Shown piece by piece: positions 1 through 64,000 of a DNA stretch of 64,000 bases (positions are counted from its first letter, which is position 1; each line of letters begins with the position of its first letter). A model generated the notes under the pieces. The model was not told the DNA's origin. It searched no databases and saw only the letters and a program-made list of their open reading frames with translations. Made by a program: the position numbers and the translations under genes. Source of the DNA: Bacteroidota bacterium (GTDB lineage: Bacteria; Bacteroidota; Bacteroidia; Flavobacteriales_E; Vicingaceae); contig JABFGJ010000003.1 of the NCBI GenBank assembly GCA_013112545.1, positions 1-64,000 on the forward strand, in the 5' to 3' direction.

Positions 1-6
1 CAGGAT

Positions 7-120
7 GTCCGCTAAAATTTTTACTTTTATTCATATATCGAGTTTTGTGGTAAAAACAAGATATAAAAAAAGCGGGAAATTATTTTTAAGAAGTCCCGCT
101 TTTAATTTCTTTTATCGGAC
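7..120. repeat. MITE-like element or insertion-sequence end
   Basis: GTCCGCTAAAA at 7-17 and TTTTATCGGAC at 110-120 are inverted copies of each other (10 of 11 bases). They enclose a strong hairpin at 71-100. Short terminal inverted repeats around a hairpin without a gene suggest a miniature mobile element or the remnant of an IS end. The left edge lies so near the window start that the element may be cut off. Family unknown. Confidence 0.35.
71..100. terminator. Hairpin terminator, possibly bidirectional
   Basis: The 7-base arms AGCGGGA (71-77) and TCCCGCT (94-100) have an A-run before and a T-run after, so the hairpin could stop transcription on either strand. It lies downstream of the minus-strand amidotransferase gene. 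Confidence 0.6.
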
Positions 121-206
121 ACTAGTGTAAAATAATACAATCTGTATAAATTAAATGGATTTAGAAGGTTTTTTCATTTAGATATTGAAACCCTAACTTT
201 TATAAC

Positions 207-1064
207 TTAAAACGGCCTTAGTTTAATCGACAAATCTTTAAAAACCAATACAAAATGATTTGCAGGTATGGGTTTCCAATCTTGAATTTCATTGCTCAAT
301 TTTTCAGAAACAATTAAAGTGCTGTGATTCTCAGCTATTGCAGGCAACATTTTACAAAGTCCATTTTCACATTCGTATCGCATTCCTTCAGAATAATAAA
401 GGGATAATGGAGTGATTTTAGGGTCTGAAACATAACGTAAACCAACCATGCGTTCTCCATCTCCTACAACTAAATTGAGATAAGAAGTTTCGCTGACATT
501 CGCCTCCTTTTTTATTTCTTCTAATATTAAAACCGCTTCTTTAAGCGCATCTGCCATTAATTCAGCTGTAATCTCAGCCGTTTTTTTCATGCGGTTTAAA
601 GTGTCAATAAATAAAGCAAAAAGATGTTCAGAATCTGTTTGCCCTTTTATCCAATTATATAATTCATCGCTTAACCTACGTCGAAAAGCTCTTTTGTATT
701 TCGAAAACTCTCCAACATCACCATTGTGCATCATCGTGAGATTTTTATAAGCAAATGGATGGCAATTTGTTTCAGCAAGTTCGCCAACAGAAGCGGCCCT
801 GACATGTGCAAAAAAACATGTTGATTTAATAGAAGGGGATATAGATTGCAAACTTTTGTTGCTCCAAGCAGGACTTATAGAAGTAAATACTGCTGGTTTG
901 TCCGTTAAAATGTGGTTATACCACGCAATTCCAAAACCATCTCCATTCAGCGGTTCTTCAATTTCCTGAGCGTTGGTACTTTGGTTAATCAATGAATTTT
1001 TCGGTTCAATAATTAATTTATGCATTAAAATAGGGTTTCCTAAATAGGCCAATAATCGACACAT
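207..1064 (-). CDS. Class II glutamine amidotransferase, EgtC/YafJ-like
   Basis: This is a 285-residue N-terminal-nucleophile amidotransferase of the type-2 (Gn-AT II) family, which frees ammonia from glutamine. Cys2 follows the start Met directly and would become the catalytic N-terminal residue. Other family marks are GDGFGIAWY (41-49), HVRAAS (87-92), NCHPF (100-104) and MHNGD (112-116). The protein consists of this domain alone, with no synthase partner domain, so it belongs with EgtC/YafJ-like stand-alone proteins. The acceptor substrate cannot be told from the sequence, and no ergothioneine genes lie nearby. It is read alone on the minus strand, divergent from recG. Confidence 0.8.
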   Translation of the reverse strand: MCRLLAYLGNPILMHKLIIEPKNSLINQSTNAQEIEEPLNGDGFGIAWYNHILTDKPAVFTSISPAWSNKSLQSISPSIKSTCFFAHVRAASVGELAETNCHPFAYKNLTMMHNGDVGEFSKYKRAFRRRLSDELYNWIKGQTDSEHLFALFIDTLNRMKKTAEITAELMADALKEAVLILEEIKKEANVSETSYLNLVVGDGERMVGLRYVSDPKITPLSLYYSEGMRYECENGLCKMLPAIAENHSTLIVSEKLSNEIQDWKPIPANHFVLVFKDLSIKLRPF

Positions 1065-1388
1065 TGCATTGTTTTATTAAAGAAAATGAACGAATAATAA
1101 ATCAAAGGTGGATAAAAAAACAATTCGGCGATACATTTTAAAATAAAAAATAATCTCTTCGAATTTAGTTGGGATAGAATACCTTAAGGAAGAAATTTTT
1201 AACACTTAGTTTTTGAATAAATGAGTGTTTTTATTAATCATATAAGTTTAGAATCAAAACACAAATTAGCAATACATAGATTAATAAAGTTATCCATAGC
1301 AGGTTTTCTAAATCCTCTAAACCAACAATAGCAAGCTGCGATTTTTTTATTTCAGCTTATTGGCTTTCTTAGTAATTTGGGGCTTGAA
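1065..1388. other. Intergenic region, nothing recognised
   Basis: This AT-rich spacer lies between the divergent amidotransferase and recG genes. It must hold both promoters, but I see no clean TAnnTTTG box, no hairpin and no reading frame with gene-like composition. Confidence 0.5.
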
Positions 1389-3497
1389 ATGAGTGAGCAA
1401 TTTTTAAGCACATCTATTGAGTTTTTAAAAGGAGTTGGACCTAAGCGTGCGACTGTTTTAGCACAAGAACTTGATATTAGAACCTACCGCGATTTATTGC
1501 TTTATTATCCATTTCGATACATTGACCGAACTAAATTTTATAAAATTTCTGAAATTCACGAAGATTTGCCTTATGTGCAAATTGTAGGCGAAATAACTTA
1601 TTTAGAAGAAACTGGAGATTGTTTTAAAAAGCGATTGGTTGCTATTTTTAAAGATGAAACAGGTAGCATTGAGCTGTTGTGGTTTAAAGGCGTTAAGTTT
1701 ATAAAAAGTAAATTAATCATTGGCGAAAAGTATGTTGCCTTTGCTAAACCAACTTCATTTAGAAACAAATTAAACTTAGTTCATCCTGATTTAGAAACGC
1801 TGGTGGAGTATAAAAATGCCATTAATTCTACGCTGCAACCTGTTTATCATGCTACTGAAAAACTAAGTCGCAATGCTTTAGCGAGTAAAAACATTTCTAA
1901 ATTAACTCGAAATTTATTGCCACAAGTTAAAGGAAAGATTAGCGAAAACATATCCGATTATTTAAGGGCAGAGTATAAATTGCTTTCCCGAGAACAAGCT
2001 ATTTTCAATATTCACTATCCCAAAAACACAGAATGGCTTGAACATGCAATTCGACGATTAAAGTTTGAAGAACTGTTTTTTATTCAACTGAATTTATTGA
2101 AATTAAAGCAGGTGAAGCTTTCCAAATCAATTGGCTATCAATTTTCAGCTATTGGCGATTATGTCAATCAGTTTTATTCCGAGAAATTGCCTTTTGAGTT
2201 GACCGAAGCACAAAAACGAGTTATTCGAGAAATAAGAAAAGATTTAGGAAGCGGAAAACAATTGAATCGTTTGTTGCAGGGCGATGTGGGCAGTGGAAAA
2301 ACGATAGTAGCGATTATGAGCATGCTGATTGCTTTAGATAATGGCTTTCAGGCTTGTATCATGGCGCCAACTGAAATTCTAGCAACACAGCATTATGAAT
2401 CGGTCAAAGAATTATTGACGAGCCTTGGTGTTGAGTTTGCCTTGCTGACTGGCTCTTCAAAAACCAAAGAAAGAAAAATAATCCACGAAAAATTAGAAGA
2501 TGGAAGTTTGCAAATTTTAATCGGAACGCATGCTTTGCTAGAAGATAAAGTGAAGTTTAAAAATTTAGGCTTAGCCGTTATCGATGAGCAACATCGTTTT
2601 GGTGTAGCACAGCGGGCGAAGTTGTGGAAAAAAAATACACATCCACCACATGTGTTAATTATGACAGCTACGCCAATTCCAAGAACCTTAGCCATGACCC
2701 TATACGGCGATTTAGATGTTTCTGTAATTGATGAATTGCCACCTGGAAGAAAGGATATACAAACCTTGCATTGGTATGAAAATAAGCGCCTGAGGTTGTT
2801 TGGATTCTTAGAACAAGAAATTGCCAAAGGACGGCAAATCTATATTGTTTATCCTTTAATTGAAGAATCGGAAAAGTTAGATTATGCCAATTTGGAAGAA
2901 GGTTATCAGCATATATTCAATCGTTTTCCTGCGCCAAAATACAAAGTGAGCATTGTACATGGAAAAATGAAACCAGAAGTAAAAGCTTTCGAAATGAATC
3001 GCTTTATTAATGGAGAAACGGATATTATGGTTTCTACTACAGTGATAGAAGTAGGCGTAAATGTGCCCAATGCTTCGGTTATGGTTATCGAAAGTGCAGA
3101 ACGTTTTGGTTTGTCGCAATTGCACCAGCTTAGAGGTAGAGTTGGGCGAGGAGCTGAGCAATCTTATTGTATTTTAATGACAGGAAATAAACTTTCGGCA
3201 GATGGTCGATTGCGCATGAAAACCATGACAGCTACCAACGATGGATTTCAAATTGCCGAAGTAGATTTGAAGTTGAGAGGGCCAGGAGATTTGCAAGGCA
3301 CACAACAAAGTGGCACGCCCATCAATTTAAAACTAACCAATCTTTCAACCGATGGAGAAATGATTGCTTTGGCAAGAACGGCAGCAGCTAAAGTATTAGC
3401 TAGTGATTCTGATTTAAGTTTGCCAGAGCATCGAGTGATTATTGATTATATTAAAGAAAATCAAAGAGGAAAAATTAATTGGAGCAAGATATCATGA
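1389..3497 (+). CDS. recG: ATP-dependent DNA helicase RecG
   Basis: RecG is a superfamily 2 helicase that reverses stalled replication forks and migrates Holliday junctions. The N-terminal wedge/OB region contains the GVGPKRA helix-hairpin-helix-like element near residue 15. Walker A is GDVGSGKT (298-305), the DEQH box is at 399-402, and motif VI is QLRGRVGRG in the C-terminal third. The 702 residues are normal for the family. I place the start at ATG 1389 (MSEQF); the frame stays open to a TTG at 1377, but homologues of this kind begin near MSEQ. The stop overlaps the next start as ATGA, so the two genes are translationally coupled. Confidence 0.95.
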   Translation: MSEQFLSTSIEFLKGVGPKRATVLAQELDIRTYRDLLLYYPFRYIDRTKFYKISEIHEDLPYVQIVGEITYLEETGDCFKKRLVAIFKDETGSIELLWFKGVKFIKSKLIIGEKYVAFAKPTSFRNKLNLVHPDLETLVEYKNAINSTLQPVYHATEKLSRNALASKNISKLTRNLLPQVKGKISENISDYLRAEYKLLSREQAIFNIHYPKNTEWLEHAIRRLKFEELFFIQLNLLKLKQVKLSKSIGYQFSAIGDYVNQFYSEKLPFELTEAQKRVIREIRKDLGSGKQLNRLLQGDVGSGKTIVAIMSMLIALDNGFQACIMAPTEILATQHYESVKELLTSLGVEFALLTGSSKTKERKIIHEKLEDGSLQILIGTHALLEDKVKFKNLGLAVIDEQHRFGVAQRAKLWKKNTHPPHVLIMTATPIPRTLAMTLYGDLDVSVIDELPPGRKDIQTLHWYENKRLRLFGFLEQEIAKGRQIYIVYPLIEESEKLDYANLEEGYQHIFNRFPAPKYKVSIVHGKMKPEVKAFEMNRFINGETDIMVSTTVIEVGVNVPNASVMVIESAERFGLSQLHQLRGRVGRGAEQSYCILMTGNKLSADGRLRMKTMTATNDGFQIAEVDLKLRGPGDLQGTQQSGTPINLKLTNLSTDGEMIALARTAAAKVLASDSDLSLPEHRVIIDYIKENQRGKINWSKIS

Positions 3498-4396
3498 AGG
3501 AGTTTAAGTTAAAATCAAGTTTAGAAGGGCATCAAGGTGCATTATACGCAATGTGTCACGCAGAAAATGAACATCAATTTTATTCAGCCGGTGCCGACCA
3601 CAAAGTAGTTTTGTGGGATATTTCAAGTCAAAAACCAGTAAAAGTTGTGGCTAAATCGGCAACTACAGTCATCAGCTTGGCTTATTTGAGAAACGAAAAC
3701 CTGTTGTTAATCGGCCAAGTTGAAGGCGGATTGCACCTTATAGATCTAGCGGCAGGAGCAGAAATCAAATACTTAAAAATCCACAAAGGATACATCTTCG
3801 ACATTTTTTTTATTGCTTCTAAAAATGAATTGGTCTTATGTTCTGGCGATGGAAGTTTTTCTGTTTGGTCTGTACCAACATTTAAATTATTGCTGCACGA
3901 ACAAGTTTGCTCAAAAAAAATAAGAAGTGTGGATGTTTGTTTAGAACGAAACGAAGTTTGTTTTGCTTTGGGAACTGGAGAAATTCTTTTTTATAATTTA
4001 AACGACTGGACAAAAAAGCTCAGTATAGACAACGAGGGAGTTCCGGTGAATAAAGTGAAATACATTGCTAACCAGCGGCTATTGTTTGGTGATAAAAATG
4101 CACACCTTGGAGAAATAGATTTAGGAGTATTTAAAGTTGCAAATAAAATTCCTGGGCACAATTGGGCGATATACGACATTTCACAAGGTAAAGACAAGAG
4201 CATTTTCGCAACAGCAAGTAGGGACAAAACCGTGAAAATTTGGAATGCCGAAGAAATGAAAGTCCTTAAACGTTTTGAAGGAATGAAGGATTTGGCACAC
4301 ACTCATTCGGTAAATAAATTACTGTGGTCTAAATTTGAAAACAACTTATTGAGCACCGGAGATGATGGTAAAATTAAAATTTGGCAAATCCCTTAA
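3494..4396 (+). CDS. WD40 repeat protein
   Basis: This 300-residue protein consists of WD40 blades throughout. Blade signatures ending in W-D or similar are visible: GADHKVVLWDI near the start, GDGSFSVWSV in the middle, SRDKTVKIWNA and GDDGKIKIWQI near the end. About seven blades would form one beta-propeller. There is no signal peptide, so it is cytoplasmic. The start ATG (3494) overlaps the recG stop (ATGA), which implies coupled translation with recG. A role in DNA metabolism is only suggested by that pairing. WD40 scaffolds of this type are common in Bacteroidota and usually lack an assigned function. Confidence 0.85.
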   Translation: MKEFKLKSSLEGHQGALYAMCHAENEHQFYSAGADHKVVLWDISSQKPVKVVAKSATTVISLAYLRNENLLLIGQVEGGLHLIDLAAGAEIKYLKIHKGYIFDIFFIASKNELVLCSGDGSFSVWSVPTFKLLLHEQVCSKKIRSVDVCLERNEVCFALGTGEILFYNLNDWTKKLSIDNEGVPVNKVKYIANQRLLFGDKNAHLGEIDLGVFKVANKIPGHNWAIYDISQGKDKSIFATASRDKTVKIWNAEEMKVLKRFEGMKDLAHTHSVNKLLWSKFENNLLSTGDDGKIKIWQIP

Positions 4397-4435
4397 TTCA
4401 ACTAGAATAAAGCCCTTTTATCTAGCTCCTTTTTT

Positions 4436-4443
4436 TACTTTTG
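4436..4443 (+). promoter_or_regulatory. Bacteroidota-type -7 box for pheT
   Basis: TACTTTTG fits the TAnnTTTG consensus of the Bacteroidota housekeeping sigma factor and lies 21 bases before the pheT start. No good TTG -33 element is seen at the expected spacing. Confidence 0.5.
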
Positions 4444-4464
4444 TGCTCTTAAAATCTACTCCTT

Positions 4465-6876
4465 ATGAAAATTTCTTATAACTGGCTTCAAGATTATATT
4501 TCAACCGACTTAGCGATTGAGCAATTGTCTGAAATTCTGACAGATATTGGTTTAGAGGTAGAAGGAATTGAAAAATTTGAATCGGTAAAAGGCGGATTAG
4601 TAGGAATTGTAATTGGCGAAGTGAAATCAGCCATTCAGCATCCAAATGCAGACCGACTAAAATGTACTAAAGTTGATGTAGGTCAAGAAGAATTACTGGA
4701 CATTGTTTGTGGGGCGCCCAATGTAGCTGTAGGTCAAAAAGTGCTAGTTGCTCTTGTTGGAGCGACTTTATATACAGACGACACAAGTTTTCAGATTAAA
4801 AAATCTAAAATTAGAGGAGAGGTTTCTGAAGGGATGATTTGTGCCGAGGATGAATTGGGATTGGGAAAATCTCATGAGGGAATTATGGTGCTAGAAACTA
4901 CTGCCAAAGTGGGTCAACCTGCTGCGGAATATTTTAAGTTAGAAAGCGATTATATCATTGAAATTGGATTAACTCCAAACCGTGCAGATGCTACATCTCA
5001 TTACGGTGTTGCTAGGGATTTGGCTGTTTATTTCAATTTAAAAGGAAACTATCCTTTAAATAAACCCGCGGTTGAAAACTTTAAACAAGACAATTCAGAT
5101 CTAGCAATACAAGTAAGTATAGAAGATAGCAGGGCTTGTCCTCGTTATTCTGGTTTATGCTTGACAAATGTAAAAGTTGCCGCCTCGCCTTCGTGGATGC
5201 AAAATAGGTTAAAAGCGATTGGATTGAAACCCATTAACAACATCGTTGATATTACCAATTATGTTTTGCATGAAATCGGTCAACCATTACATGCTTTTGA
5301 TGCTTCTAAAATTAAAGGGAATAAAGTGCTTGTAAAGCAATTGCCTGCCGAAACCAAATTCAAAACTTTAGATGGTGTAAAAAGAGAATTAGCCAGCACA
5401 GACTTGATGATTTGCAATGAAGCAGAAGGAATGTGCATCGCTGGAGTTTTTGGTGGAGAACAGTCTGGCGTGAATGAATCAACGACAAGTATCTTTTTGG
5501 AAAGTGCTTATTTTAATCCAGTTTCAGTTCGGCAAACGGCTAAAAGACATGGCTTAAATACTGATGCATCTTTTAGATACGAAAGAGGAGCAGACCCTGA
5601 AATTACAGTTTATGCTTTGAAAAGAGCAGCGATGTTGATGCAAGAAATTGCAGGAGCTAAGGTTTCTTCAGCCATTTTTGATTTTTACCCAGAGAAAGTT
5701 CAAGCTTTTAAATTTGATTTTCACTATGCTAATTGCGATCGATTGATTGGCGAAGCGATAGACCATAATTTAATTCAGCAAATTTTGAAAGGCTTGGATA
5801 TTGAAATCACCAAAGAAACAAATGAGTCATTGAGTTTATCAGTTCCTTCTTATCGAGTGGATGTTCAGCGCGAAGTTGATGTTATTGAAGAAATATTGAG
5901 AATCTATGGCTACAACAAAATAAAAATGCCTGATTTTATGCGCTCAAATCTATCGCCAGCCATAAAACCAGATGCTGTTAAAATAGAAAACACGATTTCA
6001 GATTATCTATCTAGCAATGGTTTTGCCGAAATATTCAACAATTCTTTGACTAATCCAAAATACTATCCCGAGCAGAAGGATTTAGTAAATATGGTAAATC
6101 CACTGAGTTCTGAATTAGAAGTTTTGAGAAAATCTATGCTTTTTGGCGGATTAGAATCCATCGCTCACAATCAAAATAGAAAACGCAAGAACCTGAAATT
6201 CTATGAATTTGGTACTACATATATCGCATTAGGTAATTCGAAGTTTGAAGAAACAAAACGCTTGGCCATTTGGATTACAGGAGATCAATTTAAAGAATCG
6301 TGGCAACAAAACACCAGCCCTGTTAATTTCTTTGGCCTTAAAGAAATGGTTGAGAATTGCTTACAGCGAATTGGACAAACGAAATATAAAACCAATCCAA
6401 GTAGTGAAGATTCTTATTTTTCACAAGCCATACAGTTTCAAAAAGGCAAACATGAGTTGGTGCATTTGGGTCAATTAAGTTCAGCTGTTTTAAAACAAAT
6501 GGACATTAAAGAAGCGGTTTATTATGCCGAGTTTAATTGGACATTAGTTTTATCAACTCTTAACAATTCAGCTATTCAATATAAACCAGTTGTGAAATTT
6601 CCTGCAGTTCGTAGAGATTTGGCTTTGTTGATTGATGAGCAAGTGGAGTTTGACGCCATTAAAGCCTTAGCTAAAAATGGCTTGAAACAAGCCTTAAAAG
6701 AAGTCAATTTATTTGATGTGTATGAAGGTAAAAACTTAGCCGCTGGCAAAAAATCTTATGGGGTTAGTTTTATACTTCAAGATGAAAACAAGACTTTGAC
6801 TGACAAGCAAGTGGATTCTATGATGGAGCGATTGATAGCTACCTTACAAAAAGAGTTGGGCGCAGAGTTGAGGTAG
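4465..6876 (+). CDS. pheT: Phenylalanine--tRNA ligase beta subunit
   Basis: PheT forms the alpha2-beta2 phenylalanyl-tRNA synthetase with PheS and carries tRNA binding and editing. In order there are the EMAP-like tRNA-binding domain (roughly 40-150, with HPNADRLK), the B3/B4 editing domain (about 210-380), B5 (about 400-475), the catalytic-like core, and the C-terminal anticodon-binding FDX-ACB domain (FPAVRRDLAL near 713-722). At 803 residues it has the usual length. pheS is not in the window. The gene has its own promoter-like box and appears monocistronic. Confidence 0.96.
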   Translation: MKISYNWLQDYISTDLAIEQLSEILTDIGLEVEGIEKFESVKGGLVGIVIGEVKSAIQHPNADRLKCTKVDVGQEELLDIVCGAPNVAVGQKVLVALVGATLYTDDTSFQIKKSKIRGEVSEGMICAEDELGLGKSHEGIMVLETTAKVGQPAAEYFKLESDYIIEIGLTPNRADATSHYGVARDLAVYFNLKGNYPLNKPAVENFKQDNSDLAIQVSIEDSRACPRYSGLCLTNVKVAASPSWMQNRLKAIGLKPINNIVDITNYVLHEIGQPLHAFDASKIKGNKVLVKQLPAETKFKTLDGVKRELASTDLMICNEAEGMCIAGVFGGEQSGVNESTTSIFLESAYFNPVSVRQTAKRHGLNTDASFRYERGADPEITVYALKRAAMLMQEIAGAKVSSAIFDFYPEKVQAFKFDFHYANCDRLIGEAIDHNLIQQILKGLDIEITKETNESLSLSVPSYRVDVQREVDVIEEILRIYGYNKIKMPDFMRSNLSPAIKPDAVKIENTISDYLSSNGFAEIFNNSLTNPKYYPEQKDLVNMVNPLSSELEVLRKSMLFGGLESIAHNQNRKRKNLKFYEFGTTYIALGNSKFEETKRLAIWITGDQFKESWQQNTSPVNFFGLKEMVENCLQRIGQTKYKTNPSSEDSYFSQAIQFQKGKHELVHLGQLSSAVLKQMDIKEAVYYAEFNWTLVLSTLNNSAIQYKPVVKFPAVRRDLALLIDEQVEFDAIKALAKNGLKQALKEVNLFDVYEGKNLAAGKKSYGVSFILQDENKTLTDKQVDSMMERLIATLQKELGAELR

Positions 6877-7268
6877 ATTGATTAGCCTTAGTATTTCCCA
6901 TGTCTAGCTCTTAAAAAGTGCGACACCTTCGGAGTCGATTCCATAATGGTTTATTTCTGTTTTATATAGCTGCGAACCTAGCGAAAAAAATTCTTCAACC
7001 CTCAGAGAGTTTGAAACTCTCTGAGGGTTGAACGTTCGGGGTCGAACATTTCTTCACCCTGAGTGAATAAATTGTATCGAAGGATAAAGGAATGGATTAG
7101 CATGCCTATCTATACTTCAATCTGCGCACCATTCAAGTTCGTGAGGTAAGGCTTAAATGTATAACAATCCTGAAAGGATTGCACATTTATAAGAAGTCAT
7201 AAAGAAGCTGAAGGCGACCCCCTAGGTGGTCGAACAAATGAAAAAAACTTAAATAAAACCCATGCAAC
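6877..7268. repeat. Intergenic nest of palindromic repeats
   Basis: Between the convergent pheT and hutU genes are at least four separate hairpin sequences: CGACACC/GGAGTCG (6921-6937), the long palindrome at 6994-7032, nested arms TAAATGT/ACATTTA plus CAATCCT/AGGATTG (7154-7189), and CGACC..GGTCG around CCTAGG (7215-7232). The piece at 7050-7085 also resembles the CCCTGAG..TCGAAGG words scattered in Bacteroidota genomes. No gene is seen. These look like extragenic palindromic repeats and may also serve as terminators for both genes. Confidence 0.6.
6994..7032. repeat. 39-base near-perfect palindrome
   Basis: Two 19-base arms, 6994-7012 and 7014-7032, are exact reverse complements with a single G between them. 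The core word is CTCAGAGAGTTT. Such a tight hairpin is typical of mobile palindromic REP-like units; a simple terminator would be followed by a T-run, which is absent here. Confidence 0.75.
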
Positions 7269-9263
7269 CTAAAACAAACCTTCCAGTTCAGAGTCATCAA
7301 CCAAATTCGGTATGGTAACTTTTAAATTCGGTTCCATTTCCATGGCACGTTTTATAGCAAAAGTCGCTCCTTCGTTTCTCGCCCAGTTTCTTCTGGCAAT
7401 GCCATTGTTTACATCCCAGTGCAGCATTGATTTTAGTCTTCTTTCAGCATCGCTAGATCCATCCAACATCATTCCGAAACCTCCGTTGATTACTTCGCCC
7501 CAGCCAACGCCACCGCCATTGTGTATAGAAACCCAAGTAGCACCTCTAAAAGAATCGCCGATTACATTGTGTATAGCCATGTCAGCCGTAAATTGTGAAC
7601 CATCATAAATATTTGAGGTTTCTCTGTAAGGCGAATCCGTTCCCGATACGTCGTGATGATCTCTACCCAAAATAACTGGTGCAGATATTTCACCATTTTT
7701 TATCGCTTGATTAAAAGCAGCTGCAATTCTCATTCGGCCTTCTGCATCGGCATATAAAATTCTAGCTTGCGAACCAACCACCAATTTATTTTCTTCTGCT
7801 GCTCTAATCCACGTTAAGTTATCGTTGATTTGTTGTTTGATTTCAGCTGGTGCATTTTTAGCCATGTCTGCTAATACTTCTGCAGCTATGCGGTCGGTTG
7901 TAGCTAAATCTTTCGGCTCGTTAGAAGCACAAACCCAACGGAAAGGACCAAATCCAAAATCGAAACACATGGGCCCCATAATGTCTTGAACATAAGAAGG
8001 GTATTTAAATTTGTCACCTTTCATAATGTCGGCTTTAGCTCTGCTAGCTTCCAATAAAAAAGCATTGCCATAATCGAAAAAATACATGCCTTTAGCTGTT
8101 AATTTATTAATTGCGGCAACATGTCTTCTCAATGTTTTTTGAACTTCTTCTTTGAATTTTGCTGGTTCTTTGGCCATCATTTCATTGGCGGTCTCTAGGC
8201 TCATTCCAACAGGATAATAACCACCTGCCCAAGGATTATGCAAAGAGGTTTGATCGGAACCTAATTCTACCTGAAAATTCTCATCGGCCAACTTTTCCCA
8301 TAAATCAACCACGTTTCCTTGATAAACAAGTGAAACAGCTTCTTTATTTTTTTGTGCGATTTTCGTTCTCGCCAATAATTCATCTAAATCGGTATAAACT
8401 TCGTCAACCCAACCTTGTGAATGACGAGTGTGAGTTGCTTTTGCGTTTACTTCAGCAGTAATGCTAACTGCACCTGCAATTTTTGCCGCTTTGGGCTGCG
8501 CACCTGACATTCCGCCTAAACCAGCAGTTACAAATAACTTTCCGCCCAAGCCTTTATCGTCTATCATTCGACCGGCATTTAAAACCGTAATGGTTGTGCC
8601 ATGTACAATTCCTTGTGGGCCAATATACATGAAAGAACCAGCCGTCATTTGGCCGTATTGCGTCACTCCTAAAGCATTGAATTTTTCCCAATCATCTGGT
8701 TTCGAATAGTTCGGAATCATCATGCCATTAGTTACAACAACTCTTGGTGCATCTTTATGTGATGGAAATAAACCCATGGGATGACCAGAATACATTACCA
8801 AAGTTTGCTCGTCTGTCATGTTTGCCAAATACTGCATCGTTAATAAATACTGAGCCCAGTTTTGAAAAACAGCACCGTTTCCACCATAGGTTATCAGTTC
8901 ATGCGGATGTTGAGCCACGGCATAATCGAGGTTGTTGGAAAGCATTAGCATAATGCCAGCAGCTTGCTTCGATTGATGAGGAAACTCTTCGATGTGTTTC
9001 GCTTTTATTTCATAATCTGGTCTGAAACGATACATGTAAATACGACCAAAATCTTTCAATTCTTGTGCAAACTCCTGAGCTAAAACAGCATGTTGCTCTT
9101 TTGGAAAATAACGTAAAGCATTTCGAAGCGCTAATTTTTTTTCTTCTGCATTCAGGATGTCTTTTCGAATTGGCGCATGATTAATGGCAGGATCAAAGGT
9201 TTTTGCTGCAGGCAATTCACTTGGAATTCCTCGTAAAATAGATTGCTTAAAAGTTAATGTCAT
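7269..9263 (-). CDS. hutU: Urocanate hydratase (long form)
   Basis: Urocanase converts urocanate to imidazolone propionate, the second step of histidine breakdown, with a tightly bound NAD+. Conserved stretches are ITYGGNGAVFQNW (about 122-134), MYSGHPMGLFP, IGPQGIVHGTT and the NAD-binding glycine stretch VTAGLGGMSGAQ. At 664 residues it is clearly longer than the roughly 550-residue classical enzyme. This fits the long urocanase subgroup, and I see no fusion domain. hutH, hutI and a formiminoglutamase are not adjacent. It is followed upstream on the same strand by the DUF5522 gene, 42 bases away, so the two may be co-transcribed. Confidence 0.92.
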   Translation of the reverse strand: MTLTFKQSILRGIPSELPAAKTFDPAINHAPIRKDILNAEEKKLALRNALRYFPKEQHAVLAQEFAQELKDFGRIYMYRFRPDYEIKAKHIEEFPHQSKQAAGIMLMLSNNLDYAVAQHPHELITYGGNGAVFQNWAQYLLTMQYLANMTDEQTLVMYSGHPMGLFPSHKDAPRVVVTNGMMIPNYSKPDDWEKFNALGVTQYGQMTAGSFMYIGPQGIVHGTTITVLNAGRMIDDKGLGGKLFVTAGLGGMSGAQPKAAKIAGAVSITAEVNAKATHTRHSQGWVDEVYTDLDELLARTKIAQKNKEAVSLVYQGNVVDLWEKLADENFQVELGSDQTSLHNPWAGGYYPVGMSLETANEMMAKEPAKFKEEVQKTLRRHVAAINKLTAKGMYFFDYGNAFLLEASRAKADIMKGDKFKYPSYVQDIMGPMCFDFGFGPFRWVCASNEPKDLATTDRIAAEVLADMAKNAPAEIKQQINDNLTWIRAAEENKLVVGSQARILYADAEGRMRIAAAFNQAIKNGEISAPVILGRDHHDVSGTDSPYRETSNIYDGSQFTADMAIHNVIGDSFRGATWVSIHNGGGVGWGEVINGGFGMMLDGSSDAERRLKSMLHWDVNNGIARRNWARNEGATFAIKRAMEMEPNLKVTIPNLVDDSELEGLF

Positions 9264-9305
9264 CTTGTAAATTCTTCTGTTTTCGGAAATTGGGTTTCTA
9301 TTGTA

Positions 9306-9485
9306 TTATTTAGTTGACTTCATGGTTCCAGTTTTTTTATCAAAACCATAGGGGCAATGCCTGCATCCGTTTTTACAACAATAGCCTCTTTTTAAAAGAT
9401 ACTTTTCAGTAAAAACGCGATAGCCTTCAGGAGTCAGATAAAAGTCATCTTTTTCCAAGTTTGTTTGAAAAGGCATATAATCCAT
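9306..9485 (-). CDS. Small DUF5522-family protein
   Basis: I translated this 59-residue gene by hand. It begins MDYMPFQTN and carries the family core LKRGYCCKNGCRHCPYG (about 31-47), with four Cys and one His that could bind a metal. The stretch before it (FYLTPEGYRVFTEKY) matches the usual family lead-in. The function of DUF5522 is unknown. It lies 42 bases upstream of hutU on the same strand, and a joint transcript is plausible. Confidence 0.75.
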   Translation of the reverse strand: MDYMPFQTNLEKDDFYLTPEGYRVFTEKYLLKRGYCCKNGCRHCPYGFDKKTGTMKSTK

Positions 9486-9721
9486 TTTGCGAAGATAATT
9501 AATATGCCGTGTTCGATTGCAATTTTTGAGAAAGTATTAATTCGAAGCTCACCATGCATCAGGGTTTTGATTGAAGCAACGAAATGAATGGCTAATTAAA
9601 TATTTTAATGAATTTGGGCTGAGATACAATAAAGATTTGATGCACTTTTGTTTCATATCTAATTCTTTGCAGCAATTTAAAATTCAACAAAGACAAACAA
9701 ATTAAACTCAAAAAAATAATT

Positions 9722-9961
9722 ATGAAAACAATGACATGTAAACAACTAGGTGGTGCATGTGACAAGAAATTTCATGCGAACACATTTGAAGAAATGGCGG
9801 AATTGAGCAAACAGCATGGGAAAGAAATGTTTCAAAAAAGTGATGAAGCACATCTCAAAGCAATGAATAACATGAAAGATTTAATGAAATCTCCGACAGA
9901 CATGCAACATTGGTTTGTGAATAAGAGAAATGAATTTAATGCTGTGCCTGATAATTGCTAA
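9722..9961 (+). CDS. DUF1059-family small protein
   Basis: This 79-residue soluble protein begins MKTMTCKQLGGACDKKF. It has the Cys pair of the DUF1059 family near the N-terminus (CKQLGGAC, 6-13) and the following FEEMAELSKQH helix. A final Cys is at residue 79. There is no signal peptide or membrane segment. The function of the family is unknown. The gene stands alone, preceded by an A-rich leader, and is followed by a stretch without an intact gene. Confidence 0.7.
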   Translation: MKTMTCKQLGGACDKKFHANTFEEMAELSKQHGKEMFQKSDEAHLKAMNNMKDLMKSPTDMQHWFVNKRNEFNAVPDNC

Positions 9962-10148
9962 TTAAAAATTAAAAAAGCTTTCAACACCTTGTAAAGTCAA
10001 AGGCTGCCAAAATGCCTCGAAAAGCTAAAACTTCAAACCTTCTACGAATCGTTAGCCACAAAATGAAAAATTAATCTACATACTGACACTTTTGTTGACT
10101 TTAAATCAACTTTTACAGGGATAAGGATTGCCAGTTCTAGATAACTAA

Positions 10149-10409
10149 TTAGTTGCAGATTCTGTTTCGGGCGACTTAGACAAAGATACAATAGCTGAAC
10201 TTGTAGTTGTTTACAACAAGGGATCTGAAAACGAGATTGAAGGTATTCCTCGCGAATTGATATTAAACAAGCTCAAAAATAACAGTTGGACAGAATGGAA
10301 AATAGTTGACCAGGCGGTTTACTGAAGCAAAGATGGCAGAATGATGGGTGAACTATTTGCAGAACTTAAAATTGAAAAAGGAATTTCTGGCTATTTGTAT
10401 TTTTATTAA
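10149..10409 (+). pseudogene. Remnant of a secreted or FG-GAP/VCBS-like protein
   Basis: A frame without a start codon runs from 10149, is broken by TGA at 10323-10325, and continues in the same frame to TAA at 10407. The translated pieces look like real protein: DSVSGDLDKDTIAELVVVY, then ELILNKLKNNSWTEWKIVD, then after the stop SKDGRMMGELFAELKIEKG. The GDLDKDTIAELVVV motif resembles the calcium-binding GDLNKDGxxDLVVV repeats of surface proteins. It is probably the C-terminal end of a lost gene. The family assignment is an inference. Confidence 0.55.
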
Positions 10410-10464
10410 GTATTGAACAAAGTGATTACATATTACGTACAATTGCATTATACACTATTTTGAT

Positions 10465-10986
10465 ATGAAAAACATACTACTAGCATTAGTGTTATTTTTA
10501 ATCCCATTTTTAGTGTTTAATCAAAATGTCGGTGCTGGTGTTTCTGGGCTATACAACTTTCAATCAGAAAGCTTGGGTGCAGGTGCTAGAGTAAATGTAT
10601 TTCCAAATAAAAGAATAAGTTTTGTACCTCAATATTCTTATTATTCTATATTTCTGGGCACTATTTCTGAATGGACTCTTGGACTTAGCATTGAAGCCAA
10701 AGTAATAAGAACAAATACGGTTAACTTTTATTTATTGGCTCATTCTGGATACAACAATTGGAGCAATGCAAGTTCATCTCCAATGGAAGGAGCTACCACC
10801 GAAAATTGGAACTTAGAAGGTGGAGCCGGTATTACAACTAATGGGTGCTTACGACCCTTTTTGGAACAACGTTATAATTTTAAGTTTCAAGAAAGCCATC
10901 TCCAACTAGGATTATTGTATATCTTCGGTTGTAAGAATGGAGATAAAAATATTAATCGAAAAGTCGCTTGCCCTACATATAATTAA
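10465..10986 (+). CDS. Predicted outer-membrane beta-barrel protein
   Basis: This protein has 173 residues with a signal peptide (hydrophobic 4-18, likely cut near FNQ-N). The rest alternates hydrophobic and polar residues in short strands such as VSGLYNFQS, ISFVPQYSYYS and LQLGLLYIFG, as in small eight-stranded barrels. It is followed six bases later by a lipoprotein gene, and the two probably form one transcript. No ligand or activity can be named. It lies just before the cassette-like region, and it is unclear whether the pair belongs to that region. Confidence 0.6.
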   Translation: MKNILLALVLFLIPFLVFNQNVGAGVSGLYNFQSESLGAGARVNVFPNKRISFVPQYSYYSIFLGTISEWTLGLSIEAKVIRTNTVNFYLLAHSGYNNWSNASSSPMEGATTENWNLEGGAGITTNGCLRPFLEQRYNFKFQESHLQLGLLYIFGCKNGDKNINRKVACPTYN

Positions 10987-10992
10987 CATATT

Positions 10993-11883
10993 ATGAAAAA
11001 TAGAAATTTGATTTCTTTCGTAGCCATAACAATAATGGTTAGCCTTACAACAATTAGCTGCAAAAAAGATAGGATTGAGCCTGCTGAGGAAGAGTTAAAA
11101 GAATATCATGATATTAACTCCTATTTAGATTCAAAAAAACAAGAAGAACAAGAATTTGTGATCACTGGACCTAGTAATGATACTATTACTGGTAATCAGG
11201 GTACAAAAATTATTGGAGCTGGTAAAAACTGTTTAAGGGATATGAATGGCGATACGATAGATTATCCTTACTCTATTTTTTTAGTTGAATTATTTACACC
11301 AGCGGATATGATTTATTGGCAGATGCCAACAGTTGCAAGTGGAAATATATTAGAAACAGACGGAGAAATTAGAATTAGAGCAACGAAAAATAATCAAGAT
11401 TTAAGTTTAGTTTGCCCATTTACTTTTTGGATGCCAAATTCAGCACCGAATAGCAATATGACAATTTATACAGGAGTTGCCTCTGGCAATTTCGTAAACT
11501 GGATAAACACTGCTAATTCTTTCAACATTATACCTTATGGTTATGAAGGGACAAGCACTAAATTTGGATGGATTAATGCTGGACTCCAAGTTGGAACAGG
11601 AAGTGGACACACACTTACATTTACATCTGCTGTTGATGACTTAACCAATGTAGGTATATTCATTTACTTTACAGGAATAGATGGGCTAATGCAAGTATAT
11701 AATAAAACCTCTGGTTTAATACCCAACGGTTCCAGTGTTAAAATTGTTATGATGGCTCAAAATTCTAGTGGTCAACTGTTCAGTTATACTGAAACAAGAA
11801 CAGTAAGCTCAAGTGCAACAATTGACGTGAGTTTAAGTCAAACTACAGATGCTATTTTAACCACATACTTAAACAGTTTATAG
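10993..11883 (+). CDS. Predicted lipoprotein of unknown function
   Basis: This 296-residue protein has a lipoprotein signal peptide: basic start, hydrophobic segment, and the lipobox TTISC with the modified Cys at about residue 23. The mature protein is Ser/Thr/Asn-rich and predicted beta-rich. I recognise no domain. It lies six bases after the beta-barrel gene, so an outer-membrane pair is plausible. The adjacent 3' region carries the first cassette-site-like sequence of the array. Confidence 0.55.
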   Translation: MKNRNLISFVAITIMVSLTTISCKKDRIEPAEEELKEYHDINSYLDSKKQEEQEFVITGPSNDTITGNQGTKIIGAGKNCLRDMNGDTIDYPYSIFLVELFTPADMIYWQMPTVASGNILETDGEIRIRATKNNQDLSLVCPFTFWMPNSAPNSNMTIYTGVASGNFVNWINTANSFNIIPYGYEGTSTKFGWINAGLQVGTGSGHTLTFTSAVDDLTNVGIFIYFTGIDGLMQVYNKTSGLIPNGSSVKIVMMAQNSSGQLFSYTETRTVSSSATIDVSLSQTTDAILTTYLNSL

Positions 11884-11963
11884 AGACAAACCTAGTTAAA
11901 ATAGGGGCTAATTTAATATGTTCAAATCTTCAATTAATCCACTCATTTATAACAGGAACGAAA

Positions 11964-12022
11964 ACAACAATTAAGTATTCCATCCACGGCGGGCAAGCTG
12001 TTTTGTTGAACTTGTGACGTTT
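11964..12022 (+). repeat. Cassette-site-like sequence A0 (partial)
   Basis: ACAACAATTAAGTATT followed by ACGGCGGGCAAGCTGTTTTG (11986-12005) matches parts of sites F and H further on: 20 bases are identical with 22663-22682, and TAAGTATT is shared with site F. The right half of the site is missing; at 12023 it runs straight into the 200-base repeat, so it looks like a truncated or fused site. It marks the left end of what can be recognised. Confidence 0.5.
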
Positions 12023-12222
12023 TAACCGCTCCGCATGGGTTTGCAAGCCTGCGGCTATTCCTCCCTAATATTCTTCAACAATAAAATCCATTAAGCCAAC
12101 AATTCAATAATCTGCAATTTCAATTACATAATATATCAACCTACTCATTTTTATTAATAGATTTCACTAATTTAGTCTATATATAATAGGAATAAACGTA
12201 CTTGTACGTTTATTCAGTTGTT
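12023..12222 (+). repeat. 200-base direct repeat, copy 1
   Basis: It is identical to 13158-13357 except for T at 12134 against A at 13269, with no gaps. It begins TAACCGCTCC and ends CAGTTGTT, after which the two copies part into different cassette starts. Inside is a perfect 12-base inverted repeat, GAATAAACGTAC (12190-12201) and GTACGTTTATTC (12204-12215), with a TT loop close to the boundary. No coding capacity is evident. Confidence 0.9.
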
Positions 12223-12291
12223 TATGCGTTAGCTTAAAAAGTACCTCGTAAATTATTACGCCAATTTAGTATCCATATTTAGAAACTTTAT

Positions 12292-12299
12292 TATCTTTG
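12292..12299 (+). promoter_or_regulatory. -7 box of the toxin-antitoxin unit
   Basis: TATCTTTG matches TAnnTTTG and lies 25 bases before the toxin start codon. It suggests that this cassette carries its own promoter, as toxin-antitoxin cassettes usually do. Confidence 0.55.
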
Positions 12300-12324
12300 T
12301 TACGTTACACAAGGACTTAAAGCT

Positions 12325-12666
12325 ATGAGATTTTTTGAAACTCGATTTTTAGAAGAGGCAAACGAGTTTATATCAGGACTTGATTTAAAAACGGCCAAAA
12401 AACTCTTTTATAATATAGACCTTTCAGAGTAAACAAATGACCCAAAACTTTTCAAGAAACTGAAAAATGATATTTGGGAGTTTCGTACAAAATACGCTGG
12501 ACTTCAAATTAGACTTCTTGCATTTTGGGACAAATCGGACAATAAAGAAACTTTGGTGTTTGCAACCCACGGTTTTATAAAAAAGGTTGACAAAGTCCCA
12601 GCAAATGAAATTGAAAGAGCAGTAAGAATTAGGAACAAATATTTTGAAAACAAACAAAAAAAGTAA
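12325..12666 (+). pseudogene. HigB/RelE-like toxin gene with in-frame stop
   Basis: ATG at 12325 opens a frame reading MRFFETRFLEEANEF and so on, interrupted by TAA at 12430-12432 (codon 36) and then continuing unbroken to TAA at 12664 with typical Gp49/HigB-type toxin sequence: TNDPKLFKKLKNDIWEFR, LQIRLLAFWDK, LVFATHGFIKKV. Without the stop the protein would have 113 residues, normal for the family. A CAA-to-TAA change would explain the stop, since Q is a plausible residue there. The toxin should therefore be inactive unless the stop is read through. The antitoxin follows four bases later. Confidence 0.85.
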
Positions 12667-12670
12667 TCAT

Positions 12671-12997
12671 ATGGCAACTAAAGAAATGAAAATTTACACG
12701 CTTGCAGAAATGAAAGATAAGTATATCGGCAAAATTGGGAATCCGGAGAGAGACGAATATGAATACGAACTTCGAATGGATGTTTTGGGCAAAATGATAA
12801 AATCTGCAAGACAGGAACGTAACTTGACCCAAGAACAATTAGGAAAACTTGTAGGGGTTCAAAAGGCACAAATATCAAAGCTCGAAAGAAGTGCAAATAG
12901 CGCGACCATCGATACGATTATTAAGGTTTTCAGAGCATTGAAAGCAGATATAAACTTCAATGTGAAACTTGAAGACAACTTTTTGAAATTGGCATAG
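12671..12997 (+). CDS. HigA-like antitoxin, XRE-family regulator
   Basis: This 108-residue protein has a helix-turn-helix of the XRE/Cro type at about residues 42-95, with LTQEQLGKLVGV and KAQISKLERS as the two DNA-contact helices. Toxin-first order and spacing fit HigBA modules, in which HigA neutralises HigB and represses the operon. I choose ATG 12671; the frame is open further upstream to a TTG at 12644, but that would overlap the toxin frame. The antitoxin is intact while the toxin carries a nonsense codon, so it may now act only as a repressor or as an anti-addiction antitoxin. Confidence 0.85.
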   Translation: MATKEMKIYTLAEMKDKYIGKIGNPERDEYEYELRMDVLGKMIKSARQERNLTQEQLGKLVGVQKAQISKLERSANSATIDTIIKVFRALKADINFNVKLEDNFLKLA

Positions 12998-13011
12998 GAA
13001 TAAAAGCCGAA

Positions 13012-13036
13012 CGCATAACAATGGTAACCGTTGCAC
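13012..13036 (+). repeat. Collapsed cassette site A2
   Basis: CGCATAAC (13012-13019) is the reverse complement of the unit's own start GTTTATGCG (12220-12228), with one T slipped. Instead of the usual 80-170-base stem there follows only ATGGTAACCG before TTGCAC. CAATGGT/ACCGTTG still forms a 7-base near-palindrome, and the CCGTT end is kept. It looks like a site with its central stem deleted. Confidence 0.55.
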
Positions 13037-13157
13037 AAGTCCAAATCCTGATTAAAGCGAATCATTTAATGCATTTTAAAGGCCGCATTAATTCAGTTCT
13101 AGTCTGTTGCCATACTAGTTCTATCCAATTTTATTCCAGAATTGCAGAATAGGGAGC

Positions 13158-13357
13158 TAACCGCTCCGCATGGGTTTGCAAGCCTGCGGCTATTCCTCCC
13201 TAATATTCTTCAACAATAAAATCCATTAAGCCAACAATTCAATAATCTGCAATTTCAATTACATAATAAATCAACCTACTCATTTTTATTAATAGATTTC
13301 ACTAATTTAGTCTATATATAATAGGAATAAACGTACTTGTACGTTTATTCAGTTGTT
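13158..13357 (+). repeat. 200-base direct repeat, copy 2
   Basis: This is the second copy of the repeat at 12023-12222, offset 1135 bases, with one mismatch. Before it lies a gene-less 120-base stretch (13037-13157) in which I see no coding sequence. The copy ends CAGTTGTT and passes directly into the next cassette start GTTGTAAAGA (13355-13364). The 12-base inverted repeat is at 13325-13336 and 13339-13350. Confidence 0.9.
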
Positions 13358-13396
13358 GTAAAGAATTCTAAAAAATTTTAAATTCCTAAATACAAA

Positions 13397-13924
13397 ATGA
13401 ATTTTAAGGATAATAAACTATCGATTGAAGTTGAGGAATTTGATTTTCTCCGCATCTATCGAATTTGTTTTATTCCTGTATTCTTAACAATATTGACTTT
13501 TTTAAGTATTGTGGTTTATGCATCGTCTCCTCTTTTATTAATATTTACCATTCCATTTTGGTTGTTAGGGCTCATTATGATAATAGTAAATATCAACTCA
13601 TTCAAAGAGACACAATCTATCGAGATAACAGACTCCTTTCTAATCATTAACAAGCAACGACCAATTTTTCCTAAATCTATAAAAATTCAAATATCAGATA
13701 TTAACTCAATTAAACTGCAGCCAATAGAAATCATACGAAAAACTAATAGAGAAAATATCTTAGTTTGGATAAAAGGTTTCCAAAATCATATTAAGCTACC
13801 GACAATTGAGACTAAAGATTCTATTCACTATTTCTCTGAATTTACGAAATCAATCGAAGTGAAATCTGAAGTAATTCAAGTGCTTAATGAGAAAATACAA
13901 AAACGTAAGACTGTTAAAAATTGA
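13397..13924 (+). CDS. Cassette-borne membrane protein, unknown function
   Basis: This protein has 175 residues. A short soluble N-terminus is followed by two closely spaced membrane segments (about 22-44 and 47-67, rich in Phe, Leu and Ile) and then about 105 cytoplasmic residues with a PH-like pattern of beta strands (IEITDSFLIINKQRP, KIQISDINSIKLQP). I recognise no family. It is the only gene of its cassette (13356-14396). The overall shape resembles the protein at 56156-56623, also two membrane segments followed by a beta-rich tail, without obvious sequence identity. Confidence 0.6.
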   Translation: MNFKDNKLSIEVEEFDFLRIYRICFIPVFLTILTFLSIVVYASSPLLLIFTIPFWLLGLIMIIVNINSFKETQSIEITDSFLIINKQRPIFPKSIKIQISDINSIKLQPIEIIRKTNRENILVWIKGFQNHIKLPTIETKDSIHYFSEFTKSIEVKSEVIQVLNEKIQKRKTVKN

Positions 13925-14205
13925 TTCTACTTCTCGGTTTGACTTCAAAACTGATATCACATTTCTACAAAACTTCCACTACTCCACTTCGCTCCAACGG
14001 CTTGACTATAAAACTAACTCAAAACTTATATAGCTCACAGACTGAAATAACTGCCTCAGTTTAGATTTTAAACAAATAAAATCGTAAGCATTTGCTTTCC
14101 AACCCGCCTGCCGCAGGCAAGGTTTATCACTTACATTCTGTGTAAATGGACTAAGTAATTGACTCGAGTATTTTCTTGTGAGTACTTGACTGAGAGCAAA
14201 AAAAC

Positions 14206-14404
14206 TCTTTACAACATTGTATAAAATTAATTAGGCGTCAGCAGGTTACGATATATTTTCACTTTCTAAAACTCCACAAAATCTGTTCGCAGATTTCGTA
14301 ATGTTTGATAATTTACAAAACTGCAAAGCAGTTTTTGCTATTTAGTAAATTGCAAACATTATCTTTACCTATCGCCTAACTAACTTTATACGGGCGTTAC
14401 CTGC
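14206..14404 (+). repeat. Cassette site B
   Basis: It opens with TCTTTACAAC (14206-14215), the exact reverse complement of its cassette's first bases GTTGTAAAGA (13355-13364). Stem arms 14219-14237 and 14373-14391 pair at 17 of 19 positions and end in TTAGGCG/CGCCTAA. An inner stem is AATGTTTG..AATTTAC against GTAAATT..CAAACATT. It closes with GGGCGTT, opening the next unit GTTACCTGC (14396-14404). Upstream, 13925-14205 holds no gene, only a GC-rich palindrome GCCTGC-C-GCAGGC at 14106-14118. Confidence 0.7.
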
Positions 14405-14423
14405 AAGCTGAAAACAACGAACA

Positions 14424-14834
14424 ATGGAGAATAAAATAGAACATATAAATCCAAATGGACTAATAAAAAATCCTGCATTTTCTCAAATTATAACGACTGA
14501 AGGAAACGGAAAGACAATTTATATCGGTGGACAAAATGCAGTAAACGGAAACGGAGAAATTGTAGGGAAAAATGATATTTTACAACAAACTGAGCAAGTA
14601 ATGAAAAACCTTGAAATTGCTCTTAAATCTTGTGGAGTAAATTTTGAGAGTTTAGTGAAATTAAACATTCACATTGTTCAAGGGCAGAATGCTTATGGTG
14701 CATTTCAAGTTTCACAGAAATTTTTAGGACAAAACCCAAACCCACCGATTATTACAGTTTTGTATGTTGCAGGACTAATAAATCCCGAATTTTTACTTGA
14801 AATTGATGCTATCGCATTTAAACCTGAAAAATAA
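14424..14834 (+). CDS. RidA (YjgF/YER057c/UK114) family protein
   Basis: This single-domain Rid-family protein has 136 residues and is expected to form trimers. Family marks are IYIGGQNAVNGNGEIVGKNDI (about 32-52), QTEQVMKNLEIALKSCG and the C-terminal strand LLEIDAIAF. In true RidA enamine/imine deaminases an Arg sits in the PARxxV motif; here the matching stretch reads NPPIITVLYVAG with no Arg, so the classical deaminase activity is doubtful. It is the first gene of a two-gene cassette, four bases ahead of an SRPBCC protein. Confidence 0.85.
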   Translation: MENKIEHINPNGLIKNPAFSQIITTEGNGKTIYIGGQNAVNGNGEIVGKNDILQQTEQVMKNLEIALKSCGVNFESLVKLNIHIVQGQNAYGAFQVSQKFLGQNPNPPIITVLYVAGLINPEFLLEIDAIAFKPEK

Positions 14835-14838
14835 GAAA

Positions 14839-15273
14839 ATGGAAAATCAACTCGGAAAAACCAAAGATGTAGGATTTCAATTTGGAATAAGAAAAACCTT
14901 TTCTGTTTCGAGTGAGAAGGTTTGGGACTTTTTATTTTCCGAGAATGGACTAAAGATTTGGTTAGGCAATTTGAAAAATGAACTTGAAATTAAAAAAGAA
15001 TACGAAACTGAAAATGGCATAACAGGACTTGTTCGTGTTTTTAAAGCAAATTCCCATATTCGACTGAATTGGAAACCGAAAAATTGGGAAAATATGTCAA
15101 CAATTCAAATTAGAGTAATTGGAAATCAAGAAAAGACAACAGTTGCAATTCACCACGAGAAATTATTGAATGCTGAACAGAGAGCAGAAATGAAAGAACA
15201 TTGGAACAAAGTAATGAACAAAATAGGAACTGAAATAAAAAAGCCAGCAGGTAACATTGTATATAAAAAATAG
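14839..15273 (+). CDS. SRPBCC / AHSA1-like domain protein
   Basis: This 144-residue protein has an Aha1-type helix-grip fold: RKTFSVSSEKVWDFLFSENGL (about 14-34), the middle LRV-like strand and the C-terminal helix HWNKVMNKIG. Such proteins bind hydrophobic ligands or other proteins; no specific role is evident. I choose ATG 14839, four bases after the RidA stop; a start at 14797 would overlap RidA by 38 bases. The last codons (PAGNIVYKK) are read from the cassette site itself, so the site supplies the C-terminus and the stop codon. Confidence 0.7.
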   Translation: MENQLGKTKDVGFQFGIRKTFSVSSEKVWDFLFSENGLKIWLGNLKNELEIKKEYETENGITGLVRVFKANSHIRLNWKPKNWENMSTIQIRVIGNQEKTTVAIHHEKLLNAEQRAEMKEHWNKVMNKIGTEIKKPAGNIVYKK

Positions 15274-15373
15274 GCGATTTAGTGCTGAATTCGATGAGTT
15301 TGGCTCGTATCAAAATTTGTGCATAACCGAAAGTTCGTGCTTCTTAACCGCCTACTTTTCATATACTAACCGT
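15247..15373 (+). repeat. Cassette site C, split by an insertion sequence
   Basis: GCAGGTAAC (15247-15255) is the reverse complement of the cassette start GTTACCTGC (14396-14404). Stem arms 15259-15276 and 15349-15366 pair at 16 of 18 positions, ending TAGGCG/CGCCTA. After TAACCGT (15367-15373) the IS1182-family element begins; the site resumes at 17052 with CCGTTACCTGC. Removing the IS and one CCGT restores a site ending ACCGTTACCTGC. Confidence 0.7.
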
Positions 15374-17051
15374 CAGACTGCGCAAAAACTAACATTCATT
15401 TGTTGATATTTTGTTTAGGGTGAATAGATAAATAGCTGTATCTTAATGCTATGAAAATAATACACCAATACGATGGATTTTATTCAAGGATTTGACAGGG
15501 ATCAGCTGCAAATGTTATCTTTTGATAACTTAGTAAAGCAAGACTCCTGGGCTAGGGTGGTAGATTTGTTTGTAGATTGCCTTCCAATTGAGAACTTGGG
15601 GTTTAAACATGAACACGCCAAAGAGGGTCGCCCGCCTTATGCTACAGCTGATTTACTAAAACTATTTCTTTATGGTTATAAAAACCATTTGCGCTCTTCT
15701 AGAAAATTAGCGCATGCTTGTGAGGTCAACATAGAGGTAATTTGGTTGTTAAAAGGGCTTAGGCCTTCGGCTAGAAAAATAGCCTATTTTAGGAAAAATA
15801 ATTCCAAAGCTTTTAAACAAGCCTTCCGATATTTTGTAGTTATGCTAAAGAACATGGGTCTAATAGATGGGCAAACCATTGCTATTGATTCTTTTAAGAT
15901 TAGAGCGCAGAATGCCTTAAAAAACAACTTTAACCAAAAGAAAATAGACCGGCATATTGAATATATTGATACTAAAATTCAAGAATATGAACAAGCTATT
16001 GAGCTAGCCGATAATGAAGATCAAAAGCAAGAAATAACAAGCAAAATAGAGTATCAAAATTCAAAAAAGGATAAATACAAACACTTAGAAAAGCAGCTGC
16101 AAGATAGCGGAGAATCTCAAATTAGCACAATAGACTCTGATGCCAGAAGCGTGGTATTGCATAGAAATATAATTAATGTGGGCTATTGTGTACAAGCGGG
16201 ATGTGATAGCAAACACAAACTTTTTATTAATAACGATACAGGCACTGTAAACGACACACATTCTTTGTCACCAATGGCACTTGATGCACAAAAGCTCTTG
16301 AAATTAAAAACCATGAATGTGCTAACAGATAAAGGTTATACCACAGGAAAGCACATTGAGATTTGTACAAAGAATAATATTACAACATATTCCTCTCCCA
16401 AGGCACATTCATCACAAAAGAATGGTTTGTTTGATATGCAAATATTTGAGTACAATAAAAAAGGGGATTTTTACACTTGCCCTGCCAATAAAATATTAAC
16501 TACAAATGGCACTGTTTACAATAAAGCCAAGCATAAAGTAAAGCATTATAAGAACAGAAAGGCCTGTGTATCTTGTGAATTGAGAAGCCTGTGTACAAAG
16601 AATAAAAACGGTCGATTTATTGAGCGATCCATTTATCAAGAGGCAGTTGAAAACAATGAACAAAGAGTGAATGAAAATCCTAATTATTATCGCTTAAGAC
16701 AACAAATTACCGAACATCAATTCGGCACTTTTAAAAGGCAGTGGGGGTTTACATATACACTCATGAAGGGTAAAGCCAACGTACTTTCAGAGGTTAACAT
16801 CATGATGATTTGCTATAATCTTAGAAGAATTATGTCCATTTTTTCGCCAAATGACTTAAAATGTAGGCTAAAAGACCTTGTTCTCTATTTTTTTGACCTA
16901 AACAAGCTTTTTAACGCAATTTTAAGCCCTCCTTATAGAAATTACTTCTTTCATCTAAATCAGCTAAACACCAAAATAGATTCGATTACAACTAAGCTAA
17001 CAAGCAAATAATAGCTAATTTTAAAACCAAAATGGGTTTCTGCACAGACTC
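15374..17051 (+). mobile_element. IS1182-family insertion sequence
   Basis: The element is about 1678 bases. The imperfect terminal inverted repeats read CAGACTGCGCAAAAAC inward at the left and GAGTCTGTGCAGAAAC inward at the right. Flanking CCGT at 15370-15373 and 17052-17055 is a putative 4-base target duplication. It carries one intact transposase gene. The target lies exactly in the CGTT end of a cassette site. Confidence 0.75.
15473..17011 (+). CDS. IS1182-family transposase
   Basis: This is a 512-residue DDE transposase. The N-terminal DUF772-type DNA-binding region (GRPPYATADLLKLFLYGY, about 51-68) is followed by the RNase H-like core with catalytic candidates D139 (IAIDSFKIRAQ), D286 (LTDKGYTTG) and E414 (EHQFGTFKRQWG). 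A coiled-coil-like, Lys/Glu/Gln-rich stretch lies between about 165 and 205. A Cys cluster (CPAN; CVSCELRSLC) is typical of the family. The frame is intact from start to stop, so the element may still be active. It shares the orientation of the surrounding cassettes. Confidence 0.88.
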   Translation: MDFIQGFDRDQLQMLSFDNLVKQDSWARVVDLFVDCLPIENLGFKHEHAKEGRPPYATADLLKLFLYGYKNHLRSSRKLAHACEVNIEVIWLLKGLRPSARKIAYFRKNNSKAFKQAFRYFVVMLKNMGLIDGQTIAIDSFKIRAQNALKNNFNQKKIDRHIEYIDTKIQEYEQAIELADNEDQKQEITSKIEYQNSKKDKYKHLEKQLQDSGESQISTIDSDARSVVLHRNIINVGYCVQAGCDSKHKLFINNDTGTVNDTHSLSPMALDAQKLLKLKTMNVLTDKGYTTGKHIEICTKNNITTYSSPKAHSSQKNGLFDMQIFEYNKKGDFYTCPANKILTTNGTVYNKAKHKVKHYKNRKACVSCELRSLCTKNKNGRFIERSIYQEAVENNEQRVNENPNYYRLRQQITEHQFGTFKRQWGFTYTLMKGKANVLSEVNIMMICYNLRRIMSIFSPNDLKCRLKDLVLYFFDLNKLFNAILSPPYRNYFFHLNQLNTKIDSITTKLTSK

Positions 17052-17062
17052 CCGTTACCTGC
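17052..17062 (+). repeat. Right end of site C and start of the next cassette
   Basis: CCGT (putative target duplication) followed by TACCTGC gives GTTACCTGC at 17054-17062, the opening word of the next unit. Its reverse complement closes that unit at 18836-18844. Confidence 0.65.
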
Positions 17063-17084
17063 AAGGCTAAGAAAAAAAACCACT

Positions 17085-17633
17085 ATGCAAGAATCGACAT
17101 TGATACCATTTCTAAGAAAAAATCTTGACATATTATTTGTTGGATTAAATCCAGCAAAAGGTTCAAGCGAAAACGGACACTACTTTTCTGTAAATCAAGC
17201 TTTTTGGAATCAACTTTACGAATCTGGGTTGTTAACTAAGCTAGTTGACAAATCAAATGCAGATGAATTGATTTTTGGCTCGAATAAATACAATTATAAA
17301 AATTGGAATTTTGGAATCACTGATTTAATAACTGAAATTGCAGAAAGTAATAGTGCTAAAGTTAAACCTAAAAAAGCTGACCTGATAAGATTGGAAAATG
17401 TTATTAAAGACTATAAACCAAAGACAACAGTACTGCTTCATGGTAAGGTTTTAAAGAAATTTATTGGCCATTTAGGGTACATTGTTCCTGAATCAAATAC
17501 GGGAAAACTTGGGAGATTAATTGAAAATTGTAATACAACTTTTTACAATATAGCTTTTCCACATGGGAATTCAATTACAAGCGAATCGAAGATTGAAAAA
17601 TACACTGAATTAAAAGAATTCTTAAATTTATAA
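17085..17633 (+). CDS. Uracil-DNA glycosylase superfamily protein, Mug-like
   Basis: This 182-residue protein has the active-site motif GLNPAKGSSENGHYFS (20-35), close to the GxNPs...GHyF motif of mismatch-specific (Mug/TDG) glycosylases, followed by the AFW signature and a C-terminal FPHGNS loop in the place of the DNA-intercalating motif. TTVLLHGKVLKKF matches the central strand before the second active-site loop. It probably removes damaged or mispaired bases, though the substrate is unclear. It is the first gene of a two-gene cassette, one base ahead of the AlbA_2 gene. Confidence 0.7.
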   Translation: MQESTLIPFLRKNLDILFVGLNPAKGSSENGHYFSVNQAFWNQLYESGLLTKLVDKSNADELIFGSNKYNYKNWNFGITDLITEIAESNSAKVKPKKADLIRLENVIKDYKPKTTVLLHGKVLKKFIGHLGYIVPESNTGKLGRLIENCNTTFYNIAFPHGNSITSESKIEKYTELKEFLNL

Positions 17634-17634
17634 A

Positions 17635-18843
17635 ATGACAAAAAAATACCCTTTTCATTACGAAGTTCGTGTCAAACTCTTAGCGTTTGATAAAGAAAAT
17701 AATGTTCGAAATGAATCATTTATAAAAAAATTTGATGATAAAACACCATTAGAAAACAGAGCAAATGCTTTTGAAGAGTTTAATGAATATTTATCATTTT
17801 TGGAACAAATTGGGAGACTTAAAAAAAGTAATCAAGGAAATTTCGTAATTATTCAACCTTCTTTCATAAATGAAATCCTTGATAAAAAAGAAAACTCTGA
17901 GGATTATTTTGAGTTTAAAAAGGTATATGACCAATATAAAGAAGAAATCTCTGTTTATTTAGTTGTTAATGACCTCGACATAGCTAAAAACGTAATTGAT
18001 GCATTTGAATTTGAGGGTAAAGTTGAAACTGAGTTTGAAATACACAGGGTATCTTCTTCCATGTATGATTTAGAACCTCAAGATTTAATTGACAGCCTTG
18101 ATATGCAAGAAGTTCCTCTTTATGAATATTATCAAATAAATGTTGGTGAATTAAAAACGACAGTTTATCATTATGGATTAGACTATGCAGAATCAGGAGA
18201 AGATGAAGAAAGCGGAGCAAAAAGAACAATTCTAAAAACACCTTATGTTTGGGATACTATTGAAAGGTATAATGAGATTTATAATTCAAATCAAGATACA
18301 GAAGAAACTGATATTAATGAGGGCATAGATTTACTTAGTATAATAAAAAGAGGCGAAAGTAATCAAGTCGAATTTAAACCATGTTTACTTTATAATTTTA
18401 AAACTCAAGCCGCAGGAATAGGTGTTAAATATTTAATAGCCAAGGCTATTTGCGGATTTCTAAATTCAAATGGCGGAGTTTTGTTTATTGGAGTAAATGA
18501 TAACGGTAATATTCAAGGATTAGAAAATTATGACTATTCATTGTTTCATGGAGAAAATGAAAAGGATAAGCTATTATTAGAATTTGACTCACTTTTGGCC
18601 TATTTTTTTGACTTATCCATAAAGCCATTAGTAGATTCATCAATTAAGAAAGTAGAGGGTAAAGATATTTTAGTAATAGTTATTACCGAAAGTTATAAAC
18701 CGATATTTCTTAAAAACAAAAAAAATGAATTGATTGAGAAAGAACTATATATTCGGATGAATGCATCAACAAGACAAATATTTGATATTGAAGAAATGGT
18801 TGAATATGTATTTAACAAACAATGGAGAAAGCCCAGCAGGTAA
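17635..18843 (+). CDS. AlbA_2 (Schlafen-like) domain protein
   Basis: This protein has 402 residues. The C-terminal half carries the AlbA_2 fold: ESNQVEFKP around E246, AKAICGFLNSNGGVLFIGVNDNG (about 269-291) and the closing strand ELYIRMNASTRQI. This domain is found in putative transcription regulators and Schlafen-like nucleic-acid enzymes. The N-terminal 220 residues are acidic and unrecognised. The start is one base after the glycosylase stop, so translation is probably coupled. The TAA stop lies in the closing GCAGGTAAC of the cassette, so the frame ends inside the site. Pairing with a glycosylase hints at nucleic-acid processing, which is only an inference. Confidence 0.75.
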   Translation: MTKKYPFHYEVRVKLLAFDKENNVRNESFIKKFDDKTPLENRANAFEEFNEYLSFLEQIGRLKKSNQGNFVIIQPSFINEILDKKENSEDYFEFKKVYDQYKEEISVYLVVNDLDIAKNVIDAFEFEGKVETEFEIHRVSSSMYDLEPQDLIDSLDMQEVPLYEYYQINVGELKTTVYHYGLDYAESGEDEESGAKRTILKTPYVWDTIERYNEIYNSNQDTEETDINEGIDLLSIIKRGESNQVEFKPCLLYNFKTQAAGIGVKYLIAKAICGFLNSNGGVLFIGVNDNGNIQGLENYDYSLFHGENEKDKLLLEFDSLLAYFFDLSIKPLVDSSIKKVEGKDILVIVITESYKPIFLKNKKNELIEKELYIRMNASTRQIFDIEEMVEYVFNKQWRKPSR

Positions 18844-18970
18844 CACATGGTATAGTGCATGCGGGTTTCAGTGGTTTTCGAGCGTTCGAGGCTCGTAAAA
18901 AAGGTCGGTGTAAACTGATAGAAATCGCCTCGTAATCCCGCACGACACCATACCATAAACCGTTAGCGGT
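18836..18970 (+). repeat. Cassette site D
   Basis: GCAGGTAAC (18836-18844) mirrors the cassette start at 17054-17062. Arms 18847-18865 and 18937-18956 form an imperfect stem (ATGGTAT..GCGGG against CCCGC..ATACCAT). The site closes with AAACCGTT, opening the next unit GTTAGCGGT (18962-18970). The middle is more GC-rich than the flanking genes. Confidence 0.7.
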
Positions 18971-19012
18971 CAGCTTAAAAAGACGATAGAAGTTCAAAAC
19001 GACAATAGAAAA

Positions 19013-19615
19013 ATGAAATCTGAAAATAAACTAATAAGCGTAGGATTTTTGACGGCAATTTCAGCTTCACTTTGCTGTATAACACCTGTTTTGGCTTTAT
19101 TGGCAGGAACAAGTGGACTTGCTTCAACCTTTTCGTGGCTCGACCCTTTCAGACCATATTTTATCGGATTGACAATTTTGGTACTTGGAATTGCTTGGTA
19201 TCAGAAAGTTAAACCTAAAAAAGAAATTGACTGCAATTGCGAAACGGATGAAAAACCGAGATTTATCCAAAGCAAAACATTTTTGGGAATAGTAACAATT
19301 TTTACAGGTTTGATGCTCGCATTTCCGATGTACGCTCAGGTTTTTTATCCACAAACGGAGAAACAAATAACAACGGTTGACAAATCCAATATAATAACGG
19401 CAGAATTTAAAATTAACGGAATGACCTGTGCGGGTTGCGAAGAACACGTAAACCACGAAGTCAATAAACTATCGGGAATTATTAAGTCAACTGCTTCATA
19501 CAAAAATGGAAACGCAATCGTAAAATTTGACAAATCCAAGACAAATGTAAACGAGATAGAAAAAGCGATTTCCAAAACAGGATATTCGGTAACGGACAAG
19601 AAAAAAATAGAATGA
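19013..19615 (+). CDS. merTP: Mercuric ion transporter MerTP (MerT-MerP fusion)
   Basis: This 200-residue inner-membrane protein joins a MerT-like part with three membrane segments (about 7-30, 46-63, 88-110) to a C-terminal HMA domain. The first segment carries the Cys pair LCCITP (C21, C22), a loop has DCNCE, and the HMA part has GMTCAGC (136-142). MerT-type proteins bring Hg(II) into the cell, normally for reduction by MerA. No merA or merR is near, so the cassette may work with genes elsewhere or serve another metal. Its stop overlaps the next start (ATGA). Confidence 0.85.
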   Translation: MKSENKLISVGFLTAISASLCCITPVLALLAGTSGLASTFSWLDPFRPYFIGLTILVLGIAWYQKVKPKKEIDCNCETDEKPRFIQSKTFLGIVTIFTGLMLAFPMYAQVFYPQTEKQITTVDKSNIITAEFKINGMTCAGCEEHVNHEVNKLSGIIKSTASYKNGNAIVKFDKSKTNVNEIEKAISKTGYSVTDKKKIE

Positions 19616-19821
19616 ACATAATACTCAAATCAACAATTACTTGCCCCAACTGCGGACATAAAAAAGAAGAAACAATGCCGGAGAATGCTTGCCAATATTT
19701 TTACGAATGTGAAAATTGTAAACAAGTATTAAAACCAAAACAGAATGATTGTTGCGTTTATTGTAGTTACGGAACAGTAAAATGTCCACCAAAACAAGTA
19801 GGAACAAATTGTTGCGAATAA
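19612..19821 (+). CDS. GDCCVxC-domain protein (mercury-associated)
   Basis: This small protein of 69 residues has ten Cys: CPNCGH (11-16), CENCK, NDCCVYC (the GDCCVxC box with N in place of G), CPP and a C-terminal CC. Such proteins regularly follow merTP genes in Bacteroidota and are thought to handle metal. The start ATG overlaps the merTP stop by ATGA, so translation is coupled. There is no signal peptide. Confidence 0.75.
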   Translation: MNIILKSTITCPNCGHKKEETMPENACQYFYECENCKQVLKPKQNDCCVYCSYGTVKCPPKQVGTNCCE

Positions 19822-19851
19822 AAGAACAAACAAACGAAAAAAGAAAGCCGA

Positions 19852-19989
19852 ACCGCTAACAACGGCTATGCGCCAGGCGGGAAACCGTCTTCGGTTGATA
19901 GATTACGGATGCGAGAACGGTTTCGTTTCCAAAAGAACATTTCCGGGTAAAACCCCGCGCCCGGCGCATAGCCGCGAAACGTTGTAGTG
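19852..19989 (+). repeat. Cassette site E
   Basis: ACCGCTAAC (19852-19860) is the exact reverse complement of the cassette start GTTAGCGGT (18962-18970). A perfect 12-base stem CGGCTATGCGCC (19863-19874) and GGCGCATAGCCG (19963-19974) follows, with further GC pairs inside. It closes with CGAAACGTT; the next unit begins GTTGTAGTG at 19981. This is the cleanest hairpin of the series. Confidence 0.72.
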
Positions 19990-20000
19990 AATTTAAAAAA

Positions 20001-20537
20001 ATGAAAAATCTAGCAAAGAAAATCGGGGTTTTCACCTTACTGTTTTCATTGATTTCTTGGATCCCAAAATTGGAAAATAACGGAGCGCTCGTAACCATAT
20101 CAATGACCACTAAAGGAGCAATGCAAAAAGGTTATGGAATAATTATGACGTTGGCAAATACGGAAACCAAAGAGATTTATAAATCAAAATCATTAGGCCC
20201 AATTTCCCCTCATGCTATGTTTAAAGAGTTACCGGAAGGAACCTATGTTGTTACGAAAATCGAGGTTCCATTAGGACAGTTAATGTATATAAATCAATCA
20301 CAGGAGCTAACAGATTTTTTTGGTGAACTAACCTTTAAAAGTGGAAATGCATATTATTTGGGCAATTTCAAAGGAAATCGAGAAATTGGAAGAAAAAATG
20401 TTTTCCATCTTTGGCTAGATAAACCAGATATTCATCCGAAACTATTGAAAAAACTTGGGAAGAAGAAAATTGAATTGACTGATACAGATTTAATTAAAAC
20501 CTTTCCATATGAAAAAGAGAAATTGACAATATATTAA
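20001..20537 (+). CDS. Cassette-borne secreted protein, unknown function
   Basis: This 178-residue protein has an N-terminal hydrophobic segment (about 7-21) that could be a signal peptide or anchor. The body is predicted beta-rich, with GYGIIMTLANTETKEIYKSK, EGTYVVTKIEVPLG and GNAYYLGNFKGNR. The LPEGTYVV and YYLGNFKG patterns resemble small periplasmic or outer-membrane beta-sandwich proteins of the DUF2846 kind, but I cannot assign the family with confidence. It is the only gene of its cassette. Confidence 0.55.
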   Translation: MKNLAKKIGVFTLLFSLISWIPKLENNGALVTISMTTKGAMQKGYGIIMTLANTETKEIYKSKSLGPISPHAMFKELPEGTYVVTKIEVPLGQLMYINQSQELTDFFGELTFKSGNAYYLGNFKGNREIGRKNVFHLWLDKPDIHPKLLKKLGKKKIELTDTDLIKTFPYEKEKLTIY

Positions 20538-20548
20538 AAGAAAAAACT

Positions 20549-20643
20549 CACTACAATAACTAAGTATTTGTTTTACCGATAGGCCAAAAATGAATACTGT
20601 GCCTGACCGCCGGCAGGAGGTTTGACGAAGTAAATACCTAGGG
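20549..20643 (+). repeat. Cassette-site-like repeat F
   Basis: CACTACAATAAC (20549-20560) mirrors the cassette start GTTGTAGTG (19981-19989) with three extra bases. Outer stem TAAGTATTT (20561-20569) pairs with AAATACCTA (20632-20640). The 47-base core 20582-20628 recurs at 22710-22756 with two mismatches and contains the palindromic CCGCCGGCAGG stretch. The following 20644-20780 holds no gene. Confidence 0.6.
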
Positions 20644-20788
20644 GGAAAACGATTTTCTTGATTAGTTTTTGGAGTAGGCATGATAAGTATTTGTGATTGT
20701 TTGTTTAGTTATCTCCGACTAATCCCGATAGCTATCGAAAATCGGAGTTCAATAGTGGAAAGAACCTATTTATATTTACCACTCAAGG

Positions 20789-20921
20789 CACTTACAACCA
20801 TATAGCTTATGGCGGGTGAACGGCTGCCAACAAAGTTTTCGCTCCGTAGCCAGTTTCCATTTCGGCGGACAGGATAGTGCTTCGAAAAGCCCACGTCTCT
20901 TAGCTGCAAAACGTTGTGCTT
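20789..20921 (+). repeat. Cassette site G
   Basis: CACTTACAAC (20789-20798) differs by one inserted T from the reverse complement of GTTGTAGTG, so it could also close the cassette that starts at 19981. A weak stem (TAGCTTA..GGCGGG against GCCC..TAGCT) leads to AAAACGTT and the next start GTTGTGCTT (20913-20921). From 20922 to 21162 only an AT-rich leader is seen. Confidence 0.5.
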
Positions 20922-21162
20922 CATTCCCCACATTTAGAAATCTCAATTAATTTCTATCGCTAACGCCAAATTTTTCAGACCGAAAAGGGGTAAATTAGAA
21001 GTTTTTTTAATAACATAACTAATTGAATTTTAATAACTAAATTGAGCGTTAGTTAGAATTTAATAAAATATTCGATTGTCAGATTAATTGTTTTTGCCTC
21101 CGTAAATCTGCCTATTAGTTCAATAATGTAATAATAGATTTCTTTCAAACTGCTTATTTTTG

Positions 21163-21170
21163 TATATTTG
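21163..21170 (+). promoter_or_regulatory. -7 box before the AAA ATPase gene
   Basis: TATATTTG matches TAnnTTTG, 12 bases before the start ATG. The cassette probably has its own promoter. Confidence 0.5.
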
Positions 21171-21182
21171 TATCATTAAGAC

Positions 21183-22637
21183 ATGTATATGGCAAAGCTA
21201 AACCCTATTCCGACAGAAAAGATTATTGAACGTCTTCGATACGAAAATCCGTGGTGGATTACCAAAGAGATTCCAAATACTTACAGTTCAATGTCCAAAA
21301 GATTATATTTTGATCTCTTTTATCCATTCGTAATTGAAAGAAGTATAAAAAGGGCATTAGTCCTAATGGGACCAAGAAGAGTAGGTAAAACAGTAATGTT
21401 ATTTCATTGCATTGGAAACTTACTAAAAGAAGGTACAAATCCTCATAAACTATTCTTAATTGGAATTGATAACCCGATTTATGTCAACTTAAGCTTAGAA
21501 GACGTTTTAAGCCTTTGTAAAGAATCTTTAAACCTTGACCATCTTAATGGTTGCTATATCTTTTTTGATGAAATACAATACTTGAAAGATTGGGAAAGAC
21601 ACTTAAAAGTTTTGGTTGACTCATATCCAGAAACTAAATTCATTGTTTCAGGTTCAGCAGCTGCAGCATTGAAATGGCATAGCACAGAAAGTGGAGCGGG
21701 TAGATTTACTGATTTCTTATTACCTCCGTTGACATTTCAGGAGTATATTCATTTAAAAAATCTAGACCATTTAATTTTTGAAGGCAATATTCAATATGGA
21801 AACAAGGATATAGCGTATTGCTTAACTCATGATTGCAAAGAATTAAATAAAGAATTTGTCCATTATTTAAATTTTGGAGGCTATCCAGAGGTTGTGTTAT
21901 CCGAAAAAATACAAGGCGATGTGGGTAGATATGTGAAAAACGATATTGTGGACAAAGTTCTACTTAGAGATTTACCAAGTTTGTATGGCATCAAAGACGT
22001 CCAAGAATTAAACAGATTTTTCACATATATAGCTTATAATACGGGAAATGAATTCTCTTATGAGACTATGTCTAGGGAAAGTGGGATTCAAAAGGATACA
22101 TTAAAAAAATATCTAGAATATTTAGAAGCAGCATTCTTAATTAAAGTATTATACAAAGTCGGAGTCAATGCAAAAAGGTTAAAAAGAATAACAAGCTTCA
22201 AAGTATATCTAACTAATCCATCGCTTCGTACTGCTTTATTTTCACCGATAAGTGAAACAGACCAAGAAATGGGTAACATGGTTGAAACTGCAATTCGTTC
22301 ACAATGGATGCATCGTGAGCAGCTAGATTTAACCTATGCTAGATGGAAAGAGGGCAGAAATGAAGGAGAAGTAGATCTTGTTTTAGTAGATGATAAAAAT
22401 TACAAACCTGTTTGGGGAGTAGAAATTAAGTGGAGTAATCGATATTTCGACAAACCACAAGAATTGAAAAGTTTAATTAAATTTTGTGAAACAAATAAAC
22501 TTAAAGCTGCGGTTGTCACTTCAATTAATCAAATAGGAATGAAAGAAACACATGACTTGAGATTTACTTTTCTACCTGCTTCTATTTATGCATATAATAT
22601 TGGAGAAATCACACTTAAAATGAAAACTAATAATTAA
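21183..22637 (+). CDS. AAA-type ATPase with DUF4143 domain
   Basis: This 484-residue protein has Walker A GPRRVGKT (63-70), Walker B IFFDEIQY with the DEIQ signature (about 120-127) and SGSAAAAL in the sensor region, followed by the DUF4143 domain (about 220-480), which contains EVDLVLVD and WGVEIKW, a pattern like the D-ExK core of restriction-like nucleases. The family is widespread in Bacteroidota and its function is unknown; ideas range from nuclease-linked ATPase to antitoxin-like roles. A second ATG two codons on is an alternative start. It is the last recognisable cassette of the array. Confidence 0.85.
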   Translation: MYMAKLNPIPTEKIIERLRYENPWWITKEIPNTYSSMSKRLYFDLFYPFVIERSIKRALVLMGPRRVGKTVMLFHCIGNLLKEGTNPHKLFLIGIDNPIYVNLSLEDVLSLCKESLNLDHLNGCYIFFDEIQYLKDWERHLKVLVDSYPETKFIVSGSAAAALKWHSTESGAGRFTDFLLPPLTFQEYIHLKNLDHLIFEGNIQYGNKDIAYCLTHDCKELNKEFVHYLNFGGYPEVVLSEKIQGDVGRYVKNDIVDKVLLRDLPSLYGIKDVQELNRFFTYIAYNTGNEFSYETMSRESGIQKDTLKKYLEYLEAAFLIKVLYKVGVNAKRLKRITSFKVYLTNPSLRTALFSPISETDQEMGNMVETAIRSQWMHREQLDLTYARWKEGRNEGEVDLVLVDDKNYKPVWGVEIKWSNRYFDKPQELKSLIKFCETNKLKAAVVTSINQIGMKETHDLRFTFLPASIYAYNIGEITLKMKTNN

Positions 22638-22649
22638 AGAAAAAAACGA

Positions 22650-22770
22650 AAGCACAATAACTACGGCGGGCAAGCTGTTTTGCCGATACCGCGAAAAGCG
22701 GCACAGGTTGGCCAAAAATGAATACTCTGCCTGACCGCCGGCAGGAGGCTTGACGATTAAATACGTAGTG
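22650..22770 (+). repeat. Cassette-site-like repeat H
   Basis: AAGCACAATAAC (22650-22661) mirrors the cassette start GTTGTGCTT (20913-20921) with the same three extra bases seen in site F. Stem ACTACG (22660-22665) pairs with CGTAGT (22764-22769). It shares the 47-base core (22710-22756) with F and a 20-base stretch (22663-22682) with A0. It is the right-hand limit of the array. Confidence 0.6.
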
Positions 22771-22878
22771 AGAAAGCTTTTTTTTTTCTACGCTTCAACG
22801 AATCATTAATGAAGGACTTGGTGGGCATTTAAGCATTTCTATCAAGCTCGATTAAGAATATAAAACATAAATTACCCC

Positions 22879-23769
22879 ATGGAGTTTTTTAAATTGCCTT
22901 CTATCATTTCTAAATTAGATTCCCCTTTTTTGCAAGCGCATGAAATAGAATTGAGTTTAAAGCGAGATGATTTGATTCATGCAGCGGTTTCGGGCAATAA
23001 GTGGCGCAAGCTAAAATACAACCTACTAGAAGCTCAAAAGAAAGGCATTAAACAGCTGATTACGTTTGGTGGGGCTTATTCTAACCACATTGCAGCAACT
23101 GCATCTGCAGGTAATTTATTGGGAATAAAAACCATAGGAGTAATCAGGGGAGAAGAAGGGTTTGAAAATGAAACCTTGCTTTTGGCTCAAAAAAACGGCA
23201 TGAAGTTGCATTTTGTGAGTCGAACGGATTATCGCCAAAAAAATGAATTGGATTTTAGAGCTGAGTTAATTAGCCGATTTGGCGATTCTTTAATTGTTCC
23301 AGAAGGTGGAGCAAATGCTTTAGGCGTTTTGGGTTGCCAAGAGATTTTAGAAGAAGTAAATGAAGTTTATGATGTTGTGGCCTGCTCGGCAGGAACTGGC
23401 ACAACGGCTTCGGGTATTTGCAAGCGTTTGAAAAAGGAGAAATTATTGGTTTTTCCAGCCCTAAATGGAGGGCAGTTTATTTTAGAAGAAATGAAAGCGC
23501 ACTGCACTCCAAAGCAAATCAAACAAGTAGAGCTGCAATTGGATTATCATTTTGGCGGTTATGCCAAAACAAAACCTGAATTAATCGAGTTTTATTTTCA
23601 ATTCCTGAAAGACTTCAATATAGAATTGGATTTGGTTTATACCTCCAAAATGATGTATGGTTTATTTGATTTAATCCAAAAACAATATTTCCCAAGAGGG
23701 ACTAAAATTCTTGCCATTCACACCGGTGGGGTTCAGGGTAATAAGGGAATATTGAAATCAAAAAACTAA
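22879..23769 (+). CDS. PLP-dependent ACC deaminase / D-cysteine desulfhydrase family enzyme
   Basis: This 296-residue enzyme is of fold-type II and depends on pyridoxal phosphate. K41 in SGNKWRK is the likely Schiff-base Lys, GGAYSNH (64-70) is the substrate loop, and ACSAGTGTTASG binds the phosphate. Relatives deaminate 1-aminocyclopropane-1-carboxylate or desulfurate D-cysteine; sequence alone does not settle which. It is slightly shorter than typical members (about 320-340). It lies just outside the cassette array and convergent with the next gene. Confidence 0.85.
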   Translation: MEFFKLPSIISKLDSPFLQAHEIELSLKRDDLIHAAVSGNKWRKLKYNLLEAQKKGIKQLITFGGAYSNHIAATASAGNLLGIKTIGVIRGEEGFENETLLLAQKNGMKLHFVSRTDYRQKNELDFRAELISRFGDSLIVPEGGANALGVLGCQEILEEVNEVYDVVACSAGTGTTASGICKRLKKEKLLVFPALNGGQFILEEMKAHCTPKQIKQVELQLDYHFGGYAKTKPELIEFYFQFLKDFNIELDLVYTSKMMYGLFDLIQKQYFPRGTKILAIHTGGVQGNKGILKSKN

Positions 23770-23778
23770 GCGCTGTGT

Positions 23779-25014
23779 TTACTCCATCGGTTCAGCCCAA
23801 TCTGAATTTCTAACAAAAACAGTAAACTGCGCATAGGGTTTTCCTTTATCAGTCATTTCCATTTTGCTAGCCAAAGGAAGAATTTGTATCGTCTTATTCA
23901 ACCTAATCGAGTTAGCGTAGGGGCTAAATTTATCGTTTAATTTGATGAGCGATTTATGATGCTCAGGAGTCATTCTTTTAAAGTCTTTTATCCCAACAAT
24001 ATAGATAATGAGCATGTTATCGGCTGAAATTGGCATTTTAGAATAGGGGCCTTCACTTCTCATGAATTCAGGTAAATTATGGCTAGGCATTACCATATAG
24101 CTATCGTTCATCATGAAATTTATGGAGAGGATTTTATTTTCTAGTCCTAAATCAGACTCTCTGATTAAAGAAGCCAAGGGATGCTTGCCATTTATGCGAT
24201 ATTGAAACACATGTGCAACTCCAAAAAAGCCATATAACCTTTGTTTTTTTAGCTGATATTCTTTGTAAACAGCACTAAAGTTTTGAAACATGACTTCCTC
24301 TCTGTTTTGCTTTGTTTGAGAGCTTACTATGTTGGATTTTAAATGAGATAAAATAAACAGGGTGTCGGAGCTATGACTGTATATCTGATTGAGTTGTTCA
24401 ATTAATTCGAGGTTAATTTCCATTTTATTGGAATCATTGGAAACCAATTCCTTATTCGGGAAAAGCTCTAAAATGAAATTCGTTAGTATGGCGTGATCTT
24501 GAATTTTGTCAATTCCGATGAATTCGAATTTATTGTCATCTGGTAACTGCGTGTAATATTTTTGCAATTCAAGGTATTTATTAAAATAATCCTTGTTGTT
24601 TCTGCCTTGCAAAACAAACCAATTCTTTAGTATTCGGCTAAGTGTTTCTTGGTCTCCTGTTTTTAGAAAACCATTGAGTAGTGTAGCCTGAACAAAATCT
24701 AGTTCTGCTAAATAATAATTTACTTGATGGTTTTTATGAAGGTATTTAAAGAAATCGACATCAAATTTTGCTGGTTCATCAAATCCGTGAATTTCGCCTA
24801 CTAAAATCAATTGGCTTTGTTCAATATCATGCTCCATGATTTCATAGCTGAACGAGTCTTTCAAGGGAATCGTTTCACTGTTTTCGGATAAGTATTTTAC
24901 AAATTTCCCACCTGAGGCGTATTCCCATAAATGAAAACCTCCAAATAGCAGAGCAAGAAGCAATAATAGACTGATTAGAATCTTAAAGATCCATTTTAAA
25001 ATTTTTTTTAGCAT
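23779..25014 (-). CDS. Membrane-anchored EreA/ChaN-like protein
   Basis: This 411-residue protein has an N-terminal membrane anchor (about 7-29), with the rest outside the cytoplasmic membrane. The motif ILVGEIHGFDEPAKF (E74, H76) is like the GExHG/GExTHG active-site motif of erythromycin-esterase and ChaN/Tiki-type proteins, and the later YGFFGVAHVFQYR fits the second conserved His region. These families share one fold and include hydrolases and haem-binding proteins. The activity here is unknown, and antibiotic inactivation should not be assumed. It is convergent with the PLP enzyme gene. Confidence 0.6.
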   Translation of the reverse strand: MLKKILKWIFKILISLLLLLALLFGGFHLWEYASGGKFVKYLSENSETIPLKDSFSYEIMEHDIEQSQLILVGEIHGFDEPAKFDVDFFKYLHKNHQVNYYLAELDFVQATLLNGFLKTGDQETLSRILKNWFVLQGRNNKDYFNKYLELQKYYTQLPDDNKFEFIGIDKIQDHAILTNFILELFPNKELVSNDSNKMEINLELIEQLNQIYSHSSDTLFILSHLKSNIVSSQTKQNREEVMFQNFSAVYKEYQLKKQRLYGFFGVAHVFQYRINGKHPLASLIRESDLGLENKILSINFMMNDSYMVMPSHNLPEFMRSEGPYSKMPISADNMLIIYIVGIKDFKRMTPEHHKSLIKLNDKFSPYANSIRLNKTIQILPLASKMEMTDKGKPYAQFTVFVRNSDWAEPME

Positions 25015-25202
25015 ACATTCGTTGTTTTATGGATTCTGCTTTTGAATATGATGTTGTAGCAAGATAGTTAAAAATCTTGCTTTTTGTTAAGGATTTGCAG
25101 TACCATGAATTAAAAGTCTAGGGGTTTTTGATGTGTTGTGAAAGTTACAATGATACTAGTTTTAATAATTCATACCAAGTTACGGCAAAATAATTGTAAT
25201 GG

Positions 25203-25862
25203 TTATTTTATCTTGATAAGGTTATACCAAAATTTACTTTTTGTTGAATAGCCTACAACCCAATAACTTCTTTCAAACTTCTCATTTGAAATTTTCACCA
25301 TACTTGTGTCAATTAATTCAATACTAATTTTTTCTGCCAATGTATTAAATTGATTGGAAAGCTGATAATTATTCTTGCCGTTTCTAAATAAATTGTAACT
25401 AATCTCATTCTTGTTGACAAATACATGTTTTCTAAACAGAGTAATTGTATCAGAATTAAGATTGAATGGGCTTAATGAGAATGTAGAATCAAAATCAATT
25501 GCTAAAAAACCTTCATGAATTGTTACTATTGGCTGTAACTCATATTTATGAGTAAATACTTTTGATTTTAGTTCACTAATCGTTGTTACTTTACCTTTAG
25601 CTTTTAAATATGAAGGTTCATACACTGAGATACTATATGAAGTGTTTTTATTAAGAGGCGAATGAAATAACCCACTGTTGTCTGTCTGAACTATAGTTGT
25701 GCTTGAATCAGTTCCTATTATTTCTATTTCAGCATTTGGAACTGGCAAATAGGTTTCCTTATCAACAACTTTTCCATTAAATTGAAATACTAAATCTGTA
25801 GAGGCTTGAGAAAAACCTAGATTCATTATTAAAATAGTAATGGGAAATAAGTATGATTTCAT
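25203..25862 (-). CDS. Secreted protein with carboxypeptidase-regulatory-like domain
   Basis: This 219-residue protein has a signal peptide (1-20, ending GFSQA). From about residue 26 it shows the CarboxypepD_reg-like beta-sandwich: FNGKVVDKETYLPVPNAEIEI and TDNSGLF. No TonB plug or barrel follows, so it is not a SusC-type transporter. The remainder is unrecognised. It lies 16 bases upstream of mpl on the same strand, but a functional link is not evident. Confidence 0.65.
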   Translation of the reverse strand: MKSYLFPITILIMNLGFSQASTDLVFQFNGKVVDKETYLPVPNAEIEIIGTDSSTTIVQTDNSGLFHSPLNKNTSYSISVYEPSYLKAKGKVTTISELKSKVFTHKYELQPIVTIHEGFLAIDFDSTFSLSPFNLNSDTITLFRKHVFVNKNEISYNLFRNGKNNYQLSNQFNTLAEKISIELIDTSMVKISNEKFERSYWVVGYSTKSKFWYNLIKIK

Positions 25863-25878
25863 TTTTTATTTTATTCTT

Positions 25879-27231
25879 TCACCCCACCAAACTCTTCCCA
25901 AAGGCATTCAAGTCAATGCCATCAAAATTACCTGAAGTCATTAGCAGCAATACTTTGTTGTTCCAGTCTTTGGATTTTAGGTAATCAGCAATTTCATCGG
26001 AAACATTAAAAACTTTTACCTTAGAAGGTAAAAAGGCCGCTTCTACTTCTTGTGCAGAAATAGCTGGCAATCCTTTGTGTTCTAGTGTTTTTGGGTTGAA
26101 ATAAACGAGGGCTTCATCTGCCGCCGACATAGAACCGGTGTATTGTTTCAAAAACTCTTTGTTCAAACTACTAAAGGTGTGCAATTCCATGCAGGCGATT
26201 AATTCTCTAGCTGCAAATTGCTTTTTAACAGCTGACGTGGTGGCTTTTAACTTAGAGGGGGAATGGGCAAAATCTTTAAATACCGTAGTGCTTTCGTTAG
26301 CGGCAATTTTTTCTAAGCGTTTGGCTGCTCCACTAAAACCTTGTATGGCTTTATAAAAATCTGCTTCATCAATGCCCAAGGCATCACACACATTCTTTGC
26401 AGCCATTAAGTTTTGCAAATTGTGGTCGCCAAAAATTTCTAAAGGAACCCAACCTAAATTAGTCCCTATAAACGTGATGCCATCTTCAATTTTATGCGTT
26501 GGAGTGGTGTAAGGCTTTACTTCAATTCCCTGCGTTTGGTTTGCAATTTTTACCAATTCTTCATCACCATGAAAATAAGTCAACAAACCATTGGCTTCAA
26601 TGCTGTCGGTAAACAATTGAAATTGCGCCACATAGTTTTCGAAAGTGGGAAATACATTGATGTGATCCCAGGCTACACCACTTAAAACGGCAATGTGTGG
26701 TTTGTACCACAAAAACTTGGGTCTGCGGTCAATCGGTGAGGACAAATATTCATCGCCTTCTAAAATAATTAAGGGGGCATCACTCAACTGAACCATGGTC
26801 TCAAATCCATCTAGTTGCGCGCCAACTAAATAATCAAAAGCTATTTTTTGATCCATCAACACATGTAATATCATAGAAGTGATGGAGGTTTTGCCATGGC
26901 TACCACCAATTACTACTCGTTTTTTGTCTTTCGATTGCTCGTAAACATACTCTGGATAGGAATACACTTTTAAACCCAGTTCTTGAGCTCTAAGCAATTC
27001 GGGATTGTCGATTTTGGCATGCATTCCTAGTATGATGGCATCTATGCTATCATTAATTAATTCAGGATTCCAACCTTCGGTTTTGGGTAGTAAATGATAT
27101 TTTGCTAATCTACTTTTCGAAGGTTCAAATATTTCATCATCGGAACCACTAACTTGAAATCCTTTTTTGTGTAAAGCAATGGCCATATTGTGCATGGCAC
27201 TGCCACCTATTGCTATAAAGTGAACTCTCAT
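25879..27231 (-). CDS. mpl: UDP-N-acetylmuramate--tripeptide ligase (Mpl-type murein ligase)
   Basis: Mpl joins recycled murein tripeptide to UDP-MurNAc. The 450-residue protein has the Mur ligase order: N-terminal IAIGGSAMHNMAI (6-18), ATP loop GGSHGKTS (109-116), central GDEYLSSP and the C-terminal domain with FKDFAHSPSKL, where the substrate-binding DxxHxP appears as DFAHSP. It starts directly at MRVHF. In Bacteroidota such proteins are often listed only as peptidoglycan synthetase; the exact peptide preference is inferred from the family. Confidence 0.88.
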   Translation of the reverse strand: MRVHFIAIGGSAMHNMAIALHKKGFQVSGSDDEIFEPSKSRLAKYHLLPKTEGWNPELINDSIDAIILGMHAKIDNPELLRAQELGLKVYSYPEYVYEQSKDKKRVVIGGSHGKTSITSMILHVLMDQKIAFDYLVGAQLDGFETMVQLSDAPLIILEGDEYLSSPIDRRPKFLWYKPHIAVLSGVAWDHINVFPTFENYVAQFQLFTDSIEANGLLTYFHGDEELVKIANQTQGIEVKPYTTPTHKIEDGITFIGTNLGWVPLEIFGDHNLQNLMAAKNVCDALGIDEADFYKAIQGFSGAAKRLEKIAANESTTVFKDFAHSPSKLKATTSAVKKQFAARELIACMELHTFSSLNKEFLKQYTGSMSAADEALVYFNPKTLEHKGLPAISAQEVEAAFLPSKVKVFNVSDEIADYLKSKDWNNKVLLLMTSGNFDGIDLNAFGKSLVG

Positions 27232-27315
27232 AATAATCGTTTGTGCTAAGCTAAGGTTTCCTTTATTTTTGGAATGAACTGAATCAAATACTTTTCAACG
27301 AAATGAAATTAATAT

Positions 27316-27786
27316 CTACAGCTTTTTAGAAACAGAATAATTCACTAGAATTTCTCCATATCTTTTGTTGTGATTTTCTGTAATTATCTGAAAACCATTT
27401 TTTTGAAAAAAAGTGATTGCCGCTTTGCTGACATCTGCAGTTAATTCGCTAGAACGATGATAGTTGGCTTGCTTTTCAACCAAATTGATTAATTCTTGAG
27501 CGATTCCCATTCGTGAATGTAAAGGGCAAACATAAATCAAATCGATGTGCTTGTTATTTTCTAAAGCGATAAAACCTACCAGTTCCTGCTCGATATAAGC
27601 CAATAAGAAAAATTGATTTTCGATGGCAGTTTTCCACCTGGCTATGTTTTCCGAAGATTTTGCCCAGGCTTTTTTTTGAGCAAGTGTGTAATGAGATTCA
27701 TCGATTGCTAAAACCGACCGTTTAAACAACTTTAGAATGGCAGCTAAATTGGTTTTTTTTGCAAATTGAACAGTAAGTTTAGGCAT
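27316..27786 (-). CDS. GNAT-family N-acetyltransferase
   Basis: This 156-residue acetyl-CoA-dependent acetyltransferase has the pyrophosphate-binding motif A as CPLHSRMGIAQELIN (about 91-105) and the final FFQKNGFQI of the GNAT fold. The substrate is unknown. Its start overlaps the end of the CPBP protease gene by eight bases, so the two are translated from one message. Confidence 0.82.
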   Translation of the reverse strand: MPKLTVQFAKKTNLAAILKLFKRSVLAIDESHYTLAQKKAWAKSSENIARWKTAIENQFFLLAYIEQELVGFIALENNKHIDLIYVCPLHSRMGIAQELINLVEKQANYHRSSELTADVSKAAITFFQKNGFQIITENHNKRYGEILVNYSVSKKL

Positions 27787-28576
27787 GAGAAATCGTTTGG
27801 TTTGTCGGAAAACGTTTTCTTAAAAAACGGATTCCGAGATAGATACAAATCCAAGAAACTGGAAGTATAACAAGCATAAAGCCCAATCCACCATAAGACT
27901 CTACAAGCGTTTGATTCATTAATTCTTCGGCGGGTTTTGTTTGCATAATCAAAAAGGCAGAGGCATTGTTTGCAAAGTGAATGAGTATGCAATACCATAA
28001 ATTATGACTACGATAATAAACCCAAGCTATAAACATTCCGATGATGGTACCTCCGATGAATTGCCAAGGATTTAGATGTACAAATCCGAATAAAAGGCTA
28101 GAAATTAATATGGCTTTCCAAGGACTTGTATTTTTTAAAAGACCATCTAAAACAATTCCGCGAAAAATAAATTCCTCTAAAATTGGCGCTGCAACTGCTA
28201 AGGTTAAAAAGCCCAATAGGCCATTCATCTCGGCTAATTCCATAAATGCTTGCTTAATCCAGTCGCTCATGGGAATTAGGTCTGTTATGGGCGAATTGAT
28301 GCCAAACTGTATTGCCAGAGTAATGAGTATTAGAGCCAACACATTGATTAAACTAATTGGCTTTAATTGATAACTAGACGTAGCGTTTGTTTTTTTACGA
28401 TAAAAATGAAATCCAATGAATGGAATACCAATCGAAACAAGGTAATAAACAAACATAGAAGCTTCTTTTCCGATAAGGTCGTTTAAGAAAATATTCAAGG
28501 CAGCAAAAACAAGCATAGAAGCGATGATAATAAAGGTAATGCCTATGCTTTGATTGATGTTAGGATAAATTTTCAT
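27779..28576 (-). CDS. CPBP-family intramembrane glutamic endopeptidase
   Basis: This 265-residue protein has about seven membrane segments. Catalytic motifs of the CAAX protease (ABI) family are EEFIFRG (about 134-140), FVHLNP (about 163-168) and HFANN (about 200-204). Such proteases process prenylated or other membrane proteins, or act in bacteriocin self-immunity. No peptide substrate gene is adjacent. It overlaps the GNAT gene and is divergent from the MutS2-like gene. Confidence 0.85.
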   Translation of the reverse strand: MKIYPNINQSIGITFIIIASMLVFAALNIFLNDLIGKEASMFVYYLVSIGIPFIGFHFYRKKTNATSSYQLKPISLINVLALILITLAIQFGINSPITDLIPMSDWIKQAFMELAEMNGLLGFLTLAVAAPILEEFIFRGIVLDGLLKNTSPWKAILISSLLFGFVHLNPWQFIGGTIIGMFIAWVYYRSHNLWYCILIHFANNASAFLIMQTKPAEELMNQTLVESYGGLGFMLVILPVSWICIYLGIRFLRKRFPTNQTISHA

Positions 28577-28676
28577 AAATGCTAAAGTATAGAATTTTTA
28601 AAATTATAAACTAAGAACTAAAATAGAATCAATCTGTTTGCGAAATGTCCTTAATTTTCGGGTCTTGAAACAAAGC

Positions 28677-30821
28677 ATGTATTTTTTTGACGAACAGACA
28701 GCAAAAGATCTAGAATTTGATGAAATACGCAAATTAATTGTAAATGCCTGTCAAAACCCTACTGCAAAAGAGCGCATGTCGCAATTAAGCCCTTTTGGAA
28801 GTATAGAGGAAGCCAGTCATTCAATAGAACAAAGCCATGAATTATTAAGCATTAGACGCTTAGGATTGCGATTTCCCCGCCTAGAATTTAGCGAGTTATT
28901 GAAAGAAATTCGCTTGTTGGGCATAAAATCTAGCAGTTTAGACATAGAAGGTGTAGTTCGTATTTACGATGCAACTCGAATGGTTAATGATCTGTTGTTA
29001 TTTTTTAAAATTGAAGAAGAATACCCGCTTTTAAAATCTTTAGTAAAGCAAGCCCACTACACAAAAGACATTAGTAAGGCAATTGAAAAAGTCTTAGACA
29101 AGAGTATGCAAATTAAAGATGATGCCTCTGAAGATTTGCTTTACATTCGAAATCGCATTAAGAGCGTCAAAAAACAGGTAAACAAAAATTTTGAAAAGGC
29201 GGTACGACAAGCGAAAAGCCAAGGGTTTGTTACCGATATCAGCGAAAATGTAATCGACAATCGGCGGGTTTTAACCATTGTTTCAACTTTTAAAAGGCAA
29301 GTAGATGGCAACATCATGGGATCTTCCAAAACTGGTTCTTTGAGCTATATAGAACCTCGTGCCAATGAAATGCTCAACAAAGAACTAGATCAATTGATCG
29401 ACGATGAACGAATCGAAGTTAGGAGAATCATTAAGGAATTAACCGATTATTTAAGGGCTTATTTACCTTTGATTGAAAGTTATCAGAGCATATTATGCAA
29501 ACTGGATGAAATCATGGCTAAGGTGAAATTTGCTGAGCGTATTAAGGCCAACAAACCCAAGATAAACATCAAAAATCAAGATACATTTTTGCATGAAGCT
29601 TTTCATCCACTCTTGTATTTAACAAACAATGGACTTCAAAAAACAACTAAATCACAGTCATTTAATTTAGATTCTTCTAGAAGGATAATTGTAATATCAG
29701 GTCCAAACGCAGGAGGGAAATCCATTACTTTAAAAACAATGGGTTTGCTGCAAATGATGTTTCAGAGTGGCTTACTGGTTTCTGCTTCCCCCAAAAGTAT
29801 TTTCGCTTGGTTTGATTATATTTTGTCCGATATCGGAGACAATCAGTCTATTGAAAACCAATTGAGTACCTATAGTTATCGTTTGCAACGCATGAAGTTC
29901 TTTATAGGAAAAACGAGTCCTAAAACCTTATTGCTTTTAGATGAATTTGGCACTGGTTCTGACCCAGAATTGGGTGGCGCATTGGCCGAAGTATTTTTTG
30001 AAACCATATACCGTAAAGGCTGCTATGGAGTGGTTACAACTCACTATAGCAATATTAAATTAAGGGCTGCTAAACTCGAAGAAGCGGTAAATGCCAACAT
30101 GCTTTTCAATAAGGAAACATTGGAACCCGAATTTGAATTAGAAATTGGTCAACCAGGTTCTTCATTTACTTTTGAAGTTGCAGAAATGAATGGAATTCCT
30201 CGTCCGATTTTGAATGCTGCTAAAAATAAAATCAACCGTAAAAAGCTAGATTTAGATCAGTTAATTGCTGACTTGCAGAAGGATAAATCGGCGGTTTATC
30301 ATTTAAAAACAGATTTAGAACATGCTCAAAAACAAGCAGAGGAGGCAAAAGAATCTTTTGAAGCAAAACAAAAACAATATGAAACTCGCTTAGAAACACA
30401 GCAAAAACTCATAGAATCAAATAATAAGTATTTGAATCATGGGAAAAAGATGGAGCAGTTTATTGCTTCCTTTGAAACGAAAGCCAAAGGAAAAAACCAA
30501 GACTTGTTTGCAGAGATTCGAAAATACATCAGCATCGAAAAAACCAAAATACTTGATGCCGAAAGGATTAGACTTGAAAAAGAAAAAGAATTAGAGCGAC
30601 AAAGAAAAGCGCCTAAAAACAGAAAATACAAAGCCAAAGCAACGGAGCAGCCAATTGTTATTGGTTCAAGAGTAAAACTGAAAACAACTAAACAGATAGG
30701 AGAAGTATTAGCCCTTGAAGGCGAGGAAGCCACTGTTGCATTTGGTGTTTTTAAAACCAAAGTTTCATTGAGTAAATTGGTGTTTATTGATGGTGTAGTT
30801 AAAAAAAGAACGAAAAAATAG
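28677..30821 (+). CDS. MutS2-like DNA mismatch/recombination protein lacking Smr
   Basis: This 714-residue protein from ATG 28677 (an upstream TTG at 28638 is less likely) has the MutS2 lever/clamp region, Walker A GPNAGGKS (342-349), Walker B LLLDEFGTGSDP around D422 and the TTHYSNIK motif. A long coiled coil follows (about 520-650) and then a KOW-like domain (IGSRVKLKTTKQIGEV). The sequence ends there: the C-terminal Smr nuclease domain with its LDLRG/HGxG motifs, usual in MutS2, is missing. MutS2 suppresses recombination or rescues collided ribosomes; without Smr it would have to rely on its ATPase and clamp. Confidence 0.85.
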   Translation: MYFFDEQTAKDLEFDEIRKLIVNACQNPTAKERMSQLSPFGSIEEASHSIEQSHELLSIRRLGLRFPRLEFSELLKEIRLLGIKSSSLDIEGVVRIYDATRMVNDLLLFFKIEEEYPLLKSLVKQAHYTKDISKAIEKVLDKSMQIKDDASEDLLYIRNRIKSVKKQVNKNFEKAVRQAKSQGFVTDISENVIDNRRVLTIVSTFKRQVDGNIMGSSKTGSLSYIEPRANEMLNKELDQLIDDERIEVRRIIKELTDYLRAYLPLIESYQSILCKLDEIMAKVKFAERIKANKPKINIKNQDTFLHEAFHPLLYLTNNGLQKTTKSQSFNLDSSRRIIVISGPNAGGKSITLKTMGLLQMMFQSGLLVSASPKSIFAWFDYILSDIGDNQSIENQLSTYSYRLQRMKFFIGKTSPKTLLLLDEFGTGSDPELGGALAEVFFETIYRKGCYGVVTTHYSNIKLRAAKLEEAVNANMLFNKETLEPEFELEIGQPGSSFTFEVAEMNGIPRPILNAAKNKINRKKLDLDQLIADLQKDKSAVYHLKTDLEHAQKQAEEAKESFEAKQKQYETRLETQQKLIESNNKYLNHGKKMEQFIASFETKAKGKNQDLFAEIRKYISIEKTKILDAERIRLEKEKELERQRKAPKNRKYKAKATEQPIVIGSRVKLKTTKQIGEVLALEGEEATVAFGVFKTKVSLSKLVFIDGVVKKRTKK

Positions 30822-30835
30822 AATTAAAAATTAGA

Positions 30836-31717
30836 CTAAGCTTTTGCTGTCACATTCAACACTTCGCTTGAAGCAGCTGCTACATCTATTCTTCCATTTG
30901 ATTCCTTAATCATTTTTAGAATACTCCTAAAAATCAAATCTTTAGTTATTCTTCTTGCTTTATAATCAACTACATACCTTAGGGTGAACGTAATCCAATT
31001 CTCATCAAAGACCATGGTTACTAAAGGTTCTACTTTTGCTTTTTCAACAAGAAACTTTACAGTCATCTTATCCCAGTATTGGGCGGCTTCTTTTTCGTAA
31101 GTGCCCAATGAGCTTTTTAGAATTTTTGTAAACTCCTCTTTTGCCCATTCAAAATCGCCTTCGGTTCTAATGGGTATTTTCACTTCATCCCATATAAATG
31201 GAAATTCGCCTGAATAGTTAAATACAGGCTCTTTAAAGATGAAATTGTTAGATACCGTTGTGATTCTACCATTATACAAATCGCCGTCAACCCAATCGCC
31301 AATTTCCATCAAGGTGGTTCTCAAAAATCCAATGTCTATCACATCGCCTTTTATTCCGCCAAGCAAAACCCGATCGCCAACTTTATAAAAATTGGAAGTG
31401 TGTATAACTATAAATCCCGCTATGGCCGCTATTACTTCTTGCAAAGCAAAGGCAACTCCAGCACCCGCTACACCTAAGAAAACAGCAAAACCTGTCAGTT
31501 GATTGCTATAAGTTGTTAAAACAGCAATTATCAATAAAACATAGGCAATGAGGTTAATAAACTTCCTTGTTCTATACCTCGAGTTTGTGTCTTTAATGTA
31601 TTTGGGAATTATCTTTTTAAAGATGCTCGAAACAATTAAAATAATAAAACCTAAACCAATTATTAACAGTAGGCTTTGGCCATTATTAGAGTTTAAAAAA
31701 TGCGTGATTTGTTCCAT
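30836..31717 (-). CDS. Small-conductance mechanosensitive channel (MscS family)
   Basis: This 293-residue protein has three membrane segments (about 12-35, 50-75, 80-105), the last being the pore helix FLGVAGAGVAFALQEVIAAI rich in Ala/Gly, followed by the MscS beta domain with FYKVGDRVLLGGIKGDV and ITTVSNNFIF. The channel opens under membrane tension to release solutes. I choose ATG 31717; a TTG at 31744 would overlap the upstream gene by 25 bases. The upstream stop lies two bases before this ATG, so the two genes are one operon. Confidence 0.88.
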   Translation of the reverse strand: MEQITHFLNSNNGQSLLLIIGLGFIILIVSSIFKKIIPKYIKDTNSRYRTRKFINLIAYVLLIIAVLTTYSNQLTGFAVFLGVAGAGVAFALQEVIAAIAGFIVIHTSNFYKVGDRVLLGGIKGDVIDIGFLRTTLMEIGDWVDGDLYNGRITTVSNNFIFKEPVFNYSGEFPFIWDEVKIPIRTEGDFEWAKEEFTKILKSSLGTYEKEAAQYWDKMTVKFLVEKAKVEPLVTMVFDENWITFTLRYVVDYKARRITKDLIFRSILKMIKESNGRIDVAAASSEVLNVTAKA

Positions 31718-31719
31718 GT

Positions 31720-32481
31720 TTATTTTCTCCAATTTGTTCTCCAAGAGATTCCCAAATCTATAAAATAGTCTGTATCAGTGTAAGAATTATCTTGAATTCC
31801 TGCTGAAGCATCTATTTGAAAATCATTATTAATTAAATAGGAAAATCCTGCATCAAAGCTAGTTGTAAAATAGTTAGAAATAGCACCATACATTTCGATA
31901 AATGTTCCTATTCGCTCGGAAATGGTAAAGGAAATATTAGCAACATAGGAAGTGTGTAATGGAGCGTTTCCTTCTTGAAGAAAAATCCAATTGCTATTAA
32001 AAGAAAGCCATTCACTTATTTGATTGGTTGTTGCAACTATGGTATTCGAGCCCATTTTTTCTCTGGGAAACAGGCTATTAGGTAGTTTTAATAAAACACT
32101 TGATTGAACAGCTAAGGCAGGAATTATTCCTTTGTTTTCGACTAAAAAAAACCGAGCTCCCAATTGTAAATCGTTAAAGTCACTCAGGCTGCTTTCCGAT
32201 TGACGTCCCTTTGTTTTTACCGATGCATAATTGACCAGAGCGCTTAATTCCACTCGCTCTAAAAGTCCAAATCTAAAAAAATTATTAATGTTCGTGTTCT
32301 GCATATCAGAGAAGCCATTTTTTACGGTATTTAAATTATAGCCGCTTTGAATCTGAAATACATTTTTGCCCAAAGTAGAAGCGCCATTAGCTTGTCCAGG
32401 CCTATCAGAGTTTATAGTTTCAGAAAATTGAGCAAATGACAATGACGGGCAAAGGATTAAAATTAAAAGTAATTTTCTCAT
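31720..32481 (-). CDS. Outer-membrane transporter-like protein (Phenol_MetA_deg-like)
   Basis: This 253-residue protein has a signal peptide (1-17, ending SFAQ). The mature start SETINSDRPGQANGASTLGKNVFQIQSG is the typical entry of the Phenol_MetA_deg family of beta-barrel proteins (INTDRPG). Alternating amphipathic strands follow to a C-terminal LGISWRTNWRK. The substrate is unknown. It is the first gene of an operon with the mechanosensitive channel. Confidence 0.75.
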   Translation of the reverse strand: MRKLLLILILCPSLSFAQFSETINSDRPGQANGASTLGKNVFQIQSGYNLNTVKNGFSDMQNTNINNFFRFGLLERVELSALVNYASVKTKGRQSESSLSDFNDLQLGARFFLVENKGIIPALAVQSSVLLKLPNSLFPREKMGSNTIVATTNQISEWLSFNSNWIFLQEGNAPLHTSYVANISFTISERIGTFIEMYGAISNYFTTSFDAGFSYLINNDFQIDASAGIQDNSYTDTDYFIDLGISWRTNWRK

Positions 32482-32510
32482 GATAAATTCCCTTTTTATG
32501 GGCTTTGGTT

Positions 32511-34691
32511 TTATAAAATCAACAAACCATTATCTCTCAAATATAATACTTGTTCTGAACTCCAGAAAGAAACAAAGTCTTCATTTTCCATTTCAAAGGA
32601 TTTCTGAACTTCACTTAATAAGGTATTTGAGCGTTTGTGAATCTGACAATTATCCAGTGTTTGATATAAGCAATTGCCTATGTTTTCTGAGAAAATCAAA
32701 TCAAATTGACTTGTTTTTGTATCAAAAGATAGAATAACTTGAGTTTTTGATTTCCCCTTTTTAGTGCTTATTTGCTTTTTTATCGATGGAGTATTACCTA
32801 GCCAAACTACGATGGCATTGGATTTAAACGTTTCCCTTTGTTTAAGTTCTAGGCAATTGCGAATAAAGTCAGGAGCTATAGTGGGTGCTGAAACTTTAAA
32901 GTCGAACCAATCTTGCAAGGGCAAATCAAAACCAAGATCATGCATGTAATTGTATAATGCTTTTTTTAAACCATCGCTAAATCGTTCATGCTTTATTCCT
33001 GTTTTGTCTATGAATTCAACATCATTATTGGCAAATTGTATTTCTTTTAGTTGAGGTTCAATTCCAAATTCTTGGGGATTTAGTCCAATAGGAGAGTGGG
33101 CCGTTAATGCAAATTGATGCCAAAAACCAGATTCGATAACACCTGATTCAAAGAGTTGGCGAACCATTTCTAAACTGTCGATGGTTTCTTGTTTGCTTTG
33201 CGTTGGAAAACCAAACATTAAATAGGCATGAACCATAATGCCGGCGCTTGTTAGGTTATTGCAAACTTGTGCAACTTGCTGCACTGTAACTCCTTTTTTT
33301 ATGAGCTTTAGCAAGCGATCAGAGGCTACTTCCAAGCCTCCAGAAACGGCAATGCAACCAGATTCTTTTAAAAGGAAACACAAGTCTTTTGTAAAACTCT
33401 TCTCAAATCGGATATTAGCCCACCAGGTAAGTTTTAATTTGCGCTTAATGATTTCTATCGCTATTGCTCTCATGAGGGCAGGAGGAGCCGCTTCATCAAC
33501 AAAATGAAATCCTGTTCCACCAGTCTGCAAAATCATTTCTTCCATACGATCTACTACAAGATTGGCTGTTACAGGCTCGTAGAGTTTAACATAATCTAAA
33601 GATACATCGCAAAATGAGCATTTTGCCCAATAGCAACCATGCGCCATTGTTAACTTGTTCCATCGGCCATCGCTCCACAGACTGTGCATGGGATTAGCCA
33701 TTTCTATCACCGAAATGTATTGATCTAACGGTAAATCGCTATAATCGGGCGTGCCAATTTGCGATTGTCTATAATCTGCTTGAGTAGAATTATTTTTATA
33801 AACTACTTTCTCATTTTCCAATAGAAAAGTACGCTTAAAGTCCACTGAAGAGCTTAGGCTTTTATGCAGCAATTCGATTGGCAATTCCCCATCATCTAAG
33901 GTGATAAAATCAAAATATTCAAAGACTCGTTTATCGTTTAAACTTCTCAATTCTGTATTGGGAAAACCACCACCCATAACAATTTTAATGTGCGGATAAT
34001 GCTTCTTTATAAACTGAGCACAACGAAATGCACTGAATAAATTTCCCGGAAAAGGAACCGAAATACAGAGCAACTTAGGCTGAAATTTCTTTATTTTTTC
34101 TTCTAGTATAGCTAGCGTAATTTGATCGATAATGGTTAAAGCTTTTTGCAAATTCTCATGAATTTCATCAAAGGAATTAGCACTTCTACCTAGCCGTTCG
34201 GCATAGCGACTGAATCCAAAATTTTCATCCACACATTCTACAATAAAATCGGAGAGATCTTCTAAATACAAAGTAGCCAAATGCGTTGCTCTGTCACGCA
34301 TGCCCATTTTGCCAAAAGCCCAATCCAGTTCTTGTGGCTCGTCAAATCGAGCAGCTTCGGGCAAGTAATTTCCCGCGCAAATTTGTCGTGCAAGCGTTTG
34401 ATTTTTGCCTTGTAAAAACTCAATAATCGAATCTATGCTTTGGATGTAATCATCACGTAAAGCGAAAATTCTTTTGGCATTTTCAGATTGTATAGAACCC
34501 CGATTGGCAGCAGTTTCAAAGGCATTTGATAAACCATGCTTCGAGAAAAAAGCAACAATCACTTCAATTCCCAAATCCACTTGATGGTTAGAAATGCCTT
34601 TGGTGTTTAAGAAACCCTTTAAATATGCTGTTGCCGGATAAGGTGTATTTAATTGGGTAAACGGCGGTGTGAGTAAAAGTATGTCTTTCAA
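32511..34691 (-). CDS. B12-binding radical SAM protein
   Basis: This 726-residue protein has an N-terminal cobalamin-binding Rossmann-like region (about 1-270, with SVPFPGNLFSAFRCAQFIKK and MGGGFPN), then a radical SAM domain with the cluster motif GCYWAKCSFCDVS (near 350-362) and VSGGLEVASDRLLKLIKKGVT. The three Cys are spaced CX4CX2C, one residue longer than the textbook CX3CX2C. Relatives include methylases and ring-forming enzymes; the product here cannot be predicted. The C-terminal 150 residues are unrecognised. No peptide or pigment pathway is adjacent. Confidence 0.82.
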   Translation of the reverse strand: MKDILLLTPPFTQLNTPYPATAYLKGFLNTKGISNHQVDLGIEVIVAFFSKHGLSNAFETAANRGSIQSENAKRIFALRDDYIQSIDSIIEFLQGKNQTLARQICAGNYLPEAARFDEPQELDWAFGKMGMRDRATHLATLYLEDLSDFIVECVDENFGFSRYAERLGRSANSFDEIHENLQKALTIIDQITLAILEEKIKKFQPKLLCISVPFPGNLFSAFRCAQFIKKHYPHIKIVMGGGFPNTELRSLNDKRVFEYFDFITLDDGELPIELLHKSLSSSVDFKRTFLLENEKVVYKNNSTQADYRQSQIGTPDYSDLPLDQYISVIEMANPMHSLWSDGRWNKLTMAHGCYWAKCSFCDVSLDYVKLYEPVTANLVVDRMEEMILQTGGTGFHFVDEAAPPALMRAIAIEIIKRKLKLTWWANIRFEKSFTKDLCFLLKESGCIAVSGGLEVASDRLLKLIKKGVTVQQVAQVCNNLTSAGIMVHAYLMFGFPTQSKQETIDSLEMVRQLFESGVIESGFWHQFALTAHSPIGLNPQEFGIEPQLKEIQFANNDVEFIDKTGIKHERFSDGLKKALYNYMHDLGFDLPLQDWFDFKVSAPTIAPDFIRNCLELKQRETFKSNAIVVWLGNTPSIKKQISTKKGKSKTQVILSFDTKTSQFDLIFSENIGNCLYQTLDNCQIHKRSNTLLSEVQKSFEMENEDFVSFWSSEQVLYLRDNGLLIL

Positions 34692-34868
34692 TGGATCTGT
34701 ATAATTGGTTCAAATATACAGAATGCCAATTGAGGCAAGTTTTATCGTAGAAAAAAAGAGGGGGAGGGTGTTTTTTATTGTTGTTGGTATAGAAGGTGTT
34801 TTCTTATTACTGAATCTGATTTGGGTGTTTAATTACTAATGATGAATTACCAATTAATAGTTTAGATA

Positions 34869-34928
34869 TAGAGTTGTCATGTTAAGCGGCTTGTCTGCCG
34901 TAACGGATGTCGAAACACTACAACTCTA
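34869..34928. repeat. 60-base inverted-repeat element
   Basis: TAGAGTTGT (34869-34877) and ACAACTCTA (34920-34928) are exact inverted arms around a GTCATGTTAAGCGG..TGTCGAAAC interior, resembling the TCATG..GTCGAAACA words repeated in many Bacteroidota genomes. The rest of 34692-34970 shows nothing gene-like. Confidence 0.5.
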
Positions 34929-34978
34929 CTAATTTAACTAGCTAAGTTGGATACAGATTCAATCTTGCTTTTTAACTT

Positions 34979-35008
34979 GCCGCAGGGTTGCAAACCGCTG
35001 CGGAGCGG
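34979..35008. repeat. Inverted relative of the 200-base repeat head
   Basis: It matches the reverse complement of 12026-12055 (the head of the 200-base repeat) at 27 of 30 positions, sharing GCCGCAGG, TTGCAAACC and TGCGGAGCGG. It is a dispersed GC-rich palindromic repeat, here on the opposite strand and outside the cassette array. Confidence 0.6.
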
Positions 35009-35079
35009 GTGTCTCGCCGCTAAGAGGAAACCCATGCGGAGAAGGTTACTATCGGGATTAGCAAGAGCAGTTAACTTGA

Positions 35080-35328
35080 TTAGCGGCTAATACTTCCTTT
35101 AAATATTATGTAACACCAATACCAAATTAAAATAATCATTTCAATAAGACATAAATAACCCATAAAATCTCCCAGTCCATATCCAACTATAAAAGCTAAA
35201 CTCAAAGGAATTGTAAGAATTGTTGTCAAAATACTTTAGAACAGAAAAGTGAACATCAGATAAGACGTCAATCCATAAAGAACGACCAAAATAGTAGAGT
35301 ATAACGCTGCCTTTTGATTTACCTTCAT
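35080..35328 (-). pseudogene. Broken gene for a small membrane protein
   Basis: ATG at 35328 opens a frame of 82 codons plus stop, interrupted at codon 31 by TAA (35236-35238). The translated parts are three hydrophobic segments: AALYSTILVVLYGLTSYLMF, then after the stop ILTIPLSLAFIVGYGL and EMIILIWYWCYIIF. The charge pattern and unbroken frame after the stop suggest a recent loss. Family unknown. It sits upstream of the S9 peptidase gene on the same strand. Confidence 0.5.
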
Positions 35329-35382
35329 TTTAATTGTTAATTAATCTTTCTCATTACTATTTTGGTTGACAATTATTTACCA

Positions 35383-37371
35383 TCACTTCAAGTGCAAGGC
35401 AAAAAATCCCATCATGCATTTGTATAATTCGATGCGATTTTCTTCTCGTCCAAATCCGTGGCCTTCATCGTATTTTACCATATAAGGGGTGTCTATTCCT
35501 CGGGCTCTCATGTTTTCTACCACTTGGTCAGATTCTTCTATATTAACTCTAGGGTCATTTGCTCCTTGCACTACAAATAGCGGTTTGGTTATCTTATCCA
35601 CGTTTAATGCTGGCGATACTGCTTTCATAATTTCCTGATCTTCTGGGCTGTTTTCATCGTACCATTGCTCATAAACCTGACCTAAAAATGGTTTCCAATA
35701 AGGCGGGAAAGCTTTAAAGAAAGTAAACAGGTTTGAAACGCCTACATAATCCACTCCACAAGTATAAAGATCTGGTGTTTTCACCAAACTACCCAAGGTG
35801 GCCAAACCGCCATAACTTGCGCCGTAAATTGCAATCTTTTCTTCGTCAATGACATTCAAGGTTTTTACATAAGCTACTGCATCTTCTAAATCGTTTAGCA
35901 TCTTACGGCCAATTTGTTTGTTGCCTGCCAAATAAAATTCTTTACCATAACCTCCAGAGCCTCTATAGTTGACTTGCAAGGTCGCATAACCTCGGCTTGC
36001 AAACAACTGTACTTCAGGGTTAAATCCCCAATCGTCTCTTGGGCCATAAGGACCTCCATGAGGATTGACTATCATGGGGACTTTTCCATTTTCAACAGCA
36101 TTTGGCAGGGTTAAGTAGCCATAAATTGTCAAGCCATCTCTACTTTTAAACTGTATCGATTTCATGTTTGCCATGTCTTCTTCGTGAAGCTGGGGCATTA
36201 AATCTATGATTTCTTTGAACGAATCAGATTTTACATTGTAAGTGTAATACTTGCCATAAAGCTTGTCGCTAGTAACATAGATTAAATATTTGTCTTCTTC
36301 ATCGGTTACACTAGAAACATTAAACTCCTTGTCGCCAAATTGCTTTTTAAATTTTTCATTCAATTTTTTAGCCGTAGCACTTACAGGTACCACATGGTAT
36401 TTTTCGCCATTGTAATAATAATAGTCCAGTTCAAAACCTCTTTTTCTAGAAACACTTAGTCCACCGACATCAAAAGTGGGGTTGGAGTAAACTTTTTTCA
36501 GCTCTTTCTTTTTAGCAAAGTCATATAAAATAATTTCATCCGTATTGCTATTGATATTGCTCATAACATAAGCATCATGAGGGTTTTCGGATGTGTAATC
36601 AAAACTGATGATGTTGAAATTGTCTTTCCAAGTAGTTTGAATTATTTTCTCAAACTCACCATTTAATTTGGTTCTGTAATACAAAACATATTCGGTTCCA
36701 TTTTGCTGTTTAGTAAACGCTTTTAAATTTCCATCTTTATCAAAATCATAACTACTTATTGGGTTTGCTGGATCTTCGTTGGTATATAGTTTTTCGATTT
36801 CAGCAGTCTTGATGTTTATTTTATAAGGCTCAAATACTTGAGGATTATCTTTATTCATTGAGATAATTAGATAATCTTTTTGCTCTTTCAAGGAGTTGAG
36901 AATACCCACTCTTACATTATCATAAGGGGTTAACTCAACTTGATTTTTTCCATCTAGATCAACCGCAAAAAGGTGATAATTTTCGTTTCCACCTTTATCC
37001 ATAATATAAATTAAGCGACTTTCATTCGCCCAACCGTACCCTCTAATGAGTTCGTCTTTTTCTTCTATAGCCCTTATTATTTCATCCGTTTCGGTGTTTT
37101 TTATATACACATGGCTTTTTCCGTCTTCTTCTCTTTGCTTATAAGAAACGTATTTACCATCGGGTGAAAACTGGAAAGAAGATTGACTTGGTTTTCTAAA
37201 ATAATCTTCTACTGAGTATTTATAGTCGCCACGTTCTTGCTGAGCAAGTTTCAACAATTCTTCTTGGCTAGAAACTAACTCTGGATTTCCTTTTACTTCC
37301 ATTTCTTCATGTTGTGCTTGAACTGCAAAAAGAACAATAAAAGCTATACCGGTCAATATTATTTTTTTCAT
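35383..37371 (-). CDS. S9-family prolyl oligopeptidase-like peptidase
   Basis: This 662-residue exported peptidase has a signal peptide (1-19, ending VQAQ), a beta-propeller-like N-terminal part (DGKYVSY, TENPHDAYVMSN-type repeats) and an alpha/beta hydrolase domain from about 410. The catalytic triad is Ser519 in YGASYGG, Asp606 in GANDPRV and His638 in DEGHGF. NPHGGPYGPRD gives the oxyanion-hole stretch. It resembles acylaminoacyl peptidases or dipeptidyl peptidase IV relatives that cleave short peptides in the periplasm. It is transcribed alone. Confidence 0.88.
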   Translation of the reverse strand: MKKIILTGIAFIVLFAVQAQHEEMEVKGNPELVSSQEELLKLAQQERGDYKYSVEDYFRKPSQSSFQFSPDGKYVSYKQREEDGKSHVYIKNTETDEIIRAIEEKDELIRGYGWANESRLIYIMDKGGNENYHLFAVDLDGKNQVELTPYDNVRVGILNSLKEQKDYLIISMNKDNPQVFEPYKINIKTAEIEKLYTNEDPANPISSYDFDKDGNLKAFTKQQNGTEYVLYYRTKLNGEFEKIIQTTWKDNFNIISFDYTSENPHDAYVMSNINSNTDEIILYDFAKKKELKKVYSNPTFDVGGLSVSRKRGFELDYYYYNGEKYHVVPVSATAKKLNEKFKKQFGDKEFNVSSVTDEEDKYLIYVTSDKLYGKYYTYNVKSDSFKEIIDLMPQLHEEDMANMKSIQFKSRDGLTIYGYLTLPNAVENGKVPMIVNPHGGPYGPRDDWGFNPEVQLFASRGYATLQVNYRGSGGYGKEFYLAGNKQIGRKMLNDLEDAVAYVKTLNVIDEEKIAIYGASYGGLATLGSLVKTPDLYTCGVDYVGVSNLFTFFKAFPPYWKPFLGQVYEQWYDENSPEDQEIMKAVSPALNVDKITKPLFVVQGANDPRVNIEESDQVVENMRARGIDTPYMVKYDEGHGFGREENRIELYKCMMGFFALHLK

Positions 37372-37475
37372 CTTTTTTATGTATTTGAGTTAGCAATTTA
37401 GGATGAAAAAAAAGTTAGAGCATATAGAATGTGATAAACAAGGTTTTTTCTAGGATAAGGAAAGCGATAACAAGT

Positions 37476-38615
37476 TTAAGTGGAATGAGTTATAATTAAG
37501 TCCGCCAAGTCTTTTCCAACTAAACTACCAATTGCTACACCCATGCCTCCAAGTCTAACGCCGCAATAAATATTTTTTTCAAGCTGTTTAATAATCGGTT
37601 TTTTTGTTTTTCCAACTCCCATAGTTCCCGCCCAATGCTGTTCTATCGTAAAGGAGCTGTTAGGTAAAATTTGGGATTCTAAGAGGTAACTCAAATGATT
37701 AATAATTTTGTCAGAAGTGTTTAATTCATCTGTTTCTTCGCCTTCAAAATCTAAGTTTCTACCACCTCCAAAAAGCACTCTATTTCCTATATTTCTGAAA
37801 TAATAATAGCCTTTATCGAAATGATGAATGCCTCTAACTTTTAAATCGGGAATAGGGGAGGTGATCACCACTTGTGCCCGTGCAGGCTTAACATCTTCGT
37901 TTGGTAGAAATTGCTTGGCAAAACCATTGACACAGATAGCTAATTTGTCAAAACTTATTTTCCCATAATTGCTAATAATCTCATGATTTTCAATGGTTTT
38001 AACTTCTATTCCATTCAAAATTTGTATGCCTAAACCAATTGCAAGCTGAACCAACCTTTGCATCATTTTTCCAGTATTTAATTGGCCTTCTGCTTTGTTG
38101 CTAATCGCTTTATTAAACCCATAGAAACCACTTTTTTCGCAATATGAATTGGCTACTTGAAAATTCTGTTCAATTCCGGTTATTCGTTTTAAGTGTTGGT
38201 TTAACCATTCTATTTGTTCTATGCTATGATTAAAAATTGCTTTTTCATTGGGTTTAAACAATTCGTGAGATCCTAATTCTAAATATTCAATGGATACAAC
38301 GCCCAAAAGTTCCCTCAAATACACTAAACCTTGCCACCTTTTTTCTATTGTTTCAAAAACTTCATGTTCGGAATTGTTGTTTATGTCATCTAAAATTTCT
38401 GAGGCACTACCAATGCAAGCGAAACCAGCATTTTTAGTGCTTGCTCCACTTGGTAAATAACCCCGTTCCAGCACCAACACATTTTTATTGGGTTTAGCTT
38501 TTTTTAAGTGTATAGCAGTTGACAGCCCAACAATTCCAGATCCGATGATTAGAAAATCAACATGTTTTAGATAAGATTCTTTTTCCCAATACGAAAGTTG
38601 ATTAAATGCTAGCAT
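37476..38615 (-). CDS. FAD-dependent amino-acid oxidase-like oxidoreductase (DAO family)
   Basis: This 379-residue protein has a dinucleotide-binding FLIIGSGIVGLST (21-33) and the following acidic VLVLERG, then STKNAGFACIG, the FAD-contact loop of DAO proteins. The C-terminal GVRLGGMGVAIGSLVGKDLADLI is the second FAD motif. It probably oxidises an amine or amino acid. The start at MLAFNQ gives about 17 residues before the first beta strand. It stands alone between the S9 peptidase and the bTHX gene. Confidence 0.82.
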   Translation of the reverse strand: MLAFNQLSYWEKESYLKHVDFLIIGSGIVGLSTAIHLKKAKPNKNVLVLERGYLPSGASTKNAGFACIGSASEILDDINNNSEHEVFETIEKRWQGLVYLRELLGVVSIEYLELGSHELFKPNEKAIFNHSIEQIEWLNQHLKRITGIEQNFQVANSYCEKSGFYGFNKAISNKAEGQLNTGKMMQRLVQLAIGLGIQILNGIEVKTIENHEIISNYGKISFDKLAICVNGFAKQFLPNEDVKPARAQVVITSPIPDLKVRGIHHFDKGYYYFRNIGNRVLFGGGRNLDFEGEETDELNTSDKIINHLSYLLESQILPNSSFTIEQHWAGTMGVGKTKKPIIKQLEKNIYCGVRLGGMGVAIGSLVGKDLADLIITHST

Positions 38616-38714
38616 GAATTAAAGATAAATATTTTACTCCTTGTTTGCTAGCCTGTTTTAATTCATATGCTTTTAAAAATTGGCTGTGTTTTTAATTTCA
38701 AATGAGGATAAAAA

Positions 38715-38752
38715 AATAAACCTTAGAGTTTATACTTTCTCTAAGGTTTATT
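38715..38752. terminator. Strong hairpin terminator
   Basis: Perfect 14-base arms, 38715-38728 (AATAAACCTTAGAG) and 38739-38752, lie between the bTHX gene and the oxidoreductase gene. It probably ends the bTHX transcript on the minus strand. Confidence 0.75.
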
Positions 38753-38791
38753 AAATGCTAATTAGATTGTGTTTTGTGTAAAATGCTTGAT

Positions 38792-39040
38792 TTACTCTTT
38801 TGTTTTAGTACTTGCTGCTTTTTTAGGTGCTGCTTTTTTTGCCTTTGGCTTAGCTGCAGTAGTTTTTTTACTTGTAGTTTTTGTTGTTTTCTTAGTTTCG
38901 CTAGCTTTAGCTTTTGTAGCTTGTTCTTTCTTAACGGCTTTAGGCTTTATTTCTACTTTAGTCTTTTTCCTTTGTCTGCTTACACCTGCAGAGCCTGCTT
39001 TCCTTTTTCCTTTTTTACTTTTTATATCGCCTTTTCCCAT
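38792..39040 (-). CDS. Small ribosomal protein bTHX with histone-H1-like tail
   Basis: This protein has 82 residues. The first 26 (MGKGDIKSKKGKRKAGSAG..) follow the bTHX pattern MGKGDxKxxxGKxxxGSxGxxR; bTHX is a short basic peptide held in the head of the 30S subunit. The remaining 56 residues are Lys/Ala/Thr-rich with TKTTSKKTTAAKPKAKKAAPKKAA, like histone H1 tails. Ordinary bTHX proteins are about 26-40 residues, so the tail is an added part. It lies upstream of a hairpin terminator and next to the HU gene, both facing the same way. Confidence 0.65.
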   Translation of the reverse strand: MGKGDIKSKKGKRKAGSAGVSRQRKKTKVEIKPKAVKKEQATKAKASETKKTTKTTSKKTTAAKPKAKKAAPKKAASTKTKE

Positions 39041-39131
39041 TTGTATCTATTTTTTGATTGTTCATAATTTGAATATCAAATATAGAAATTTACTGCTGAC
39101 TAAAAAAAGAATATAAAATATTAGGGCACAA

Positions 39132-39163
39132 AAAAACCGTCTCGAGTTTTCGAAACGGTTTTT
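39132..39163 (-). terminator. Terminator of the HU gene
   Basis: AAAAACCGT (39132-39140) pairs with ACGGTTTTT (39155-39163). It starts 20 bases after the HU stop and reads as a stem followed by T-run on the minus strand. Confidence 0.7.
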
Positions 39164-39182
39164 AAACTAATAGGTATAAGTA

Positions 39183-39455
39183 TTAGTTTACGTTTCCTGA
39201 TAATTCAGAACCTGCTTTAAACTTTACAACATTTTTTGCTGCGATGTTTATTTCTTTTCCAGTTTGTGGGTTTCTACCTTTTCTAGCTGCTCTTTTTGAA
39301 ACAGAGAAAGTTCCAAATCCAACTAAAGCAACTTTATCACCTTTTTTTAATGCACTTCCAGTTGCATCTAAGAATGAGTCTAATGCTCTTTTAGCATCTG
39401 CTTTAGATAATCCAGCTCCGTCAGCCATTGATTCAATTAATTCTGCTTTGTTCAT
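39183..39455 (-). CDS. HU-family DNA-binding protein
   Basis: This 90-residue nucleoid protein binds and bends DNA as a dimer. It shows the HU fold: [28 protein letters not shown], then the dimer strand [28 protein letters not shown], with the DNA-contact Pro in GRNPQTG and the closing [12 protein letters not shown]. Normal length. It has its own terminator and is probably abundant. Confidence 0.95.
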
Positions 39456-39636
39456 GTTTAAATGTTTTAAATTATAAATTAGATTAATACTTCATTGAAG
39501 CGAGCACAAATATAGATTAAAACCTAAGCGGTGCAAGGATTTCAACGAAAAAGAGTATGTTTTGTTGAAAAATAGGGTCGAATGTTAATAAACATAGCGC
39601 AATTCAGCGCCTAAAGGCGTTTAAGCATCAATTATT

Positions 39637-42600
39637 TCAATATGATTTCTTATTAAAGAGGTTTCCTATAAAGTCTAGTAGTTTTCTCAAAACATCGTAA
39701 TATAAGGTAATCGCCAATACAATTGAGAAAAACCAAAGGACTAATAAGTTTGCAGAAAAAGTTGTAATGTTTGTACCAAATAGCTTTTTTGAAGGTGCTA
39801 AAAAGTGCGCTCTAAAACCAATTGGATCTTTATATATAGGATCTGCTCGTTGAATTAACTCATTATCCCACTCAATAATTTTATCTAAATCGTTTTTATT
39901 GGTTAATAAATTTTCCAGTGACTCATTGGTGTATTCATTCTTCATTTTTATGAAGAGTGCTTTGTCTTCATCCGTTTTATTGAGTTTGATTAACAATTCA
40001 TCTTTAACATCACTATAGTGATTGTACTTGTCGATATAATAATCAGAAAGCTCATTGATGTAGTCGGAAATAGCACTGAGTTGCTCTTCACTCATATTTT
40101 CTACGGTAAGAGATTCTATATCCGGAAATTGTATTTGACTGTTTTGCTCATTTTCTTTACTAAACTCATTAGCTAATAGTAAATAGGCATTATTTAACTC
40201 CTCTTGAGCTTCAGTATTTTTTTTATTTCTAATGATGAAGTTCAACTTATCTTTAATACGAGTTAACCAGAAATTCTTTTTAAAGGATGCATTTTTTAAG
40301 TCTTTATCTATAAAATAAAATTGCTGATTGAATTTGTTGTTTTTAAACTGATTGACCGATAAGGCTTCAAAAGCCCACTTAGAAGCCATTATTTCTCCGG
40401 CCATAGGCACTTTTTTCTGTATGGTTATTACTGGGTTTAGCTTATCAAACTTGACAATAACTCCACTGAGCAATAATTGAGGAATAATTAAAAATGGAAT
40501 AAGGATATAAATGGTAACAGCCGAATCGAAACTAGACGAAATATTCAAACCAAGCATATTTGCAAAGCAAGAAACGGAAAAGAGTATAAGCCAGTATTCA
40601 AAGTACATACCTTTAATTTCTAATACTGTATTTCCCACCAACACAAATGTTAAAACCTGAATGGCTGATACTGTGAACATGATGAAAATCTTAGAAAACA
40701 AATAGCTCCCTTTACTGAGGTTTAAGAATTTCTCACGTTTTAAAATTTTACGATCTCGAATTATTTCTTCGGCACTAACTGTTAATCCTAAAAATAGTGC
40801 AACAATTACACTCATGAAAATATAAGCAGTTAGATTTTCATTTAACCTAAAAATATAACCATCGACATTGGTTGAGTCTGCACTTGAGTATTTAATAATA
40901 AATGAAAGGATAAAGCCCAATACTGGTGCTTCCAAAAAGTTGATTAATAAATATTGTTTATTCGTCAGCTTTGACAGAACATCTCTTTTAATAAAGACTA
41001 GAAATTGCTTCCAGGCATTGGGTATTTTTAAATTGCTAATCGGTGGATTTGTATTCACCTCCACATCTTGATGATTAGATTTGTTAGCTTCTTTATATTT
41101 CTTTGACCATTCTTTAGGTTTGACCCTTCTTTTATCAGTCTGATTTCCATATTCATCTAAAATTTTTGATTCGATGATATTAAAAATCTGCTCAGGGTTT
41201 ACATTACCACATTGAATGCATTCACTTTCAACAGCATTGGCTTGCTGAATTTGTTTTTTAAAGTAAACGATGGCATCTACAGGGTTGCCATTGTAAATTA
41301 AATGACCACCAGTATCTAAAATAATCAACTTGTCAAACATTTTAAAAATGTCAGATGATGGCTGGTGGATTACAACAAAGATTAGTTTTCCCCTTAAGGT
41401 CAATTCTTTTAAAAGATCCATGATGTTTTCTGAATCTCTAGATGATAATCCTGAAGTTGGTTCATCTACGAATAAAATAGATGGTTCTCTAATTAACTCT
41501 AAACCAATGTTTACACGTTTTCTTTGTCCGCCACTAATTGTTTTTTCAAGCGGACTTCCAACTTTTAAATGCCTTGTTTCATATAAGCCAAGACTGTGCA
41601 ATATTTTAAAGGTAAGTTTTGCAATTTGAAAGTCAGATAAATCGCCAAAGCATAACTTGGCGTTGTAAAATATATTTTGAAAAACAGTTAGCTCTTCAAT
41701 AAGCAAATCATCTTGAGAAACATAACCGATAACACCTTCAATTTTGTCTTTATTGCTCGGTTCGTGTACATCAAAACCGTTAATTCTTACAGAACCTTTA
41801 GTGGGTTTGTAATTTCCGTTTAAAACGTTTAGTAATGTGGATTTTCCAGCTCCACTGGCACCCATAATTCCTATTAAGTCACCCGATTCTTCTTCTAAAG
41901 ACATGGGATACAAACCGATGTTTCCATTTTTAAATTTATAGGTGATATTATCAATCGTAAATGATGTTTTCTCACTGGATGAGTCACTTAAAAACTTATT
42001 GATTATATCGCTATAATAAATCGGCGAAATATTAGAAGCCCTAATTGAAGAGCCTTGTGTTAAAACATAGGTCTTTTTAGGTCGTATTATCTGGCCATTT
42101 AAAAGAGTTTCTGTTGTTCCAAAATATTTCAGGAAAAACATATTCACACTTCTAATATTCAGAATGTGAATTTGACCTTGTAATTTGTCAGACTTTATAT
42201 GAAAATGCTCTCCTTCGTGTTTGTCGTGGTTGTTTATTAAAAGTAAATTCTCATACTTCGGTATTTCATTCGCTTCACTTTTAACAAAATCTTTAGCATT
42301 GTTAAACTCTGTTTTATTTATATTAAAAGAATCGGCAACCGTATCAACAAACTCCATGGCTTGTTCTGTATCGTTATCGTTTTGATAAATAAACTCTAAC
42401 AATTGCACCAGTACATAAATCTTTTGCTTTTGGGTCAACTCTTTGTTGATCTCCATGCAAATCTTTAAAATCTTTACAGAATTGAGTGAGGTCCTTTTTC
42501 TTGCTTTAAGCCCTTCGCGTTTTTTGTTTTGTTCGTTGTAGTAGCGATCGTAAACCAATAAATATTCGTTCACCAAATCACGATTTAATTGCTCCTCCAA

Positions 42601-42699
42601 AAATTGACGAACAAATTCACGGCTGTTGGAGTCATCTCTTCCAACATTCGCCATTATTGCAAACAATTGCATCAAGGCTTTTAATATCCGTTCACTCAT
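39637..42699 (-). CDS. ABCG-like transporter with N-terminal TerB-like region
   Basis: This 1020-residue protein combines an N-terminal helical region (about 1-140, resembling TerB/tellurite-resistance domains), a linker, an ATPase domain with Walker A GASGAGKST (280-288), signature ISGGQRKRVN and Walker B ILFVDEPTSGL, and then six or more membrane segments with an ABC-2/ABCG arrangement (about 580-780 and a last segment near 985-1005). A long hydrophilic stretch (about 810-970) separates the last membrane helix. This domain order is that of eukaryotic-type white/ABCG half transporters. The substrate is unknown. Confidence 0.8.
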   Translation of the reverse strand: MSERILKALMQLFAIMANVGRDDSNSREFVRQFLEEQLNRDLVNEYLLVYDRYYNEQNKKREGLKARKRTSLNSVKILKICMEINKELTQKQKIYVLVQLLEFIYQNDNDTEQAMEFVDTVADSFNINKTEFNNAKDFVKSEANEIPKYENLLLINNHDKHEGEHFHIKSDKLQGQIHILNIRSVNMFFLKYFGTTETLLNGQIIRPKKTYVLTQGSSIRASNISPIYYSDIINKFLSDSSSEKTSFTIDNITYKFKNGNIGLYPMSLEEESGDLIGIMGASGAGKSTLLNVLNGNYKPTKGSVRINGFDVHEPSNKDKIEGVIGYVSQDDLLIEELTVFQNIFYNAKLCFGDLSDFQIAKLTFKILHSLGLYETRHLKVGSPLEKTISGGQRKRVNIGLELIREPSILFVDEPTSGLSSRDSENIMDLLKELTLRGKLIFVVIHQPSSDIFKMFDKLIILDTGGHLIYNGNPVDAIVYFKKQIQQANAVESECIQCGNVNPEQIFNIIESKILDEYGNQTDKRRVKPKEWSKKYKEANKSNHQDVEVNTNPPISNLKIPNAWKQFLVFIKRDVLSKLTNKQYLLINFLEAPVLGFILSFIIKYSSADSTNVDGYIFRLNENLTAYIFMSVIVALFLGLTVSAEEIIRDRKILKREKFLNLSKGSYLFSKIFIMFTVSAIQVLTFVLVGNTVLEIKGMYFEYWLILFSVSCFANMLGLNISSSFDSAVTIYILIPFLIIPQLLLSGVIVKFDKLNPVITIQKKVPMAGEIMASKWAFEALSVNQFKNNKFNQQFYFIDKDLKNASFKKNFWLTRIKDKLNFIIRNKKNTEAQEELNNAYLLLANEFSKENEQNSQIQFPDIESLTVENMSEEQLSAISDYINELSDYYIDKYNHYSDVKDELLIKLNKTDEDKALFIKMKNEYTNESLENLLTNKNDLDKIIEWDNELIQRADPIYKDPIGFRAHFLAPSKKLFGTNITTFSANLLVLWFFSIVLAITLYYDVLRKLLDFIGNLFNKKSY

Positions 42700-42746
42700 T
42701 TATTTGTTATTAAAGTATTTTAAAAATGGCTATGAAAGTAATAAAA

Positions 42747-42777
42747 AAAAGCAGGATAACTAAAAGTTCCTGCTTTT
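42747..42777 (-). terminator. Terminator of the 42.8-45.9 kb minus-strand genes
   Basis: AAAAGCAGGA (42747-42756) pairs with TCCTGCTTTT (42768-42777), 20 bases beyond the stop of the small secreted protein; the T-run follows on the minus strand. Confidence 0.75.
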
Positions 42778-42797
42778 CATCTATAAAAATATCGTGT

Positions 42798-43223
42798 TTA
42801 TGGTTTAAAACCTACTAGTAATACTGCACAACCAGAATTTACTTTTTCAAGATTTAAATTGCCTTCTACTATCACATCTAAAGTAGATTCCACTTCAAAA
42901 TCCCAATAAGGAGAAACTTCATAATCTTTATTAGTAAATAATTCGTTCATTTCTTCGTCAAGCACTCTAAAAATTAAGTTTCCATTCGATAATCCACTGC
43001 AGGCGCTAAAACGATATACACTACCGCCATATAATGTTAAATGAAATTCAGCAGTTTGCTCTTCAAATAATAAAGCTCTGTATTCTTGACCGTCAGAAAG
43101 ATAGTTTTTACTAAAATTTTGGCTGCAAATGCTAGCTATTGTATCACATTGCGCCTGTGTTTCATTTATGTTTGCAAGACATAATAAAATAGTAGCGCTA
43201 ATCAATATTGTTAATTTTTTCAT
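42798..43223 (-). CDS. Small secreted protein, unknown function
   Basis: This 141-residue protein has a signal peptide (1-24, ending TQA). The mature part has four Cys (CDTIASIC near the start, CSGLS, and SGCAVLL near the end) that could form two disulfides. It is predicted beta-rich: AEFHLTLYGGSVYRF, GNLIFRVLDEE. I recognise no family. It lies 10 bases after the lipoprotein gene and probably belongs to the same transcript, ended by the hairpin at 42747. Confidence 0.6.
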   Translation of the reverse strand: MKKLTILISATILLCLANINETQAQCDTIASICSQNFSKNYLSDGQEYRALLFEEQTAEFHLTLYGGSVYRFSACSGLSNGNLIFRVLDEEMNELFTNKDYEVSPYWDFEVESTLDVIVEGNLNLEKVNSGCAVLLVGFKP

Positions 43224-43233
43224 CTAGTTCTTA

Positions 43234-44157
43234 TTAAATAATGCTTGATCTAATTTCGCTGATCTTATCTGAAATTGTTTTTAATTGGGCTTCAGTCATC
43301 ACCACCGTTGACTTACTTTTTATTATGGTTGTTTTAGTATTCGGATTTGTTTCTGGCTCTACATAAGTGTATTCATAATTTATTCCAGAATAAATATCTT
43401 TTAATTCATTCAATTGATTAATCAAGCTTGCCACTTCTTCTTTGTCTTGATAAGGCAACAATAAATTAATTAAGTTTTTAATGGTGATTTTTTGTTCGCC
43501 TATTCTATTTTTTAGAGCTTCAGATTTAGTTGACTTAGCAAGGGTAGAAGCAAAGTGTAAGGTTTCTATCCAACCTCCTGCTAAGATTAAAACTCCAATG
43601 TCATCTTGCTTGCTGTTTTTTAAATACTGATCTGCCGATTTAAAAGCATCGGAAACCATCGCTAATAAGGAGTCTTGATTTCCAATATTGGCTTCAAATC
43701 GTTGCATCATTTTCGCGTTGAATAAGTTAGTGATTCCCAACTCTCCGCTTATTTTTTTAGTTATTGCTACATAAGAAATTGCATCTTCTGTATTGTCAAA
43801 AATTGTAGCGTATCCAAGGTCTGCACCGTATATGCCCAAGTTTAAGGCTTTTGCACTTTTTGTTGCGTATTTACTTGCATTTGCTGTTGGGTTTAAAATA
43901 TCAGCTTGATAGCTTGTGCCAACTTCTTTCAATAAGAATGCAGTTTGAATTGGAGAAGGTATGCTAAAAACCTTTCCGCTAATCTCTAACAATTTAGAGT
44001 TCTTTTCTTTAACAACTTCTTGATTGTCTTGCTTTTCATCTTGCAATTTATTTGATTTTGCAGGATCTTCAGCACAAGAAAACATAAGCGCTGGAGCAAG
44101 TAATAATACCAATACTTGCTTTATATTGAATGAATTGATAATCTTATAGTTCGACAT
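43234..44157 (-). CDS. Predicted lipoprotein, mostly helical
   Basis: This 307-residue protein has a lipoprotein signal: hydrophobic 14-27 and lipobox MFSC with Cys28. The mature protein starts with a Lys/Glu/Asp-rich linker and is then helical (LNLGIYGADLGYATIF, KSADQYLKNSKQDDIGVLILAGGWIETLHFA). The GIYGADLGY and AGGWIETL pattern is seen in Bacteroidota lipoproteins of unknown role. It is in one operon with the small secreted protein downstream. Confidence 0.65.
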   Translation of the reverse strand: MSNYKIINSFNIKQVLVLLLAPALMFSCAEDPAKSNKLQDEKQDNQEVVKEKNSKLLEISGKVFSIPSPIQTAFLLKEVGTSYQADILNPTANASKYATKSAKALNLGIYGADLGYATIFDNTEDAISYVAITKKISGELGITNLFNAKMMQRFEANIGNQDSLLAMVSDAFKSADQYLKNSKQDDIGVLILAGGWIETLHFASTLAKSTKSEALKNRIGEQKITIKNLINLLLPYQDKEEVASLINQLNELKDIYSGINYEYTYVEPETNPNTKTTIIKSKSTVVMTEAQLKTISDKISEIRSSII

Positions 44158-44208
44158 ATTTGTCCTTGATTTTTGAAGTTTATTTTTTGCTTCTGGGCGT
44201 AAAGATAA

Positions 44209-45972
44209 TTAAATATCAAAAATTCGTGTTTTTTTCAATTGAATTCTTAAAATAATTAACGAAATTACCATTATTGCAGCCTCAAATATAGCTTTTTCAA
44301 AATTTAAAAAAATTAAATCTCCTATAAAAAAGAGACAAGCATAAACCATGACTATAGAACTTGCCCAACAAATAAACAAGGGGAGCATCGCTTCTTTTTC
44401 TTCGTTTTTATGTTGAAATGGTTTCCAAGCCCCGTTCGGCCTCACTTTTCGATAAAAATTTTCCAATACCTCACGATTTGTTGGAGCACTGACGAAGGTG
44501 GCTATTAGCCAAGCTATAGTACTGAAAGAAACGGTAAACAAGAAATTTACTGGATAAGCCAATTCTAAACCATAGTTGGCAATGCTATAACCTATAAAAG
44601 GAGCAAGACTTGCCGTAATTTCACTCCAAGCATTAATTCTCCACCAATACCATCTTAAAATAAGCACTAAACCTAATCCTGCTCCACATTCGATTAAAAA
44701 AGTAGCAGCACTGTCAATGCTTTTTATTTGAGTAGTTGCCAATAAGGAAACAAGCATGATAAGAACTGTAAATAAACGAGCTTTTTTAACATAGTCTTTT
44801 TGCTCTTCTTCTTCTGTTTCTTCTTTGGTTTTTTTTAGAAAACGTTTGTATAAGTCGTTGGTTAAATAACTGGCTCCCCAATTTAATTGTGTAGAAATGG
44901 TGCTCATATAAGCAGAAAGAAATGCGACCAACAATAAACCTTTAAGTCCAGCTGGCAGGTAATCTTTCATGGCCATAACAAAACCTTGCCCCGATTCTTC
45001 TATGGGTAAGTCTGGATATAAAACCAAAGCACACAAACCAACTATAATCCATGGCCAAGGACGCAAGCAATAATGCGCTATTTGAAAAAACAAAGTAGCA
45101 AACACCGCATTTTTTTCATCTTTTGCACTCATCATACGCTGGGCAATATAGCCACCTCCGCCTGGTTCAGCACCTGGGTACCAACTGGCCCACCATTGCA
45201 CCAAACTAAAAGTTAAAAATGCGCCAATAGTTACACTGTAAGTTCCGATATTCTCTACAGCCTCTCCTGAGTTTATTTTAGGGAAAAAATCAAATCGCCA
45301 AGCTGGAAGTTGTGCTTTTAGCCCAGAAATTCCACCTACTTTGTCTGTATTTAAAACCACAATCGCTAAGATAATGCAGCCTGCCATGGCAATAAAAAAC
45401 TGAACGGTATCGGTTATGGCTACTCCTTTTAATCCGGATAAGGTAGCATAGAATGCCACAATTAACATGGCTGCAGCGATATAGTATATCAGCTGATTAT
45501 CTGGAATATCAAAAAATACTTTTAAAATGGAGGCAAGTGCAGCATTCACCCAACCTATGACAATGGCGTTTAGAAAAATGCCCATGTAAACGGATTTGAA
45601 TCCTCTTAAAAAACTTGCTGGTTTTCCACTATACCTGATTTCAACAAATTCCAATTCGGTTACAATTTCTGCTCTTCGCCAAAGTTTTGCAAAAAAGAAA
45701 GTAGTCAACATGCCGCCAATCAACATATTCCACCAAAGCCAGTTTCCAGAAACTCCATGCTGTGCAACTTTTTCTGTAACCCAAAGAGGCGTGTCGGCAG
45801 CAAATGTGGTTGCCACCATCGAAATACCTGCAATGTACCAAGGTAACTTTCGCCCGCCTAAAAAGAAATCGCTTAAACTCTTACTCGCTTGGTTTTTGTA
45901 GTACAAACCGATTCCTAAAGACATCAGTAAATATGCGGCAATAATTATCCAATCGACGGGTGCTAATTCCAT
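44209..45972 (-). CDS. Sodium:solute symporter family protein
   Basis: This 587-residue protein has about 13-14 membrane segments of the LeuT-fold SSS family. Family marks are SLSDFFLGGRKLPWYIAGISMVAT (about 32-55), GWVNAALASILKVFF in the substrate region and AYMSTISTQLNWGASYLTNDLYKRF (about 355-380), with Ser/Thr residues that bind sodium. The solute could be a sugar or organic acid; the sequence does not settle it. It is upstream of the lipoprotein gene on the same strand with a 51-base gap, so it could lead that operon. Confidence 0.88.
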   Translation of the reverse strand: MELAPVDWIIIAAYLLMSLGIGLYYKNQASKSLSDFFLGGRKLPWYIAGISMVATTFAADTPLWVTEKVAQHGVSGNWLWWNMLIGGMLTTFFFAKLWRRAEIVTELEFVEIRYSGKPASFLRGFKSVYMGIFLNAIVIGWVNAALASILKVFFDIPDNQLIYYIAAAMLIVAFYATLSGLKGVAITDTVQFFIAMAGCIILAIVVLNTDKVGGISGLKAQLPAWRFDFFPKINSGEAVENIGTYSVTIGAFLTFSLVQWWASWYPGAEPGGGGYIAQRMMSAKDEKNAVFATLFFQIAHYCLRPWPWIIVGLCALVLYPDLPIEESGQGFVMAMKDYLPAGLKGLLLVAFLSAYMSTISTQLNWGASYLTNDLYKRFLKKTKEETEEEEQKDYVKKARLFTVLIMLVSLLATTQIKSIDSAATFLIECGAGLGLVLILRWYWWRINAWSEITASLAPFIGYSIANYGLELAYPVNFLFTVSFSTIAWLIATFVSAPTNREVLENFYRKVRPNGAWKPFQHKNEEKEAMLPLFICWASSIVMVYACLFFIGDLIFLNFEKAIFEAAIMVISLIILRIQLKKTRIFDI

Positions 45973-46074
45973 TTCATTTATTTGGTTTCAAAGGAAAGAA
46001 AAAGCAAGTATTATTTTATTTATGAAAAAGTGAATTATGAACATTGAGAATTGAATAAGAAAGTCTGGTTTGAT

Positions 46075-46082
46075 TAAGTTTG
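46075..46082 (+). promoter_or_regulatory. Possible -7 box for the methyltransferase gene
   Basis: TAAGTTTG fits TAnnTTTG, with TTG at 46051-46053 at a loosely acceptable spacing. It is only four bases before the ATG, so it would imply a leaderless message or is a chance match. Confidence 0.3.
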
Positions 46083-46086
46083 CAAC

Positions 46087-47613
46087 ATGGCAGAATCGAA
46101 AGACAATCAAGAAGAAAAAAAAGGCGGTGATATATTCAAAAGATTGAATATTCGGAAAAGAGCTGAGGGAGAATCTAAGCCAGAGAAAAAAGAGTATAAG
46201 AAAGAAAGCGAAGATTCTACTTCGGATGATACTCCAAGATTTGAAAAAAAGGTGTTTAAACCTAAAGGAAGACCTGCTTCTGAAGAGAAGCATTCGAAGT
46301 TTAGTAAAAAAACTTTTAAGCCAAAGGAAAGACCAATTTCAGATGAAAAAAAATCGGATTTCCGCGAAAAAGCCTTTAAGCCAAAAGAAAGAAAAGTCGC
46401 CGAATCTGCGATTAAGTCGAAACCATTAGTTCAAAACGAAGCAAAATCATTGCCTGATGGTAAATTCTATTTGGTTGCTATTTGCATGCAAAACTTGGAA
46501 CAAGAGTTAGAGCAAGAATTAATTGCCATTGGAGCTACAAACATAGAAGTGCAAAAAAGAGCAGTTCGTTTTTTAGCCGACTTAGAAGTGATGTACAAAG
46601 CAAACATTTGGTTGAGAACGGCTATTAAAGTATTGAAACCTTTATTTCACTTTAAAGCGAACAATACAGATGAACTTTATGCTGGCGCAATGGATATTGC
46701 TTGGGAGTCGGTTTTTTCAAAAGATAAAACCTTCTCTATCGATTTTTCTGTTTATTCCGAAAATTTCACACATAGTCAGTTTGCGGCTTTGCGATTAAAA
46801 GATGCCATTGTCGATCGATTCAGAAAACAGGGAATTGATAGACCTAATGTAGCTAGAGAAGAGCCAGATGTTCGGATTCATTTGCACATCAATGGAGATC
46901 AAGTGAATTTATCGCTAGATAGTTCTGGCGAGCCATTGTTTAAAAGAGGCTATCGCCGAGAAATGCACTTTGCACCAATCAACGAGTGTTTAGCAGCAGG
47001 TTTAATCCTCAAAACTGGTTGGAAAGGCGAATCGGATTTCTTAGATCCCATGACAGGTTCTGGCACCATAGCCATAGAAGCTGCAATGATTGCCTGTAAT
47101 ATTCCAGCCAACTTTAGTCGAACTTTTTTTGCATTTGAAAATTGGGAAGATTATGATCAAGCTTTGCTTTCAAAAGTACTGAGAGAAGCACAAGCCGAAT
47201 TTAGACCTTTAAAGCACAAAATATATGCTCGTGAAACTCAATCGAACAACATTCGGGCAGCTCGAATCAACATCAATGCGGCTAATATGCGCAAGCACAT
47301 TATTTTAGAGCAAGAAGATTTTTTCAAAGCTGAAAAGCCAGCAGAAAGTGGAATAATTATCATGAACCCTCCTTATGGTGAACGCCTTGAGATTCAAGAA
47401 GGAATGCCAGATTTTTATTCTAAAATTGGCTCAACCTTAAAACACGAATACAGCGGTTGGTCGGCTTGGATAATTTCTTCAGAAATAGAAGCCTTTCACA
47501 GTATCGCCTTGAAACCAAGTCACAAAATACCGATGTTGAACGGAAAACTTGATTGCCAATTTAGAGGTTATGATTTATTTGATGGCACTTTAAAAGAGAA
47601 AAAAGCAAATTAA
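46087..47613 (+). CDS. THUMP-domain rRNA methyltransferase, RlmL-like
   Basis: This 508-residue protein has a basic, low-complexity N-terminal extension (about 1-115, Lys/Glu/Ser/Pro-rich with repeated FKPKERP-like units), then a THUMP RNA-binding domain and a Rossmann SAM domain with FLDPMTGSGTIAIEAA (about 320-335) and the catalytic NPPYGERL (about 425-432). RlmL methylates guanine N2 in 23S rRNA (G2445 in E. coli). The E. coli protein is a fusion with RlmK; here only the RlmL half is present. The extension looks disordered and may bind RNA. Confidence 0.85.
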   Translation: MAESKDNQEEKKGGDIFKRLNIRKRAEGESKPEKKEYKKESEDSTSDDTPRFEKKVFKPKGRPASEEKHSKFSKKTFKPKERPISDEKKSDFREKAFKPKERKVAESAIKSKPLVQNEAKSLPDGKFYLVAICMQNLEQELEQELIAIGATNIEVQKRAVRFLADLEVMYKANIWLRTAIKVLKPLFHFKANNTDELYAGAMDIAWESVFSKDKTFSIDFSVYSENFTHSQFAALRLKDAIVDRFRKQGIDRPNVAREEPDVRIHLHINGDQVNLSLDSSGEPLFKRGYRREMHFAPINECLAAGLILKTGWKGESDFLDPMTGSGTIAIEAAMIACNIPANFSRTFFAFENWEDYDQALLSKVLREAQAEFRPLKHKIYARETQSNNIRAARININAANMRKHIILEQEDFFKAEKPAESGIIIMNPPYGERLEIQEGMPDFYSKIGSTLKHEYSGWSAWIISSEIEAFHSIALKPSHKIPMLNGKLDCQFRGYDLFDGTLKEKKAN

Positions 47614-47649
47614 ACTTTACCTTTAATTTCTCAAATACAATTTACAAGC

Positions 47650-48621
47650 ATGAAAAAAATTGCAGTATTTACTTCAGGTGGTGATGCTCCAGGCATGAAC
47701 GCTTGTATTCGTGCAGTGGTTAGAACAGCTCGATACAATGAATTGGAAGTTGTTGGAATTATTCGAGGATATGAAGGAATGATAACTGCTGATTTTTTGC
47801 CGATGAACTCTTCATCGGTTAGCAATATTATTCAACGTGGAGGCACGATTTTAAAAAGTGCAAGAAGCAAAGAGTTTAGAACTCTAGAAGGTAGAGCGAA
47901 AGCAGCTGAAAATCTAAGAAATGCAGGAATAGAAGGGCTTGTTGTTATAGGAGGAGATGGAAGTTTTACGGGTGCAAAAATATTTTATGAAGAGCATGGC
48001 TTTCCAACCATTGGAGTGCCCGGAACGATAGATAATGATTTATTCGGAACGGATAATACCATCGGATACGATACGGCAATCAACACGGTAGTAGAAGCTG
48101 TGGATAAGATTAGAGACACAGCCGATGCCCACGATCGCTTGTTTTTTGTAGAAGTGATGGGAAGAGATGCGGGTTTTATCGCCTTGCGTTCTGGAATAAG
48201 TGTTGGTGCAGAAGCAATTTTAGTTCCTGAAACAGAAACCTACATCGACCAATTGATTGAAAAACTCAGAAAAGGTTGGGAAAGACAAAAAAGCAGCAGT
48301 ATTATTATTGTGGCTGAAGGAGATGATTCAGGAGGTGCTTATGAAGTTGCTGAAAAAGTGAAAGCAAGGTTTAAGCATTATGAAACCAAAGTAACGGTAT
48401 TGGGTCATGTGCAGCGTGGTGGAAGCCCAACTGCGGCTGACCGTGTGTTGGCAAGTCAGTTAGGCAAAGCAGCTGTGGATGCTTTATTGGCTGGCAGAAA
48501 AAATGAAATGGTCGGTTTGATTAATCGAAAAATCGCTTTTACTCCTTTTGAGAAAGCCATAAAACACAACCATCAAATCAACCGAGAATTATTAAACTTG
48601 GCAGATGTCCTCTCGATGTAA
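47650..48621 (+). CDS. pfkA: ATP-dependent 6-phosphofructokinase
   Basis: PfkA phosphorylates fructose 6-phosphate in glycolysis. The 323-residue protein has the ATP/active-site loops GGDAPGMNACIRAVVR (10-25), GGDGSFTGA (about 102-110) and GTIDNDLFGTD with the catalytic Asp, and EVMGRDAGF and LGHVQRGG for substrate binding. Length and motifs are standard for the ATP-dependent bacterial enzyme; G at the position after the GGDG turn also favours ATP over PPi. The priA start follows the stop without a gap. Confidence 0.94.
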   Translation: MKKIAVFTSGGDAPGMNACIRAVVRTARYNELEVVGIIRGYEGMITADFLPMNSSSVSNIIQRGGTILKSARSKEFRTLEGRAKAAENLRNAGIEGLVVIGGDGSFTGAKIFYEEHGFPTIGVPGTIDNDLFGTDNTIGYDTAINTVVEAVDKIRDTADAHDRLFFVEVMGRDAGFIALRSGISVGAEAILVPETETYIDQLIEKLRKGWERQKSSSIIIVAEGDDSGGAYEVAEKVKARFKHYETKVTVLGHVQRGGSPTAADRVLASQLGKAAVDALLAGRKNEMVGLINRKIAFTPFEKAIKHNHQINRELLNLADVLSM

Positions 48622-51111
48622 ATGAGTGAAAGAGAAACAAAATTCGTTGAAGTTATTATGCCTTTGGCATTGCCAAACACCTTTAGTTATCGTGTTCCAC
48701 ATGAGTGGAATGATGCGATTTTAGTAGGGCAACGAGTGATTGTTCAATTTGGATTTAAAGGCAATAAACAATATTCTGCCATTGTAGCCAAAGTACATCA
48801 AACTCCTCCCGAAGCTTATGAAGCAAAATACATTGAGGCGATTTTAGATGAAAATCCGATTTTACATCCCATTCAACTAAAATTTTGGGAATGGATTAGC
48901 GATTATTACATGGCGCATATTGGCGATGTCATGGTGACTGCTTTGCCAGGTGGTTTACGATTGGCGAGTGAAACTAGGGTTTTACTTCATCCCGAATATC
49001 AGCAAGTAGTTGAAGATTTGTTGGACGATGAATATTTGGTAGTAGAAGCGCTTGAGTTGCGGAATGTATTGGATTTAGATGAAATTTCTCAAATCCTTGG
49101 AATTAAGCATGTTCAACCCAAAATAAAAGCCTTAATCGAAAAAAAAGCGATTATGGTGGAAGAGGAAATAAAGCAGCGCTACAAACCCAAACTAATCGCT
49201 TATGTTAAGCTAACCAAGCAAGCTGAGCAAGAAGAAAATCTAAAAAAGATATTTGACGAAATAGAAAAAGCACCTCGCCAGTTAGAGCTGTTGATGACTT
49301 ATATTCAAATGAGTTCACGCTATTCTAGTTCGCCAAAAGAGGTTAAGAAAATAGACTTGCAAAAGGCCAGCAATTCAACTTCGTCTTTGGTAAATGAATT
49401 GGTAAAAAAGGAAATTTTTGAAGTCTATGAAGTAGAGGCTGGTCGAATTGATTTGGAATCGGCTTCCAATCCAATTAAAGAATTAAGCGAAGATCAAGAA
49501 AAAGCCTATGCCGAAATCAATACTGCTTTTGAAAGCAAAGATGTTGTTTTATTGCATGGGGTAACTTCATCTGGTAAAACAGAAGTATATATCAAGTTGA
49601 TAAAAGAGGCCGTTGAAAGGGGAGAGCAAGTTTTGTACTTATTGCCCGAAATTGCACTTACTACTCAGATTGTAAGACGCTTGCAATTGGTTTTTGGAGA
49701 ACGAGTTTGTGTGTATCACTCTCGGTTCAATGAAAATGAACGGGTGGAAGTTTGGAACAATGTGCTGAAATTTAATCCAGGACATTATGAGGATTTTCAA
49801 ATTGTATTGGGTGCAAGATCTGCTTTGTTTTTGCCTTTTTCCAAATTAGGGCTTGTCATTGTTGACGAGGAACATGAAAATACTTTTAAGCAATACGACC
49901 CTTCGCCAAGGTATCAGGCTAGAGATGCTTCCATAGTTTTGGCTGGGATGCATGGTGGAAAAGTCGTTTTGGGTTCAGCCACTCCCTCTGTAGAATCATA
50001 CCGAAATGCGCAAGAAGGAAAATTTGCTTTGGTAAATTTGAATAAACGATTTGGAGGAGTTCAATTGCCCGAAATTTTGTGTGCCGACGTGAAAGAAGCA
50101 AGCAAACGGAAAAAGATGAATTCGCATTTTACACCGGAATTGCTGAAAATGATGCAAGACCATTTAGAGGACAAAAAGCAAATCATACTTTTTCAAAATA
50201 GAAGAGGATATTCACCCATTTTAATGTGCGAAACTTGTGGAAATGCGCCGCAATGTGTGAATTGTGATGTGAGTTTAACCTATCATAAATACAAGCGGGA
50301 ATTGAATTGCCATTATTGCGGACACCATACGGCATTACCCAAAGTTTGCCCTTCTTGCGGAGATACTAATTTGCAAGTCAAAGGATTTGGGACAGAAAAG
50401 ATAGAAGAAGAATTGGCCATTTATTTACCCCAAGCAAAAATTGCTCGCATGGATTTAGATACCACTAGAGCTAAAAAGGCTTATCATCGAATTATCAATG
50501 CTTTTGAAGATAAAGAAATTGATATTTTGGTAGGAACTCAAATGGTTACCAAGGGATTGGATTTTGAAAATGTGGGTTTGGTGGGCGTTTTAAATGCGGA
50601 CAACATGCTGCATTTTCCCGACTTTAGAGCATTTGAACGCTCCTATCAATTGATGGCGCAAGTATCGGGTAGGGCAGGTAGAAAAGGAAAAAGAGGACAG
50701 GTTTTAATTCAGACTTACAATCCAAACCATCAGATTATTCGCCAAGTGATTGATAATGATTATTTGGGCATGTATAAAAACGAATTGATAGACCGCAGAA
50801 ATTTTCATTATCCGCCTTTTTATCGCTTGATTAAATTGACTTTAAAACACCGTGATGAGAAAATCCTTTTTGCAGGAGCAAATCATTTAACGAGTGTTTT
50901 AAGAGAAAAATTTGGAACAAGAATCCTTGGCCCTGAAGCGCCTGGAATTGCCAGAGTTCGCAATTTTTACCATCAAAATATTTTATTGAAGATTGAAAAA
51001 GAAGCTTCGATCAAAAAGAGCAAATCTCTTTTAAAAATGGCAATTCAAGATTTTGCAATTCACTCGGCTTATAAATCCATCCGCGTGGTGATTGATGTAG
51101 ATCCTTTGTAG
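48622..51111 (+). CDS. priA: Primosomal replication protein N' (PriA helicase)
   Basis: PriA restarts collapsed replication forks and loads the primosome. The 829-residue protein has an N-terminal DNA-binding part, Walker A GVTSSGKT (313-320), a DEEH box (VIVDEEHENTF), and the zinc-binding Cys cluster inserted in the helicase core (CETCG, CVNCD, CHYCG, CPSCG; about 535-582), followed by the motif VAQVSGRAGRKGK. The start ATG follows the pfkA stop directly. Together with recG at the other end of the window, two fork-repair helicases are present, though not linked. Confidence 0.95.
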   Translation: MSERETKFVEVIMPLALPNTFSYRVPHEWNDAILVGQRVIVQFGFKGNKQYSAIVAKVHQTPPEAYEAKYIEAILDENPILHPIQLKFWEWISDYYMAHIGDVMVTALPGGLRLASETRVLLHPEYQQVVEDLLDDEYLVVEALELRNVLDLDEISQILGIKHVQPKIKALIEKKAIMVEEEIKQRYKPKLIAYVKLTKQAEQEENLKKIFDEIEKAPRQLELLMTYIQMSSRYSSSPKEVKKIDLQKASNSTSSLVNELVKKEIFEVYEVEAGRIDLESASNPIKELSEDQEKAYAEINTAFESKDVVLLHGVTSSGKTEVYIKLIKEAVERGEQVLYLLPEIALTTQIVRRLQLVFGERVCVYHSRFNENERVEVWNNVLKFNPGHYEDFQIVLGARSALFLPFSKLGLVIVDEEHENTFKQYDPSPRYQARDASIVLAGMHGGKVVLGSATPSVESYRNAQEGKFALVNLNKRFGGVQLPEILCADVKEASKRKKMNSHFTPELLKMMQDHLEDKKQIILFQNRRGYSPILMCETCGNAPQCVNCDVSLTYHKYKRELNCHYCGHHTALPKVCPSCGDTNLQVKGFGTEKIEEELAIYLPQAKIARMDLDTTRAKKAYHRIINAFEDKEIDILVGTQMVTKGLDFENVGLVGVLNADNMLHFPDFRAFERSYQLMAQVSGRAGRKGKRGQVLIQTYNPNHQIIRQVIDNDYLGMYKNELIDRRNFHYPPFYRLIKLTLKHRDEKILFAGANHLTSVLREKFGTRILGPEAPGIARVRNFYHQNILLKIEKEASIKKSKSLLKMAIQDFAIHSAYKSIRVVIDVDPL

Positions 51112-51290
51112 GGAGGGGTTTATATGTGTGTCTTATTGATTCTTAATTAGGTTAGCGAAGTATTGGTTTTGTGAGAAACTCCCCTTTAAAAAAGAGAGTT
51201 AAATCAATATTAAAAGAGGGTTTAATGATTCACATTTATTAAAACTCTCGGCTTGTACAATGAATACTAACGTTATAATATGCTTTTCCA

Positions 51291-53072
51291 TTAACTATAT
51301 AATTCCTCCAATTCAAGTTTCTTAATTCTCGACCGAATAGCACCTTTTGTTCGTTCAAAATGTTTTGATAAATCGCGAACATTTATACCTTCACAATACA
51401 ATACAGTTAGTTCGTCATCCAATTCAGTAGTCCAAGGTCTGTATGCTCCATTGTGTTTCTCTCTGATTTTTTCAATTGAGTATGCTTTTTCCTTTGACTT
51501 ATTTGATTTAGACTCTATTTTTTCGATAACACTTTTTTCTGATTGTTCTTCTTCGCTTTCAACATGCATTACGTGTATTTGAGCAGATTTAGGAAAATTC
51601 TTTGGCATTAATGTCTGTGGAATATGAATACTATTTTTTGTCCTTGTTATAGCCACATATAGCAGGTTTATTTCCTCAATTATTTTTGAAACACTTATTT
51701 CTTCCGATTTAGCATCAGTTTTGAGTTTTTCTATTTTTTCTTCTGTTATGAAATCATTTACAATTTGAATAGCATCATATTCCATTCCTTTACATCTATG
51801 AACAGTTGAAAAAATAATTTCTGCTTTCTCCTTTTCATTATTTTCTACGTGTTTAGCCTTAATCTTCTTTATGATACTTGGAATTTCATTTCCATATTCT
51901 CGAACAATTTCAATCATAAGTCCGAGTTGTACATCTTCTGTTTTTTTAATGTAATCTTCTAACTCATCAAGGTCTCTCATTTCCTTAATTAATTTGTCTC
52001 TAATCAACCTATTTTTTCCATTATAGAGATTTAGAATATCGTAGAGAGAAGCACCTTCATCTGCATAAGTGTATGAATTGATATTTCCTTCAAAATAAAT
52101 ATGCTTTATCTTCTTCTTTTCTGTTACATACTCAATGGCTTTAAGTAAAAGTCCAAGATTTGTTCGTGCAAGAATAGCTTTTACTTTATGTTCTTTATTT
52201 TCTCCTTTTCCAGTTATAGACAAAGGCTTGTAATCTTCTAAATGCTTTTTCCAATTTAATATTTCCATTCCTAGATAAGCTACATCTTGACTAAATCGAA
52301 AACTTGTAGAAAGGTGGTAGGTTTTAAAATCAGCTTTTTCTAAAGAATTTACTGCGTGTCGCCATCCGTAAATTTGTTGGTGTGTATCACCAACAATTAC
52401 CTTATTAGCTTTTTGTTTTAGAAAAACATCAAGCATTGCAGGGGAAGCGTCTTGACCTTCATCAAAAAGAATGTAATCAAAATCCAGTTTTGGGTTAGAA
52501 AGTTGAAATTTTTTGAGATAGAAATCGTGAGTGATTTCTATCTCACCTTTATCCATTTTGCTTAATAAAAGTCGAGTTTGTGCCTCTATGTAATCGTAAA
52601 ATGTTGTAACGAATGTTATTGCTTTATTGTCAGAAACAATATCAAGATAATTTAAGTCTTGGATTTTTGCTTTGTTACTATTACAGAAATAAGCAATGAA
52701 TTTGTTTATATGGTTTGCAATAATGTATTCAGTGTGTTTTTCTCCGTTTCCTTGAAGCTTTAAAAGTTCAGCAACTTCATAAGTTTTGAACCCTTGATGT
52801 CTGATTTTATACTGGTGTTTGTAAACAATGTTTTTGTATGCAAGCGAATGTGCAGTTTCAACAGTAACATTTGAAAGTCCTTTATCTTGGAATTTTTTAA
52901 CAGCTTCTAATTTGACCGACTTGTTAAAAGCGAGATAAAGAATTTTGCTGCTATGTGATCGAGCCTTTGCATACTCAATAACAGTCGTAGTCTTTCCAGA
53001 ACCGGCAACAGCATTAATTTTTATGTTGCCAGTCGAATTGATTATATTATGTTGCTCTTTTGTTAATTGCAC
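51291..53072 (-). CDS. UvrD/Rep-like superfamily 1 helicase
   Basis: This 593-residue protein has Walker A AVAGSGKTT (21-29), motif II FDEGQDAS, motif III GDTHQQIYGWRHA, and C-terminal motifs with FSTVHRCKGMEYDAIQI and LLYVAITRTKN. It is short for a UvrD and lacks the 2B domain inserts, as in stand-alone helicases of phage and defence contexts. The last 45 residues (RPWTTELDDELTVLYCEG..DLSKHFERTKGAIRSRIKKL) form a helix-turn-helix-like tail. Whether it serves repair or defence is unclear; the next genes are a decayed rhuM and accessory genes. Confidence 0.82.
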   Translation of the reverse strand: MQLTKEQHNIINSTGNIKINAVAGSGKTTTVIEYAKARSHSSKILYLAFNKSVKLEAVKKFQDKGLSNVTVETAHSLAYKNIVYKHQYKIRHQGFKTYEVAELLKLQGNGEKHTEYIIANHINKFIAYFCNSNKAKIQDLNYLDIVSDNKAITFVTTFYDYIEAQTRLLLSKMDKGEIEITHDFYLKKFQLSNPKLDFDYILFDEGQDASPAMLDVFLKQKANKVIVGDTHQQIYGWRHAVNSLEKADFKTYHLSTSFRFSQDVAYLGMEILNWKKHLEDYKPLSITGKGENKEHKVKAILARTNLGLLLKAIEYVTEKKKIKHIYFEGNINSYTYADEGASLYDILNLYNGKNRLIRDKLIKEMRDLDELEDYIKKTEDVQLGLMIEIVREYGNEIPSIIKKIKAKHVENNEKEKAEIIFSTVHRCKGMEYDAIQIVNDFITEEKIEKLKTDAKSEEISVSKIIEEINLLYVAITRTKNSIHIPQTLMPKNFPKSAQIHVMHVESEEEQSEKSVIEKIESKSNKSKEKAYSIEKIREKHNGAYRPWTTELDDELTVLYCEGINVRDLSKHFERTKGAIRSRIKKLELEELYS

Positions 53073-53141
53073 TTGGTGTTTTTAAGGTTTTATTGAAAAG
53101 GATGCTTTTTAGCCTATTTTCATTCATTTCAAAATCATAAC

Positions 53142-53871
53142 TCAGAGCTTTTTCAGCTTCTTAATGTCTTCTTCTATTTCTTTTAAACTTGCTCCTTTTT
53201 CTAGTACTTTTCGTTGCTTTTTAAATTTCTCAAATTCTTTTGCTGACTTATCCAAAGCCATTTTATGTGATATTTCACCTGCATGAGTAAGCAACTCTCT
53301 GCCATTTTAATGAAGAATACTATCTAGACGTTCTATCCAATCTTTCATATACATTGGAGTTTGCTGCTGTGCCATTGTTTCAGCAAATGCCAAATATTGC
53401 TCCACTAACAAGCCCAAAAGTTTCATTTCATCTTATACATACTTCGCCTTTTTTTATTGAAACGATTTGTTTTTTATCATATGATAGCATTCCCATCAGA
53501 TGCAAAGAGGCATCTACTCGCCTATAGACCAATTCGGCCGCAGTCTGTTCACTAGTTGCCCAAATACGAAACTGTATACCCTGAATTGATTTTACTCGAT
53601 AACCAACCGAAATGATGACATCTAAATTGTAGTAGTTGGTAGCATAATTCTTATTGTCTGCTGCAGTTGTCCGGAATTTCCGGACAACTGAATTTTCGTC
53701 TAATTCACCTTCTTTAAATAGATTAGCAATATGCTCGCTTACGATTCGCTTATCTTTACCAAACAAAGTAGCCATTTGCGCCTGAGTCAACCAAACGGTT
53801 TCATTTTCTATGCGAACATCTATTTTTATGTTGCCATCTGGGTTTTGGTATATGAGTATTTCGCTGTTCAT
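53142..53871 (-). pseudogene. Decayed RhuM-family gene
   Basis: ATG 53871 starts MNSEILIYQNPDGNIKID followed by VWLTQAQMATLFGKD and YNLDVIISVGYRVKS, all typical of RhuM (a virulence-associated protein with a winged-helix start). After RIWATS the sequence jumps to EQTAAELVYRRVDAS, so a middle piece is deleted, and the frame stops at 53428. The C-terminal remainder is readable on to 53142 (KLLGLLVEQYLAFAETMAQQQ, MYMKDWIERLDSILH-stop-NGRELLTHAG), with a frameshift and a stop at codon H-TAA. A full gene would be about 330 codons. Confidence 0.8.
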
Positions 53872-54032
53872 TATCATGCTTCTTTTTCGTGACATTGTCA
53901 CGGCAAACAGGCGCAATTATACTTTTGAATAGTTTTATCAAAAACCAAATGTACTATTGTGTGTCTGCTTTTTTGTATTTCAAATAAATCTAAAATCAAC
54001 AACAAGTCCGCTACTTCATTTTAAATTAGATT

Positions 54033-54073
54033 GGTTTGTTCGATTGGTTTCTAAATTGTTGCCCGAAGATAAT
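54033..54073. repeat. 41-base direct repeat, left copy
   Basis: GGTTTGTTCGATTGGTTTC.. to ..GAAGATAAT recurs at 56025-56064 in the same orientation with two mismatches and one gap. The two copies bound the CPBP, HAD and ParB-like genes. Confidence 0.75.
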
Positions 54074-54176
54074 TGAAAAGTTTCAATAAATAGAGGAGGA
54101 GTAGGTGAAAATTAGAAAGTTTAGTACAATCAATTGTCTTTACAGCTTTTCAAATTGAAAAAAAAGAAAACTTGTC

Positions 54177-54941
54177 CTATGTTGAGCTTGGTAATTGATG
54201 TCCATCAGGTTTAGGTCTTTTGTTTAGCTTGCTATCCCATTTTACCAACATGAAAATCCAAAATAACACTGAAGCAGAGAATATTATATAAGTGCGGGTA
54301 TTGCTAAATTCAAACAACAGATTGTACCAAGCATGAAAGGTTACTGCAACAACAATTGATTTGGTTTTATTGACACTTTCACCAAAAATATAAGAAAGAA
54401 AAGAGTTGGGGATTATAAAAAGTAATGGCCTCAAAATTCTTGCACCAATTGAACCCGATAAAGTGCGGGTGGTAAAATGCCACAATTCCCACATGCTGCC
54501 AATAATGAGGTATTGTTTCCATTTGGGTAAATGATTAAGTTGGTCTTGTAAAAAACCACGCCATCCTAGTTCTTCGCCCAAGGTAAATAGAAAAATACCA
54601 CCAAAGTAAACAGCTATCCGAAGCATGGTGGTATCCTCATGACCGTAATCGCCAAAAAATAGAAAGGCAAGCATTGGTACTCCCCAAAATAAGATGCTCT
54701 TAAAACTAGAGCTTCCAAAAAATGTTATGGTTTTTTTAATATGAGCCTTAAAAACAAAACTTGTTATAATGGCCGATAATCCTGGTCCCCACATGATGAA
54801 ATTTGTTTTGATGATGGGATCCAATGCTAGGCTGTTCCAACTGTCTGTATAAACATCTCGCCAAAAAAAGAATGGCCACGATAGCAAGCAAGCCAAGCAA
54901 TAAAAGAAAATAATTGCTTTGTATTTTTGGAAAAATGTCAT
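54177..54941 (-). CDS. CPBP-family intramembrane metalloprotease-like protein
   Basis: This 254-residue protein has about seven membrane segments. Motifs are EELGWRGFL (about 143-151), MWELWHFT (about 170-177) and FHAWYNL (about 224-230), the EExxxR / FxxxH / HxxxN series of the CAAX protease family. It is not closely similar to the CPBP protein at 27779-28576. Its role could be protein processing or peptide self-immunity; no substrate gene is seen. It is flanked by direct repeats together with the two genes upstream of it. Confidence 0.85.
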   Translation of the reverse strand: MTFFQKYKAIIFFYCLACLLSWPFFFWRDVYTDSWNSLALDPIIKTNFIMWGPGLSAIITSFVFKAHIKKTITFFGSSSFKSILFWGVPMLAFLFFGDYGHEDTTMLRIAVYFGGIFLFTLGEELGWRGFLQDQLNHLPKWKQYLIIGSMWELWHFTTRTLSGSIGARILRPLLFIIPNSFLSYIFGESVNKTKSIVVAVTFHAWYNLLFEFSNTRTYIIFSASVLFWIFMLVKWDSKLNKRPKPDGHQLPSST

Positions 54942-55106
54942 TTTTATTTTTTTAGACTTTTTTTAAATAAACTTAACCCGAAGGTAAAAAAAATATCGAA
55001 AAAAGCATAAAGCTCTAAATAGACAGTTTAAAGTTTGGTGTATTTGTTAAATGTGGTGGACTGGAGTATAGAAATTTGTTGTTAATAATTGAAACTGTTA
55101 TAAGTA

Positions 55107-55133
55107 AAAAGCCTCTTAAAATTAGAGGCTTTT
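55107..55133 (-). terminator. Terminator overlapping the HAD gene stop
   Basis: AAAAGCCTCT (55107-55116) pairs with AGAGGCTTTT (55124-55133); the stem touches the stop codon of the minus-strand HAD gene. Confidence 0.75.
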
Positions 55134-55608
55134 AGTATTCGTTTACTGCTAGAAGGTGTTTTATTTTACTAATTGCTTCTTCAGTAGCGGTTTTGTTCAA
55201 TCCAATTGTTGGTTTAGTTAGGATTAAGTGGTCATTTTTAAAACTAGTATCCAAAGCATTAAGACTTTTGTCGTCATCAATAATAATGAAGTTTTCATTT
55301 TGGTTTTTAAGATACCAACTTCGAATTTCGTCAATCCTTGAAGTGTTTAAGTTATTGGTATTTAGCTTGTTGATTTTTGTTTTAGTTATTTTTCGGTTTT
55401 GAAATATATTAGACCATTGTTTAATAGTGAAACTATGTTTATGCGAAGTTGTTAAAACAATCTCAGGCTTATCGCTTGAATTTATAATTTCATTTAAACA
55501 ATTAATCGATAATTCACTAAACATACCAAAACCGTCAGCACCTATTTGATAGGACTGCCATGGTCTCGCCGGTATCATTACTCCGTCTATGTCTAATAAA
55601 ATTTTCAT
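55132..55608 (-). CDS. HAD-like hydrolase (Swiss-army-knife RNA repair type)
   Basis: This 158-residue protein begins KILLDIDGVMIPARPWQ with the HAD nucleophile D6 and D8 (DxDG), then VLTTSHKH in the place of motif II and ENFIIIDDDKSLN for motif IV with its acidic pair. The small HAD domain without a cap matches the type seen in RNA-repair (SAK) proteins, which remove phosphates from nucleic-acid ends; a small-molecule phosphatase is possible. It lies 20 bases after the ParB-like gene, probably one operon. Confidence 0.65.
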   Translation of the reverse strand: MKILLDIDGVMIPARPWQSYQIGADGFGMFSELSINCLNEIINSSDKPEIVLTTSHKHSFTIKQWSNIFQNRKITKTKINKLNTNNLNTSRIDEIRSWYLKNQNENFIIIDDDKSLNALDTSFKNDHLILTKPTIGLNKTATEEAISKIKHLLAVNEY

Positions 55609-55628
55609 AAATCAAAGTTACTAAAATC

Positions 55629-55958
55629 TTAATTGCTTAGTATTCTTTTGACTTCTTCTATTGTAGTACCATTTCTTTTAGCATCATTGAAGTTGTGGTA
55701 TTTAATATCAGTGGGCGAGTCATATTCATTAGTCTTTAGTATTACATCACTCCAATTATAAGTAATCTGACTGTGGTTTTTTGTTGAAGGAAAACTCTCA
55801 ATTGACACATCAGCTATAATCGAGGCGATATATCTATGGTGCCCATCTATTAATAAATTATCACATACTTTAATTGCGTCAAACTTAAAACCAGCTTTCA
55901 TTTTTTTGTAGATTCGATATACTAAAGGTATAGATAATTTATTCTGAGAAGGGTTCAA
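55629..55958 (-). CDS. ParB-like nuclease domain fragment
   Basis: This frame of 109 residues starts at TTG 55958. DNLLIDGHHRYIASIIA (about 33-49) is the ParB/sulfiredoxin motif (DGxHRxxA). The frame is open for a further 28 codons upstream to TAG 56043-56045, reading ..ELENRIYNVILDLNPSQNK, which also looks like the start of such a domain but has no ATG. The upstream end falls inside a direct repeat (56025-56064), so the true N-terminus may have been cut away. It is paired with the HAD gene. Confidence 0.6.
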   Translation of the reverse strand: MNPSQNKLSIPLVYRIYKKMKAGFKFDAIKVCDNLLIDGHHRYIASIIADVSIESFPSTKNHSQITYNWSDVILKTNEYDSPTDIKYHNFNDAKRNGTTIEEVKRILSN

Positions 55959-56024
55959 ATCTAATATGACATTATAAATCCTATTTTCAAGTTCTTTATA
56001 AATGCTTCCATTTTGATTTTTATA

Positions 56025-56064
56025 GGTTTGTTCTATTGGTTTCTAATTGTTGTCCGAAGATAAT
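56025..56064. repeat. 41-base direct repeat, right copy
   Basis: This is the same-orientation partner of 54033-54073, lying upstream of the ParB-like gene on the minus strand. The reading frame of that gene ends within this copy. Confidence 0.75.
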
Positions 56065-56155
56065 AAAAAAATTAAAATGAGGAGGAGGGCTGCTGAATTT
56101 AGTTGATGAAGGAACTTTGTTTGCTTGATATGGACTGAAAAGAACTTTAGTTTAT

Positions 56156-56623
56156 CTATTGGTCAAAATCAAATGAATGTGAAAAGTTTTTTATAGTTAC
56201 ATCTTCATTGGCACTTTTTACAGCTGCTTTAAATTCATTAAAGTTTTCATAAAACCATCTTGGTAAGACTCTGACAGATTTTTGCGCTTTATTTACATCG
56301 TAATATGATATTTTCCACATACTTCTGTTGTTTATTTTGGTCATGGTGAGCTTTATTTTAAAAACATCACTGAGCAAAATTCTCTCCTCTTCACCTTTGC
56401 CACTTACATACATGTAATTTGTATCAAATTCAACTGTTTTTGCTTTGTCAAACAAGAAATAAAGGATAATAGAAATAGACAAAAACACCAATTGTACTAT
56501 TACTGATTCATAATCAATTACTTGCTTAGATAGTGAATTTCCTAACAGAAAAAGCAGAAAAATTCCTAAGATGATAAACATAAATCTAGTCCACCTTAAT
56601 TTACTTGAAATTCGATATCTCAT
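56156..56623 (-). CDS. Two-segment membrane protein, unknown function
   Basis: This 155-residue protein has two membrane segments (about 12-30 and 42-60), then a soluble tail with VEFDTNYMYVSGKGEEERILLSDVFKIKL and a beta-rich pattern like a bacterial PH domain. It has no recognised family. It starts 20 bases upstream of nothing else on this strand and ends before the ParB-like operon. The shape is like the cassette-borne protein at 13397. Confidence 0.6.
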   Translation of the reverse strand: MRYRISSKLRWTRFMFIILGIFLLFLLGNSLSKQVIDYESVIVQLVFLSISIILYFLFDKAKTVEFDTNYMYVSGKGEEERILLSDVFKIKLTMTKINNRSMWKISYYDVNKAQKSVRVLPRWFYENFNEFKAAVKSANEDVTIKNFSHSFDFDQ

Positions 56624-56642
56624 ACATGAAAAAAATATTTAA

Positions 56643-56942
56643 TCACATCCCTGGCAACATACCTTTAGCAATCCCAGCCATTTCTGCTTCAGCTACTTTT
56701 TCTGCTTTATCTAAAGCTCTGTTAATTGCCAAAACAGTCAAGTCTTCCAATTGCTCTTTGTCGCCATCAGCCATCAAAGACTGATCTATCGTGATGCTGG
56801 TAATTTTTCTATTTCCAGTGCAAACCACCTTTATCAATCCATTCTCAGCATCTGCTTCAACTGACATGGTATCTAATCTATTTTTTACTTCTTCAGATTT
56901 TTGCTTCATTTCTTGAAGCTTTCCCATCATATCACCAAACAT
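56643..56942 (-). CDS. YbaB/EbfC-family nucleoid-associated protein
   Basis: This 99-residue protein shows MFGDMMGKLQEMKQKSEEVKNRLDTM (1-26), the helical start, then ENGLIKVVCTGNRKITSITI for the core strands and a C-terminal EMAGIAKGMLPGM. The family binds DNA as a dimer, or is found near recR and dnaX in many bacteria; those genes are not here. It is divergent from fabG. Confidence 0.9.
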   Translation of the reverse strand: MFGDMMGKLQEMKQKSEEVKNRLDTMSVEADAENGLIKVVCTGNRKITSITIDQSLMADGDKEQLEDLTVLAINRALDKAEKVAEAEMAGIAKGMLPGM

Positions 56943-57020
56943 AAATTCTATTTTTTGCGAAGGTATTACTCTTGACTTAAATAATCAATTTAGAATCTTT
57001 AAACTTTGTTTTATTACAAT

Positions 57021-57028
57021 TATCTTTG
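57021..57028 (+). promoter_or_regulatory. -7 box for fabG
   Basis: TATCTTTG matches TAnnTTTG and lies 23 bases before the fabG start. No clean -33 TTG at the usual distance. Confidence 0.55.
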
Positions 57029-57051
57029 GTGGCTAATCTAAAAAAATACGC

Positions 57052-57798
57052 ATGAAATTAATGGAAGGTAAAGTGGCCTTAATAACTGGAGCCACTAGAG
57101 GAATCGGAAAAGGAGTTGCCATGAAATTGGCAGAACACGGTGCCAATGTTGCATTTACCTATGTTTCTTCTCCTGAAAAAGCAGGCTTGGTTGAAAAAGA
57201 ATTAGCTGCTTTTGGTATAAAAGCAAAAGGATATCAATCAAATGCTGCTGATTATGCTGCTGCTGAACAATTAATTGCCGACATCGTTGCTGATTTCGGA
57301 CAAATTGATGCTGTTGTTAATAATGCCGGAATTACTAGAGATGGTTTGTTGATGAGAATGACTGAAGAAAATTGGGATGAGATTATGGATGTGAACTTAA
57401 AATCGGTTTTTAACATTACTAAACATGTGCAAAGAACCATGTTGAAACAACGCTCGGGTTCAATCATTAACATGAGTTCGATTGTTGGCGTAAAAGGAAA
57501 TGCTGGTCAGTCAAATTATGCGGCTTCTAAAGCTGGAATTATCGGTTTTACAAAATCCATCGCGCAAGAATTAGGCAGCAGAAGCATACGATGCAATGCC
57601 ATAGCTCCTGGATTTATAGAAACTGAAATGACTGGCGAATTAGGCGAGGATGTTATGACTGAATGGTTGAAGACTGTTCCTTTAAAAAGACCTGGAACTA
57701 CTGAAGATGTTGCCAATGCTGTTTTGTTTTTAGCTTCAGATTTATCAACCTATGTTACAGGCCAAACGCTAAGTGTTTGCGGTGGTATGTTAACTTAA
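57052..57798 (+). CDS. fabG: 3-oxoacyl-ACP reductase FabG
   Basis: FabG reduces 3-ketoacyl-ACP with NADPH in fatty-acid elongation. The 248-residue short-chain dehydrogenase has the nucleotide loop TGATRGIGKG (12-21), NNAG (about 90-93), the catalytic Ser in NMSSIVG, and YAASKAG with Tyr and Lys, ending with the usual GQTLSVCGGM. The length and the SIRCNAIAPGFIETEMT stretch are typical of FabG. A chain start at MKLMEG is used; M4 is an alternative. Confidence 0.93.
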   Translation: MKLMEGKVALITGATRGIGKGVAMKLAEHGANVAFTYVSSPEKAGLVEKELAAFGIKAKGYQSNAADYAAAEQLIADIVADFGQIDAVVNNAGITRDGLLMRMTEENWDEIMDVNLKSVFNITKHVQRTMLKQRSGSIINMSSIVGVKGNAGQSNYAASKAGIIGFTKSIAQELGSRSIRCNAIAPGFIETEMTGELGEDVMTEWLKTVPLKRPGTTEDVANAVLFLASDLSTYVTGQTLSVCGGMLT

Positions 57799-57831
57799 TT
57801 TTTTCTCGGCTTTCTAAAAAGCCCACATAAC

Positions 57832-59919
57832 TTGAATTTAGTCAGTCAATATCCCATTTGGTATTATTTCTTATGCTTGCTTTTAGGAGCCTTGCTATCC
57901 TACGTTTTGTATCGAAAGGATAAAAAACTACAGGAGTTCTCCAAAGCGCTCATATACTTTTTAATGATTTTGCGCTTTTTAACGATTAGCTTGGTCGCCA
58001 TGTTGTTTTTAGGGCCTTTTATTCGGTATTTTTCTAAGAAAATAAATGAGCCCATCATTGCTATCGTTCAAGATAATTCGGCTTCCATAGTTCAAACGAG
58101 CGATTCTACTTTTTATAAAACCGATTTCCAAGAGCAAAGAAATCAATTCGTTCAAGCATTAAAAGAAGATTTCGAAATTGCTCAATTTTTGTTTTCAGAT
58201 GAAATGCAGAAAACAGATGCTGCTGCTGATTTTACTGGAGAAATAACGGATTTGAGCAGTATTGCCGAAGATATTAATATCCGATATTTAGACCAGAACC
58301 TAGCTGCAGTGATTTGTTTCACTGACGGTATTTATAACCAAGGTTTAAATCCAATTTATCAGCAAGGGGTATCTGTTCCATTCTATGCTGTTGCCATGGG
58401 AGACACCCTAGTCAAGAAAGACCTTTTGGTCAATCGAATTTTGAATAATCAAATTGCATTTCAAGGGAATGATTTTCCTGTTGAGGTTGAAATAAAAACA
58501 ATAAAATCAAAAGGGGAGAAGTATAAGGCTCAAATTTTTAAAGGAAGTAAAAAAGTTTGGGAACAAGAACTTGAAGTTACAAGCGATTATGGAGTAAGAA
58601 CCTTAAAAACCAATTTAAAAGCTGAAAATAGTGGTTTAAATCGCTATACGGTTGTTTTAAGTAGATTGGATGATGAGGTTAATTATCAGAATAATAGCAT
58701 GGATTTTTACATCGAAGTGATTGATGCCAAGCAGCGAATTTTGATTTTAGCAGATGCGCCTCATCCAGATATTCGAGTGCTGAGAGAAGCTTTACTTAAA
58801 AACGAAACCTATCAAGTGGAATTTCGATTGCTAGATGATTTGAAATTGGATGTTTCTGATTTTGATTTAGTTGTTTTATCTTTTTTGTTTAATGAAGTGC
58901 AGCCTAAGCTAGAAAAGATAAAAGAAACTTTAAGAGCTAAGAAAATTTCTAGCTTGTACATACTAGGCGATCAAACTAACCTCACTTTATGGAATCAAGA
59001 AGATGTCGGTTTTGAAGTAATTGCAAGATCAGCTAATTCTAACCAAAGCCAAGCAGTATTTAATCCTTCTTTTCCCTTATTCAAATTAAGCGATGAACAA
59101 ATAGCAACGATAGAGAAATACCCTCCTTTAGCTTCCATGTTTGGGAATTATATTTTCTTAGGTCAAAACTTTGTGTTGTTCAATCAGAAAATTGGCAGCG
59201 TGAAAACGGAATCACCTTTAATCTCCTTTACCGAAATTCAAAACCAAAAAGTTGGAATTATAGCTGGCGAAGGATTGTGGAAGTGGAGAATGAATAATTA
59301 TTTTGTCCATGAAAATCACCAAATCTTCGATGATTTAATCCTGAAAACGGTTCAATATTTAGCAGTAAAATCTGATAAAAGTTATTTTAGGATTAGCCAT
59401 AACAATGAGTTTAAGGCAAATGAAAAAATTAGGTTTGAAGCACAGCTTTACAATGAATCTTATGAAATAATCAACGATGCAGAAGTGAGCATGGTGTTGC
59501 GTGACGAACAGGGAAATGAGTCTTCATTTACATTTAGTCCATTTCAAGATTCTTATCAATTAAACATTTCGGCATTGCCAGTGGGCACCTATACTTATCA
59601 ATCAAGTGTTGAAATAGGAGGTAAAACCTATACGAAGAAGGGACAGTTCTCAGTTAAAAAGATTCAATTGGAATCGGCAGAAACAACTGCAAACCACGAT
59701 TTATTGTATCAATTAGCCAAAAAAAGTGGGGGAGAGCTAGTTTATCCAAATGAGCTAAACAAATTGGTAGAACTTATAAAAGCCAGAGATGATTTGGCTG
59801 CAACAACTTATTTAGAAGAAGAATTAGAAGAAATTATAAACATGAAATGGTTGTTTTTTGTATTAATTGGACTGCTTGGTTTGGAGTGGTTTATTCGAAA
59901 ATACGGAGGCGCTTATTAA
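57832..59919 (+). CDS. Membrane-anchored VWA-like protein
   Basis: This 695-residue protein has two N-terminal membrane segments (about 8-25 and 38-63), a large extracytoplasmic part and one C-terminal segment (about 672-690). Between lies IIAIVQDNSASI (about 74-85) resembling the start of a von Willebrand A domain, with ICFTDGIYNQG as its later acidic motif. Bacteroidota encode many such double-anchored proteins of unknown role. It has no ATG near the beginning; I use TTG 57832. It follows fabG by 33 bases and precedes a serine hydrolase by 10. Confidence 0.65.
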   Translation: MNLVSQYPIWYYFLCLLLGALLSYVLYRKDKKLQEFSKALIYFLMILRFLTISLVAMLFLGPFIRYFSKKINEPIIAIVQDNSASIVQTSDSTFYKTDFQEQRNQFVQALKEDFEIAQFLFSDEMQKTDAAADFTGEITDLSSIAEDINIRYLDQNLAAVICFTDGIYNQGLNPIYQQGVSVPFYAVAMGDTLVKKDLLVNRILNNQIAFQGNDFPVEVEIKTIKSKGEKYKAQIFKGSKKVWEQELEVTSDYGVRTLKTNLKAENSGLNRYTVVLSRLDDEVNYQNNSMDFYIEVIDAKQRILILADAPHPDIRVLREALLKNETYQVEFRLLDDLKLDVSDFDLVVLSFLFNEVQPKLEKIKETLRAKKISSLYILGDQTNLTLWNQEDVGFEVIARSANSNQSQAVFNPSFPLFKLSDEQIATIEKYPPLASMFGNYIFLGQNFVLFNQKIGSVKTESPLISFTEIQNQKVGIIAGEGLWKWRMNNYFVHENHQIFDDLILKTVQYLAVKSDKSYFRISHNNEFKANEKIRFEAQLYNESYEIINDAEVSMVLRDEQGNESSFTFSPFQDSYQLNISALPVGTYTYQSSVEIGGKTYTKKGQFSVKKIQLESAETTANHDLLYQLAKKSGGELVYPNELNKLVELIKARDDLAATTYLEEELEEIINMKWLFFVLIGLLGLEWFIRKYGGAY

Positions 59920-59929
59920 AATTTAAATT

Positions 59930-61444
59930 ATGAAAAAGTTAAAATACAGTTTATTTATCATTGCTTACTTGTTTGTATATCAGGTAAGTGCACAAGTTGA
60001 TTCTAAGCATTTAGACTCCTATATCCAGCAAGCTGTTAAAGAGTACGAATTGCCAGGTTTGGCCATTTCATTAGTGAAAGATGGCGATGTTGAATATCAA
60101 AAAGCTTTTGGATTTGAAAACGAACCCAAACAAATCCCTTTAAAAACGAATTCTACTTTCGGAATAGCTTCTTTAAGCAAGGCTTTTACAGCCACAGCCA
60201 TTGCCATGTTGATTGACGATGGAAAATTGAAATGGGATGATAAAGTTTCACGACATTTAAAATACTTTAAGTTAAGCGATGATTATGTTGCTTCTCAGTT
60301 AACCGTTGAAGATTTACTTGCTCACCGCAGTGGTTTTGACACATTCGACGGTGACTTATTGTGGTATGGAACCAATTATTCTCGAGAAGAAATCATTAAG
60401 CGCTTTTCAAAATACCCCATGACGTATGATTTTAGAACAAGCTATGGTTATCAAAATATCATGTTTATTATAGCAGGTGAAATTGTTGAAGAAGTAAGCG
60501 GAATGTCATGGGACGCTTTTATCGAGAGCCGAATTTTCAAACCTTTAGGAATGAATAATTCTTACACTTCGATTAACCAATTTACAAGTGAAACCTCAGT
60601 AGCAATGCCGCATGTAAAAGGAGAATTAGATGAATTAAGAAACTATGACAACTCTGGTGGGGCTGCTGCATTAAGCTCAAATGTAGAAGATTTAAGTTTG
60701 TGGATTAAGTTTTGGTTAAACGATGGAATTGTTGGAAATGACACCCTTTTAAAAGCTGAAACACATCGGAAATTGTTAAGGTTACATACACCAATTCCAA
60801 CTTCAAGTTTTGATCGGAAAAATGGAATAGAATTTAAAGGTTATTCTCAGGGTTGGTTTTTGATGGATTATGACGGAGACAAGATAGCGCATCACGGAGG
60901 TGGATTACCTGGATACATTTCAAAATTATTTATTGTTCCAAGTCAAAAAATAGGAGGTATAATATTATCAAATGGCGAAACTAGTTTGCCAGCTGCTATG
61001 ATGTACAAAGCCATAGATGTCTTGAAAGGAAACGAAAATGGGCCTGATTGGGCAGGAACTTATTTAGCATTTAGCAAAAGATACGAAAAGCATTTAGCTA
61101 AAAAAGTAGAGGAGAGAGTTGCGGCACGAAATCCTAAACTAAAAAGTAATGTAGATCCAAAATTGCTTGTAGGAATCTATGAAGATAAGGTTTATGGAAA
61201 GGCAGAGGTTAAATTCGTAGGCAAAGAATTACAGTTTACCATGTTGGCATCTAAGGAAATATTTACATCAAAAATGACCCATTGGCAACAAAATACCTAT
61301 GAAATTAAATTCAAAGACAAGTTTTTACCTAACGGCTACTTGACTTTTAACGTAAATGCCAATGGAGAGGTAGTCAATTTAAAAGTGGATTTACCTAATC
61401 CAGATTTTCATTTTCATAATTTGGACTTTGTAAAGCAGAAATAG
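59930..61444 (+). CDS. Serine hydrolase, class C beta-lactamase-like
   Basis: This 504-residue exported protein has a signal peptide (1-21, ending VSAQ). Motifs of the beta-lactamase/penicillin-binding family are S81-L-S-K84 (SxxK), YQN for YxN in TSYGYQNIMF, and HHGGGLPGY in place of KTG. The C-terminal 130 residues form the DUF3471-like beta domain. Members act as peptidases or esterases; no antibiotic function should be assumed. It lies 10 bases after the VWA-like gene and just ahead of the next gene, likely one operon. Confidence 0.85.
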   Translation: MKKLKYSLFIIAYLFVYQVSAQVDSKHLDSYIQQAVKEYELPGLAISLVKDGDVEYQKAFGFENEPKQIPLKTNSTFGIASLSKAFTATAIAMLIDDGKLKWDDKVSRHLKYFKLSDDYVASQLTVEDLLAHRSGFDTFDGDLLWYGTNYSREEIIKRFSKYPMTYDFRTSYGYQNIMFIIAGEIVEEVSGMSWDAFIESRIFKPLGMNNSYTSINQFTSETSVAMPHVKGELDELRNYDNSGGAAALSSNVEDLSLWIKFWLNDGIVGNDTLLKAETHRKLLRLHTPIPTSSFDRKNGIEFKGYSQGWFLMDYDGDKIAHHGGGLPGYISKLFIVPSQKIGGIILSNGETSLPAAMMYKAIDVLKGNENGPDWAGTYLAFSKRYEKHLAKKVEERVAARNPKLKSNVDPKLLVGIYEDKVYGKAEVKFVGKELQFTMLASKEIFTSKMTHWQQNTYEIKFKDKFLPNGYLTFNVNANGEVVNLKVDLPNPDFHFHNLDFVKQK

Positions 61445-61445
61445 G

Positions 61446-63785
61446 TTGAAATCGGTAAAGCCATACTTTTACTTTCTTCTAGTTTTTGTTTTAATCATAA
61501 TTGGAACTTTTCCAGAAAGTAATTGGACGTATTCAGTTGGCTTAGACTATTCAATTAGGTGGGTATTTAATTTTCTTTTTCAATCCAATTCGGAATTAGG
61601 AGCAAACATCGTTTTTCCACACGGACCATTAGGTTTTTTAGTGTATCCCTTGCCGGGAAATATTCAGTTTGTATATCTGATACAATCTTTAAACAAAGGG
61701 TTATTTATTCTTGCAATTTACTTTATACAAGAGTCAAGTATAAGCGAAAGTAAAAAATGGTCAATTACACTGTTAATGTCTTTTCTCTTTTTGAGTATTT
61801 TAGGGTTTTCTCACACAATGTTGCTGGTTATTTTGCTGAGCTTTTATACTGGTATTCACCTTAACAAAAAACGGTTTGCCTATATAGGAACTCTGTTAAC
61901 CGTTCTTTCTATATACGTTTCTGCCTATCAGGGAGTCATCGCTTTTACTTTCTTTTTATCAGCTTTACTTTATGAAATATTTATTTTAAAATTTAAAAAA
62001 CAGGCAATCATTAAACTAGTTGTTTTTGGTTTTGGCTTGTTGCTAATCAATATCTTACTTTTTGGAGAATTAAGCTATATTCCCTCTTACTTTATTGGCT
62101 TATTCAATTTAATTCAAGATAATTCATCGGCTGTTGCTTACTATCCTCAGAATAATTGGCTCTTTTTGGTCTTGTTTTTTATTAGCTTGATTTTACTTGT
62201 TTTAAACAATCTTAAAAGCAAGCAAAGTGTGCTCTTCTTAATATTGTCGGTTTTGAGCATATTTGCCGCTTGGAAACATGGTATGGCAAGGGAAGATACT
62301 ACCCATGCAAGAGGGTTTATGGAATTTTGCCTAGCTGTAACAGTATTGTTCGTTTTTATTCAGAAGAATAAAATTGTGAATTATATATTGGTTTTTTGTT
62401 CCTTCTTGCTGCTTTCAGCAAACTTAGTCAATGTTACTAATTATTGGCCAACAAGTTACCAATTTATGCGTGCTGATAATTTTATAAATTACATACAATC
62501 GGCTAATGCAATAGAACAACAAGCAGTTGAACAATCAGCTAAAAATATTAAGGTGAATAAATTGCCTGACTCTTTATTGCAAATCATAGGCAATGAATTT
62601 GTTGATATATATCCTTGGGATTATACCATAATAAAAGCAAATAATTTAAATTGGAAACCGAGAATTGTAATACAATCCTATGCTTCTTATACGTCCTGGC
62701 TAGATCTACAAAACGCAAATCATTTTGAATCAGATTCTGCTCCAGAATACCTGGTTTGGATGATTGAAAAAGTGAATTTGGGAATAAATCTAGGCGAGTA
62801 TAATAGTATTGACTATCGATATATTTTAAACGACGAACCTAAAACTATTATAAAATTGCTCGAGAAATATGAATTGGTGCATGTTGCTGATCAGTTTTAC
62901 TTATACAAAAAGCGAAAACAGGCAGTTAATGTAGAATCTATAGTGTCTGATGTATCGGAAGGTAAGTTAGGAGAGTGGATTCCAATAAAATATAACAATC
63001 AAGGATTATATCGAGTAAAACTCAATTTTAAAAGAACATTTACACAGGCTGTAAAAAGTTTTCTATACAAGGACGAGCAATATTGGGTTAGTTTGAAACT
63101 AGCAAACAACATGATTCATAATTATAGAATTGTTCCTAAAAATGCAAAAGATGGAATTTGGATTAACCCTTATTTATTTAAAAGAGGAGAGTTATTTCAG
63201 GTAAAAGAAATCAAAATTACAGCCTCTAACCCTGAGATTTTGAATCCTAATTTTACATATAGTTCAGAAGAGCTTACATTCTCTGAATCAAATAACATTC
63301 AATCTTTTTTTAAGGCTAAACTTAAATCACCTAAGCTACAACTTATTCATTCCAAACTGGCTTTTAGTCAAGACAAAAGAGTCGATAGTGCCTATTGGAT
63401 ATACAATTCAGTAAATAACTTAAATCAAGAACATATAGAAGTAATCCAGCCAGGGAACTATTCTTCAACCTTTAAATATTTAGAACAAGACACCATAGAT
63501 GGAGTTTTTCTTATCCATGCAAATGCAACAATAGATTGGAATTGCTCCTTTAAAAACAATGAAATTGTTTTAGTGATTGAAATAAAGGATAATGAGAAGT
63601 TGCTGAAGTATGATGTATTGTTTGTTGACCAACAAATTGTAAATTCAAATGGATCTAATCAGGTACTTTTAAATACAAGTATAAATTATTCAGGATCTGA
63701 TTTACAGGTAAAATCCTACATTAGAAACACAAGTTCACATGAACTTAAACTATCAAACTACCAAGTACAAATAATCGAAAATTAG
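61446..63785 (+). CDS. Large polytopic membrane protein, unknown function
   Basis: This 779-residue protein has about ten hydrophobic segments in the first 330 residues (e.g. YFYFLLVFVLIIIGTF, WFLFLVLFFISLILLVLN) and about 440 hydrophilic residues at the C-terminal side with beta-rich character. The motif FPHGPLGFLVYPLPG (about 58-72) recalls the arrangement of lipid-linked glycosyltransferase-like proteins, but no catalytic motif is certain. TTG 61446 is the start used; no ATG is near. It is one base past the serine hydrolase stop and probably in the same operon. Confidence 0.6.
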   Translation: MKSVKPYFYFLLVFVLIIIGTFPESNWTYSVGLDYSIRWVFNFLFQSNSELGANIVFPHGPLGFLVYPLPGNIQFVYLIQSLNKGLFILAIYFIQESSISESKKWSITLLMSFLFLSILGFSHTMLLVILLSFYTGIHLNKKRFAYIGTLLTVLSIYVSAYQGVIAFTFFLSALLYEIFILKFKKQAIIKLVVFGFGLLLINILLFGELSYIPSYFIGLFNLIQDNSSAVAYYPQNNWLFLVLFFISLILLVLNNLKSKQSVLFLILSVLSIFAAWKHGMAREDTTHARGFMEFCLAVTVLFVFIQKNKIVNYILVFCSFLLLSANLVNVTNYWPTSYQFMRADNFINYIQSANAIEQQAVEQSAKNIKVNKLPDSLLQIIGNEFVDIYPWDYTIIKANNLNWKPRIVIQSYASYTSWLDLQNANHFESDSAPEYLVWMIEKVNLGINLGEYNSIDYRYILNDEPKTIIKLLEKYELVHVADQFYLYKKRKQAVNVESIVSDVSEGKLGEWIPIKYNNQGLYRVKLNFKRTFTQAVKSFLYKDEQYWVSLKLANNMIHNYRIVPKNAKDGIWINPYLFKRGELFQVKEIKITASNPEILNPNFTYSSEELTFSESNNIQSFFKAKLKSPKLQLIHSKLAFSQDKRVDSAYWIYNSVNNLNQEHIEVIQPGNYSSTFKYLEQDTIDGVFLIHANATIDWNCSFKNNEIVLVIEIKDNEKLLKYDVLFVDQQIVNSNGSNQVLLNTSINYSGSDLQVKSYIRNTSSHELKLSNYQVQIIEN

Positions 63786-63841
63786 AATGTAAAAATTAGG
63801 TATTTTATTTAATTTTAGTAATCAAGATTAAATAGAACGTA

Positions 63842-64000
63842 TTGGGAAACTTAATTATTCGGAATAAAAAAAAGCTCGTTTAATTATGGACTTTTATTGG
63901 ACTATTGCTCTTCATTGTAGGTGTAAGTTCAGTTTTATTAGAAGAGATGAATTTAGTTTTTAGTTTAAGTTCAGGATTAGTGTATTTTTTTGCTGGATTA
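63842..64000 (+). other. Possible start of a membrane-protein gene, cut by window end
   Basis: From TTG 63842 a frame reads a basic start GNLIIRNKKKLV, then TAA at 63881-63883, and continues in the same frame as a strong hydrophobic segment (FIGLLLFIVGVSSVLL) to the window edge. It may be a gene with a nonsense codon, or a later start. Too little is visible to decide. Confidence 0.25.

Follow-up and report, generated by a model that had tools for sequence, protein, structure and literature searches.

A predicted bTHX ribosomal protein with a long polycationic tail typical of its bacterial family

The gene thx lies within the window, the whole stretch of 64,000 nucleotides analysed here, and its sequence identifies its product as bTHX (30S ribosomal protein THX), the sole copy of the host genome. 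The protein consists of a 26-residue bTHX core and a Lys/Ala/Thr-rich C-terminal tail (Table 1). Since the tail occurs in every complete copy read from the host family, it is typical of the lineage and not a one-off fusion. The protein is probably the single bTHX of the 30S head in a lineage-typical long-tailed form, whose disordered tail would clamp the nearby rRNA. An earlier interpretation of this DNA, the first-pass annotation, is partly supported. What it had seen is confirmed: the open reading frame is real, with correct coordinates and 82 residues, and the strand, which had been left unstated, is the minus strand.

Table 1. Position of thx, its parts and its surroundings in the window
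Feature	Coordinates	Strand	Basis
thx, encoding a long-tailed bTHX of 82 aa	38792..39040	-	
bTHX core, residues 1-26	38963..39040	-	TIGR04560 positions 1-26 of 26
Tail rich in Lys, Ala and Thr (residues 27-82), polycationic with a net charge of +16	38795..38962	-	composition; charge-hydropathy
Junction (residues 29-34), VEIKPK, a hydrophobic patch and then KPK	38939..38956	-	
HU-family gene, 90 aa, context only	39183..39455	-	PF00216 2.3e-34
Terminator-like hairpin in the HU-thx intergenic stretch, 14-pair stem and T run	39130..39163	-	
Terminator-like hairpin after thx, 14-pair stem and T run	38710..38752	-	
TATATTTG, candidate -7 promoter element upstream of thx	39077..39084	-	fits TAnnTTTG

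The bTHX core and its tail

The first 26 residues were proposed to fit bTHX, and profile searches bear this out. They score 29.7 bits with the NCBIfam model TIGR04560 (ribo_THX), above the curated equivalog cut-off of 26 and over all 26 profile positions. A six-frame search of the genome with the same model gave 31.6 bits for thx, the only match at E <= 10; a second bTHX was not found in this genome, which is listed as 100% complete. The copy is divergent, as it scores 13.1 bits with the Pfam model PF17070 (Thx), below the gathering cut-off of 29.7, the class-wide search with this model left the host genome without a match at E <= 0.01, and the core alone matched the 27-residue Thx chain of the PDB with an E of 0.11 in a single-sequence phmmer search. 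PF17070 is strict for Bacteroidota: 57 of 149 class genomes pass its cut-off and 102 of 149 match at E <= 0.01, and four other Bacteroidota bTHX score 20.0-33.8 bits, one of them above the cut-off.

All residues that are invariant among 109 distinct cores, thx's own included (M1, G2, G4, D5, K12, G19 and R22), are present. Position 18 is Ala in thx and Tyr or Phe in 95/109 cores. Position 14 is Lys; Trp14 occurs in just 15/109 and is therefore not general. According to the available part of one source, THX contacts 16S rRNA of helices h43, h42 and h41 through Lys3 and Trp14 (U1351), Asp5 (P1304), and Arg9 and Arg10 (C1244) (PMC11711686). In thx, Lys3 and Asp5 are retained, positions 9 and 10 are Lys, also basic, and Lys stands in place of Trp14.

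With 36% Lys, 20% Ala and 20% Thr over 56 residues, the tail has the H1-like composition ascribed to it, and charge-hydropathy places it on the disordered side. The possibility of similar tails on other proteins of the host was rejected, as a search of the genome with the tail sequence at E <= 10 returned thx itself alone. The 31 complete proteins of the host family all carry tails of 40-85 residues, with net charges of +6 to +28, on the disordered side. Mean pairwise identity in the family is 51% for the tails vs 74% for the cores. In 18/31 host-family tails, residues 27-45 include a hydrophobic patch and, after it, a KPK-like stretch, compared with a mean of 3.8 and a maximum of 10 in 500 tail shuffles, for a pattern picked after the sequences had been seen. 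Outside the family, this pattern occurs in 5/20 proteins (shuffle mean 1.8, maximum 6) and is not convincing.

Seven close pairs of relatives, three of which have genomes in common, were compared at the codon level. Tail dN/dS is 0.11, 0.26, 0.27 and 0.30 in four pairs, 0.06 and 0.07 in two with dS >1, and 1.51 in the seventh, which differs by six changes only. By these ratios, selection on the tail between close relatives is mainly purifying. In 4/7 pairs, the two cores are identical in amino-acid sequence.

Several known proteins resemble parts of thx. Thermus bTHX (Thx or S31; TIGR04560, PF17070) shares with it a gap-free alignment over residues 1-26, the invariant residues, Lys3, Asp5 and basic positions 9 and 10. 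In contrast, the solved Thx chains of the PDB, which we take to be from Thermus, have 23-27 residues and no tail, whereas the window protein has a 56-residue polycationic tail, Lys14 and Ala18. The organellar bTHXm and bTHXc (S31) match the core over about 25-30 residues, but their longer chains start the core at residue 45-66 and continue for a modest part after the match (for instance, residues 45-74 of a 94-residue chain). The histone H1-like families HC2 and Hc1 (PF07382, PF07432) are likewise Lys/Ala-rich and of low complexity, and the tail of one class relative passes HC2; the window protein, however, matched neither Pfam model at E <= 1. A profile search of the PDB retrieved 12 Thx/S31-type chains (short Thx, mitochondrial and chloroplast), all lacking a tail of this kind, together with two weak matches to HMG proteins. 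Our literature search found no paper on bTHX tails in Bacteroidota. As far as the available text of these sources goes, section 6 of PMC3353972 describes no tail, and the term THX does not occur in PMC9976891, on Flavobacterium johnsoniae ribosomes, or in PMC10039652.

Length of bTHX in relatives

Sixty genomes of relatives, the host's own included, were searched, and 53 contain a bTHX above the cut-off. In the host family it was found in 33/37 genomes (own included). Counted by hand, all 28 further family genomes with a listed completeness of >=90% have it over the cut-off, and the 4/37 without it are 66-87% complete. Proteins were read from start to stop at 53 loci, own included; two host-family loci are cut by contig ends. 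The complete host-family proteins (n=31, own included) have 66-111 residues, with a median of 82 and none of <=40. In the other families of the class, 20 complete proteins range from 37 to 167 residues, 17 of them with >=50 and two with <=40.

A wider draw was made from the phylum, in which TIGR04560 matched 69/395 genomes at E <= 0.001. Besides the host's own and three already read, these are 65 genomes with 66 loci. The median length is 41 residues: 32 loci have <=40, 27 have 41-59 and seven have >=60. Of the last seven, two are nearly identical and come from a single genome; another, in G333, has an odd non-basic end. No protein of >=60 residues was found in 13 of the 16 families fetched. 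Among the matches listed in a search whose query alignment consisted chiefly of long-tailed proteins, 55/68 named loci have >=60 residues, a set that favours long forms and overlaps in part with the loci counted above. The bTHX of a cultured relative, Paucihalobacter ruber, is also long-tailed, with 74 residues. Across all loci read, the protein has from 31 to >200 residues.

The first-pass statement that bTHX is normally under 40 residues thus holds for roughly half of the phylum draw (32/66 at <=40) and none of the complete host-family proteins. The view of the tail as an exceptional fusion is not supported, with a long tail in 31/31. The survey of lengths in related genomes, which had been suggested as a check, finds the tail in all complete copies of the host family, an outcome that the annotation itself had named as speaking against its reading, and not phylum-wide.

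The window protein is the same protein as the bTHX described for Bacteroidota in the available part of PMC3353972. It differs in its long-tailed form, that of the host-family copies, from the mostly short proteins of the phylum draw. That source reports bTHX in all Bacteroidetes examined but one, and a table note in the available part of another states that, of all bacteria, Thermus alone has THX (PMC6953067). The latter is contradicted both by PMC3353972 and by the present searches. A purpose-built core profile found bTHX in 31/148 genomes (own included; one is a partial weak match), and the class draw with PF17070 in the 102/149 mentioned above.

Some loci stand apart. In a Paludibacter sp. 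MAG (L128:2001-3359), the bTHX core is in frame with about 425 further residues, 452 in total. By eye the extension looks folded. Apart from Thx/S31 it matched nothing in Pfam, and PADLOC gave no match either; a true fusion or a misassembly could account for the locus. Two bTHX with an identical core (L119, L120) lie close to both ends of the 3.86 Mb contig G350:C1, probably because its ends overlap in a circle left unclosed and not because the two are paralogues. In MAGs titled Cyclobacteriaceae or Cytophagales (L125, L126, L127, L132, L136 and L187), the tail starts, by eye, with IKARLKR or close to it and ends Arg/Lys-rich, perhaps a second tail type.

The HU neighbour and the transcription unit

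As first noted, an HU gene lies next door. It lies 142 bp upstream of thx and on the same strand. A terminator-like hairpin stands between the two genes (-17.8 kcal/mol, z -5.36) and another after thx (-16.1 kcal/mol, z -4.95), each with as low an energy in 0/200 shuffles. A simple terminator scan of the window flagged neither of these hairpins and no other. The candidate -7 element matches TAnnTTTG, presumably the Bacteroidota -7 promoter consensus. With hairpins on both sides, thx probably forms a separate transcription unit. Co-transcription with HU was rejected as a clue to function, since T-run hairpins separate the genes here and in 21/23 adjacent pairs (threshold -8 kcal/mol, no shuffled control). 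Two of these 21 look weak or irregular (G075, G348), and the pairs without a hairpin are G309 and G171.

Same-strand HU genes no more than 300 bp upstream of thx were counted at 177/187 loci, after removal of duplicates and short upstream flanks. They were seen at 9/33 host-family loci (12/33 anywhere in the fetched flank), at 13/13 loci of another family, f26 (e.g., L091 and L105), where bTHX has 34-51 residues, at 1/20 other class loci and 0/52 other phylum loci used, and at 1/59 named loci among the matches listed. The order HU-thx on one strand thus recurs in two class families, mostly with hairpins in between. If anything, long bTHX is less often beside HU than short bTHX (9/102 vs 15/75, Fisher p 0.045, with kinship ignored and the named loci taken from the matches listed). 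As HU also adjoins short bTHX, throughout f26, the link to HU tells little about the tail.

Readings of the tail

In the probable reading, residues 1-26 would dock between rRNA helices h41-h43, as the available part of PMC11711686 reports for THX. The disordered tail would leave the core through the short hydrophobic/KPK junction and act as an electrostatic clamp on rRNA near the 30S head. Such a clamp would serve head folding, assembly or stability, and its charge and length may count for more than the exact sequence. Most likely, the tail would hold rRNA around the 30S head. Against this reading stand the divergent core, with Lys at position 14 and Ala at 18, the one close pair with a tail ratio of 1.51, the unconvincing junction pattern outside the family, and the PDB search, which gave no solved ribosome with a comparable tail.

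A near-neutral, low-complexity tail, grown by codon-repeat expansion and tolerated at a free C-terminus, is unlikely. The wide range of protein lengths, the lower identity of tails than of cores in the host family and the one close pair with a ratio above 1 would fit it, but no short form occurs among the 31 complete host-family proteins, dN/dS is <=0.30 in 6/7 pairs, the junction pattern recurs close to the core in 18/31, and the net charge is positive in all 31. The idea that thx encodes a free nucleoid protein with no more than a likeness to bTHX, raised in the first-pass annotation, can draw on the divergent core, below the Pfam cut-off, and on the H1-like tail. It is disfavoured and appears highly improbable: the curated TIGR04560 equivalog cut-off is reached, every invariant core residue and part of the rRNA contacts are kept, no other bTHX match exists in a genome listed as complete, and the core is unchanged at the amino-acid level in more than half of the close pairs.

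The composition of the thx tail is like that of the H1 C-terminal domain. In a rival reading, a ribosomal core in the 30S head would carry a tail that touches DNA and couples ribosomes to the nucleoid. Besides this likeness, the HC2 score of the one class relative (43.7 vs a cut-off of 40), the lack of any Hc1-family protein over the cut-off in the host genome (a single match, weak at 12.4 bits against 23.5) and the adjoining HU gene speak for such a tail. The HU gene, however, adjoins short bTHX just as regularly in f26, was not found on the same strand in the upstream 300 bp at 24/33 host-family loci, which are tailed too, is if anything rarer beside long bTHX among the loci listed, and is parted from thx by terminator-like hairpins. 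Moreover, polycations bind rRNA as readily as DNA. We regard a DNA-binding tail as quite improbable, and DNA bridging by the tail as possible but unsupported. A bolder proposal, similarly doubtful, is a two-part bTHX, in which the core is docked and a selected H1-like tail reaches from the 30S head to DNA, mRNA or neighbouring ribosomes. If true, it would link translation with the nucleoid or with the packing of polysomes.

The solved Thx/S31 chains found have no such tail, so that no structural account of the family-wide polycationic extension of 40-85 residues was found. A ribosome structure from a long-tailed lineage would supply one. The long tail gave the impression of a rare fusion, which the survey sets right: it is a habit of the host family. 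In Bacteroidota, the length of bTHX is a lineage trait, short in 13/16 families of the phylum draw and both long and basic in 31/31 host-family copies.
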